A DNA stretch of 49,131 nt, taken from Balneolaceae bacterium (GTDB lineage Bacteria > Bacteroidota > Rhodothermia > Balneolales > Balneolaceae). Below are positions 1 through 49,131 of this stretch, one piece after another. The first letter of the stretch is position 1. Every line of letters begins with the position of its first letter. Made by a program: the position numbers and the translations under genes. The stretch is taken from NCBI GenBank assembly GCA_021767245.1, contig JAASTO010000002.1:1-49131 (forward strand), given 5' to 3'. The notes beneath the pieces are model-generated. The model had not been told where the DNA came from and searched no databases. It saw nothing but the letters and a program-made list of their open reading frames with translations.

Positions 1-797
1 ACTGATCCTACCTCGATGCCCATTTGCTTACAGGTCGATCTTAGTTCCGATTCAAAGACGGAGGCCACGGATCCCACAAAACCCATTTCCTGTGTGATAA
101 TCTTTTCCGGAAAATGCTCTTTCACTTTGGTCAGATAGGCCTCGAATCCATCATGGATGATCTGCTGAATTTGCGGGTAATGTGATTTTGGTCCCATGAC
201 CTTACAGATCTCGGCTGCAAACAGTTTGGCCTCACGGTTTTTTTTGAACATCAGCGTCATCTTCTCAATATCCTCTTCTACATGGTGGTCCAGGTACGAC
301 CTCAGGTCACTATTCAGCGTACCGGCCGCATACAATTTCATGATCCTCTTGCCGATATAGCTTCCGCTTCCCTCATCCCCATCCGGAAATCCAACTGACG
401 GCATCTGCTTCATTACCTTGCCGTTTTCAAAATAAGCCGCACTCGATCCGGTTCCCAAAATACCCACCAGTCCTGATCGATCACCAAAGAGAGCAATACC
501 GGCAGCATCCAGGTCTGTAGCCACATGGATCTCAGCAAATTCAAATACCTCTCTCAGATACTGCTCCACCTCTCGCTTCTTTTCGGGTGAACCGCATCCG
601 GAACCGAAAAATCGTATCTCCTCAACTGATCGCCCTAACAGTTTGGGCTTCAGTTCTATGATAAGCACCTTCAAAAACTCTCCGGATGTAAGGAGATGGG
701 GATTAAGTCCTTCTGTCTGAATGAATTGAGGCGTTCCATCCCCAAGCAGCACCCAGTCTGTTTTCGACGCTCCACTATCTGCAATTAATCGGTTCAT
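1..797 (-). CDS. N-acetylglucosamine kinase-like / BadF-BadG-BcrA-BcrD family ATPase (3' end outside window)
   Basis: Open reading frame on the minus strand from CAT at 795-797, translated by hand: MNRLIADSGASKTDWVLLGDGTPQFIQTEGLNPHLLTSGEF...GILGTGSSAAYFENGKVMKQMPSVGFPDGDEGSGSYIGKR. Matches the ASKHA sugar-kinase phosphate motifs (DSGASKTDW, GTGS). Absent from the ORF track because it runs off the window edge. Confidence 0.85.
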   Translation of the reverse strand, partial: MNRLIADSGASKTDWVLLGDGTPQFIQTEGLNPHLLTSGEFLKVLIIELKPKLLGRSVEEIRFFGSGCGSPEKKREVEQYLREVFEFAEIHVATDLDAAGIALFGDRSGLVGILGTGSSAAYFENGKVMKQMPSVGFPDGDEGSGSYIGKRIMKLYAAGTLNSDLRSYLDHHVEEDIEKMTLMFKKNREAKLFAAEICKVMGPKSHYPQIQQIIHDGFEAYLTKVKEHFPEKIITQEMGFVGSVASVFESELRSTCKQMGIEVGS

Positions 798-854
798 ACT
801 TAATGGTACATAATTTTCACGATCAGGGTTCTTTAAAAAAAGAAAATCTTTTTA

Positions 855-910
855 CAGTGAACAGTTTTCAGTAAGCAGTTATCAGTAAACAGTGGGCAGT
901 GGGCAGTGGA
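855..910. repeat. Short tandem heptad repeat, (CAGTNNN)x8
   Basis: Direct read: CAGTGAA CAGTTTT CAGTAAG CAGTTAT CAGTAAA CAGTGGG CAGTGGG CAGTGGA; exact 7-bp period, intergenic. Confidence 0.9.
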
Positions 911-914
911 AAAT

Positions 915-963
915 CCTAACACCTAACACCTAACACCTTGCAGCTAATTCCTTGCACCTACTC
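915..963. repeat. Second tandem heptad repeat, CCTAACA/CCTTGCA type
   Basis: Direct read: CCTAACA CCTAACA CCTAACA CCTTGCA GCTAATT CCTTGCA CCTACTC; 7-bp period, separated from the first array by 4 nt (AAAT). Confidence 0.85.
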
Positions 964-1005
964 TCTCTCCTCCCTATCATCCAACCGAACCAAATTTACT
1001 TACGC

Positions 1006-1785
1006 ATGAGCCTGACCTACACCAACTATCTCAAGATCGACGAACTGACTGAACTGCAGGAATATAAGTCGGACCCACCCGAGCATGACGAGATGCTGTT
1101 TATTATCATCCATCAAACCTATGAACTGTGGTTTAAACAGATCCTTCACGAATTCGGCAAGCTTCGCAAAGACCTTGAAGCCTGCAACACCTGGGGTGCC
1201 GTCAAAACCATGAGGCGCGTACTGACCATCCTTAAGACCATGGTGTCGCAGATCGATATCCTGGAAACTATGACGCCCCTCGAGTTCAATAGCTTCCGGA
1301 AATTCCTGGGGCAGTCGTCCGGTTTTCAATCACTTCAATTCCGTGAAATGGAGATCGTTTGCGGACTCCGTTTCCCGCTCATGAAAGAAGCACACAAGGA
1401 TCAACCCAAGCATATCGAAGTACTGGAAGAACGAATGGAGGAATCAACCTTATGGGAAAGCTTCTGTGCCTATTTACGCACCCGGGGGCATGATCTCCAC
1501 CCTCAAAGAGTTAATGAAAAAGGACTGATCCACGAACCCAATGAGGAGCATCAGAAGATCCTGGTAAATGCCATGCAAAATGATCCTGAAGCCGCCATGA
1601 TGACCGAGCTGTTTGTGGATTACGATGAGGGCCTTCAGGAGTGGCGCTACCGTCATGTTAAAATGGTGGAACGAACCATTGGCACCAAAAAAGGAACCGG
1701 CGGATCGGATGGAGCTAAATATCTTCACAAAACCCTGAATAATCCCATTTTTCCAGATCTCTGGGCTATCAGATCACAGTTTTAA
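1006..1785 (+). CDS. kynA: Tryptophan 2,3-dioxygenase
   Basis: MSLTYTNYLKIDELTELQEYKSDPPEHDEMLFIIIHQTYELWFKQILHE... and SFRKFLGQSSGFQS...R are typical of the TDO family. The ORF track start (952) lies inside the heptad repeat; ATG at 1006 fits the family N-terminus. Confidence 0.93.
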   Translation: MSLTYTNYLKIDELTELQEYKSDPPEHDEMLFIIIHQTYELWFKQILHEFGKLRKDLEACNTWGAVKTMRRVLTILKTMVSQIDILETMTPLEFNSFRKFLGQSSGFQSLQFREMEIVCGLRFPLMKEAHKDQPKHIEVLEERMEESTLWESFCAYLRTRGHDLHPQRVNEKGLIHEPNEEHQKILVNAMQNDPEAAMMTELFVDYDEGLQEWRYRHVKMVERTIGTKKGTGGSDGAKYLHKTLNNPIFPDLWAIRSQF

Positions 1786-1838
1786 AGTGAACAAAATCGG
1801 TCGTATTACAGTTACTGCAACCAAACCAATTAAATTTC

Positions 1839-3029
1839 TTGTTGATGTCAGATATTAATTCCTTAGCCAAAAAACTCGCTCCCCATTACTCACGATTTAA
1901 TGTAGCCAACCGGCTCCTGTTTACCGGTCACTCTCATCAGGCCTGGCCCGATGTAGCCCGTGAGGGTCAAACCGAATATTTTGACGTTTGTGCCCGCGAT
2001 GTGGACAACAAATGGGGAGCCGCTTTTGAAAAAACCGAGATCCTCCGAAATTACCTTCGTGATTTTTATGATGATCCGGATGGATTTTACTGCCGCGAGG
2101 AGAGTACCCACGTATTGTTCGTGAGCTGGATGAGTAGTCTGGACCTGAAAAATAAGCCTAAGATCATCTCCACCGATGGAGAATTTCACTCCCTGTTCAG
2201 GCAGCTGCACCGGCTCGAGGAAGAAGGTCTTGAATTCATTCAGGTTCCGGTTCAACCCGATGACACCTTTGCAGAACGCATTATCGAGGAAATGGATGAC
2301 CGCACCTCGGCGGTGATGCTCTCCCGCGTGTACTTTGAAACCTCTTTGATCAACACTCACCTGACCGAGATAGCCGCAGCCGCACGAAAGAATGGAATTC
2401 CCGTCCTGATCGATGATTACCATGGTACCAATGTGGTTCCTCTTTCCATTCGCGAAGCAGGACTTGAGGATTGTTTTATCCTGATCGGTGGATACAAGTA
2501 TCTGCAATGGGGCGAGGCCAACTGTTTCCTGCGCTTTCCCAAAGATTGCGACTATCGTCCGGCCATCACCGGATGGTTTGCCTCCTTCAGCACGCTGGAT
2601 AAACCGCGAACCAATGAGCCGGTAGAATATGATCATGACAATCAGCGATTTGCGAGCGGTACCTATGATCCTTCCTCTCAGTTCCGGGCAGCAAAAGTGG
2701 TGGAGTTTTTCCGGGAGATGGGACTCTCCCCCGAGGTACTGCGTGAGCAATATAAGGCACAGGTAAGCCTGCTTCGTGAGGCCTTCAAAAGCAAAAACTT
2801 TGATCCGGCTCTCATTCGGCTCACCCACGAAAACCCATTGGAGCTGAATGGCGGGTTCCTGTCATTGACTTCTCCTAAAGCCCGTGAGATCCGCGCAGCT
2901 CTGATGGAAAATGGAGTGTTCACCGACGCCCGCGGGGAGATCTTAAGATTTGGCCCGGCCCCATATATCACAACCGATCAGATCCAGAAAGCCATGGATA
3001 AGCTGGAAGAAGTTATCAGTTCAAGCTGA
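1839..3029 (+). CDS. Kynureninase-like PLP-dependent enzyme (aminotransferase class V fold)
   Basis: Class V fold with probable PLP lysine in IGGYKYLQWGEANCFLRFP; NRLLFTGHSHQAWPDVA N-terminus; immediately downstream of tryptophan dioxygenase. Confidence 0.7.
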   Translation: MLMSDINSLAKKLAPHYSRFNVANRLLFTGHSHQAWPDVAREGQTEYFDVCARDVDNKWGAAFEKTEILRNYLRDFYDDPDGFYCREESTHVLFVSWMSSLDLKNKPKIISTDGEFHSLFRQLHRLEEEGLEFIQVPVQPDDTFAERIIEEMDDRTSAVMLSRVYFETSLINTHLTEIAAAARKNGIPVLIDDYHGTNVVPLSIREAGLEDCFILIGGYKYLQWGEANCFLRFPKDCDYRPAITGWFASFSTLDKPRTNEPVEYDHDNQRFASGTYDPSSQFRAAKVVEFFREMGLSPEVLREQYKAQVSLLREAFKSKNFDPALIRLTHENPLELNGGFLSLTSPKAREIRAALMENGVFTDARGEILRFGPAPYITTDQIQKAMDKLEEVISSS

Positions 3030-3066
3030 ACGAGATTCACACCCTTATCAAAAAATAATGTAGTTT

Positions 3067-3081
3067 CTGAACTACGTTCAG
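3067..3081. promoter_or_regulatory. Perfect inverted repeat CTGAAC-TAC-GTTCAG, overlapped by hairpin GTAGTT-TCTG-AACTAC (3060-3075)
   Basis: Read directly in the kynureninase-recA intergenic region. Function (operator or terminator) not established. Confidence 0.45.
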
Positions 3082-3210
3082 TTGTCTGTTTTTAGCAGAT
3101 CATAAATTTTTTTGTGTAAGGATTTCGATTTTCAGCCCTCTTACTCTACAGTCAGGTTCACAAAACCGACTCTGAGAATAGATCAACACAGCGTTTGTCT
3201 ATTACATATA

Positions 3211-3226
3211 TTGAACATATATTCAA
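3211..3226. promoter_or_regulatory. Candidate LexA-type operator upstream of recA (TTGAACATATATTCAA)
   Basis: Near-palindrome, 14 of 16 symmetric positions, GAAC-N4-ATTC; lies within an 11-bp tandem near-repeat ACATATATTGA/ACATATATTCA (3204-3225) upstream of recA. Confidence 0.4.
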
Positions 3227-3386
3227 ATCAACTGAAAACGGGGTGACACAGATCGTCACTCCGGCAGTGTATATTGGCAACCACAGGTTTAAAGAACGTT
3301 ACATTGATAGTGAAAGGCCGCTGAGCAGGGCCTAATGATTTACAGACCACACGGATTTTTAATAACAAAACACACAGGTAAACATT

Positions 3387-4436
3387 ATGAGTAAAGACGA
3401 CAGAGTCAAAGCCCTGGATATAGCCGTCGGGCAGATCGAAAAACAGCATGGTAAAGGAACCATCATGAAGCTCGGTGCCGAAGCCGTGCAGGATATTGAT
3501 GTGATCTCAACCGGATCCATTATGGTTGATTATGCCCTTGGCGTGCAGGGAATTCCACGTGGTCGGGTAACAGAAATTTATGGTCCTGAAGCGAGTGGTA
3601 AAACCACCCTTGCCCTTCAGGTGATCGCCGAGGCTCAAAAAGCCGGCGGGTATGCGGCCTTTATCGATGCAGAGCACGCTTTTGATCCGCGCTACGCAAA
3701 GGCACTGGGTATCAATGTAGAAGAATTACTGGTCTCACAGCCCGATAACGGTGAACAGGCCCTTGAGATCACCGAAACACTGATACGCTCCGGTGCCCTG
3801 GATGTGGTGGTGGTCGATTCCGTTGCGGCTTTGGTACCCCGCGCTGAGCTGGAAGGTGAAATGGGTGATTCGCACATGGGGCTACAGGCACGACTGATGT
3901 CTCAGGCCATGCGTAAGATCACCGGTATCATCAATAAAAGCCGGACAGCCTGTATCTTTATTAATCAGGTGCGTGAAAAGATCGGGGTGATGTTCGGAAA
4001 TCCGGAAACCACCACCGGTGGTCGCGCTCTGAAGTTCTATTCTTCCGTTCGGTTGGATATTCGCCGCATCGGTTCTATTAAAAAAGGCGATGAAGTGATC
4101 GGTAACCGCACCAAGGTAAAAGTTGCCAAGAATAAGGTGGCTCCCCCCTTCAAAGTCGTTGAATTCAATATCATGTACGGTAAAGGCATTTCAAGGATCT
4201 CAGAAGTACTGGATCTGGCTGTGGAGTATGATATTATCGAGAAGCGCGGAAGCTGGTTCCGTTACGACGGTGAACCGATTGGACAGGGTTCCGACGCGGC
4301 TATGCAATTCCTTGAGGAAGATCCGGAACTGACCAAGAAGATCGAAACCCGTGTTCGTAAGAAGCTGATGGGAATTGAGGAAGAAGAGCCTGAAAAGGAT
4401 AAGAAAGAAAAAGAAGCGGTTGAAGAAAAAGGATAA
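3387..4436 (+). CDS. recA: Recombinase RecA
   Basis: [76 protein letters not shown]. Confidence 0.99.
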
Positions 4437-5112
4437 ATACCAACGGTATTCGGAAGAAGCCCTTGAGCTTCTTCCGGCTCCTGTTTCTGAGATCCAGGTT
4501 CAAAAAAAGAACGCAACCCGTTTCTCACTCTTCGTCCAAAACCAGTTTCTGATCGGGGTTTCAGAAGCGACTCTCACTCAGCTTGATCTTAGAAAAGGCA
4601 CCCTCATAACCCGTGAGCTTCTTTCCCGGATCGAGACATCTGAAGAACGCTGGGCTGCAAGGGAATATTTTTTCAGGATACTTTCCAGACGCGATCATTC
4701 CCGAAAAGAGCTCAAGGACAAAGCCTATAAAAAGGGATATTCGGGTAGCTACATCGATGAGATCCTTGATGAATTCCAGGAAAAGGAATATATCGATGAT
4801 CGAAAATTTGCCCTCAAATACACGGCCGATAAGTTTGAATTCAATGATTGGGGGCCTTATAAGATCCGAACACAGTTATTCAAAAAGGGGATATCGAAAG
4901 CTGTTGTTGAGGAATGTATCAGGAAGTCCTTTGCCACTGAAGATATCAAGGAAAGCATGGTTGCCCTGATCCGGAAAAAGAAGAAACGGTATCAGCGCGA
5001 GCCCAAGGAAAAAAGAAAGAAAAAGATATTCGACTTTTTACTGAGAAAAGGGTACGATTCAGACCATATTTTCAAACACATAGACGAACTATTAATGATC
5101 ATTGATCAATGA
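4420..5112 (+). CDS. recX: Regulatory protein RecX
   Basis: RecX-like three-helix repeats ([48 protein letters not shown]) directly after recA. Start is ambiguous: TTG at 4375 (ORF track) or TTG at 4420. Confidence 0.88.
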
Positions 5113-6188
5113 AAAATATCACACTGGACAAAGTGGTTAAATTTATCATCGGGCTATCGGCAGTTGTCGTTGGCCTTATGATCGTGTATAACTACTCCAA
5201 CCTTGTGATCTTTCTGGTTCTGGCTATGATCCTAAGCTACGTACTTGATCCATTTGTGAACCGTTTGCAGGCGTCCGGTGTAAACCGAACTCTCGGAGTT
5301 ACCCTGGTTCTCTTTACCGTGGTTCTAATTCTCGGGTTTATATCTACCAGTGTGATCCCTATCATTGCTAACCAAATGGCTGAATTAGCTACACAACTCA
5401 GTCTCGAAAATATCCGTCAGATCTCTGTCCGGATCGAAAATCAATTCCTGGATAAATTCGAGTTTCTCCCTGAAGGCTTTTTGGAAGATAACATCACGGC
5501 AATCGCCAACGACCTCTTTGATGTGAATCAGATCTCCACCATCATTGGTGATGCTCTTGGCATCTTTACCAATATCTTTTCGGCTGTACTGGTGGTTCCC
5601 TTTGCAGCCTTTTTCTTTTTGAAGGATGGCAGTAAGATCCGGCGTGACCTTCTTCGACTTGTGCCGAACAAGTATTTTGAGACCTCACTCACGGTGATCG
5701 ATAAGATCGAGAACCGCCTGGGATTGTATTTTCGCAGTGTGTTACTTCAAAGTTTTCTAGTAGCCCTTTCGTCGTGGGCATTTTTGAGCATTGCGGGCCT
5801 GGGTAATGCAATGTCGGTGGGTATCGCAGTCGGACTTGCCAATACCATCCCATACTTTGGACCAATATTGGGTTATGTGCTATCTGTGATCGTTTCTATT
5901 ATTGAAACCGGTAATTTTTCTTTAGTTGCAGCCTGCATGCTGGCCATTCTGATCGTTCAGCTTCTTGATAACCTGGTGTTTCAACCCATGCTCTTCTCAA
6001 GATCTGCGGATATACACCCTGTGGCCATTTTGTTCATTATTCTGGTGGGTGCCGAAACAGCCGGTATTCTCGGTATGCTGATCGCAATTCCCCTGGCCAC
6101 AGTCATTAAAATCGCCATTACACAGATCAACTGGAGCTTCAATAATTATCAAATCTTCAGGAAAGAAGCAGGGCCGCCATCCGGGTAG
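5109..6188 (+). CDS. AI-2E family transporter (PerM/YdiK type membrane protein)
   Basis: Multiple TM helices, DPFVNRL near the N-terminus, FAAFFFLKDGSKIRRDLLRLVP, and GLANTIPYFGPILG typical of the family. Overlaps recX by 4 bp. Confidence 0.9.
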   Translation: MKNITLDKVVKFIIGLSAVVVGLMIVYNYSNLVIFLVLAMILSYVLDPFVNRLQASGVNRTLGVTLVLFTVVLILGFISTSVIPIIANQMAELATQLSLENIRQISVRIENQFLDKFEFLPEGFLEDNITAIANDLFDVNQISTIIGDALGIFTNIFSAVLVVPFAAFFFLKDGSKIRRDLLRLVPNKYFETSLTVIDKIENRLGLYFRSVLLQSFLVALSSWAFLSIAGLGNAMSVGIAVGLANTIPYFGPILGYVLSVIVSIIETGNFSLVAACMLAILIVQLLDNLVFQPMLFSRSADIHPVAILFIILVGAETAGILGMLIAIPLATVIKIAITQINWSFNNYQIFRKEAGPPSG

Positions 6189-6274
6189 AAATTCTTACAG
6201 ATTTCTTCTTCATCGTAGCGAAACATTTCCTATCTTTTCTGCCCTACCAGGCACCCTTAAAACCATTTTAACTT

Positions 6275-6868
6275 TTGAAAGGACTCGTTGTTTTTGCGTC
6301 CGGCTCGGGCACTAACTTTCAGTCGCTTATCGATGCAATTGTAAAGGGTGAACTATCTGCAAAAATCAATGGACTCATCACTGACAAACCTAATATTGGG
6401 TCCATTCAGCGCGCCACTGATCACGACATCCCTTACAAGGTCATTGTTCCTTCCTCTTTTGAACATGAATCTGATTTTGCAGAGGCTCTGTTGGAACAAC
6501 TCAAGACCTGGAATACCGACCTGATCATTCTGGCCGGTTATCTGAAAAAGATCCCATCAAAGGTCATTGAGAAATATGAGAACCGGATCCTTAATATTCA
6601 TCCCTCTTTGCTCCCAAAATATGGCGGTAAGGGATTTTATGGCTTAAATGTACACAAAGCTGTGATCGAAGATCAGGAACCTGTTTCCGGTTGTACGGTA
6701 CATCTGGTGAATGAAGAATTTGATAAAGGACCGATCCTCGCACAAACTGAGGTCCCGGTTCACCCCGATGATACACCCGAAAGTCTGGGAGCCCGAATTT
6801 TGAAACAGGAACACAAATTGTTCCCCGCTACTATCGAAGATTATATAAATAAACTCCGAAACACCTAA
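6275..6868 (+). CDS. purN: Phosphoribosylglycinamide formyltransferase
   Basis: VFASGSGTNFQSLIDA, LAGYLKKIPSKVIEKYENRILNIHPSLLPKYGGKGFYG, SGCTVHLVNEEFDKGPILAQ. TTG start. Confidence 0.96.
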   Translation: MKGLVVFASGSGTNFQSLIDAIVKGELSAKINGLITDKPNIGSIQRATDHDIPYKVIVPSSFEHESDFAEALLEQLKTWNTDLIILAGYLKKIPSKVIEKYENRILNIHPSLLPKYGGKGFYGLNVHKAVIEDQEPVSGCTVHLVNEEFDKGPILAQTEVPVHPDDTPESLGARILKQEHKLFPATIEDYINKLRNT

Positions 6869-6887
6869 CCCGAAATACATATCCCCC

Positions 6888-8462
6888 GTGTCACTCAATC
6901 CTCTTTCTTCTCTCCCAACGACTCCACTCACAATTAAACGCGCTCTTATCTCGGTGTCCGATAAGACCGGTCTTCCGAAACTGGCAAAAGCCCTGCACGC
7001 ATCCGGGGTTGAGATCATTTCTACCGGAGGCACTGCGAAGGTCATCAAAGCAGAGGGAATTCCAGTAAAGGATGTGTCTGAAATCACCGGATTCGAAGAG
7101 TGCCTGGATGGCCGCGTTAAAACTCTGCACCCTATAGTACATGGGGGCATTCTGGCACGGACTTCCCATGGTCCTGATGTCGAGGAGATCGAAAAACTGG
7201 GTATCAACCCTATTGAGCTGGTAGTAGTGAACCTGTATCCCTTCAAAGATAAAGTGGCGGAGCCTGAGGTAACGGAAGCCGGGGCTACCGAATTCATCGA
7301 TATCGGTGGACCGACTATGATCAGGGCGGCGGCCAAGAATTTCGCACACGTTGCTATACTGAGCTCTCCTGCACAGTATGCCGATTTCACGGAAGAACTT
7401 GAAGAGAAAATGGCTGTCTCTTTTGAAAGCCGGAGAAAACTGGCTAAAGATGCCTTTGCCCACACTGCAGATTATGATGCGGCTATCACCAACTACTTTA
7501 CTAAACTTATTAACGAGGAACCGGCCAGACAGATTAATATCTCACTGCCGCTTTCTCAGGAGCTGAGGTACGGAGAAAATCCCCACCAAAAAGCTGCCGT
7601 TTATGGAGATCAGGACTCGTTCATTGACTGTTTTCACGGAAAACAGCTCAGTTACAACAACTATCTGGATGTAGATTCTGCTCTGAATATCATCTCTGAT
7701 TTCACAGATGAGGAAAAGGCTTGTGCCATCATCAAACACACGATCCCATCAGGAGTTGGTGTGGGCGATTCACTGAGATCAGCTTACGAAAAAGCCTTCA
7801 GTACCGATCGTGTTTCCCCATTTGGTGGCATTGTAGTGGTGAATCAGGAACTGGACCTGGATACCGCTAAAGCTATCGACGAGATCTTCACAGAGATCAT
7901 TATTGCTCCATCCTTCAGTGAGGAATCGCTCGAACTTCTGACACAGAAAAAAAATCGCCGATTAATTCGGATCAAAAAGTCGATTAGTGAAGTACAAGGC
8001 TCGTCTTTCAGATCCATATTTGGAGGTTTACTGCATCAGCAGGCAGATCTGTTGCCGGCCAATCCCGATGAATTTGAGGTGGTCACCAACAGAACACCAA
8101 CCGAACAGGAAATGAAAGACCTTTTATTTTCCTGGAAAGTGGTTCGCCACATAAAATCGAATGCTATTGTTTATGCCAAAGATGGCCGAACATTAGGTAT
8201 CGGTTCAGGGCAAACAAGCCGGGTTGATTCGTCAGAGATCGCAGTGGCAAAAGCCGCAAAGGAAGGACTGAGCCTCTCGGGATCAGCTATCGCTTCCGAT
8301 GCCTTTTTCCCTTTTGCAGATGGTGTTGAAGCCGCCGCCAAAGCCGGAGCGACTGCAGTCATTCAGCCCGGAGGCAGTATCAGGGATGAGGAAGTGATCG
8401 CCAAAGCCAACGAGTTTGATATGGCTATGGTGCTAACCGGTAAACGTCATTTCAGGCATTGA
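6888..8462 (+). CDS. purH: Bifunctional AICAR transformylase / IMP cyclohydrolase
   Basis: [59 protein letters not shown] start. Confidence 0.97.
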
Positions 8463-8607
8463 TTTAGCAAAATCAGATAACATTCCATCAATTTGAAAAT
8501 TTCTGAATTTTAGGTTTTTATACATTCGCAAATACACGTTCATTATTGTATTTTCTTTTTCATCTATTATCCCATATCCCAACGTACAAATATCTTAACG
8601 GTCAAAA

Positions 8608-9675
8608 ATGTCAGATTCCCGCGAAGTAAACACTTCAGAAAACAGTAAAAAACAACCTCAGAAAAAAGGATTCTTCGATTTTCTCTATACAGATATCGCC
8701 ATGGATCTTGGGACTGCCAATACCCTGATTTATTCAAGAGGTGAAGGTATCGTTTTAAACGAACCATCTATCGTTGCGCTGAATCAGCAGAATGTTCCGG
8801 TTGCCACCGGCCACGAAGCCCGGTTGATGCACGAAAAAACGCACAGTAAAATTCGCACCGTTCGTCCTTTGAGGGATGGCGTGATCGCTGATTTTGAAGT
8901 GGCCGAGCAGATGATCCGTGGAATGATCAAAAAGGTGAAAATGAAATGGTACTCAACCACCCGGCAAATGGTCATTTGTGTACCAAGTGGGATCACCGAA
9001 GTTGAAAGACGCGCCGTACGTGACAGTGCTGAACACGCCGGTGCCAAGGAAGTCTACCTGGTGGACGAACCCATGGCTGCTGCTATCGGAATTGGCCTTG
9101 ATGTACACGAACCGGTAGGAAGTATGATCGTAGATATTGGAGGCGGGACCACTGAGATCGCTGTTATTGCGCTTTCAGGCGTGGTTTACGCACAATCGGT
9201 ACGCTTGGGAGGAGACGAACTGAATGATGATATCATTAACTATTTCAGACGAAACCATAACCTGCTGATCGGTGAGCGAACCGCTGAGAAAATTAAATGT
9301 GATATTGGTTCAGCGGCTCCACTTGATGAAGAACTTGAGATGATCACCAAAGGTCGTGACCTGGTGAATGGCGTTCCACGAACCCGACACATTACGTCAA
9401 AGGATGCAAGGGAAGCCATCGCAGAATCTGTGAATACGATTGTGGAATCGATCACCAAATCACTTGAGCAAACCCCTCCCGAACTATCCGCTGATATCCT
9501 TGACAGAGGTATTATGCTGACCGGTGGTGGTGCTTTGCTTAAAAATCTGGATAAACTGATCATGGAGACCACCGATCTTCCTGTTCATATTGCCGAAGAT
9601 CCTCTTACTGCAGTTGTACGAGGGACCGGTGCTATACTTGAAAATCTTGAATATTACCGCCCGGTAATTTCATAA
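8608..9675 (+). CDS. mreB: Rod shape-determining protein MreB
   Basis: DIAMDLGTANTLIYSRGEGIVLNEPSIVAL; VDIGGGTTEIAVIALSGVV; LTGGGALLKNLDKL. Confidence 0.98.
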   Translation: MSDSREVNTSENSKKQPQKKGFFDFLYTDIAMDLGTANTLIYSRGEGIVLNEPSIVALNQQNVPVATGHEARLMHEKTHSKIRTVRPLRDGVIADFEVAEQMIRGMIKKVKMKWYSTTRQMVICVPSGITEVERRAVRDSAEHAGAKEVYLVDEPMAAAIGIGLDVHEPVGSMIVDIGGGTTEIAVIALSGVVYAQSVRLGGDELNDDIINYFRRNHNLLIGERTAEKIKCDIGSAAPLDEELEMITKGRDLVNGVPRTRHITSKDAREAIAESVNTIVESITKSLEQTPPELSADILDRGIMLTGGGALLKNLDKLIMETTDLPVHIAEDPLTAVVRGTGAILENLEYYRPVIS

Positions 9676-9689
9676 CATCCCCATAATGA

Positions 9690-10532
9690 ATGCGACTTAG
9701 ATCGTTAAAACTAAGTGATGCCAAGGATTACATAATAACTGCCCTGCTTCTGATCTTCGCCTTTGCACTGGCTATCAGCAGACATCAGGGTGGTATAGAT
9801 ACGCTGCGTACTGTTTCGGTCACATCACTGAGTTTACTTGAAGAGCCCCTGGCTAATATCCGGATCTACCGACAGGCTCTGAATACCAATACCTACTTAC
9901 AGCGTCAGAATATTCTACTTCAGGATGAGTTAAGTCGCCTGCGTGCTATTCAACAGGAAAATGAAGAACTCCGGAATTTACTTGGTTATCAATACCGCAG
10001 CGATTTTGATTTGCAACCGGTTCTGATTGTCAGTAAACAACTGAATGGATTCAACAATACACTGACGGTGGATGCCGGCACTGAAGATGGTTTAAAAGAA
10101 GGCATGCCTTTGGTTACATCCGATGGATTGCTTGGGAAGATCGTTCTGACCGGTTCTAACTACTCTCAGGTAATGCCCTATTATAATTCATTGTTTCGGG
10201 TGAGTGCCCGTATTCAGGAAAATCAGGCTAATGGCATTGTTAGCTGGACCCGGGAACCCTTTGGTAACCTGATCATGGAATTTGTACCTAAAACAATTCC
10301 GGTTGATTCAGGATATGTGATCGAAACCTCTGGCAGCAGCAATCAATTTCCACCGGGTATTCCAATTGGCCGGGTTATCAGAACGGAGCCGGAACAGGGA
10401 CAGCAAACGCAACGGATCTACCTGGAGCCCTATGCGAGGCTGACCGATGTGGCACAGGGTTTTATTATTAAATTTGAACCCGATTCCAGCATCAAAGTTT
10501 TGCAGGAAATGTATAATCAACTGTTTGAATGA
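9690..10532 (+). CDS. mreC: Rod shape-determining protein MreC
   Basis: N-terminal TM, coiled coil, beta-domain (LTVDAGTEDGLKEGMPLVTSDGLLGKIV); follows mreB. Confidence 0.95.
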   Translation: MRLRSLKLSDAKDYIITALLLIFAFALAISRHQGGIDTLRTVSVTSLSLLEEPLANIRIYRQALNTNTYLQRQNILLQDELSRLRAIQQENEELRNLLGYQYRSDFDLQPVLIVSKQLNGFNNTLTVDAGTEDGLKEGMPLVTSDGLLGKIVLTGSNYSQVMPYYNSLFRVSARIQENQANGIVSWTREPFGNLIMEFVPKTIPVDSGYVIETSGSSNQFPPGIPIGRVIRTEPEQGQQTQRIYLEPYARLTDVAQGFIIKFEPDSSIKVLQEMYNQLFE

Positions 10533-10999
10533 ATAAAGAGACCATAAAAGATCTTTTAGTTGGTTTAAGCTTTGTGATCGTTGAAGTTCTTATTTTTCAA
10601 CATCTGAGTTTTTTTGGAGCAACCCCCGATCCATTGCTGATCTACCTGCTATGGCTTTCCATGAAATATGAACGCCTTCAGATTGTGATCATCACAGCCG
10701 TGCTTGCCTTCTTTCAGGATGCATTATTTGATTTTTGGGGACTCAATATGTTTTCCAAGATCCTATTGATGTTCTTTGCCTACAATTTTCTTAACCGGCA
10801 AAGAGAAAGTCGCCTGTTGGTGTGGCAAGTTTTTATAGTGATCTTTGTAACCGCAGGTTTACATAACCTTGTCTTCCTGAGTTTAAGCAGTTTTATTGAA
10901 GCCTACAGTTCAGGTATTTCACCCATAATTTTCCTTCTCCTCAGTAGTTTATATACCGCAACACTGGGAGCTATGCTATTCATTTTTAAAGGCAACTAA
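10529..10999 (+). CDS. mreD: Rod shape-determining protein MreD
   Basis: Small multi-TM protein, 4-bp overlap with mreC, conserved position before mrdA. Confidence 0.85.
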   Translation: MNKETIKDLLVGLSFVIVEVLIFQHLSFFGATPDPLLIYLLWLSMKYERLQIVIITAVLAFFQDALFDFWGLNMFSKILLMFFAYNFLNRQRESRLLVWQVFIVIFVTAGLHNLVFLSLSSFIEAYSSGISPIIFLLLSSLYTATLGAMLFIFKGN

Positions 11000-11003
11000 C
11001 CAA

Positions 11004-12848
11004 TTGATGTCAATATCTCAATCAAATAGAACAAGGACGTCCATCCGTGCTCTGCAGGTCATTATGATCGGCATGATGCTGGTCGTATTTGGACGAGTGT
11101 TCTATTTGCAGATCATTGAATATGATGTTTATGCAGCCCTGGGCCAGGAAAATTCGGTCAGGCAGGAATATGTGGATGCCGCCAGAGGTTTGATATATGA
11201 TAGAGATGGAAGGCTTATTGTAGATAATGAGCCCATATACTCTATCACGATCACCCCCTCTCTTTTCGATAAAGATAAATTACCACTTCTTGCCGATATC
11301 CTGAATGTATCTGATTCACTGCTAACAGCCAGGGTTCAGGAGGCTCAGCGATATTCATGGTACAGAACCTCCCGGCTCATCACAGAGATCGATTTTGAAC
11401 GGTTTTCCGCCATTCAGGAAAACCTCTGGCAATTGCCGGGTATTGGCCATCAGATCGAAAGTAAAAGGCATTATCCGACTGACATAAACGGTTCGCATTT
11501 ATTTGGATACCTCCGGGAAGCAAGTGAGGCAGAGTACCAGAATTCTGACCGCCTCAAACTTGGAGATAAAGTCGGCAAAAGTGGCCTCGAGATGATCTAT
11601 GAAGATACGTTGAGAGGTGATGACGGGGTCAAGTATCTCCGTGTAAATGCGTTGGGGCAGGCCATTTCAAATTTTGAAGACACGACTCTGTCTCAGCCTC
11701 CGGTTCAGGGAACCGATATCTTCACTACCATCGATACCGAACTGCAGGTTCTGGCTGAGGAGCTCATGGAAGGTAAGAAAGGGGCTTTAGTGGCCATGGA
11801 CCCAAAGACCGGGGGAGTATTGGCCATGGTTAGTGCACCGGATTATGACCTGCAAAAACTGGCCGGAAGATTGGATTCCGATTATTGGCAGGCCATCAAT
11901 GCCGATACCCTGACTCCTCTTTACAATAGAGCCATTTCAGGCAGGCAGCCTCCTGGTTCAACCTTTAAGCCCATAATGGGACTCATTGGTTTGCATCTTG
12001 GTTTCATAGACTCTACCACAACAGTCTATAACAGTGGTGCCTACATGAGAGGTCGGCCATACCGTGATACCGCCCCTATCGGTGACTATAACCTCGAGAA
12101 TGCCATTGCAAACTCAAGCAATACCTTCTTTTTTTCATTAATGGATCAGATCGCAACCAATGGATACCTCAATGAATGGAGTAGCTTGGTGAAGGACCTG
12201 GGAGTCGGGGTCACAAATCCTATTGACCTGCCCTATGCCTCAAATGGTATTGTGCCAGACAGCACCTACCTGAACCGGGTATTTGGGGAAAACCAGTGGG
12301 GTGTAGGAGATGTTATGAGTATGGGTATCGGTCAGGGACTACTTTCACTCTCTCCACTTCAGGTGGCTCAGATGACGAGCGTGATCGCAAACGGCGGATA
12401 TAGAGTGCAACCACATATCGTTAAGGCAACCCGCATGCCAAGCGGCAAAGTCATTGAAAAAGATCCTCAATTACATAAGGTCGAATGGATCACAGATGAA
12501 AATCTTGGAGTAGTCAGAGCGGGGATGAGAAAAGTGGTTTCAGAAGGACCCAGCCGCTATTATACCAACAATCCTGAAGTTCCAACTGCCGGTAAAACAG
12601 GGACCGCACAGAATCCACACGGAAGGGATCATGGGTGGTTTACTTCCTTTGCACCTTATGATGACCCTCAGATCGTAGTCAGTGTTCTCATTGAAAATGG
12701 TGGATACGGTTCCATATCAGCTGCTCCGGTAGCCGCCGTACTGATCGAAAAATACATTGAAGGTGAGATTTCAAGAAATTACGTGTACAATTATGTGCTG
12801 AATTTTGAATCCCGTCCAACAGATTCGGAGTTGATCGACAATGAATAA
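11004..12848 (+). CDS. mrdA: Penicillin-binding protein 2
   Basis: AARGLIYDRDGRLIVDNEP, SGRQPPGSTFKPIMGL (SxxK), SSN, GKTGTAQNPHGRDHGWFTSFAP (KTG). Confidence 0.97.
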   Translation: MMSISQSNRTRTSIRALQVIMIGMMLVVFGRVFYLQIIEYDVYAALGQENSVRQEYVDAARGLIYDRDGRLIVDNEPIYSITITPSLFDKDKLPLLADILNVSDSLLTARVQEAQRYSWYRTSRLITEIDFERFSAIQENLWQLPGIGHQIESKRHYPTDINGSHLFGYLREASEAEYQNSDRLKLGDKVGKSGLEMIYEDTLRGDDGVKYLRVNALGQAISNFEDTTLSQPPVQGTDIFTTIDTELQVLAEELMEGKKGALVAMDPKTGGVLAMVSAPDYDLQKLAGRLDSDYWQAINADTLTPLYNRAISGRQPPGSTFKPIMGLIGLHLGFIDSTTTVYNSGAYMRGRPYRDTAPIGDYNLENAIANSSNTFFFSLMDQIATNGYLNEWSSLVKDLGVGVTNPIDLPYASNGIVPDSTYLNRVFGENQWGVGDVMSMGIGQGLLSLSPLQVAQMTSVIANGGYRVQPHIVKATRMPSGKVIEKDPQLHKVEWITDENLGVVRAGMRKVVSEGPSRYYTNNPEVPTAGKTGTAQNPHGRDHGWFTSFAPYDDPQIVVSVLIENGGYGSISAAPVAAVLIEKYIEGEISRNYVYNYVLNFESRPTDSELIDNE

Positions 12849-14091
12849 TGTAAGAGAATTTAGCTGGTCTGTATTTTTTACCTGGATGATTCTGGCTGTT
12901 ATTGGTCTGATTGCAATTTACAGTGCTACTCAGGGACCCGTTTCTCAATTTCTTGCTGAGTACATTCAAGATAACTTCATCAAGCAAGTGGTCTGGGTGA
13001 TCATTTCTTTATTTGTCCTTATCTCTATTCAATTCATCTCTCCACGGGCGTTTATACAATTATCCTATTTGGCCTATGGGGTTGGGATTATATTGATGAT
13101 TCTCACACTGATGTTTGGAACAGAAATAAACGGAGCAAAAAGCTGGCTTAGGATTGGTCCTGCTAACTTGCAGCCCAGTGAGTTGATGAAGATCGCCACC
13201 ATATTAGCTGCGGCTAACTACCTCACCAGTCGCCGCGACATCTCCGCTGATAATGTTCGTTATGCTCTCATAGCTGTGACTATTATTTTAATCCCTGCGA
13301 GCCTTGTACTCATGCAAAACGATCTCGGGACCGCCCTGATATTCCTATCACTTATTCCCGTTATGTTATTTTGGTCAGGTTTGCCTTATGGGGTTTCCTT
13401 GTTTATTATTTCACCGGCCGTTATTGCATACCTTGCCGTTATTGAGTGGTACTATGGATTGGTAGCTGCTATACTTCTAACGGCTCTTATATTCTTTATA
13501 CAGCGCAGAGTCTGGCTAACGGTCACATCATTTGTAACGGGTTTTTTAACAGTGTCTGGGGTTCAGGTTGCCATGAATCAGCTGCTACAGCCTCATCAAA
13601 TAGCTCGTATTGCAGCATTTACGAATCCGAACTACGACCCAACCGGTGCCGGGTGGAATGTGTTACAGGCTAAAACGGCCATTGGTTCTGGCGGCTTGAC
13701 CGGAAAAGGGTTTCTGGAAGGCACTCAGACTCAGCTTAAATTTCTGCCTGAGCAGTGGACCGACTTCATTTTTTGTGTGATTGGTGAAGAATTCGGCTTT
13801 ATCGGTTCAACCATAGTCATATTAACTTTTACATTTCTGTTTGTCAGACTATTGAATATGGCAGGCAATCACAAACATCCGTTTGCTCAATTGGTAACAG
13901 TGAGCTTCACCTCTGTTTATTTCATTCATTTTTTTATAAATGTCGGCAGTGCTTCTGCTCTTTTACCTGTAATTGGCTTGCCGCTTCCATTTATCAGTTA
14001 TGGTGGGTCCGCATTTTTAACCAACACCATCATGTTGGCCATATGCCTGAACATGGACTTCCATAAGCGGGAATTCAGTATCTATCGTTAG
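12841..14091 (+). CDS. rodA: Rod shape-determining protein RodA (SEDS family glycosyltransferase)
   Basis: GAKSWLRIGPANLQPSELMKIATILAAA; PEQWTDFIFCVIGEEFGFIG; GLPLPFISYGGSAFLTN; overlaps mrdA by 8 bp. Confidence 0.97.
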   Translation: MNNVREFSWSVFFTWMILAVIGLIAIYSATQGPVSQFLAEYIQDNFIKQVVWVIISLFVLISIQFISPRAFIQLSYLAYGVGIILMILTLMFGTEINGAKSWLRIGPANLQPSELMKIATILAAANYLTSRRDISADNVRYALIAVTIILIPASLVLMQNDLGTALIFLSLIPVMLFWSGLPYGVSLFIISPAVIAYLAVIEWYYGLVAAILLTALIFFIQRRVWLTVTSFVTGFLTVSGVQVAMNQLLQPHQIARIAAFTNPNYDPTGAGWNVLQAKTAIGSGGLTGKGFLEGTQTQLKFLPEQWTDFIFCVIGEEFGFIGSTIVILTFTFLFVRLLNMAGNHKHPFAQLVTVSFTSVYFIHFFINVGSASALLPVIGLPLPFISYGGSAFLTNTIMLAICLNMDFHKREFSIYR

Positions 14092-14105
14092 CTTTGCCTG
14101 AATGA

Positions 14106-14717
14106 TCAGGTCCTGATTTTCTCTGTTCCCAGGTTAAAAGTGGTTCTGTGATATTCAGTGTACCCATGTATTTTCAAAGCTTTTTTATGGGGTGCCGTTG
14201 GGTATCCTACATTAGAATCCCACCCATATTCAGGATATGTTTCATGCAGCTTTTTCATAAGATCATCCCGATATACTTTTGCCAGAATTGAAGCTGCAGC
14301 TATACTCATCGACCGGTCATCTCCTTTAACTAAACATGTATGTGGTATCATGGATGTGAGATATCGATTACCATCCACCAATAGATAATCCGGTGAGGGA
14401 TCGATGGCATCCACACATTTCTGCATAGTATGAAGTGAAGCCCACAAAATATTCAATTCATTGATCTCCTCGATGCTACCCTCCTGCACCGACCAATAAA
14501 GAGCTTCTTCCTTGATCCGCTCACTCAGTTCCATCCGCTCTTTCTCTCCGATCCCTTTACTGTCTCTTATTTCAGGGATATCCGTTCCTTTTTCAAAAAC
14601 CACACCGGCTGCAACTACCGGCCCCGCAAGGCACCCCCTGCCCACTTCATCCAGCCCAATGATACGTTCAAATCCCTCGCGCCATAGCTGTCGCTCAAAT
14701 TTTAATCTGTCACTCAT
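14106..14717 (-). CDS. rnhB: Ribonuclease HII
   Basis: IIGLDEVGRGCLAGPVVAAGVVF; DSKGIGEKERMEL; AAASILAKVYRDDLM. Confidence 0.96.
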   Translation of the reverse strand: MSDRLKFERQLWREGFERIIGLDEVGRGCLAGPVVAAGVVFEKGTDIPEIRDSKGIGEKERMELSERIKEEALYWSVQEGSIEEINELNILWASLHTMQKCVDAIDPSPDYLLVDGNRYLTSMIPHTCLVKGDDRSMSIAAASILAKVYRDDLMKKLHETYPEYGWDSNVGYPTAPHKKALKIHGYTEYHRTTFNLGTEKIRT

Positions 14718-14814
14718 TTAATTATTTAAATTCAGTTATGTTGATATCACTAAAAAACTCTTCCGAATGGAACTCATTTAGCATTGGAAGTATTTGATAT
14801 AGAAAAGGAAAGAT

Positions 14815-15927
14815 ATGCATTTTAAATACTTTGAGTGGGACGAACGTTTTGCAAAAAGTTCAGGAAGATCACCATTTGACACATTATGGGATTTGTTCCA
14901 GCAATTGCTTACGATTTCAAGCGGAGATGTGAAACAAGCCCTCAGCTGGCTGACAGAACTTGATAAGGAATATAACATCACCGATCAGTTTGAAGACGGT
15001 TATTCGCTGGGTGATTTCATCGAGGAAATGCAGGAACGTGGCTACATTGATAATGACGGTCAGGGACAGGGCTTCCAAATGACGCGAAAGACTGAGCGAA
15101 GTTTGAGGAAGCGTTCCCTTGAAGAAATATTCAAGAATCTTGAAAAAGGTGGATTAGGAAGTCATAAATCGCCGCATACAGGCAGAGGACTTGAGAGGCA
15201 GCCTGAGACCCGTAAATGGACTCAAGGCGATGATATTGGGCAAATAGACAGTGTCGGTACTATGTTGAACATGCTCAATCATAGTTCCATTGACGCCTTC
15301 AACTTGCAGGAAGATGACCTGGAGGTGTACGAAACTGATCATTACACATCGGTAGCCACAGTCTTACTGATCGACCTTAGTCACTCCATGATTCTTTATG
15401 GTGAGGACAGGATCACTCCCGCCAAGAAAGTGGCCATGGCACTATCCGAGTTGATCATGAATAATTACGCCAAAGATTCTCTGGATATCGTAGCATTCGG
15501 AAATAAAGCCTGGCAAATTTCAGTGGATGACCTCCCGTACCTGAAAGTGGGGCCCTATCACACCAACACCAAACAGGGGTTGGAAGTGGCTCGCCATATT
15601 CTTCAAAGAAAGAAATATGCCAACAAACAGATCTTTATGATCACTGATGGCAAACCATCCTGTATGATAGAGAATGGTAAGTTTTACAAGAACAGCTTTG
15701 GGCTGGACCGTAAGATCGTGAATAAGGTATTGGATGAGGCTGTAAAGTGCAGGCGGGATCAGATAACCATTACCACCTTCATGATCGCGCAAGATCCTTA
15801 TTTGCAGAGTTTTGTACGAGAAATGACCGAGGCTAACAAAGGGAAAGCCTATTTTGCTTCATTGGATAATCTGGGTGGCTATATTTTTGAAGACTACATT
15901 CAGAATCGCAAAAAGAACGTAAAATAA
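14815..15927 (+). CDS. VWA (von Willebrand factor A) domain protein
   Basis: MIDAS-like DLSHS motif in VATVLLIDLSHSMILYGEDRITPAKKVAMAL, plus FMITDGKPSCMIE. Confidence 0.85.
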   Translation: MHFKYFEWDERFAKSSGRSPFDTLWDLFQQLLTISSGDVKQALSWLTELDKEYNITDQFEDGYSLGDFIEEMQERGYIDNDGQGQGFQMTRKTERSLRKRSLEEIFKNLEKGGLGSHKSPHTGRGLERQPETRKWTQGDDIGQIDSVGTMLNMLNHSSIDAFNLQEDDLEVYETDHYTSVATVLLIDLSHSMILYGEDRITPAKKVAMALSELIMNNYAKDSLDIVAFGNKAWQISVDDLPYLKVGPYHTNTKQGLEVARHILQRKKYANKQIFMITDGKPSCMIENGKFYKNSFGLDRKIVNKVLDEAVKCRRDQITITTFMIAQDPYLQSFVREMTEANKGKAYFASLDNLGGYIFEDYIQNRKKNVK

Positions 15928-15930
15928 AAA

Positions 15931-15953
15931 AGGCTGCCCGGTATGAGCAGCCT
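15931..15953 (+). terminator. Rho-independent terminator, possibly bidirectional
   Basis: AGGCTGC-ccggtatga-GCAGCCT followed by CTTTAAA and preceded by an A-run; sits between convergent genes. Confidence 0.75.
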
Positions 15954-15982
15954 CTTTAAAAATGGATAGGAATTTGAATTAA

Positions 15983-16528
15983 TTATTCAAATACGCCCAA
16001 TTCCTGCATCACTGCATCAGTAATATTATATTGGCTTTGAAATTCAGGAGAAACATACAGAATGATCTGATCACCACTGCTTGTTATTGTGTTCAAAACA
16101 TATGTTAGCCCCATTTGTTCAGCAACGGCATTAATAGCTGTGCTAATTTGATTGAACATAGGACCTAACAGTTCCTGTTGTCTTTGCTGAATTTGTCTTT
16201 GAATATCTTGCTGAGCAATCTGATAATCTTCCTGCAATTTGATCAGTTTTTCCTGCTCTCTTTGGCTGGCTTCTTCTGAGATCACACCAATCTTTTGCTC
16301 AAACTCCTGCAGTGCTGCCTGATATTCCTGCTGCTTTTGAGTCAGTTCTTCTTGCTTTTTCTCTGAAAAGTTTTGAAGTCTCTGCTGGATCGCTCTCATT
16401 TCAGGCATTTTGGCAAGTACGGCCTGGGGATTTACGTATCCGATCTTGGTTTCCTGTTGTGCTTTCGCTGTATCAACGGCTGAAATAGCAATAAACACAG
16501 AAAGTATAAGTAAGCTTAATTTCTTCAT
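15983..16528 (-). CDS. OmpH/Skp family periplasmic chaperone (copy 3 of 3)
   Basis: Signal peptide; KIGYVNPQAVLAKMPEMRAIQQRL; glutamine-rich coiled coil. Confidence 0.9.
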   Translation of the reverse strand: MKKLSLLILSVFIAISAVDTAKAQQETKIGYVNPQAVLAKMPEMRAIQQRLQNFSEKKQEELTQKQQEYQAALQEFEQKIGVISEEASQREQEKLIKLQEDYQIAQQDIQRQIQQRQQELLGPMFNQISTAINAVAEQMGLTYVLNTITSSGDQIILYVSPEFQSQYNITDAVMQELGVFE

Positions 16529-16554
16529 TAGTTTAGGTTCGGTTTAATCAGTTA

Positions 16555-17082
16555 TTATTGAAGTTTTTCTATGATACGATCGGTAATATTCAGTTGCTCA
16601 CTGTTTGCATAAAATACAATCATGTCACCGGTTACAGTACCCTCGTTAAGGATCAGATCTAAATTCATTTCCTGTGCAACTTCTTCCATAGCCGCATTCA
16701 TCTTTTCGATGATCGGTTGCATAAGTTCGGCTCTACGCTGCCCTACCTCGTTCATCATGCTTTCCCGTTCTTCAGTAAACTGGTCGTTCAATTCGATCAG
16801 TTCGCTCTCACGGTCAGCTCTTTCTTGATCAGACATAGCATTCATGTTTTCCTCATATTCAGTGAAAATCTGTTGTAGCTGTTCTGCCCTTTGTTCAAGC
16901 TGTTGATCCTTTTCTTCGAGCAACGTCTGAATTTGCTGATCCACCTGCTCCACTTCTGGTAAAGCACTCAGAATTCGTCCGGGATTTGCATATCCAATTT
17001 TTACCTGAGCCATCAATTCCTGCATACCAAATAGCATAGAGAAAGCGAAAAGCATCAGCGTTGTTTTTTTAATCTTGTTCAT
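16555..17082 (-). CDS. OmpH/Skp family periplasmic chaperone (copy 2 of 3)
   Basis: VKIGYANPGRILSALPEVEQVDQQI, coiled coil, signal peptide. Confidence 0.9.
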   Translation of the reverse strand: MNKIKKTTLMLFAFSMLFGMQELMAQVKIGYANPGRILSALPEVEQVDQQIQTLLEEKDQQLEQRAEQLQQIFTEYEENMNAMSDQERADRESELIELNDQFTEERESMMNEVGQRRAELMQPIIEKMNAAMEEVAQEMNLDLILNEGTVTGDMIVFYANSEQLNITDRIIEKLQ

Positions 17083-17124
17083 TTGAATAGTTAATTAGTA
17101 CTTATTTTTTATTTGTTAAACTAG

Positions 17125-17661
17125 TTATTCAGAATCGGTTCCTATGCCAAGTTCTTCCAGTATCTCATCATTTAAGTTGTATGCGTTATTTGCATACACC
17201 ATATAAATATCACCGGATCGGTCGAATACATAATCATAATTTTGGCGTTGAGCCACTGCTCTTACCGCTGCAAAAACCTGCCTTTGAATGGGTTCTAATA
17301 ATTCCTTTTGCCGGCTGAAATATTCACCGTTTGGTCCAAATTTTTGTGCAACGTACTGTTCTTTCGCCGAGATCTTATTTTCTATTTCCTGCTTTCTTTG
17401 ATTACGTATCTCATCGGTATATAGTATTTCCTTTGACTCAAATTCTTCCTGAAGTTCACTGATCTCTGCTTCCATACGTTGTATTTCGGCTTCCCACTGA
17501 TTGCTGATCGTATTCAGCTGCTGCTGTAAGCTGTTATATTCAGGAATACTTTCCAGTATCAAATCCGATTCAAAATAACCCATACGCTGATCCTGCCCTG
17601 CCACATGAGTAGACATGAGCACAATAAAAGCGAGTGTGAATGTGAATCGGAAAGCTTTCAT
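17125..17661 (-). CDS. OmpH/Skp family periplasmic chaperone (copy 1 of 3)
   Basis: RMGYFESDLILESIPEYNSLQQQL, coiled coil, signal peptide; overlaps bamA stop by 1 bp. Confidence 0.9.
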   Translation of the reverse strand: MKAFRFTFTLAFIVLMSTHVAGQDQRMGYFESDLILESIPEYNSLQQQLNTISNQWEAEIQRMEAEISELQEEFESKEILYTDEIRNQRKQEIENKISAKEQYVAQKFGPNGEYFSRQKELLEPIQRQVFAAVRAVAQRQNYDYVFDRSGDIYMVYANNAYNLNDEILEELGIGTDSE

Positions 17662-20141
17662 TAGAATGGTGAACCAATATTAAACAGGAATTCCCAGTTA
17701 CCCGGCATAACGTTTGCCGAAGTTCCCGGCACATTAACGCCATCGAGTCTGTAACCATAACTGAGGTCAACCAATCCCAATACCGGAAGGTATAAACGAG
17801 CTCCAAAACCAACAGAACGTTTTACATTGAAAGGGTCGAAATCTTCAAAATCAAGGTATGAATTACCGGCATCAATAAATGTGTAAGGAATAACCTGGAT
17901 CTGCTCGTTGGCAATAGCAGGATATCTCATTTCAAGTGAATACTTACTGAACATGGTACCGCCCACTTTGGCTCCATCCACTACGGGAGCAATACTTTCA
18001 CGGGTTCCACCCGGGTATCCTCTGAGGTCAATATTATCATAGAGGAAGCTCTGACGCTGCTGCAATTGGGTACCACCCACAAGGAATTTTTTTAGTTCAC
18101 TGCGCTTGTCTTCGGTGAAATAACCGATATAACCATAATTAACCTGACTGGTCATCACCAACTTACCTACCACAGGTACGTGATATTGAAAGTTGGTTCT
18201 GAATTTATAGTATTCTGCGAATCCCGGCAGTGGCGGTGCAAATTCACCGGAAAGAGTGAATTTTGAACCGGAACTTGGTGAGATAGGGTTATTCAGTGAA
18301 TTTCTTTCTAGGACCTGCTCAATTGTTAGCAAGCTGGAAGTTCCTTCCGCAAAGAAGGACTCATTACCCACCACATCATACAGTTGATATCCGATAATAG
18401 TACGGGTTGCAAAGAAATCATCCGGCCATTTAAGTCTTCTGCCGATTGAAACAGAACTTGAAAACAACTCATTTCTTTCGTTCGTACCACGGTAGTTCAA
18501 TAAATTATACGAGACATTGAAGCCTACTGAAGTAGGCTTTCCTCGGAACCAGGGCTCCTGAAATCCAAAGCTATAACTTTGATAGCCGGTTCCGGTTACC
18601 TGAACACCAAGTGATAACTGCTGCCCGTCACCGGATGGAATAGGCTTCCATCCATCTTTCTTAAAAGCACGCTGTATTGAAAAATTATTGAAATTCACGC
18701 GTGCAGAAAGGATCACTCCAATACCTGATCCACCATAACCACCGGAGAATTCGAAGTTTGAAGTACTTTGAGTGTCATCCAGCTGATATATAATATCAAC
18801 GGTTTTGTTCTCACGATCCGGGATCGGTTGCGGCTGAATATTCTGAGGATCAAAATAACCCAGCTGCCCAAGTTCACGGATGGTACGAATAATGGCCTGA
18901 CGACTGTATTTGTTACCTGGCACGGTTCGAAGTGTTCTTCTTACAACATCATCATGTGTACGCGTATTACCGGTAAAATTCACTTCACGAATCGTGGCTA
19001 TTTCATCTTCATATATGTTAAAATGTATATCCAGTGAGTCCTCAGCCACTTTCTTGATCTCAGGCATCACCTGAAAGAACAGGTAACCGATATTTTGATA
19101 CAGGGAAGTAATATCCGAGTTTTGCTGATTGATGTTCACATTTTCATCAAACTTCACTTCGTTGAATATGTCTCCTTTCTGAAAGCCCAGTGATTCTGTA
19201 AGCTGCTCATCGGTGTATACGGTATTGCCTTCCCACGTGATATTGCGAACTTTATATTGAGGACCTTCGCTGATATTTACATCTACTTTCAGGCCTTTTT
19301 TGCCGTCCTTGTATTCGTACACATACACAGAATCAGACAGAATGCGGACATCACTGAATCCATTTTCACGATAGAAGCTCAGTATCTTTTCCTTTCCTTC
19401 AACAAAATCTTCCTCCTTAAATACCTTTTTCCCAAAGATCTTCCACCACGCATCTTCCTTCAATGGTTTGATCTTCTTCCGAAGCTTGCGGTCCGAAAAT
19501 TCATCATTGCCGTTGAAGTTAATATCCTTCACTTCCAGTCGCTGACCGGGATCAATGTTAAAGATCAACCGTACGCGGTCATCCACATCTTCCACTTCTT
19601 CCGTCCGGGTTTCCACTTTGGTGTACCAATACCCCTTTTCACGGTAAAAGCGACGAATGGTATTCTTAGCTTGACCAATAGCTGATTCAGTGATCACAGT
19701 ACCGGGAGTCAATACGATCAGATCTTCAAGATCCCTTCTCTGAGAACGCTTGATGTTTTCAAGCCGATATTCGAAAATCCTCGGTTGTTCCTGCACTTCG
19801 ATCTGAAACCGAATACCACTTGAGGTACGCTCAGTTACAAATATTTTGATGTCTGAGAACAACCCTGAACGGTATAAACGGGAAATGGCACTGTTAAGAG
19901 CATCTCCGGGATAAATGATCGTACTGCCTTCATTCAGTGAAGCGGCGTTGATAATGAATTGCTCGCGGGTGTTTTCATTACCCTCAACGGTTACTCCAAG
20001 GATTTCATATTCACGGGGAGTTAACTCCGTGGGATCGGTTAACTCAATATCCTGAGCTTGTACCTGAACCTGAGCAAATATGGAGGGAAGACCAACTAAA
20101 AATAAGATTGCAAAAAGTGTTCTATTCAAAAGTATCAACAC
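17661..20141 (-). CDS. bamA: Outer membrane protein assembly factor BamA
   Basis: Five POTRA-like repeats, then an Omp85 barrel ending in NWEFLFNIGSPF; followed by ompH genes. Confidence 0.97.
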   Translation of the reverse strand: MLILLNRTLFAILFLVGLPSIFAQVQVQAQDIELTDPTELTPREYEILGVTVEGNENTREQFIINAASLNEGSTIIYPGDALNSAISRLYRSGLFSDIKIFVTERTSSGIRFQIEVQEQPRIFEYRLENIKRSQRRDLEDLIVLTPGTVITESAIGQAKNTIRRFYREKGYWYTKVETRTEEVEDVDDRVRLIFNIDPGQRLEVKDINFNGNDEFSDRKLRKKIKPLKEDAWWKIFGKKVFKEEDFVEGKEKILSFYRENGFSDVRILSDSVYVYEYKDGKKGLKVDVNISEGPQYKVRNITWEGNTVYTDEQLTESLGFQKGDIFNEVKFDENVNINQQNSDITSLYQNIGYLFFQVMPEIKKVAEDSLDIHFNIYEDEIATIREVNFTGNTRTHDDVVRRTLRTVPGNKYSRQAIIRTIRELGQLGYFDPQNIQPQPIPDRENKTVDIIYQLDDTQSTSNFEFSGGYGGSGIGVILSARVNFNNFSIQRAFKKDGWKPIPSGDGQQLSLGVQVTGTGYQSYSFGFQEPWFRGKPTSVGFNVSYNLLNYRGTNERNELFSSSVSIGRRLKWPDDFFATRTIIGYQLYDVVGNESFFAEGTSSLLTIEQVLERNSLNNPISPSSGSKFTLSGEFAPPLPGFAEYYKFRTNFQYHVPVVGKLVMTSQVNYGYIGYFTEDKRSELKKFLVGGTQLQQRQSFLYDNIDLRGYPGGTRESIAPVVDGAKVGGTMFSKYSLEMRYPAIANEQIQVIPYTFIDAGNSYLDFEDFDPFNVKRSVGFGARLYLPVLGLVDLSYGYRLDGVNVPGTSANVMPGNWEFLFNIGSPF

Positions 20142-20158
20142 GCCTTTTGTTTAAATGC

Positions 20159-20986
20159 TTATGATTTTTTGTTAACTAAACGGGATGAACCTGCTTTTTC
20201 GTCTTCAGAAATCGAGATCTTTCCAAACCTTCTATCTCTGCCCTGATATGAACGAATGGCCTCGTATAATTCATCCCTGCGGAAATCCGGCCAATAGGTT
20301 TCAGTGATATATAATTCAGAATAAGCCAGCTGCCAAAGTAGAAAATTACTGATGCGGTATTCACCGCTGGTTCTGATGATCAGGTCCGGATCTGGCACAT
20401 CAGCTGTGGATAAATGATCCCCTATCATCTGATCGTTGATAAGTTCAGGGTCCAAACGTCCTTCTTTGACATGCGTCGCGATCTTTTTAACAGCTTCTGT
20501 GATGTCCCAACGACCGGAATAGCTCAAGGCAAGACAAAGTTCAAGCCTGTTGTTATCTTTGGTGAGTTCAATAGCTTCTTTCAGCTCGGTTTGGCAACTT
20601 TGAGGAAAACGGTCAAGTTGACCAATGGTGGATAGCCTGATATCATTTTTATTGAGGTTCTCAGCTTCTTTTCTCAAAGAGGATACCAAAAGCTTCATCA
20701 ATCCCCTAACTTCAGTGGAAGGCCTTCCCCAATTTTCGGTGGAGAATGCATAGAGCGTCAGGTATTTGACTCCAAGCTGTGCACACGATTCCGTGATATC
20801 ACGAACAGAGTCGACCCCAACTTTATGACCGTGCAAACGAATGCTGCCCTTATTTTTCGCCCACCTACCATTACCGTCCATGATAATGGCAATGTGCAGA
20901 GGAATTTCCCCGGAATTCTTAAGAATTTCCTGGTTCTGTTTATCCTCTTCAGTCTGTATTTGTTTTGTTATTGTAAGCTCTTTCAA
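20159..20986 (-). CDS. uppS: Isoprenyl transferase (undecaprenyl diphosphate synthase)
   Basis: HIAIIMDGNGRWAKNKG, RLHGHKVGVDSVRDI, LTLYAFSTENWGRP, DLIIRTSGEYRISNFLLWQLAYSELYIT. Confidence 0.97.
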   Translation of the reverse strand: MKELTITKQIQTEEDKQNQEILKNSGEIPLHIAIIMDGNGRWAKNKGSIRLHGHKVGVDSVRDITESCAQLGVKYLTLYAFSTENWGRPSTEVRGLMKLLVSSLRKEAENLNKNDIRLSTIGQLDRFPQSCQTELKEAIELTKDNNRLELCLALSYSGRWDITEAVKKIATHVKEGRLDPELINDQMIGDHLSTADVPDPDLIIRTSGEYRISNFLLWQLAYSELYITETYWPDFRRDELYEAIRSYQGRDRRFGKISISEDEKAGSSRLVNKKS

Positions 20987-21051
20987 ATGATTTTCAGGCT
21001 GGTTTTGAAGCTTTGAAAATTAGAGCTTTGATCGTCCTTTATCAAGGTCTA

Positions 21052-21525
21052 TTAATTTAATCGATTCGTTAGTTTTTGCTCAACGGATATCATTTCCAGC
21101 AGAGCTAAAGCGGCCTCACCGCCTTTGTTGCCCTTCTCGCCGGCCCGTTCAAGGGCTTGTTTTACATCATCCGTAGTAAGAACTCCAAAGGCTATGGGTT
21201 TATTATGTTTTAATATGAGATCGGTGATACCACGGTTTACCGCGTCACAGACATATTCAAAGTGCGGGGTTCCACCGCGAATAACCACACCGAGAGCAAT
21301 CACACCATCAACCTCCCTGTTTTGAATAAGTTTCTGAACCGCAAGAGGGATCTCATAGGAACCGGGGCACCTAATCACCGTTATATCATCATCCTGAATG
21401 CCATTCGATTTGAGAGCTTTGAGTGCTCCATCAAGCATTTTGTCGGTGATCATTGAATTCCATCGGGATACTACAATTCCGATTTTGGATGTTCCTGGTG
21501 TGGTTGAACCTTCTATCATTTCCAT
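21052..21525 (-). CDS. ribH: 6,7-dimethyl-8-ribityllumazine synthase
   Basis: IGIVVSRWNSMITDKMLDGAL; RCPGSYEIPLAVQKL; ALGVVIRGGTPHFEYVCD. Confidence 0.97.
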   Translation of the reverse strand: MEMIEGSTTPGTSKIGIVVSRWNSMITDKMLDGALKALKSNGIQDDDITVIRCPGSYEIPLAVQKLIQNREVDGVIALGVVIRGGTPHFEYVCDAVNRGITDLILKHNKPIAFGVLTTDDVKQALERAGEKGNKGGEAALALLEMISVEQKLTNRLN

Positions 21526-21529
21526 GTTA

Positions 21530-22381
21530 CTAATCTTTTAATTCAATAATATTTTTGCGCTGACTCGTCATCCTTTTAATCTTATCCACGTACTTGTAGG
21601 CAATAGTGACAACGCCCAAATTCGTATATCCGGCATTCAAACCTTCATGGGTATCACTGCCTCCTGTCATCAATAGACCCTGTTCCTCACACATTTCAGT
21701 GTACTTTTTTTGAAGAGCATAATTATGACTGGGGTGGATACACTCGATGCCATCCATTCCGGCTTCTACAAATTTCTTAACCTCTTCAGAAGAATACAAC
21801 CTCCCCGGATGAGCCAAAATACAAGCCCCCCCTACATTTTTCACGATCTCGATAACCTCCCTGTAATCGGGATAGGTATTTTCTATGGTACCAAGTTTCT
21901 GATTGCTTAAGTACCTGATGAAAGCTTCTTTCGGGCTGCTTACATAGCCTTTTTGAGTGAGAACCCGAGCCAGATGAGGTCTCCCGATGTTTGCACCGTT
22001 TGCTTCGGCCCACACTTCATCATAATCCACATCCACGCCGGCCTTTTGAACCGTTGCGATGATCCCTTTGATCCGTTTACTCCTTGCTTTGCGCTGTTCA
22101 CTCAAGAATTTTTCCAAATAATCGGTATCCGGATCAAAATAATAGGCTAAGATATGGGCTTCTTTATCATTTATGGTTGAAGTGATCTCACAACCCGAAA
22201 TAAGTTCAACCTCTAACTCCTCTGCTTTTTCCCTGGCCTGATGGTATCCTTTGTAGGTATCGTGGTCTGTAATGGAGACAGCCTTTAGCTTCTTTTCTTT
22301 TGCCAGCTCTATAACTTCGGTTGGCGCCAGCTTTCCATCAGAACAGGTGGTATGAATGTGCAGATCAGCTTTAGGAAGCAT
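21530..22381 (-). CDS. PHP domain phosphoesterase (YciV/RNase AM-like)
   Basis: KADLHIHTTCSDGKLAPTEVIELAKEKKLKAVSITDHDT; CILAHPGR; GGSDTHEG. Confidence 0.9.
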   Translation of the reverse strand: MLPKADLHIHTTCSDGKLAPTEVIELAKEKKLKAVSITDHDTYKGYHQAREKAEELEVELISGCEITSTINDKEAHILAYYFDPDTDYLEKFLSEQRKARSKRIKGIIATVQKAGVDVDYDEVWAEANGANIGRPHLARVLTQKGYVSSPKEAFIRYLSNQKLGTIENTYPDYREVIEIVKNVGGACILAHPGRLYSSEEVKKFVEAGMDGIECIHPSHNYALQKKYTEMCEEQGLLMTGGSDTHEGLNAGYTNLGVVTIAYKYVDKIKRMTSQRKNIIELKD

Positions 22382-22384
22382 CTT

Positions 22385-24031
22385 CTATTCCCCGGATAAA
22401 ATGTTGGTGTACCGGGTATTGTTTTGGATGATATTCAATGCCTCACTGACTTCCGGATCCGAATTTATTCCGGCTCTTATCTTACCCATCTGCCCCTCAT
22501 ATCTGGAGGTTATCTCAAGAAAAAGTTGTTGTTTGATATCCGAGGATTCTCTTTCGAACATAAGCTCTTTTTCACGGTTTATGGTTGCCTGGAGATCCTC
22601 AAGGTGAGATTCTGTTCCCTTATAATTTTTGATCTGTTCAGTAAGTTGAGCCAACAACTTTTCAGAATCTGTTGAAAATTTAAAATCACGTTCTTTCAGG
22701 AAATCTTTGAATTCTTTATACACAGATTCGGGCAGTTCCGGATATTCAAAGCTCTCATTCTTAGCTTCAAACTCAGTAGCAAAATCGAAGTAAGATCCGG
22801 TTTGCATCAAGGCCACTTCAAGAATACTTGGCTTCTCACCGGCCGTTTCAAGGTCCGGTTCAATTCCCCTTCCTTCAAATACAACCCGGCCGTTACGAGT
22901 ACGGAACTCACGCTTCGAGCTATCAGCATTCATAACAACCGCATTCCTTCCCTGATGGGTATATTGTACTGCCTGTATACTCCGTCCACTCGGGATATAA
23001 TACCTCGAAATGGTGATCTTCAGTGATGTGTTGTAAGGCAAAGGTTTTACTACCTGAACCAATCCTTTTCCAAAACTTTGTTCCCCAAGTATAACAGCTC
23101 GGTCAAGGTCCTGCAAAGCGCCGGCTACCACTTCAGAGGCACTTGCACTTCCTCCGTTCATCAAGATAACCACTGGTTTTTCAAACATGACGGGTTCTTC
23201 AGTAGCAAAGGTCTGATTATACTCGGAAACCCTGCCTCTGATATCTACCACAGTAAGCCCGGGTTCGACAAACTTATCAATAATGGCCACAGCTTCCTGA
23301 AGTATTCCACCTGGGTTATCCCTCAGGTCCAGTACAAGCCCATTTAATTCCTTTTGCCCGGATAGTTCTTCGATGGACCTTCGGACCTCTTCAGCGGAAT
23401 TCGTACCAAACTGACTTAGGCGAATGTAGCCGGTATTTTCAGCCTCACCGATCAAACCTGCATACGAAATATTGGTCACCTCAATGCTCTCTCTTGTAAT
23501 CGTAAAATCGAGTACCTGATCCATTCCAAAACGTTTAATACTAAGTGTTACATCAGAGCCAACCTCTCCGCTGGTCAGCGTATTCACTTCCTCGGGTTGT
23601 AATCCTTCCGTGGAAACTCCATCTACCGCAACGATCACATCGCCTGCACGTATTCCAACTTCGTCAGCAGGACCTCCATCTACCGGTGCCACAACAACCA
23701 CTTCGCCATCACGGTAACCGGCTTCAATACCAATACCGGCATAATTACCTCGCGACATGATCTCAGATTGTTCGTTCTGAGATTCATTGAACATAACCGT
23801 ATAAGGATCCAGTGTTTCCAGCATGGCATCGATTCCTGTACGCATCAGCACTTCAGGATCAACCTCATCCACATACTCCAAGGCTACATTTTCATAGGCT
23901 TTACTGAAAATGCTGAAGTTCTTTTTTATCAGAAAATAGATATCGGTCTGTTGCGCAAGTAGCCCTGCTGAGGCAATAGCGATAACTATCCCGGTAACTA
24001 AAACACGTGATTTGGTTTTGATTAGAGCCAT
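22385..24031 (-). CDS. C-terminal processing S41 family peptidase with PDZ domain
   Basis: PDZ (GDVIVAVDGVSTEG), LVLDLRDNPGGILQEAVAI, MNGGSASASEVVAGALQDLDRAVILGEQSFGKGLVQ. Confidence 0.95.
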   Translation of the reverse strand: MALIKTKSRVLVTGIVIAIASAGLLAQQTDIYFLIKKNFSIFSKAYENVALEYVDEVDPEVLMRTGIDAMLETLDPYTVMFNESQNEQSEIMSRGNYAGIGIEAGYRDGEVVVVAPVDGGPADEVGIRAGDVIVAVDGVSTEGLQPEEVNTLTSGEVGSDVTLSIKRFGMDQVLDFTITRESIEVTNISYAGLIGEAENTGYIRLSQFGTNSAEEVRRSIEELSGQKELNGLVLDLRDNPGGILQEAVAIIDKFVEPGLTVVDIRGRVSEYNQTFATEEPVMFEKPVVILMNGGSASASEVVAGALQDLDRAVILGEQSFGKGLVQVVKPLPYNTSLKITISRYYIPSGRSIQAVQYTHQGRNAVVMNADSSKREFRTRNGRVVFEGRGIEPDLETAGEKPSILEVALMQTGSYFDFATEFEAKNESFEYPELPESVYKEFKDFLKERDFKFSTDSEKLLAQLTEQIKNYKGTESHLEDLQATINREKELMFERESSDIKQQLFLEITSRYEGQMGKIRAGINSDPEVSEALNIIQNNTRYTNILSGE

Positions 24032-24037
24032 AAATTA

Positions 24038-26047
24038 TTAATTGGCTGAGATCCGTAAAGTCTGACCTACATATATTCGGTTTCCGGAGATATTATTCAG
24101 TCTTCTAAGTTCGCTAAGTCCCACTCCAAAACTTTCGGCTATTTCACTTAAGGTATCATTCTGTTTAACCGTGTAAGTGGTATAGCTTCCATCCGTTCCG
24201 GTAGCAGCTGATGCAATAAAGATATTTTCTCCTCTGCGTTGCTTTCTCTCTATCTCCTGTTTTTCAGCATAACTCATGTCATCTATCTTAGAATAATGAG
24301 CCAGTCGGCTGTCGGGTACATGAACCGTCAGGCTTTGCCCAACACGGATGGTATTGCCGATGCCATTCCAGCTTCTGATATTCCAGGCACGCACATCAAA
24401 CCATTCAGCAATATGGCCTACCGTATCACCGGTTTTTACTTTATAGGTCACCGCAGTGGTATTTGCCGGAGCTGAAGCAGTTCTTGAAGAACTTCTGCTT
24501 GTGTTTACACTTCGCTGCTGGTTGGTTGGTTGATTGGCAGATATCTGCGAGGCACTGCCACGGGGTAAGGGCACCACGATCTTTTGTCCCGGATAAATGG
24601 TGCTCGAGAGATTTTCATTTGATCCATAAAGTCCGGCTACAGTGGTTCCGTATTTTCGGGCAATAATACCCAATGATTCACCACGACGCACGGTATGCAT
24701 AGTGATATTCTGACTGCGATTTTCTTTAGGAATTTCATTGTAAGCAGCTAAAAACTCCTGTTTATTTACGTTAGTTGGCACTTTTAAGGGGTATTTATTG
24801 CCCGGAGGGGTGGCCCAGCGCAGTAACTCAGGGTTATATTCTTTCAGTTCCTCAACCGTGATACCGGCTGCGTTCGCAAGGTCAGTCAATTCCATCAACC
24901 CATCAACTTCGATCACTTCATAAGAATACGGTTCTCCGGGATAGGACTTCTGAAAACCAAATTCTTCAGGGTTCATGCCGATCATAGTAGTGGCTATAAA
25001 GCCCGGTACGTACCCACGGGTTTCTCTTGGCAGATATGGATAAGCGGCCCAGTAATCTTCCACCCCACCCGCTCTGCGTATGGCACGTTTTAAACCACGC
25101 GGACTGATATTATAGTTGGCCATAGCCAGGTGCCAGTCGCCCCAGATATTGTAAAGATCTTTCAGGTGTCGCGCAGCTGCACGGGTTGCTTTTTCAGGAT
25201 CACGGCGTTCATCTACCCACCAGTTTACTTCAAGCCCATATACCGAACCGGTCGCTCGTATGAACTGCCACATGCCCACAGCTGCGGCCCAACTTCGTGC
25301 ATTCGGGTTCAAACCACTTTCAATAAAGGCCAGATAGGTTAATTCCTCAGGTGCTCCCTCTTCCCGAAAGATCTTACGCATCATAGGCTGATACTTGACC
25401 GCACGGGTCAGCCAGGTTTCCATTACTTCAGGTCTGCGCAATGTATAATACACTAAATGGCGATTGACCTTATCGTTTTGGATGAGCGGCACATCGGTCT
25501 TATTGAAATTGAGATCATCCGGAAAATCATAATTATCCACCATCCAGCTGTCATCTTCAGAAAATAATTCCTGCTGAACCGTAAATATCTCACCTTGTGC
25601 TTCATTTCCGGTTTCATTGATCCCATAAAACTCTCGGTATTCTGAAATCACAGATCGATACAACTCATTGAATCTTCTGTCCCCACTGATCTCAGGGTAT
25701 TCATCCAATAAACTCTGAGTTGAAGTTAAAGCATTGTTGATCTGATTTTCAGCTTCAAGCGGATCGTTGTTAACCTGAGCCTCCAGTGCCCTTACGTGTA
25801 TCTTATATATATTAGCGATCCTGCTCATCACATCTTTCTGAAAGCCATCCAGTTCCTGCATGGCAGGCTGTTTTTGAAGTCCTTCCTCAGCACCAATTCC
25901 CTGCATCGGGTTTTGATAATCAAGCAGCCTTAAAGGCATATCGTCAATTTCTATGGTAATGGTTGAGTCCTGCTGTGCCACAAGTCCTGTTGATAGAACT
26001 GCACACACAAGTAGCGTGAAAAAGGATTTGGGTAACAAATTTTGCAT
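24038..26047 (-). CDS. Membrane-bound lytic murein transglycosylase D-like, three C-terminal LysM domains
   Basis: SLT domain (YLAFIESGLNPNARSWAAAVGMWQFIRATGSVYGLEVNWWVDERRDPEKATRAAARHL) and three LysM motifs (TVRRGESL, KVKTGDTV, TVKQNDTL). Confidence 0.95.
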   Translation of the reverse strand: MQNLLPKSFFTLLVCAVLSTGLVAQQDSTITIEIDDMPLRLLDYQNPMQGIGAEEGLQKQPAMQELDGFQKDVMSRIANIYKIHVRALEAQVNNDPLEAENQINNALTSTQSLLDEYPEISGDRRFNELYRSVISEYREFYGINETGNEAQGEIFTVQQELFSEDDSWMVDNYDFPDDLNFNKTDVPLIQNDKVNRHLVYYTLRRPEVMETWLTRAVKYQPMMRKIFREEGAPEELTYLAFIESGLNPNARSWAAAVGMWQFIRATGSVYGLEVNWWVDERRDPEKATRAAARHLKDLYNIWGDWHLAMANYNISPRGLKRAIRRAGGVEDYWAAYPYLPRETRGYVPGFIATTMIGMNPEEFGFQKSYPGEPYSYEVIEVDGLMELTDLANAAGITVEELKEYNPELLRWATPPGNKYPLKVPTNVNKQEFLAAYNEIPKENRSQNITMHTVRRGESLGIIARKYGTTVAGLYGSNENLSSTIYPGQKIVVPLPRGSASQISANQPTNQQRSVNTSRSSSRTASAPANTTAVTYKVKTGDTVGHIAEWFDVRAWNIRSWNGIGNTIRVGQSLTVHVPDSRLAHYSKIDDMSYAEKQEIERKQRRGENIFIASAATGTDGSYTTYTVKQNDTLSEIAESFGVGLSELRRLNNISGNRIYVGQTLRISAN

Positions 26048-26147
26048 GTAGATGAGTATGGTTTTATAAATTGCGCTTTAAAGTACTAAATAATGAACTG
26101 AATTGGGAATTGAACTCAGAACTCCAAACGATCTGAACTCCTAATAA

Positions 26148-27866
26148 TTACTCGCTAATTGGAATGTCATTGCGTTCGGTAAGCATCTTTTCTTGACCCG
26201 TCCATTGCTGGGCCAAAGGCCACCTTCGTCCCGTACCAAATGCCTTTGCTGACATTTTTAGTCCCGGGGGCGCCTGGAACCGTTTGTGTTCGTTCAAATC
26301 AACCAATCTGATGACCTTATCCACCAGATCGCCGTCAAATCCGGTGTTAATGATCTGCTGTCTTGAACATTGTTGTTCAATATAGTATTTGAGAATGGCA
26401 TCCAATGTTCCGTACTCCGGCAAAGAATCTAAGTCTTTTTGATCCGGCCGTAATTCGGCACTTGGCGGCTTGTTGATAATATTTTCAGGAATGACTTCTT
26501 TCTTATAGTATTCCTTATTCAGCCATTTACATACCTCAAATACTTCTGTCTTGTAAAGATCTGAGATCACGGATAATCCACCTGCCATGTCGCCATACAA
26601 TGTACAGTATCCGACGGCCATCTCAGATTTATTACCGGTATTCAACAACATATACCCGAATTTGTTAGCCAGAGCCATCAGGATCACCCCTCTTGAACGG
26701 CTCTGAAGATTTTCTTCGGTTACACCAAATTCTGTGCCCTCAAACTCCGGTTTAAGAGCTTCAGTAAAAGATTCATAGATATCTTTGATTGGAATCTCGA
26801 GCAATTTTATACCAAGATTTTTGGCCAGCTCCTTTGAATCACTGACACTGCCTTCTGTTGAAAATTCAGATGGCATCGTTACAGCGATCACGTTATCTGA
26901 ACCCAATGCTTCTTTGGCAATTACAGCTGTAAGGGCTGAATCGATCCCCCCACTCAGGCCTAATATAACTTTATTTGCCGCTTTAGTTTTAGTAAGATAG
27001 TCCTTAACCCCTAAGATCAAACCTTCAAATATCGCTTCTTCAATAAATGGGTTCTTGAGGGTCTCAGAAACGTCCGTTACAGGAATGATCGAACCTTTTT
27101 TTACTTCCAGTTCGATATCCAGAATATCCTCCACAAAGCGTTTTGAACGGGCGACCAACATGCCTGTGTTATCAAAAGCCATTGAATCACCGTCAAATAC
27201 AAGCTCCGTTTGTGCTCCAACCTGATTGACATACAGCAAAGGTAACTCAAGTCCCACGGCGTGTTTTTGAAGCATATTCTTGCGAGTCACCGGTTTATTC
27301 TTATTGAATGGAGAAGCCGAAATATTTATGATCACTTCTGCTCCTTTTTCTGCAAGGATCTCTGCGGGATTCACTGAGTATGTATGATACTGAATGTCAT
27401 TATCATTGAACCAGATATCCTCACAAACAGTGACCCCCATTTTCACACCGTTGATCTCTACCGGTTCGAAATCATTACCCGGCTCAAAATATCGCAGATC
27501 GTCAAACACATCGTAAGTGGGCAATAGCGCTTTATGAACCCGCTCAATTTCTTCCCCATTTTGTGCAATGATAGCTGAATTATAAATTCCTCTACCAACC
27601 TTAGACTGATTTTCTGTGATCGAGCCAAAGATAACGGTCATATCACCAATAGCTCCTACGATCTCATCATTCATCTGATAAAGCAGATCTCTGAATACCT
27701 GCCGTTCAAGCAAGTCCATGGGGGGATAACCACAAGTTACCAATTCAGGTAACAACAAGAGTTCAATTCCATCCTCCTCAGCATTATTAATGGACTGAAG
27801 GATTCGATCGCGGTTACCACTCAGATCACCAATTACCGGATTTATTTGCTCAAGTCTGATTCGCAC
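26148..27866 (-). CDS. nadE: Glutamine-dependent NAD+ synthetase
   Basis: N-terminal nitrilase domain (LLPELVTCGYPPMDL, VTVCEDIWF) plus synthetase domain (VILGLSGGIDSALTAVIA, NTGNKSEMAVGYCTLYGDMAGGLSVISDLYKTEV, PPSAELRPDQKDLDSLP). Confidence 0.96.
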   Translation of the reverse strand: MRIRLEQINPVIGDLSGNRDRILQSINNAEEDGIELLLLPELVTCGYPPMDLLERQVFRDLLYQMNDEIVGAIGDMTVIFGSITENQSKVGRGIYNSAIIAQNGEEIERVHKALLPTYDVFDDLRYFEPGNDFEPVEINGVKMGVTVCEDIWFNDNDIQYHTYSVNPAEILAEKGAEVIINISASPFNKNKPVTRKNMLQKHAVGLELPLLYVNQVGAQTELVFDGDSMAFDNTGMLVARSKRFVEDILDIELEVKKGSIIPVTDVSETLKNPFIEEAIFEGLILGVKDYLTKTKAANKVILGLSGGIDSALTAVIAKEALGSDNVIAVTMPSEFSTEGSVSDSKELAKNLGIKLLEIPIKDIYESFTEALKPEFEGTEFGVTEENLQSRSRGVILMALANKFGYMLLNTGNKSEMAVGYCTLYGDMAGGLSVISDLYKTEVFEVCKWLNKEYYKKEVIPENIINKPPSAELRPDQKDLDSLPEYGTLDAILKYYIEQQCSRQQIINTGFDGDLVDKVIRLVDLNEHKRFQAPPGLKMSAKAFGTGRRWPLAQQWTGQEKMLTERNDIPISE

Positions 27867-28006
27867 AATATTCTCATAGTTTTGTTAAGTAAGTAAGATA
27901 AGGAGATGAGAGGTAAAGTGAGCCGATTCGATCCCGAATTTTGATTCAAGTTTTTAACCTGAATTTCCTGGATAGAACCGTGTGCTCTCATTATCGAAAG
28001 TTGTGA

Positions 28007-29404
28007 TCACTTGACGTAAACCGTTTTGGCGTTCACAAACTCCCGAATTCCGTAGAGGCTCAACTCTCGCCCATAGCCTGATTGTTTGATCCCTCCAAAT
28101 GGTAATCTCGGGTCAGATTTCACAAATTCGTTGACAAAACAACAACCGGCTTCCAGCTGTGTCGCAGCGATCTGTTCTGCCCGCTTTACATCTTTTGAAA
28201 ATACGGCAGCTCCAAGACCGAAATTTGTATCATTGGCTGTTTTTATTGCCTCAGATTCATCCTTCACTTTGATGATGGCAGCTACCGGACCAAATAATTC
28301 CTCTTCATACGCCGGCATACCGGGCCCCACATTTTCAAGAATAGTTACAGGATAGAAGGCCCCTTTTCCATCCGGTTTCTCTCCACCAAGTGTGATCCGG
28401 GCTCCTTTTTCTACACTTTGTTGTACCTGATCGTGGAGTTCATCCCGAAGGTCTTTTCTGGCCTGTGGCCCAATATCGGTTCCATCCTCGAACGGATCGC
28501 CAACTTTTTTAGACTTCATGACGCGTGTGAATTCTTCCACGAACTCTTCATAAACATCTTCTACAACGATAAAACGCTTGGCGGCGATACAGCTTTGACC
28601 ACTGTTAATGAGCCGGGAAGTAGCACAGGTTTCTGCTGCTTGTTTGACATCAGCATCTTCCAGTATGATGTACGGGTCGCTGCCTCCAAGTTCCAGAACG
28701 GTTTTCTTGAGAACTTCTCCGGCTTGAGCGGCCACTGCTTTTCCGGCCCGTGTACTTCCGGTGAGCGTAACGGCAGCAATTCCCTCATGCTGTATCACTT
28801 CCTTCATCCCTGTTTTATCACGAACTATGGTCCTGAACAATTCCTTGGGAATACCTGCTTCATGAATGATCTTCTCGATCTCAAGTGCACAACCGGTAGT
28901 GTTTTCTGAATGCTTCAGGATGGCTCCGTTTCCGGCCATAAGTGCAGGAGCAGCAAATCGGAAAAGCTGCCAAAATGGGAAGTTCCATGGCATGATCGCA
29001 AGAATAACTCCAAGCGGATTGAAGGTGACATAGCTTTTGGAAGCATCCGTTTCGATCATATCGTCATCCAAAAATGAGGCGGCTTGGTCAGCATAATATT
29101 CACATACCCAGGCGCATTTTTCGGCTTCACCAACTCCCTGTGATAGGGGTTTCCCCATCTCCTTTGCCATCATTTCGGCCAGCTCATGCTTCCGCCCTTT
29201 CAGGATTTCTGCCACTTTCCTGAGATGTTCAGCTCTTTTTTCAAAGCTCTTGTTTTTCCATTCTTGTTGAGCTGAATTAGCTTTTTGGATGATGGAATCA
29301 ATTTCTTCCATCTCCATTTCCTGATACTCTTTGAGCGTTTTTCCGGTGGCAGGATCGATGGTCTTCATGATCAATTTGTTGTCTTTGATTTCTTTCATAT
29401 TCAA
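28007..29404 (-). CDS. NAD(P)-dependent aldehyde dehydrogenase, succinate-semialdehyde dehydrogenase-like
   Basis: IMPWNFPFWQLFRFAAPALMAGN, TGSTRAGKAVAAQAG, LELGGSDPYIIL, SGQSCIAAKR, LPFGGIKQSGYGRELS. Confidence 0.9.
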   Translation of the reverse strand: MNMKEIKDNKLIMKTIDPATGKTLKEYQEMEMEEIDSIIQKANSAQQEWKNKSFEKRAEHLRKVAEILKGRKHELAEMMAKEMGKPLSQGVGEAEKCAWVCEYYADQAASFLDDDMIETDASKSYVTFNPLGVILAIMPWNFPFWQLFRFAAPALMAGNGAILKHSENTTGCALEIEKIIHEAGIPKELFRTIVRDKTGMKEVIQHEGIAAVTLTGSTRAGKAVAAQAGEVLKKTVLELGGSDPYIILEDADVKQAAETCATSRLINSGQSCIAAKRFIVVEDVYEEFVEEFTRVMKSKKVGDPFEDGTDIGPQARKDLRDELHDQVQQSVEKGARITLGGEKPDGKGAFYPVTILENVGPGMPAYEEELFGPVAAIIKVKDESEAIKTANDTNFGLGAAVFSKDVKRAEQIAATQLEAGCCFVNEFVKSDPRLPFGGIKQSGYGRELSLYGIREFVNAKTVYVK

Positions 29405-29554
29405 ACAGTTAGTGGAGTGTAGGAATTCCGAAACTACTTTACCACAAATTCAATTATACAGAAGAAGCTGAGTTAACCGATATGGGCAGATGGTTTTTTA
29501 ACTTACAAATTCATTACTGTAACGACCCACCATTTCGGTGTTATACATGTTCCA

Positions 29555-30733
29555 CTACAAATTATTTTCTATAGCTTTCAAAATGGTATCCAGCACTTCG
29601 TTGAGCAATTCATCCTCTATAATGAGCGGTGGAGCAAGGCGAACGAGGGTATTTGAATGAAGGGTCCAGCCAAGTAATATACCTTTGTCAAAGCACTCCT
29701 CAACGACGTTTTTGGTAAGTTCCCAGCTTTCCAGCTGCAAACCCAGCATGGCACCTTTACCGCGGACCTCCACAATTCCTTTCCCTTTTAGTTTTTTCTT
29801 AACGGTCTTCTCGATATCCAATGCCCGCTGCAGGTAATCTCCATCAAGCAGTTCCTTTAAATTGGCAAATGCCGCAGCCGCAGAAACAGGATGACCACCA
29901 AATGTTGTGACATGATTAAGTGGAGGATCGTACTTAAAGCTCTGGAATATTTCCTTTGAAGAAACAAACCCACCGATAGGCATACCTCCCCCCATCGCCT
30001 TAGCCATGCACAGTATATCCGGCACAACCTCATAATCCTGAAAGGCAAACAAGCTTCCGGTTCGCCCAAAACCACTTTGGATCTCATCAAAGATCAACAA
30101 AGCGCCGGCTTCATCACATCGTTTCCTAATCTCCTGCAGCCACTCTTTTTGAGCCGGAATGATACCTCCCTCCCCTTGAATCGGCTCCATGATGACCGCG
30201 GCAGTTTGTTTATCGATCAGGTTCAAATTCTTCCCTGAATTAAAATCCAGAAAATGCACATCCGGCAGTAACGGCAGGTATGGGTCGCGGTACACATCCC
30301 GCCCGGTTACACTTAAAGAGCCATGCGTATCGCCGTGATAGCTGTTTTTAAAACCAATAAGCTTGGTCCGGCCGGTGTATTTTTTTGCAAGCTTTAGTGC
30401 CCCTTCCGTAGCTTCAGTTCCGGAGTTAACCAAGTATATCTGCTCAAGTTTGTCCGGTAGATTTGACATTAACAGTTCTGCAAAATCAACCTGTGGCTTT
30501 TGCACTAACTCTCCATACACCATGACGTGCAAATGTTTATCCACTTGTTCGTGAATAGCATCCACTACCCTTGGATGCCTGTGCCCCAGGCTGCTTACAG
30601 CAATTCCGGATATAAAATCAGTGAAGCGTTTGCCATCGGTTGTGTATATGAACGGCCCTTCGGCGTGACTGACTTCCAGTCCCATGGGGGCCTCACTGGT
30701 TTGGGCTATATGGCGAAGAAATTTTTTCAGCAT
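29555..30733 (-). CDS. Class III PLP-dependent aminotransferase (acetylornithine/ornithine aminotransferase-like)
   Basis: NSGTEATEGALKLAKKYTGRTKLIGFKNSYHGDTHGSLS; LLIFDEIQSGFGRTGSLFAFQ; ILCMAKAMGGGMPIGGFVS. Confidence 0.88.
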   Translation of the reverse strand: MLKKFLRHIAQTSEAPMGLEVSHAEGPFIYTTDGKRFTDFISGIAVSSLGHRHPRVVDAIHEQVDKHLHVMVYGELVQKPQVDFAELLMSNLPDKLEQIYLVNSGTEATEGALKLAKKYTGRTKLIGFKNSYHGDTHGSLSVTGRDVYRDPYLPLLPDVHFLDFNSGKNLNLIDKQTAAVIMEPIQGEGGIIPAQKEWLQEIRKRCDEAGALLIFDEIQSGFGRTGSLFAFQDYEVVPDILCMAKAMGGGMPIGGFVSSKEIFQSFKYDPPLNHVTTFGGHPVSAAAAFANLKELLDGDYLQRALDIEKTVKKKLKGKGIVEVRGKGAMLGLQLESWELTKNVVEECFDKGILLGWTLHSNTLVRLAPPLIIEDELLNEVLDTILKAIENNL

Positions 30734-30804
30734 GTAATTTCAGATCGAATGTTTTTCATGAGACATCTGTGACAAGGTAATAGTACAATAAATTATTGAA
30801 CGGC

Positions 30805-31422
30805 TTATCCCCACTCATCCAATAGTTTAAGGAATTCTTGCTGAATGGACTTCCCTCTATCCTTGGCATACCAGAGGTGAAGATTTTCAACCGCTGTTTT
30901 ATTTGGTACGTCAGGATCATTCTTTCCCTTCCAATACAACTCGTTAGCCTCAAATGGTCTTGGTCCCCATGTTCCCAATACTTTTCCCGATTCCTTTTCA
31001 ATTGCGATCAGTTTGGGAACTGAACGGGCTCCATTGGTCAGGAACCGGTCCATTACGTCCAGGTTTTGATCCCTTAATATCACCCTCAGGTCGATCTTAT
31101 CCGTTTCTTTCGCCATTTTATTGATGAAGGGCAGAGTTTGAGCCCCATCCCCACACCAGCCTTCGTTGATCACCAACCAAACCATATCACGGTCGATCTC
31201 TTTCAGTTTCTGCTTCAGCTCTTTGGTAAGCTTTCCGCGTCTATCCCACCGGTTCGATCGCTGCATGTACATTTTGGTATAATCCAGCATGTTAGGGCGA
31301 TTATCCTCATTGGTGGTACGATCCTCATCATATAGTTTTTGTATGAGTTCGTTAAACTCCTCATAGGTGTATGCGGAGTCCAGTAATTCATCAGAAATTA
31401 ATGTATTTGTAACATCTTGCAT
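30805..31422 (-). CDS. Thioredoxin family protein with atypical WCGDG active site
   Basis: VWLVINEGWCGDGAQTLPFINKMA; RSVPKLIAIEKESGKVLGTWGPRP. Confidence 0.8.
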   Translation of the reverse strand: MQDVTNTLISDELLDSAYTYEEFNELIQKLYDEDRTTNEDNRPNMLDYTKMYMQRSNRWDRRGKLTKELKQKLKEIDRDMVWLVINEGWCGDGAQTLPFINKMAKETDKIDLRVILRDQNLDVMDRFLTNGARSVPKLIAIEKESGKVLGTWGPRPFEANELYWKGKNDPDVPNKTAVENLHLWYAKDRGKSIQQEFLKLLDEWG

Positions 31423-31570
31423 TTTCAGACCTCTTTTAATCAGACAGTAAGTTAAAAAAACCTCTTTTGAATAGTTATTGATTGAATAAATAAGCCCGAT
31501 CTGATAAGCGGATCATCTATTCAATGATCATTCAAACTGTTTGACTAGTTACTAACAAAACCAAAGCGTT

Positions 31571-32008
31571 ATGAAAAGGTTAAAATCGTGTTTAGTGATG
31601 AGTAAGGATGTAATTACCCAGCATGAAATAGCACAAATGCTATCTGATCTGAATATTGAGGTCATATATTACGCTGATTCCCTGGAAGAGACTTTAGATA
31701 TATTAACCGAACATCAACCAACACACGCTTTCCTGGACCTGGAATTTGAGACCACCTTTTCAAGTACCTTCATCACTAAGGTAAATAAGGTTTCAAAAAC
31801 AATGATCACCCTCATTAAGATCAGAGGAACAAAAAACTCTTCTGAGCTTAAGCTTAATATCAAAGGCAAGGTTAACATACTCGAGAAACCTGTGACTATC
31901 ACCTTATTGAATGATATTGTTCATCCCGAACTTAGCTTTGGTGCTCTGCTTGCAGAGGCTGAGTCACAACTCAGAGAAGAAGGCTACTGGCAATCCATGT
32001 CAGCATAA
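31571..32008 (+). CDS. Orphan response-regulator receiver-like protein
   Basis: Receiver-like pattern: HAFLDLEF (possible phospho-Asp) and VNILEKPVTITLL (K-P loop); no output domain; the N-terminal acidic pair is not evident. Confidence 0.55.
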   Translation: MKRLKSCLVMSKDVITQHEIAQMLSDLNIEVIYYADSLEETLDILTEHQPTHAFLDLEFETTFSSTFITKVNKVSKTMITLIKIRGTKNSSELKLNIKGKVNILEKPVTITLLNDIVHPELSFGALLAEAESQLREEGYWQSMSA

Positions 32009-32831
32009 AGAGGACAAAGGATAGTGAGGCCATAAATTTGACCCGCATTACAAGTGGGTATTCATGCTCTTTCCCTTTCAGAGACCATATCTGATATAAT
32101 ATAGCCACGTAAGCTATTAGACCAACAACTCCAAAGATATATCCGCCAGATCCCCTTGCGATAACCAATGAGTAAGATAAAATGACGGTGCCTAATGGGA
32201 ACAATATGGCAAACAACCACTTTACCCCCTGCAATCCAAATCTGGAGGCAAAGGTATGGTCCCCACGTTTCATGTCCTCTTCCGATTGATATATCTGAGA
32301 AACCGGATATAAACTAAGTACCAGGCAAGCCACTCCCAAGGCCGTGACATCTTCGAACCAGGTGATCGGATAACCACCGGCTGCCAGAAAACCCATAAAA
32401 AATGAATTGGTCCCGGTACTGATCCCGATCGCAACGAGGCTTAAAACCGGCTTACCTTTCCAGCGGGAGAGTGGCGATGAATACAACCAGAAGAACAGCA
32501 TGCTGATGGCATAGATGATCACATAATTCCAGCCAACGTAAAAAGCCCATATCAGCCCTACATACTGCATTACCATAGATGCAGGCCACATCCACCTCCT
32601 CATTTTTGGAGGAGATTTCAGCCCACCAATAGGCCCTTCATCCTTGTCCCACCAGGAATTATAGGCCGTGGCTCCACCAAACAATAGTACATGCACATTA
32701 AGAAACTGCAGCCAGTACCGTGTCCAGTTCACATTATCTACCATCAACCCGGCAAGGATATATCCTCCCGAAAGGATCAGAAACTGATAATGCAACCTAA
32801 GATGAATGATAAAATCCCGAAGTTGTTTCAA
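31971..32831 (-). CDS. UbiA family prenyltransferase
   Basis: Multi-TM; NSWWDKDEGPIGGLKSPPKMRRW resembles the first Asp-rich region, QIYQSEEDMKRGDHTFASRFG the second. Confidence 0.8.
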   Translation of the reverse strand: MKQLRDFIIHLRLHYQFLILSGGYILAGLMVDNVNWTRYWLQFLNVHVLLFGGATAYNSWWDKDEGPIGGLKSPPKMRRWMWPASMVMQYVGLIWAFYVGWNYVIIYAISMLFFWLYSSPLSRWKGKPVLSLVAIGISTGTNSFFMGFLAAGGYPITWFEDVTALGVACLVLSLYPVSQIYQSEEDMKRGDHTFASRFGLQGVKWLFAILFPLGTVILSYSLVIARGSGGYIFGVVGLIAYVAILYQIWSLKGKEHEYPLVMRVKFMASLSFVLFMLTWIASSLLL

Positions 32832-32940
32832 AGTTGTGCTGCCTTTATGATCAAATACGTTGAGTTTCCACTGAATCTAAACTTTCAATTTTAAAACACG
32901 AATTTTTATTTCAACGGTATTCATTCCGTATCTTTGAGGC

Positions 32941-33840
32941 ATGCTTACTGATATCACTGACATCCAAAACTCAATAACCATTCCCGAATCAAAGTGGCTA
33001 ACTGAAAAGGAAGCTCATGAAGATCGTGTGGATGAGTTATTGAACGACTATCTGGCAGCCCGATCCCGGCAGGAAAAGAATCCGGTCATGGATTTTCTGT
33101 TTGAATATTACGCCTTTCGCCCTTCCAATCTCAGAAAGTGGTCACCTGGAATTGGGGTGAACCTACCCTTTTCTGATTTTGATAAGCTTCCGGAGATCTC
33201 AGAGATCACAACAAATGATGGGATTGCTTTTGTAGATCCCAATTTATTCCCTGAAAAACGCATCTCATCTTTAAAATGGATGTTAACTATGTTGAAGAAT
33301 ACCCAGCAAAGCCGACCTTCCTTTGGCTGCTTTGGCATGCACGAATGGGCCATGGTTTATAAAACAGACCGTCCACGCCACGATCAGTTACCCATGCGTA
33401 TGGAGCCGGATGAACTGGCGGAGTTTGTGGAATCACGTCCCCTGCTGTGCACACACTTTGATGCCTTTAGGTTCTTCACCAATCCGGCAAAACCCATGAA
33501 TAAATTTGAATTATCCCGGGAGAGATTTCACGAGACTGAGCAGCCCGGGTGCATACATTCCAACATGGATCTTTACAAGTGGGCGTTTAAGATGCATCCT
33601 TGGATACCAAGCTCACTCATACTTGAAGCCTTTGAACTGGCGATCGAGGCCCGGTACATCGATATGCAGGCAAGTCCTTACGACATGCGTGAACAGGGTA
33701 TGGAGCCTATCAAAATTGAAACGGACTTCGGTCGCAGGGAATACAAACAAAAGCAAGAAATGATCTTTGAAAAAGGCCTGCCTATCCGAGCCAGGATCAT
33801 CGAACACATACAGAATTTACTGACATGGGTAGAAGAATGA
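32941..33840 (+). CDS. Protein resembling a family commonly annotated as 3-methyladenine DNA glycosylase; function uncertain
   Basis: FEYYAFRPSNLRKWSPGIGV and SFGCFGMHEWAMVYK resemble this annotated family; no recognisable HhH or AlkD/AAG motif seen. Confidence 0.5.
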   Translation: MLTDITDIQNSITIPESKWLTEKEAHEDRVDELLNDYLAARSRQEKNPVMDFLFEYYAFRPSNLRKWSPGIGVNLPFSDFDKLPEISEITTNDGIAFVDPNLFPEKRISSLKWMLTMLKNTQQSRPSFGCFGMHEWAMVYKTDRPRHDQLPMRMEPDELAEFVESRPLLCTHFDAFRFFTNPAKPMNKFELSRERFHETEQPGCIHSNMDLYKWAFKMHPWIPSSLILEAFELAIEARYIDMQASPYDMREQGMEPIKIETDFGRREYKQKQEMIFEKGLPIRARIIEHIQNLLTWVEE

Positions 33841-33903
33841 TTTCTCTGCATTTCTGAAAGACCTTCGCCCAAATTTGGCTTTTAATTTCGGACCTTAACT
33901 TCC

Positions 33904-34947
33904 TCAGGCATCTCCGATCTCAGCCAGGGCTTGCTTTACGACTTTCACATCCTCATCCGTGATCTCAAAGTGGAACGTAGCCCTGATCGTATTAGGACCG
34001 AATGGGATCATCTGAATTCCTTTTTGATGAAGTTTCTCGATCACCTTTTCAGCCGGTTCCTTCACCGTATCAAACAGCAGGATATTGGTTTGTAAGGTAT
34101 TCATATCAACCGCCAGGAATTTACTGTCAAATATGACCTGTCCCACTTCTTTAGCCCGTCGGTGATCATCTTTCAGTTTTGCCCAGTTATTCTCAAGAGC
34201 GTAATCGGCAGCCGCTGCAAGAAGCCCCACCTGTCGCATACCTCCGCCCCACATCTTACGATACCGTCTTGCTTTGGCAATTCGCTCTTTAGAAGACAGC
34301 AACATGGAGCCTACCGGGGCACCCAATCCTTTAGAAAAACAAACAGAAATGGTATCAGCGATCTCACCAAAAAATTCCGGCTCAATTTCTGTTTCTGTGA
34401 TCGCATTCCAAATCCGGGCACCATCCAGATGAACGAGTAAGTTTTCAGCATCCGCAAAAGTTTTGATCTCCCGCAGTTCTTCTTTTGTATAACATACCCC
34501 ACCGCCTTTATTCGTTGTATTTTCTAAACTGATCACCCGCGTTCTCGGCTCCCAGTCGAAATGACCTCTTTTTGTATGCTCAAGCAGAGTGGTATTCAGT
34601 TTGCCGTTCTTCCCGGGAAGAGTACGCACCTGTACACCCGATAAAACGGAAGCTGCCCCGGTCTCATAATTAAAAATATGCCCTTTCTCATCAATGAGGA
34701 TCTCATCCCCCGGTTCGGTAAGGACCTTGACACCCAGCTGGTTGCTCATCGTGCCACTGGGAACGTATAATCCGGCTTCCATACCAAACAACCCGGCTAC
34801 CTTATCCTGAAATTTATTTACAGTTTCATCTTCACCGAACACATCATCTCCCACTTTTGCACGCATCATTGCATCAAGCATTTCCTGGGTTGGTCGGGTT
34901 ATAGTATCACTGCGCAGATCGATCATATTCTTATTTTGCTTTTTCAA
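33904..34947 (-). CDS. Low-specificity L-threonine aldolase
   Basis: MIDLRSDTITRPTQEMLDAMMRAKVGDDVFGEDETVN; HLDGARIWNA; CFSKGLGAPVGSML. Confidence 0.95.
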   Translation of the reverse strand: MKKQNKNMIDLRSDTITRPTQEMLDAMMRAKVGDDVFGEDETVNKFQDKVAGLFGMEAGLYVPSGTMSNQLGVKVLTEPGDEILIDEKGHIFNYETGAASVLSGVQVRTLPGKNGKLNTTLLEHTKRGHFDWEPRTRVISLENTTNKGGGVCYTKEELREIKTFADAENLLVHLDGARIWNAITETEIEPEFFGEIADTISVCFSKGLGAPVGSMLLSSKERIAKARRYRKMWGGGMRQVGLLAAAADYALENNWAKLKDDHRRAKEVGQVIFDSKFLAVDMNTLQTNILLFDTVKEPAEKVIEKLHQKGIQMIPFGPNTIRATFHFEITDEDVKVVKQALAEIGDA

Positions 34948-35066
34948 TTTGTTGAAATATAATCAATACCTGTTGCTTTAATAAAAATTGCTCGCCGCTG
35001 AAACGATAAAATTCGAAAAACTCTTTCAGTCCGACCATCACAGATAAACCTCAGTCCAGCTAAAAT

Positions 35067-36221
35067 TTGAATATAGAAGCCAAATACGATCTCATCATTG
35101 CAGGCGGTGGTTTATCAGGTTTGAGTCTGGCCTGGTATCTCTCAAAAGGAGGCTATGAAGGTGAGGTACTCGTCGTGGACTCAACTTTTGCGCCGGCAAA
35201 CGATAAAACATGGTGCTTCTGGACTCAGAGCGAACCTCCCTTCAAAGAGATCATATACAAAAAGTGGAATAAAAGCTGGGTATCTGTTCTCGATTATAGC
35301 ACCTTCAGGTATATGCACACTTACTCCTATTACTGTATCCGAAGCGGTGACTTCCGTGAACATGTACTTAGGGAACTCAAACATCTCAAAAACTTTACCT
35401 TACTTGAGGAAGATATCCTCGATCTTTCATCCAATAAAAGTAAGGCGTCACTGATCACAAAGAACGGCGATACCTATCTGGCAAACTATATCTTTCAAAG
35501 TATTCTGAAGCCCCGTGACCTCAATGAAAAGGATATCAAATATCCATTAAAGCAACATTTTTTGGGTTGGGAGATCAAAACCACTGAAGACATCTTCGAT
35601 CCGGAAACATTCACCATTATGGATTTCGATGAAGAATTTAGTCCGGGAGTCGGGTTCATGTACGTGCTGCCTTTCACCCAGCAAAAAGCACTGATCGAAT
35701 TCACGGTTTTTTCTAAAGAATTACTTGAGAAAAAGGTTTACAAGAAAAAGATCAAACACTATCTCTATCATAATTTCGGAATTGATGAGAATCATTATGA
35801 GATCACCCGGAAGGAGTTTGGTGTGATACCCATGGAAGACCGTCCGCACCTGCCGTATTATGAACAGAACATTATAAACCTGGGCAGCGTGGGCGGGCAA
35901 ACCAAACCCAGTACGGGATATACCTTTTCACGAATTCAGCAATACACCAAACAAGTAGCACAGGAACTGATCGATGGAAAGTCACCGTCACCTCCCGATC
36001 CTTCAAAATTCAAATACCGGTATTACGATCTGCTGTTGCTACATATTCTCTCAAACTCTACAGAAGAGAGTTTGAGAGTATTCAGGTCACTCTTCCGAAA
36101 TAATCACTTTGACGAGATCCTGGCGTTTCTGGCTGAAAATACCAACTTTAAGCAAGATCTGAAGATCATGTCATCGGTTCCATATACTCCATTCTTCAAA
36201 GCTATTTGGCAAAATCTCTGA
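35067..36221 (+). CDS. crtY: Lycopene beta-cyclase (CrtY-type)
   Basis: YDLIIAGGGLSGLSLAWYLSKGGYEGEVLVVD; DKTWCFWTQSEPPF; GSVGGQTKPSTGYTFSRIQ. TTG start. Confidence 0.92.
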   Translation: MNIEAKYDLIIAGGGLSGLSLAWYLSKGGYEGEVLVVDSTFAPANDKTWCFWTQSEPPFKEIIYKKWNKSWVSVLDYSTFRYMHTYSYYCIRSGDFREHVLRELKHLKNFTLLEEDILDLSSNKSKASLITKNGDTYLANYIFQSILKPRDLNEKDIKYPLKQHFLGWEIKTTEDIFDPETFTIMDFDEEFSPGVGFMYVLPFTQQKALIEFTVFSKELLEKKVYKKKIKHYLYHNFGIDENHYEITRKEFGVIPMEDRPHLPYYEQNIINLGSVGGQTKPSTGYTFSRIQQYTKQVAQELIDGKSPSPPDPSKFKYRYYDLLLLHILSNSTEESLRVFRSLFRNNHFDEILAFLAENTNFKQDLKIMSSVPYTPFFKAIWQNL

Positions 36222-36242
36222 CCCTCACTTATGACTTACGGT

Positions 36243-37838
36243 TTAAGACGGATAGGGCGGATCGATCTCATACTCCCCTTTATCCATTAAATGATAAACC
36301 GCCCGCCAATGATGGTAAGCCAGTTTATCCAGCCAGCGGATGGTATCAAGGTTGCTGAGCGTTTGAATGGATGACCCACCCGAAATTGCCGCATGTTCCA
36401 GGATCTCCAATCTTCGTTTCTTTCTGAGTTCAGCCAGCTTCAACGATACCTCTTTCAAGGCTTCGGCAATATCTTCCTCACTTTTATCTGAGATCCAATT
36501 TTGGGTTTTCTCAAAAGACACTTGCAGCATCACCGACATCTGTGTTGCCACCGGATCATTCTTTATATGCTTTACAAACTGCGCATCACGGCAAGCATCC
36601 ATTAACCTCACATTATGATCCAGTGCGTGCAAGGTTGCAACATATCGATTATAGTCTGCCGATTGACCAGTCCCTATCTTTATCTCATTCAAAAACTGAC
36701 TGATCTCTACTTTTGCAAGTTCTGCCTGATTCAGAAATTCCCGATCTATGGATAAATTACTTTCTCCCAAAGCATTTGAAAGGTAATCCAGCAACCCACT
36801 TAACATATCCCTCAAACTTCGGTTAACCGATTCTATAGCTACTGATGGGATATGCTGAACCGATCTGTCGAGACGCTGAGTCATTGAATGTTCATTCTCA
36901 GGGAACCATTTCATCACCAGGTCAGCAAAATATTTTCGAAATGGCATAATGAATACAATGCCAATTAAATTAAATGAAGTATGAAAAGCAGCCACCGCAA
37001 TAGCCATTTGTGCAGCATTTCCCGGAATATTCAGATACTCAGTGATCCAAAGAAACACTGGCATGACAGCAACAGCAATAACTGCGATCACCAATCCAAA
37101 GACCACATAAATAACTCCGGTGCGAACCGCAGCTGCAGACGCCCCGATGATAGCTATGATGGCGGTGACAGACGTTCCGAAATTTTGCCCGATCACCAGC
37201 GCTGCAGCCTGAGGCAGGTCGATAGCTCCGGCAAATAAAGCTGTTAAGGTTGTAGCCACTGCCGCACTTGATGATTGCATGATCACCGTCATCACAATGC
37301 CGGTCACGATCAGTAGTAAAATTCCTGAAAATTGTGTCCCTGACAGTACGGTGAAATCTATGTAGTTAGCAAGGTTTTCCATACCAACTTGCAGGGTGTC
37401 AATACCCATAAAAATCAGGCCAAATCCTGCGAGAGCTAATCCTGTATGCGCTAATTTTCCCGATGACAGCAGTTTCATGAGGGCACCCACTCCGATCACA
37501 GGCATGGCGATAACCGAGATACTGTACCTTAGCCCCAGGGTTGCCACGATCCATCCGGTACTGGTGGTCCCAAGTTTTGCCCCGAGCAACACCCCGATGG
37601 TCTGTGGAAATGTTATTAATCCCGCACTGACAAATCCTATGGTTGCCAAAGTGGTTGCGCTGGATGATTGCACCAGAAAGGTGATAAAAGTACCTGAACT
37701 CAAGGCTGTGAAAGGACCTTTAACAAACCGGCTAAGTATCAGGCGAAGCGTATCTCCGGCAAGGTTCTTCAAACCATCTGTCAACAGAGACATCCCCAGT
37801 AAAAATAATCCGATTCCGCCAACCAGTGTGAGTATCAT
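36243..37838 (-). CDS. Na/Pi cotransporter family protein with PhoU-like C-terminus
   Basis: GGIGLFLLGMSLLTDGLKNLAGDTLR; duplicated QSSSATTLATIGFV and QSSSAAVATTLTALFAG motifs. Confidence 0.93.
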   Translation of the reverse strand: MILTLVGGIGLFLLGMSLLTDGLKNLAGDTLRLILSRFVKGPFTALSSGTFITFLVQSSSATTLATIGFVSAGLITFPQTIGVLLGAKLGTTSTGWIVATLGLRYSISVIAMPVIGVGALMKLLSSGKLAHTGLALAGFGLIFMGIDTLQVGMENLANYIDFTVLSGTQFSGILLLIVTGIVMTVIMQSSSAAVATTLTALFAGAIDLPQAAALVIGQNFGTSVTAIIAIIGASAAAVRTGVIYVVFGLVIAVIAVAVMPVFLWITEYLNIPGNAAQMAIAVAAFHTSFNLIGIVFIMPFRKYFADLVMKWFPENEHSMTQRLDRSVQHIPSVAIESVNRSLRDMLSGLLDYLSNALGESNLSIDREFLNQAELAKVEISQFLNEIKIGTGQSADYNRYVATLHALDHNVRLMDACRDAQFVKHIKNDPVATQMSVMLQVSFEKTQNWISDKSEEDIAEALKEVSLKLAELRKKRRLEILEHAAISGGSSIQTLSNLDTIRWLDKLAYHHWRAVYHLMDKGEYEIDPPYPS

Positions 37839-37912
37839 CCGTTCAATCCAATTTCATTAGTTAAACATACCTAAAGCAATGAATTAAAGGAAGTACCTTG
37901 ATCTGTAAACGA

Positions 37913-38617
37913 TCAGGCAAAAAGGTATTGAGCAAGAATGGTCAAAACGGCTGTTTCTGCTCGCAGTCGGTATTTACCTAAGGTCACCAACTTCGCTTTT
38001 CTTTCCTTAGCGATTCCGACTTCCCGTTCTGAAAATCCCCCTTCAGGCCCGATGAGAAACAAAGTATCAGGTTGGGTCAATGCTGCAGGTTGTTCGGCCT
38101 CAGCCTGCATATAAGCCATAATGGGTTGATGATCTTCGTAATGATCCATCACTTCGTCGAGTGAGTCAATAAAAACCACTTTGGGTAACCATGACCGTTT
38201 ACACTGCTTGAAAGCACTCAACGCAATGGTCTGTAATCTTTCCTGATTGATCTTTGAACGTTCAGAGTGGTCGGCATGAAAAATACAGATCTCCCCTGCT
38301 CCAAGTTCGACGGCTTTTTCTACTGCGAACTCAAGGCGATCCCGTTTCTTTATAGCTCCAAAAGCCACTGTTTTTTTAAATTGCGGCTGTTCTTCATGCA
38401 TGGTCTGTATGATCTTAGACGTGATGGAATTCTTACCCAACTCGGTGACTTCAGATTCATATATATTTCCCAATCCATCTGAAGCATGTAAAATATCTCC
38501 CTCCCTAAACCGCATGACTTTGGCGGCATGCCGGGCTTCCTGACCTTCAAGGGTTAAAAATCCGTTCACTATGGTTGCCGGTTCCGTATAAAATAGATTT
38601 TCAATTTCCATGGCCAA
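37913..38617 (-). CDS. rsmE: 16S rRNA (uracil-1498-N3)-methyltransferase
   Basis: EGQEARHAAKVMRFREGD; EKAVELGAGEICIFHADHSER; FLIGPEGGFSEREV; LGKYRLRAETAVLTILAQ. Confidence 0.95.
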   Translation of the reverse strand: MAMEIENLFYTEPATIVNGFLTLEGQEARHAAKVMRFREGDILHASDGLGNIYESEVTELGKNSITSKIIQTMHEEQPQFKKTVAFGAIKKRDRLEFAVEKAVELGAGEICIFHADHSERSKINQERLQTIALSAFKQCKRSWLPKVVFIDSLDEVMDHYEDHQPIMAYMQAEAEQPAALTQPDTLFLIGPEGGFSEREVGIAKERKAKLVTLGKYRLRAETAVLTILAQYLFA

Positions 38618-38660
38618 TGCTCAATAATGAGCTTTTATTTAGTGAAATTAACTTTAGATC

Positions 38661-38882
38661 CTACTTGGACTTTCTCTTGTAAAATGCTCCGGGTTCAAAC
38701 GAAGTCTCTCCGGTTTTGAGCATCAACTCTATGTAGGGTTCACACAACCCACATCCGCAACTGCAGTATTTGAGTTCCTGAAGTTCCCTGACTGAGCTAA
38801 TGCCATTTTCCTCAACAAAATTCTTTATTTCAGTAAAGTCTTTTTTATGGCAGATACATTTGGAAACGGTGAACCGGCTCAT
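38661..38882 (-). CDS. Small cysteine-rich BFD-like [2Fe-2S] candidate
   Basis: 73 aa; KCICHKK...CSCGCGLCEPYIELML; start overlaps the dCTP deaminase stop by 4 bp. Confidence 0.6.
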   Translation of the reverse strand: MSRFTVSKCICHKKDFTEIKNFVEENGISSVRELQELKYCSCGCGLCEPYIELMLKTGETSFEPGAFYKRKSK

Positions 38883-40078
38883 CCTTCTTTAAAATGTTTT
38901 CCAAGCTTCAGATCCTGTCCCTGATAATTACTGTCGATCTCATCTCCGTACACAAAATCAGGTCGTTCAGCATTAGGTTCAAACTGCATGCTAAACAAAG
39001 TCTGACCGTCTTCGATCATAAAGGGAACATCATGTGAACGAACTTCCAACACAGCTCGAGCACCTTTATCCTCTATGGAACCCCCAAAACCACTGTCGAA
39101 AAAGCCGGCATAATGGGTTCTCAATTCACCTGAACCGGTATCATATGCCATCATTTCACAGGCAAGATGAGCAGGCACCCGAATTCTTTCCTTTGAAGCA
39201 AAAATATAAAAGGCTTCAGGCTCAAGGATGAGCTGATGGCCCGGTTGAGCATAGATAGGTTCCCAGAAATCCTGAACCGCGTAGTATCCGATCTTATCAA
39301 GATCGATGTAATCATTGTGTTTCTTGGCTTTGTATCCGATGATCTCACCTTTTTTAGCCTTCAGGTCCACACTCATGAACAGCCCCTGATTCACTTTAAT
39401 TTTTTCCATACTGACCGGCTCCCGGTTCTGATCAAATAAAAGAGGATCTGAAGCATGCACCCGCAGGATATCCTGATCGGGGATGACCTCAAAACCGTGC
39501 CTGACCCGAAGCTGATTCAATCGCTGACCCGTTTTCACTTTGATAGAAAATGATTTAGGCACCACTTCAAGATAGAGGTTGCCACTATATCCCGGAGTGA
39601 TCTCCTCAAAACGATGCGAGTAATCCGTGATCACACGGGTAAATACATCCAGGCGACCCGTCGAACTTTTGGGATTGGCCTTGGCAGATAAGTTCTCAAT
39701 ACTTCCAAGTTTGATCTCACTCTCTTCATCTCCAAACAAACTTTTTTGAACGGAGTTATTGGACTGAGGCAGATCGAGTCGTTCAAGAAGCGGAATGATG
39801 TACACGCAATTCTGCTCCAGCACGGCTCCGTTCGTGATCGGCACTTCATACATCTTCAGCTTGGCTACCTTCTCCTCTACCGTATCATTTTCGGGTAAAA
39901 AACTGCACCGAACCCGGTACGCCACTTTGCCTAACCTAAGGTCGATAGAGTTTGGCTGAAACTGATCATCCTCAATGGGATAATCGGGATTAGAGCGGAT
40001 GATCCCCATTTTGTGGAGCATTTTCAATTTCTGAACCGGCAGTATTCCTTTTGTACGTAGCTGAACTTCCTTCGGCAT
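38879..40078 (-). CDS. 2'-deoxycytidine 5'-triphosphate deaminase, long form
   Basis: DCD-like QPNSIDLRLGKVAYRVRC and a second DUT/DCD-like half (AHLACEMMAYDTGSGELRTHYAGFFDSGFGG); 399 aa. Confidence 0.9.
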   Translation of the reverse strand: MPKEVQLRTKGILPVQKLKMLHKMGIIRSNPDYPIEDDQFQPNSIDLRLGKVAYRVRCSFLPENDTVEEKVAKLKMYEVPITNGAVLEQNCVYIIPLLERLDLPQSNNSVQKSLFGDEESEIKLGSIENLSAKANPKSSTGRLDVFTRVITDYSHRFEEITPGYSGNLYLEVVPKSFSIKVKTGQRLNQLRVRHGFEVIPDQDILRVHASDPLLFDQNREPVSMEKIKVNQGLFMSVDLKAKKGEIIGYKAKKHNDYIDLDKIGYYAVQDFWEPIYAQPGHQLILEPEAFYIFASKERIRVPAHLACEMMAYDTGSGELRTHYAGFFDSGFGGSIEDKGARAVLEVRSHDVPFMIEDGQTLFSMQFEPNAERPDFVYGDEIDSNYQGQDLKLGKHFKEG

Positions 40079-40171
40079 ATCTGACTTCTATAATTAACTA
40101 CTTATTTTGAAAGGAAGATAATGAGGCAGGCTGAATATTCAACATTGAATCGTGAGTAAAGTTTAAACGGC

Positions 40172-40993
40172 TTAATCTCCTATCCAATCTGCGTATAGCT
40201 CGGGTCGCCGGTCACGATAAAACAATCGTTTGGCATGAGATCTTTTGATACTCTCAAGATCGATATCACAGTAAAGTATCTCATCAGTACCCTCACCAGC
40301 TTTTGCAATCACGATACCATCCGGATCACAGACAAATGATTCACCTGCAAATGTCAACTTTGGCTCTTCGCCAACCCGGTTACAAAGTGCGGTAAAATAT
40401 CCGTTCTGAAACGCAGCAGTTCTGACTTCTGCCTCATACAAACCCTCTGGCCATTCCCCGACAGACCCTGCCTGAGGAATAAACACGACATCTGCCCCTG
40501 CTACACCAAGAGCTCTCATATATTCAGGATAATGACGGTCGTAACAGATGGCCACTCCAATCTTACCAAATTCAGTGTCATAAACCGGTGCATTATTGTT
40601 GCCGGGGGTGTAGTAATCTTTTTCGTAAAAGCAGGCATAGTCTGTGATGTGAACCATTCGTGTGGTACCAAGAATACTGCCATCCGTATCAATGACCGGG
40701 GAACTGTCGTATAGATCCTCCCCGTCTTTTTCATATAAATTCAGAATGATCACCACGCCATACGCTTTTGCAAGTGAGGAAAACGCTTCGGTTATTGGTC
40801 CGGGAATGGTTTCGGCATTTTGTGCCGGATCAGTGGGGTTTTTATACTGAGGATAAAACGGTTCAAAAGCGAGTTCTGCAAAACAAATGATCTTTGCGCC
40901 GGCTTTGGCAGCCGCTTCTGCGGCTTGTAAACCTCTTTCTAAATTATGTTGTTTATCAGTGGTACACGACTGCTGAATCAGGGCTATGTTCAT
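40172..40993 (-). CDS. Carbon-nitrogen hydrolase (N-carbamoylputrescine amidase-like)
   Basis: IICFAELAFEPFYP (Glu), HITDYACFYEKDYYTPGN (Lys), IGVAICYDRHYPEYMRALG (Cys): nitrilase superfamily triad. Confidence 0.9.
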   Translation of the reverse strand: MNIALIQQSCTTDKQHNLERGLQAAEAAAKAGAKIICFAELAFEPFYPQYKNPTDPAQNAETIPGPITEAFSSLAKAYGVVIILNLYEKDGEDLYDSSPVIDTDGSILGTTRMVHITDYACFYEKDYYTPGNNNAPVYDTEFGKIGVAICYDRHYPEYMRALGVAGADVVFIPQAGSVGEWPEGLYEAEVRTAAFQNGYFTALCNRVGEEPKLTFAGESFVCDPDGIVIAKAGEGTDEILYCDIDLESIKRSHAKRLFYRDRRPELYADWIGD

Positions 40994-41033
40994 TCCGACG
41001 ATATTGTGTCCTTAAATTTTCAGCAGAATGATA

Positions 41034-41261
41034 CTATAAATTGGAATCTTTCATGGCTTTTTCTTCCGCTTTTTTTCGATCCCGTAGTTTTTTCAGAGCG
41101 TATCCCCCACCGGCTGCGGCCAAAAGACCGAGTCCACCATCAATAGGCGCCTGGTCTGGAGATAAAGGTAACATTGGAGGCGGTGGAGACTGTGCCCAAA
41201 GCACTGTGGTTAATGCTAAAAACATAATAATGGAAATGGGAATAAGTATGATGTATTTCAT
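41034..41261 (-). CDS. PID-CTERM-like small sorting-domain protein
   Basis: 75 aa: signal/TM, AQSPPPPMLPLSPDQAPIDGGLGLLAAAGGGYALKKLRDRKK, i.e. proline-rich, PIDGG, short TM, basic tail. Confidence 0.75.
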   Translation of the reverse strand: MKYIILIPISIIMFLALTTVLWAQSPPPPMLPLSPDQAPIDGGLGLLAAAGGGYALKKLRDRKKAEEKAMKDSNL

Positions 41262-41287
41262 GGCTCTTGGATCTAAGGACTTGGCAT

Positions 41288-44131
41288 TTATTTAATGAGG
41301 GTCATTTTTCGGGATATAACTGTATTACCTGCCTTAAGCCTGTAATAGTATACTCCACTAGATTGAGTTGAAGCATTCCAAAATGCACGGTATGCACCGG
41401 GACTCTGAACCTGATCGACCAAAGTAGCTACCTTCTGCCCCATCAGGTTGTACACCTCTATACTCACATTAGACTGAGAGGCCACTTCATACCTGATTGA
41501 AGTACTTGGGTTGAAGGGATTCGGATAATTTTGTTCCAATACAAACCGATCAGGAACCGATGAGCGGGGTTCTGTTGAAGTGGCGGTTCCTTTATTCAAT
41601 CTGATAGTGAAGCGAGGTTCCTCATTCACGGTGCTGACTGATAAAGGATTTTCGATCGCTAACTCATTCAGTACCTTTACTTTTGATTGGCGTTCACCTT
41701 TATGGGTAAACGTATACTCAAAATCAGGATCCATCTCAATTTCCTTACCCGTCAGATTATCCACAAAGGTGAACACCCAGTGTTCAGGAATATGCTTTGA
41801 GCGCACCCACTTTATGGTCTGTTCGTGCTTTACGTTGTAGGACATCACATCCAGTTCAAAGATCTCTCCACCTTCACTGAAATAAGGCCTTGAATCCTGT
41901 GCTTTCAGCATCTGTGAACCTGGATTGATGAAACCAAGCAGAGAGAATGCCGGCTTAAGAGGATAGAGTTTGTCAGAATCGTAGGCATCCCGACCGGTTT
42001 CAGCCTTATCATGAAAATACAGAATCGTTGACAGATCTTTCTGCACCATCCCGTTTGGTACATCTTCAGACATCAGAGCTAATTGAACAAATCCTTTTGA
42101 TTCGTTGGTCTTATAAAACCGTGTTCCTGAGGTCTTACCGGAAACCGGTAGAGTAACTGATGTAGCCGGAGTACTTTCTTCATTTTGAATGAAGAAACCC
42201 TGCCCTGCAGCAACCTTATCATCATTGGCAGAAGTCAGAATGTAGGATTCATCAGCATCACTCCAGACATGACCAACCATACCCGCTAAATTACCACCTG
42301 TGGATGTGATCGAAGTGATATCAAAGGCGGTCTGATAAGGATTACCCAAAAGATTCCAGTGGTCTCCGTTAGCGTGAACTGAAACCGATACGTCACTTAC
42401 AGGCTCCGTAAAGGAACTGACATCCATTGAGACCGGGAGTGTCGAACTGCCATTCTCATTATTGTTATAAACATACAGGATAAATCCTTCCCCTGAATTT
42501 AGCTTACCGCTCAAGTCGGATGAAGCAGGTGTAAAAGCCGTTCCATTGTAACCTGTAAAGAAATTCTTTTCAAAAATTTCATCATATCCCTGATATCCCT
42601 GTATTGGGAAAAAGCTGGTCAAAGCTTGTATGGGTATATCGGTAGCCGGAGCAGACAACATGCGCCAGCCGGCAGTACCACCAATAACCATAGCATTGGT
42701 GAACGGCGTACCATCGGTTTTTGTACCTGGAGAAAACAAACTTCCCGATGAAGCTGTTGCCACTGAGTGTTTTACAAATGAACCCGTTATCTCAGGATCA
42801 CGTACCATTGATTGATCATCCCCACCTTCGCTTCCGTAAGTATGTTGATCCATAATGTTGTTAAGTTCGTCCCGAAGAGTAATGGTATCACTGGAATTAT
42901 TTAAACCTAATGAGCCCGTTCCAAACACTAATGCATTACCAAATGTACCTGTAAAGTCTTCCCCACCAAATATTACAACCGTTCCGTTAGCAGGTAATAT
43001 TGTATTAGCATCAAACTTAAATCTAACAGCGATTTCATCAGACAGTGTCCAGTTTCCAATATTGACCGCGGTTGACTCACCATTTACAATCTCAACAAAT
43101 TCATCATCATCGGTACTTACGGTTCCACTATTATCTGCATCCCCGCTTGTGTCTCCCGGATCCGCAAGAAACTCATTGATCACCACGTTGGGAGTTTCAT
43201 CATCGGTGATATCAAGGGTGAACTCAGATCGCCCTACGATCTCTGCGGGATTTACAGAAGATATACTGGTCAGAACAAACCGGGCACTTTCAAGCCCTTC
43301 GTAATCAGAATCATCATACAATGAAAAGGTGGCATTATGAATCTCACCATCCATGGCTCCGGTTTCGAAAAGGATGGTTTGTGATACAGCTCCTGAGAAA
43401 TCACCGGCTTCTGCTACACTTGGGTTTTGCTGAAATACAACATCTACGTTTACGGCATTGCCATCCGGATTCGTGATCTTTACAGGAATGTTTACCGTTC
43501 CGGCATTTTCAGCAGCCGTGGCACTTTCAGCACTAAACTCAAAAGTTGGAAATAAGAACTGACCCGAATTTATATACCCCGGGGTTTCTTCAATCGGCCC
43601 TGTCCACACGAAATCATCGTACCCATAACCATGACCTGTTAGTTGTAGTGAATAACCAACCGGAGCTGTTGCTCCTCCTGATTCACTCACTCCCACATCC
43701 ACAGATGTTAGTCCATTTGCAGGTCCTTCCGTTGCGGTAAATGTATCCTCATAACTCAAAAACTGAATGAGTTCATCATCATAAGAAAGTGCGAATCCAT
43801 CAGGTGCTCCGTTTTGTATTCCTTCAACATTGATCCTGACAAATGTGTAATTCCCGACAGTTTCACCAACCGTTACTCCTGCATCATTTCCGGAATAAGA
43901 GGCATAAACTGTTCCACCGTTTCCGTTGTAAAGTGAAAGTGTAAACAAACTTACATCATAACTTCCTGCATCTTTGATAACGATCTCCACAAACTCGTTT
44001 TCATCCGGACCATCATTATCATAATGGAACTCGTTGATCCAGGCATCATTTGTGGTTGTTTGCCCGAATACGAATTGGTTACAGGTAGTTAAAGCAAAAA
44101 TGGAAGCGAGTAGAAATATATTCTCCCTCAT
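41288..44131 (-). CDS. Secreted lamin-tail-domain / Calx-beta protein with T9SS type A C-terminal sorting domain
   Basis: Two LTD-like segments (AWINEFHYDNDGPDENEFVEIV; VVINEFLADPGDTSGDADNSG), Calx-beta-like repeat, C-terminus LEQNYPNPFNPSTSIRYEV...GVYYYRLKAGNTVISRKMTLIK. ATG at 44129-44131 has an upstream GGAGGG and begins a signal peptide (MRENIFLLASIFALTTC). Confidence 0.9.
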   Translation of the reverse strand: MRENIFLLASIFALTTCNQFVFGQTTTNDAWINEFHYDNDGPDENEFVEIVIKDAGSYDVSLFTLSLYNGNGGTVYASYSGNDAGVTVGETVGNYTFVRINVEGIQNGAPDGFALSYDDELIQFLSYEDTFTATEGPANGLTSVDVGVSESGGATAPVGYSLQLTGHGYGYDDFVWTGPIEETPGYINSGQFLFPTFEFSAESATAAENAGTVNIPVKITNPDGNAVNVDVVFQQNPSVAEAGDFSGAVSQTILFETGAMDGEIHNATFSLYDDSDYEGLESARFVLTSISSVNPAEIVGRSEFTLDITDDETPNVVINEFLADPGDTSGDADNSGTVSTDDDEFVEIVNGESTAVNIGNWTLSDEIAVRFKFDANTILPANGTVVIFGGEDFTGTFGNALVFGTGSLGLNNSSDTITLRDELNNIMDQHTYGSEGGDDQSMVRDPEITGSFVKHSVATASSGSLFSPGTKTDGTPFTNAMVIGGTAGWRMLSAPATDIPIQALTSFFPIQGYQGYDEIFEKNFFTGYNGTAFTPASSDLSGKLNSGEGFILYVYNNNENGSSTLPVSMDVSSFTEPVSDVSVSVHANGDHWNLLGNPYQTAFDITSITSTGGNLAGMVGHVWSDADESYILTSANDDKVAAGQGFFIQNEESTPATSVTLPVSGKTSGTRFYKTNESKGFVQLALMSEDVPNGMVQKDLSTILYFHDKAETGRDAYDSDKLYPLKPAFSLLGFINPGSQMLKAQDSRPYFSEGGEIFELDVMSYNVKHEQTIKWVRSKHIPEHWVFTFVDNLTGKEIEMDPDFEYTFTHKGERQSKVKVLNELAIENPLSVSTVNEEPRFTIRLNKGTATSTEPRSSVPDRFVLEQNYPNPFNPSTSIRYEVASQSNVSIEVYNLMGQKVATLVDQVQSPGAYRAFWNASTQSSGVYYYRLKAGNTVISRKMTLIK

Positions 44132-44238
44132 AGACCCTCCTCTCAGTATGTTTTGTGGCAAGGACTGAGAAAACCCCTATTACTTCTTCGTCACTTGACC
44201 CCGAATTATTCTCTTTTGTTCTATGACATGAAGTAATA

Positions 44239-44267
44239 AAAGGCAATTAATCAAAATAATCGCCTTT
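44239..44267. terminator. 11-bp stem hairpin between the COX24-like gene and the LTD protein gene (backup terminator or leader structure)
   Basis: AAAGGCAATTA-atcaaaa-TAATCGCCTTT; one G-T type pair on the minus-strand transcript. Confidence 0.4.
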
Positions 44268-44320
44268 ATTAAGAAAATTTAATCTTACATAGATACTCCC
44301 AAAAAACCCCTAAAACAAAA

Positions 44321-44340
44321 AAGGCTCCCTGAGGAGCCTT
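44321..44340 (-). terminator. Rho-independent terminator for the small COX24-like gene
   Basis: AAGGCTCC-CTGA-GGAGCCTT perfect stem; on the minus strand followed by TTTTGTTTTAGGGG. Confidence 0.8.
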
Positions 44341-44350
44341 ATGAAAAATC

Positions 44351-44443
44351 TTACTTTTTCTTCTTGTGTCTGTTTTTTCTCAGACGCTTTTTACGCTTGT
44401 GCTTTGCAATTTTAGCGCGCTTTCTTTTTTTACCACTTGGCAT
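44351..44443 (-). CDS. AURKAIP1/COX24-domain micro-protein (30 aa)
   Basis: Minus-strand translation MPSGKKRKRAKIAKHKRKKRLRKNRHKKKK*, own terminator just downstream. Below the ORF-track length cutoff. Confidence 0.85.
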   Translation of the reverse strand: MPSGKKRKRAKIAKHKRKKRLRKNRHKKKK

Positions 44444-44525
44444 AAATACTCACCTAAATGTGTTTTATAAATATTACTGTTGTTCGAACGCAACAAAAAT
44501 AAGAAGAAATGAGCCGTTTTCTAAA

Positions 44526-44819
44526 TCAATTTTCAACCATATGGGCTTCGTTGACGGCTTCCTTAAAATCTTTGGAAACTTTTAGTACAGGCGCAAATTG
44601 CTCGGGCACAATCACTTCTTCATTTGTTTTTGGATTCCTGGCCACTCTCTGAGCACGTTTAACTACTTTAAAAGTACCAAAACCACGCAATTCAATATTA
44701 TCCCCTCGCTTCATCGCATCTATAACGGTTTCCATAAAACCGTTCACTACGGCTTCGGTTTCAACTTTTGTCAGGCCTACAGATGCTGATATTACATCTA
44801 CTATGTCTGCTTTAGTCAT
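44526..44819 (-). CDS. HU/IHF family DNA-binding protein
   Basis: MTKADIVDVISASVGLTKVETEAVVNGFMETVIDAMKRGDNIELRGFGTFKVVKRAQRVARNPKTNEEVIVPE. Confidence 0.96.
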   Translation of the reverse strand: MTKADIVDVISASVGLTKVETEAVVNGFMETVIDAMKRGDNIELRGFGTFKVVKRAQRVARNPKTNEEVIVPEQFAPVLKVSKDFKEAVNEAHMVEN

Positions 44820-45041
44820 AATTAATGAGTGTTTTAATAAAAGTTATAATAACTGTTTCAAAATACTACAATGAAAACAAAGCTTCTGCCAAATCGTTCA
44901 CATTCATTTTTTAAACTTCTGTAAAAATACGCAGTCATTTAAAGAAAGGCAGGAAATGCCCAAATGTTATCCTTTAATATTCCGAAATGTTTTTTACTTT
45001 CTCGTTGCCTCTTAAATACTCTTAACCAAAAAATATAATTC

Positions 45042-46679
45042 ATGGAAGTTTTTGAAAGTGTCGTATACTGGCTGAACAACCTGGTTTGGTCAACCCCGCA
45101 ACAGTTCCCACTCATGGTGGTCTTACTGTTAGGCTTCGGAATTTTTATCACCCTCAGGCTCGGATTTGTTCAACTCAGAAGATTCACTCATGGTATCAAG
45201 TCGGTTATGGGTGTTTACGATAATCCGGATGATACCGGGGATGTCAATCACTTTCAGGCACTCACCACAGCCCTCTCTGCTACGGTAGGTATCGGTAATA
45301 TTGCCGGTGTAGCTATTGCCATTCACTATGGGGGACCCGGTGCCCTTTTCTGGATGTGGGTAACCGCCTTTTTTGGTATGGCCATTAAGTACACCGAGTG
45401 TACCCTGGCCGTTCAGTATCGCGTGAAGAACGACGATGGATCCGTATCAGGGGGGCCGATGTATTATATTGAGAAAGGTCTTGGGCCAAACTGGAAATGG
45501 CTGGCCGTATTCTTTGCCGCCATGGCCGTGATCTGTTCATTCCTGACCGGAAACGCCGTTCAGGCCAATACCGTGGCAGATACCATGTACAGCACATTCC
45601 AAATTCCAAGTTGGGTATCAGGAATTGTAACCGCCAGTTTTGTAGGTGTTGTGATCGTGGGTGGTATCAAGCGAATTGGTCAGGTTACCGCCCGACTCAT
45701 GCCATTGATGGCGATCATTTATGTGTTAGGAGCTTTGGTGATCCTATTCATTAATGCAGGTTCCGTTATACCGGCATTTGGAACAATTATCACCTCTGCA
45801 TTCACACCGGAAGCCGGATTGTTTGGTGTGGGTTCCGGATTATTCCTAACCACTCTGGTCTGGGGTATTAAACGAGGTTTATTCTCAAACGAGGCGGGAC
45901 AGGGTTCAGCACCTATTGCCCACGGGGCGGCCAAAACGGAAGAACCGGTCCGTGAAGGTGTGGTAGCTTTACTGGAACCATTCATTGATACCATCCTGGT
46001 ATGTACCATGACCGGACTTGTGATCGTAAGTACAGGTGTTTGGGAAGAACGTCACGATATGGTTTTTGATCCTTCCAACCGCGACAATGCCGTTGAGATC
46101 ACAGACGGGTCCAATACCCTGATCATTGAAGACGGTGAACCTGTAAACGGTATCGTGATGCGTAATGATTTTGAAACCGATAAGTTCTATGTGGACGAAG
46201 ATCAAACTCAGCTGTTCTCCGGAACCCTTGTATTTGAAGGTGAAGGCGGCCGATTTGTGGATGCTTCAGGAGCTGCCGTTCCAACCGTTTATACGAAGAT
46301 CATTGAGAACGGAGCACCACTTACCTCCCTCGCATTTGAGAAAGGTCTGGCTCCCATCTTCCCTTACGGAAAACACATTGTAACCTTCTGTGTTCTCTTA
46401 TTTGGTATTTCGACAGCTATTAGCTGGAGTTACTACGGTGACCGCTCCATACAGTATCTTGCCGGCGATGGTGCTATACTACCTTACAAGGTCGTTTATC
46501 TGGGAATGCACTTTTTAGGTGCTATCTTCCCGCTCGCTACGGTTTGGGCTATCGGTGATATCGCTTTGGGATTAATGACCTTCCCGAACATCATCGCGCT
46601 ATTTGCCCTTTCAGGTTCTGTAGCTGTTGCAAGTAAGACCTACTTCAAAAAAATGGACGAACTGGACGCTAAAAGCTAA
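45042..46679 (+). CDS. Alanine:cation symporter (AGCS / sodium:alanine symporter) with hydrophilic insert
   Basis: TALSATVGIGNIAGVAIAIHYGGPGALFWMWVTAFFGMAIKYTECTLAVQYR; KRGLFSNEAGQGSAPIAHGAA; SWSYYGDRSIQYL. Confidence 0.95.
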   Translation: MEVFESVVYWLNNLVWSTPQQFPLMVVLLLGFGIFITLRLGFVQLRRFTHGIKSVMGVYDNPDDTGDVNHFQALTTALSATVGIGNIAGVAIAIHYGGPGALFWMWVTAFFGMAIKYTECTLAVQYRVKNDDGSVSGGPMYYIEKGLGPNWKWLAVFFAAMAVICSFLTGNAVQANTVADTMYSTFQIPSWVSGIVTASFVGVVIVGGIKRIGQVTARLMPLMAIIYVLGALVILFINAGSVIPAFGTIITSAFTPEAGLFGVGSGLFLTTLVWGIKRGLFSNEAGQGSAPIAHGAAKTEEPVREGVVALLEPFIDTILVCTMTGLVIVSTGVWEERHDMVFDPSNRDNAVEITDGSNTLIIEDGEPVNGIVMRNDFETDKFYVDEDQTQLFSGTLVFEGEGGRFVDASGAAVPTVYTKIIENGAPLTSLAFEKGLAPIFPYGKHIVTFCVLLFGISTAISWSYYGDRSIQYLAGDGAILPYKVVYLGMHFLGAIFPLATVWAIGDIALGLMTFPNIIALFALSGSVAVASKTYFKKMDELDAKS

Positions 46680-46702
46680 GTAAGATCACAACCTATTAAT
46701 TC

Positions 46703-47329
46703 ATGGAAAACGTAATTGAAATAGATCATCCCGTAGTAAAGAGATATCTCACTATTCTGCGGGACAAATCTACTGAGACAGCAGCCTTTCGGCGAGCAAT
46801 GGGAACCATAGGTACCGTGCTTGCCTACCAGGCTTTGACTGACCTCCCGCTTGATGAATGCGAGGTTGAGACACCTATTAAGACAACCAAGGGGCACAAG
46901 CCCGGGGCTGAGGTCTTTGTTATACCCATACTGAGGGCCGGGCTTAGCTTAGTCGATGGTATCATCAGCTTTATGCCGGATGCAAAAGTGGGACACATTG
47001 GAGTTTACAGAGATGAAAAAACTCACGAACCGGTCAATTACTATCATAACTTTCCAGGTGGATTAAAAGGAGCCTATACCCTGGTTGTGGATCCCATGCT
47101 GGCTACCGGCGGCACGGGTTCTCATGCCGTCAAATTCCTGAAAGAAAACGGAGCCGATAACATCCGGTTCGTATCACTGATCGCTGCACCTGAAGGCATT
47201 AAACGCCTCAGAGATGATCATCCTGATGTACCAATCATTACCGCTGCCATAGATGAAAAACTTAACGATGACGCTTTTATCGTTCCGGGACTTGGCGACG
47301 CGGGAGACCGCTATTTTGGCACGCTTTAA
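46703..47329 (+). CDS. upp: Uracil phosphoribosyltransferase
   Basis: VIPILRAGLSLVDGI; VDPMLATGGTGSHAVKFLKENGADNIRFVSLIAAPEGI. Confidence 0.97.
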   Translation: MENVIEIDHPVVKRYLTILRDKSTETAAFRRAMGTIGTVLAYQALTDLPLDECEVETPIKTTKGHKPGAEVFVIPILRAGLSLVDGIISFMPDAKVGHIGVYRDEKTHEPVNYYHNFPGGLKGAYTLVVDPMLATGGTGSHAVKFLKENGADNIRFVSLIAAPEGIKRLRDDHPDVPIITAAIDEKLNDDAFIVPGLGDAGDRYFGTL

Positions 47330-47876
47330 CCACCGGTCCCTTTTATTCCTTTTTGCCTGCATGATCCTGACACCTTCATGCGGGGAACTCTCGGAATATG
47401 AAAATCAGCAGGTGGATGAAGCTCTCAGTGATTCCCTTTTTTCCACCACAGAAAGCTGGGGCATGAATATGGAAATTCTTGAAGAGGAAAAACTTAAGCT
47501 TAGACTTAAAAGCAGCTATACGGCTTCCATCAAGAATGAGACCCGTAACATTACCAAATTCAGTGGCCCGGTTTATATTGAGATCTTCAATGATGAAGGG
47601 GAACCCGAAACCGAGGTCTATTCAGACAGTGCTGTGTACAAACCCGATGATGCCACCTTTGAATTGTTCGGAAATGTGGAAGTGCTGGCTCCCGAAAACA
47701 AACGGCTGAACACCCAATACCTGATGTGGCTCCGAAATGAGGATAAGGTGAGTACCCCTGAGGCCCTTACGATCGTCACCCTTACCGACAGCATCAACGC
47801 CATAGGGCTGGAGGGAGATTCCGACCTTAGAAATTACACTCTCAAAGAAGTGACTGGAGAAACCGTCGTCAATTGA
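47316..47876 (+). CDS. lptC: LptC-like lipoprotein (LPS export)
   Basis: TTG at 47316 gives MARFNHRSLLFLFACMILTPSCGELSEYEN with a lipobox (LTPSC); YIEIFNDEGEPETEVYSDSAVYKPDDATFELFGNVEVLAPENKRLNTQYLMW is LptC-like; OstA-like gene next. Confidence 0.8.
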   Translation: MARFNHRSLLFLFACMILTPSCGELSEYENQQVDEALSDSLFSTTESWGMNMEILEEEKLKLRLKSSYTASIKNETRNITKFSGPVYIEIFNDEGEPETEVYSDSAVYKPDDATFELFGNVEVLAPENKRLNTQYLMWLRNEDKVSTPEALTIVTLTDSINAIGLEGDSDLRNYTLKEVTGETVVN

Positions 47877-49131
47877 AGAAATTCAGCTTTTCATATTTCC
47901 TTTTGGTTATAGGTATCCTCGCCACCATACTTTCAACTGAGGCAAACGCTCAGAATGTGGTTCAGATCGAACGTGCTCGGGAGGTTACCAACATCACTGA
48001 GGACGGTGAAGCGATCCGGAAGATGTATGATGTACGGTTAAGAACCGGTAACATTGAAATGGTTTGTGACAGTGCCTGGGAATTCATCGACCGGAATGAA
48101 TTGAGAGCCTATGGAAATATTGAGATCGAAACACCGGATGAGATCATCTGGACCGACACTCTTTATTACTACACCGATCATGAGATCAGTCAGCTACGCG
48201 GTCGAGTGGTCATCTTACAAGACAGCACCACACTTTTTGGTGAGCAGGTGGATTATAATTTTCTGACCAAGGTTGCTGATTTTGAGGATGGCATTCGCCT
48301 GGAGGATGAAGGCGGTACACTCATTGCCAACACCGGCAGATATTTTCAAATACAGGACAGTGCCATTTTCAGAGGCAATGTTCAAGTAGCTGATACCGCT
48401 CAATATGCAGAAGGTGACAGTCTTTTTATCAACCGGAATACACAATTTCTTCAGCTTCACTCCAACATTTTTGTTCAGGACAGTACCAACAACGCTCTGT
48501 TGACCGGCGATTACCTTGAAGCAGATTCCACCGGCCGGCGTTATGTTCAGGGAAATTCCTATTTGCGGCAGATCAGTACCGATTCCACCGATACCACACA
48601 TATCAACTCCACAGACTTACTGATGCTGGAGCGGGATTCCACCGATATCATCCAGGCTATTCAGAACGTGAGGGTTTGGTCGCCTGATTTCTCTTCTGTT
48701 TCTGATACCCTTATCTACACTTCAAAAACTGAGATCTTCGAACTTATTTCAAATCCCACTGCCTGGCACAAGAATATACAGCTCAATGGGCCCTACATTC
48801 AGGTGCAAATGGACAGTAATGCCGTGAACTACCTTACTTCCTACAAAAACACCATCACGGTTCAAAAAGACAGTACCACTGGCAGATACAATCAAATTAA
48901 GGGTGATACGCTGAATGTGGACTTTAAAGATGGGCAGATATCCCGGATCAAGATCTACCCTAACAGTCAGGTTTTATATCATACCCAAAATGAAGAAGGA
49001 GAGCCGGATGGAGCCGTGGAATATACTTCGCCTCAAACCATCATGTATTTTGAGGAAGGTGATCTGATCCGTGTTAAAGCACTGAAGAACAACGGGTATT
49101 TCTTTGAGGAATTTCCTGGCCTTGCAGACCG
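47873..49131 (+). CDS. OstA/LptA-like LPS transport protein (3' end outside window)
   Basis: Hand translation from TTG 47873: MKKFSFSYFLLVIGILATILSTEANAQNVVQIERAREVTNITEDGEAIRKMYDVRLRTGNIEMVCDSAWEFIDRNELRAYGNIEI...; repeated DS-rich OstA-like units. Not in the ORF track. Confidence 0.82.
   Translation, partial: MKKFSFSYFLLVIGILATILSTEANAQNVVQIERAREVTNITEDGEAIRKMYDVRLRTGNIEMVCDSAWEFIDRNELRAYGNIEIETPDEIIWTDTLYYYTDHEISQLRGRVVILQDSTTLFGEQVDYNFLTKVADFEDGIRLEDEGGTLIANTGRYFQIQDSAIFRGNVQVADTAQYAEGDSLFINRNTQFLQLHSNIFVQDSTNNALLTGDYLEADSTGRRYVQGNSYLRQISTDSTDTTHINSTDLLMLERDSTDIIQAIQNVRVWSPDFSSVSDTLIYTSKTEIFELISNPTAWHKNIQLNGPYIQVQMDSNAVNYLTSYKNTITVQKDSTTGRYNQIKGDTLNVDFKDGQISRIKIYPNSQVLYHTQNEEGEPDGAVEYTSPQTIMYFEEGDLIRVKALKNNGYFFEEFPGLAD

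Follow-up and report, generated by a model that had tools for sequence, protein, structure and literature searches.

Convergent arrays of degenerate heptads between a kinase-like gene and kynA in a Balneolaceae bacterium, and their counterparts at gene edges in other bacteria and viral contigs

The array pair upstream of kynA

The stretch of DNA analyzed here, hereafter the window, comprises 49,131 nucleotides from the genome of a Balneolaceae bacterium. A kinase-like gene on the minus strand (3..797, starting at 797) and kynA on the plus strand (1006..1785, ATG at 1006), which encodes tryptophan 2,3-dioxygenase (Pfam PF03301), are separated by an intergenic gap of 208 nt (798..1005) from which the two genes diverge. 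The preliminary description of this locus placed a divergent kinase gene here; the divergent gene is confirmed, but its identity as a kinase rests on a weak match to the BadF/BcrA-type ATPase family (19.6 bits in Pfam, below the cut-off of 31.5). Within 1006-3029, a kynureninase-like gene (KYNU_C) directly follows kynA, so that a kynurenine operon is probably under the control of the promoter that carries the arrays.

The gap contains two heptad arrays. Array 1 (855..910, plus strand) consists of eight CAGTNNN heptads, with GAA, TTT, AAG, TAT, AAA, GGG, GGG and GGA in the three variable positions. Its CAGT strand is directed away from the kinase-like gene, its gene edge, from which it lies 57 nt away, as against 98 nt from kynA. 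Array 2 (915..963) reads on the plus strand as three CCTAACA heptads followed by CCTTGCA, GCTAATT, CCTTGCA and CCTACTC. On the minus strand it is an AGGTNNN array directed away from kynA, its own gene edge, at a distance of 42 nt on the AGGT strand. Its final three heptads are degenerate, GCTAATT having lost one core base and CCTACTC retaining only CCTA. The two convergent arrays meet at AAAT (911..914), a junction that is the same in the sister genome G002. Both arrays and the 4-nt break between them, as first described, are read directly from the sequence. A chance origin of array 1 is ruled out, as three CAGT cores in heptad register gave 6 matches in the window against 0.01 expected from dinucleotide shuffles. 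Also, CCTAACACCTAACA with at most two mismatches gave 3 matches in the window against 0.17 expected.

The arrays are placed upstream of conserved promoter-like boxes. Conservation across 11 genomes predicts a kynA -35 box, CTTGCA (951..956, plus strand), within a CCTTGCA heptad of array 2, and a -10 box, TATCAT (975..980, plus strand), 18 bp downstream of it. In all 11 genomes aligned, TATNAT was found 27 to 35 nt upstream of the kynA ATG and the spacing between the two predicted boxes was 18 bp. At the -35 position, the window genome and G002 have CTTGCA as part of a CCTTGCA heptad, and the nine array-free genomes have TTAGCA, with ATAGCA in G007 and TTGGCA in G003. On the other side of the gap, comparison by eye of the kinase upstream regions pointed to TACCAT (803..808, minus strand), just upstream of the kinase start, as a probable -10 box, which is TACTAT in most relatives.

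G002 is the nearest sister of the source genome (kynA 98% identical) and the only one of nine other genus members with kynA to carry the array pair in this gap. The flanks of the pair are nearly unchanged between the two genomes. In G002, array 1 has the triplets GAA, GAA, TTT, AAG, TAT, AAA, GGG and GGA, that is, one GAACAGT more and one GGGCAGT fewer than in the window, and array 2 has 11 heptads, six of them CCTAACA, against 7 heptads in the window. The gap of G002 measures 237 nt and is longer than that of the window by 28 bases plus one. All changes in unit number lie upstream of the predicted -35 box and, given the constant 18 bp spacing, the repeat number therefore does not set the spacing of the kynA promoter. 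Six arrays keep their position between the source genome and G002 while differing in length. The five beyond the kynA gap are at the same place in both, with length differences that are mostly multiples of seven and a stray base in some, one of these five running off its contig. The expectation that the arrays vary between close relatives was thus borne out by whole-heptad differences, here in a comparison at species level. In the kynA upstream gap of another member of the genus, G009 (L056), we observed a different and weaker period-7 stretch with the words TCATTGG, CCATTCA and TCCGTTC, and (ACCTTAG)n occurs near the kynA gap of G071, which belongs to another family.

Dispersal and periodicity of the arrays

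In the whole source genome, a draft of 2.65 Mb in 288 contigs that is 84% complete, four CAGT cores in register gave 24 matches at 6 sites. The reversed control pattern gave 0, and as this pattern matches a real TGACNNN heptad family in some relatives, it is a clean zero only in some genomes, including G000 and G002. Among the 97 genomes searched (source genome included; one genome per species), CAGTNNN arrays were present in 41 and the AGGTNNN (= ACCTNNN) family, to which array 2 belongs, in 44. One of the relatives, G032, which is placed in the same family, has a locus (L028) identical to part of Aliifodinibius salipaludis NZ_NSKE01000005.1, which identifies the family as the Balneolaceae. 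In the source genus, the triplets of the latter are mainly GTT, TTT, GCA and TCA. The 6 sites in the source genome and the 41 genomes with CAGTNNN arrays rule out a one-off low-complexity tract, and the suggestion of a repeat family dispersed genome-wide holds, with arrays at several loci of the source genome and in many relatives. With a period of 7, a fixed four-base core, an intergenic location and occurrence at several loci, the window arrays are members of a group of degenerate heptad arrays. A composite of CAGT and ACCT arrays was considered as a recurrent element and rejected, as the pair was confined to the window genome and its sister G002, and other matches to the pattern look unrelated. 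In one relative, a single tract (L462, G001:C1:297818-297902) shows three abutting heptad families, CAGTGAC, then CTAACGA-type units, then CCTAACA.

The search for six CAGT cores in register extended this range. Among the matches listed, named genomes belonged to Cyanobacteria, Bacteroidota, Acidobacteria, Chloroflexi, Planctomycetes, Calditrichia and others; many of their arrays, among the matches listed, were perfect repeats of one heptamer and a good share were mixed. Nearly half of the scored arrays were homogeneous, and the fixed-core form is thus not universal. In a Chitinophagales genome (L128:4460-4620), a long palindrome with GTCATGCTGAGCGATAGCGAAGCATC lies between two convergent CAGT arrays as a separate repeat nested in the gap.

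CAGTNNN arrays were also present in viral contigs among the matches listed, and the best of these contigs carry one or two arrays in most intergenic gaps. Proteins on array-rich viral contigs match transposase, DNA transposition protein, head-tail adaptor and neck families, which indicates that these contigs are probably transposable phages. In five of the viral contigs (L306, L298, L284, L277 and L269), the order in the gaps is stop codon, CAGT array, short spacer, inverted array and start codon, and the spacer is often AAAGGCAAAA, itself repeated between gaps.

Pattern searches favour intact cores by design, so that unbiased support for the fixity of the core comes from a motif-free scan only, which covered 2.0 Mb from four relatives. 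For every period from 5 to 14, we counted degenerate arrays in which four cores are identical; period 7 was found at 11, 2, 12 and 4 sites in the four relatives. By autocorrelation, it was found at 33, 25, 34 and 16 sites, against 7, 4, 3 and 8 in locally shuffled sequence. In the same autocorrelation scan, periods 5, 10 and 13 were near background, period 11 was raised in one genome and period 8 slightly in two, the signal at period 14 follows that of period 7, and periods divisible by three were also raised, as coding sequence would give. Among non-coding periods, the clear enrichment in these 2 Mb is that of period 7. Of the stronger period-7 arrays in the motif-free set, 41 of 46 were intergenic. 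In the motif-free scan, conserved columns tend to adjoin, an effect that is real but small (contiguity 0.230, against 0.196 when permuted).

The preferred cores differ by species, with CAGT and AGGT in G002, GAACA and AAAT types in G005 and G008, and CCAA in G025. G005 and G008 also have octads, GTGATNNN, in which five bases are fixed and three are free; we observed them there with inverted partners (L402:3300-3425, L394:6936-7117, L384:10896-10999, L398:9240-9366). A further heptad family, GAACATC/GAACAAG/GAATATC, was seen in several relatives (L377:10791-10857, L399:7212-7268, L407:12337-12401, L396:9650-9714), with the GAAC strand mostly outward.

Polarity at gene edges

The orientation of the arrays was measured on the core-bearing strand as the distances of its 5' and 3' ends to the nearest gene edge, with gene edges taken from a simple ORF caller. 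For CAGT arrays of Balneolaceae and relatives, the 5' end was the closer one in 34 of 43 cases, with medians of 10 nt for the 5' end and 102 nt for the 3' end. The same held for mixed CAGT arrays (at least three kinds of triplet), in 30 of 32 from named genomes and 110 of 158 from viral contigs, both among the matches listed, and for 26 of 30 AGGT arrays; since arrays that share one phage or genome are not independent, the P values of these comparisons are optimistic. A stricter test, in which edges within the array were ignored and genes had to span 150 codons or more, recovered the polarity of CAGT arrays separately at stop-codon edges and at start-codon edges in all three groups, and for AGGT arrays gave a trend in the same direction that was not significant. 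Neighbouring arrays within 200 bp were convergent in 72 cases and divergent in 3. In the motif-free set, as read from the listing, the outward strand was nearly always the same within one family.

Thus, the arrays of each family mostly have a fixed strand whose 5' end is at a gene edge, whether this is a start or a stop codon, and which points into the gap. The window pair follows this polarity, CAGT running outward from the kinase side and AGGT outward from the kynA side. Two abutting arrays have one period and two consensuses because each belongs to a different gene edge. We also considered a G-rich outward strand as a general cause of the polarity and rejected it, as it showed a trend only (22 of 33, P = 0.08) and CCAA arrays were opposite.

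Origin of the arrays and comparison with known repeats

We propose that the arrays are self-propagating intergenic repeats that grow by core-guided slippage and are limited by the promoters they meet, an explanation to which we give about an even chance. In this reading the two window tracts form a single pair of convergent, degenerate heptad arrays and together occupy the gap between divergent genes, with units made of a fixed four-base core and three largely free bases. The left CAGTNNN array runs outward from the start-codon side of the kinase-like gene and the right AGGTNNN array outward from that of kynA, until they meet at AAAT. The simplest route for the gain and loss of whole heptads would be slippage during replication, the strands realigning on the four-base core. 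A unit with a damaged core would drop out of realignment and changes in the other three bases would be tolerated, so that the core would stay fixed and the rest would drift. Growth would halt where core promoters would be damaged, which at kynA may be the point where a CCTTGCA heptad coincides with the predicted -35 box. The arrays would then be mainly self-propagating filler of intergenic DNA, with at most incidental effects on expression. The slippage, the role of the core and the lack of a dedicated function are inferred. Slippage alone, however, predicts neither that the outward strand is fixed nor that cores recur between unrelated loci and across distant phyla, which suggests copying between loci, insertion, or selection.

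A bolder reading is possible, although we hold it only tentatively: bacteria and phages may share an undescribed class of gene-edge arrays with many cores and one syntax, which would imply a dedicated generating or spreading mechanism and not ordinary slippage. The syntax would consist of a fixed core, three free bases, a period of 7 (sometimes five plus three bases at period 8) and outward orientation. Candidate mechanisms would be templated synthesis, or realignment on four-base homology at gene boundaries.

The arrays could instead bind a protein that recognizes DNA or RNA and controls the adjacent genes, perhaps at the post-transcriptional level, as has been suggested for TAACTGA repeats. 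A fixed core with a drifting spacer does resemble a motif array, the outward strand is conserved, and TAACTGA sets end beside start codons, S1, Csp or Csr-type binders having been proposed for them (MacGregor, 2015; PMC4679880). However, the unrelated cores CAGT, AGGT, GAACA, AAAT and CCAA share one layout in the same bacterial family, so that a single binder is insufficient. Arrays also occur both behind stop codons and ahead of start codons, two settings that a single RNA-level role does not fit. Moreover, the kynA arrays are missing in 8 of the 9 other genus members compared, and these retain the promoter boxes. That several unrelated cores share one layout within the same genomes lowers the likelihood of the protein-binding array envisaged in the preliminary description, which we keep as an unlikely rival.

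Less probable again, in our view, is that the arrays are inverted repeats at the ends of a small mobile element between genes, single arrays being its decayed copies. Such an element would agree with the excess of convergent over divergent pairs and with the inter-arm spacer that is itself repeated in transposable-phage contigs (AAAGGCAAAA and a longer one), but the few Balneolaceae spacers, read by eye, were without common sequence, and the window arms, CAGT and AGGT, form no inverted repeat. Compared with a MITE, which is marked by terminal inverted repeats, target-site duplication and empty sites, the window pair has arms that differ in core, and the array-free relatives are too diverged in the gap to reveal an empty site. 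We consider a role of the arrays as RNA hairpin arms, in termination or in mRNA stabilisation, very improbable. Convergent pairs exist and a few are near-perfect palindromes, for example GTGATATAGTGATATAG...CTATATCACTATATCAC in L384. Nevertheless, the match between arm triplets was 0.474 against 0.417 shuffled in the hairpin register and 0.499 against 0.415 in the opposite register; being no lower in the latter, pairing of the free triplets is weak and not register-specific, and the window pair cannot form a hairpin stem because its arms carry different cores. Finally, the proposal of a phase-variable promoter spacer or upstream element for kynA, with which the whole-unit length change between sister species would agree, is scarcely tenable, as in phase-variable repeats the repeat number alters a frame or a promoter spacing and here it leaves the 18 bp of all 11 genomes unchanged, the length changes lying upstream. 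Such tracts should not be taken for phase-variable promoters by default.

Tandem heptamers in bacterial intergenic DNA are already known. The STRR heptamers of cyanobacteria, which Mazel et al. are said to have described in 1990, are reportedly specific heptamers, tandem and dispersed in intergenic DNA, and the arrays described here resemble them in all three respects: tandem heptamers, dispersal and intergenic location. Array 1 differs from specific, near-perfect tandem heptamers of this kind in that only its GGG unit is repeated consecutively and its units vary at three positions. We know of no fixed-core and free-spacer structure or gene-edge polarity in cyanobacterial STRRs.

The closest system is that of the TAACTGA heptamer direct repeats, which are mostly intergenic and were reported from five Bacteroidetes, Cyanobacteria and Beggiatoaceae (MacGregor, 2015; PMC4679880). 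The earlier remark that no characterized equivalent was known to its author in this lineage therefore needs amending. TAACTGA is the reverse complement of TCAGTTA, which contains the CAGT core, and the period is also 7. These repeats show indels in steps of 7 nt between two Cyanothece strains, and they run forward where a start codon follows and in reverse behind a stop codon (PMC4679880); the polarity found here agrees with these orientations. That study held all seven bases fixed and reported related heptamers as rare in its main genome (PMC4679880), whereas the arrays described here have four fixed bases, belong to several coexisting families and range much more widely, into phages as well. 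Whereas TAACTGA repeats consist of at least two adjacent exact heptamers, positions 855-910 contain no TAACTGA or TCAGTTA doublet, and the lone CAGTTAT is preceded by G. Array 1 resembles them in being intergenic with the 5' end of its CAGT strand towards the kinase start, but at 57 nt and not at a few nt.

The GGGANTN heptamer arrays of Xanthomonas and the GGGGA(C/T)T arrays of Nostoc form G-quadruplexes (PMC4692102). They share with the present arrays heterogeneous heptads with some fixed columns, an intergenic location, positions conserved across related species and variable lengths (PMC4692102), but CAGT and AGGT units are without the G-runs needed for a G-quadruplex. As cited in these two papers (PMC4679880, PMC4692102), Mrazek et al. 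(2007) found period 7 over-represented among long simple sequence repeats and proposed polymerase slippage. The preference for period 7 and the slippage are common to both cases; degenerate arrays and polarity are not among the points for which that work is cited. According to a 2025 survey of short tandem repeats, bacteria are on average not enriched (PMC12699852).

Our literature search, limited to open-licence papers, found no earlier description of gene-edge polarity. As far as it shows, the fixed-core and free-triplet structure with coexisting cores, the wide range including phages and the outward polarity are undescribed. Heptamer repeats have been known for decades in single bacterial groups, without an accepted role. 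That unrelated cores, in distant phyla as well as in phages, share a gene-edge polarity is a concrete regularity that both slippage and binding-site models must explain, and it is testable at once on existing genomes.
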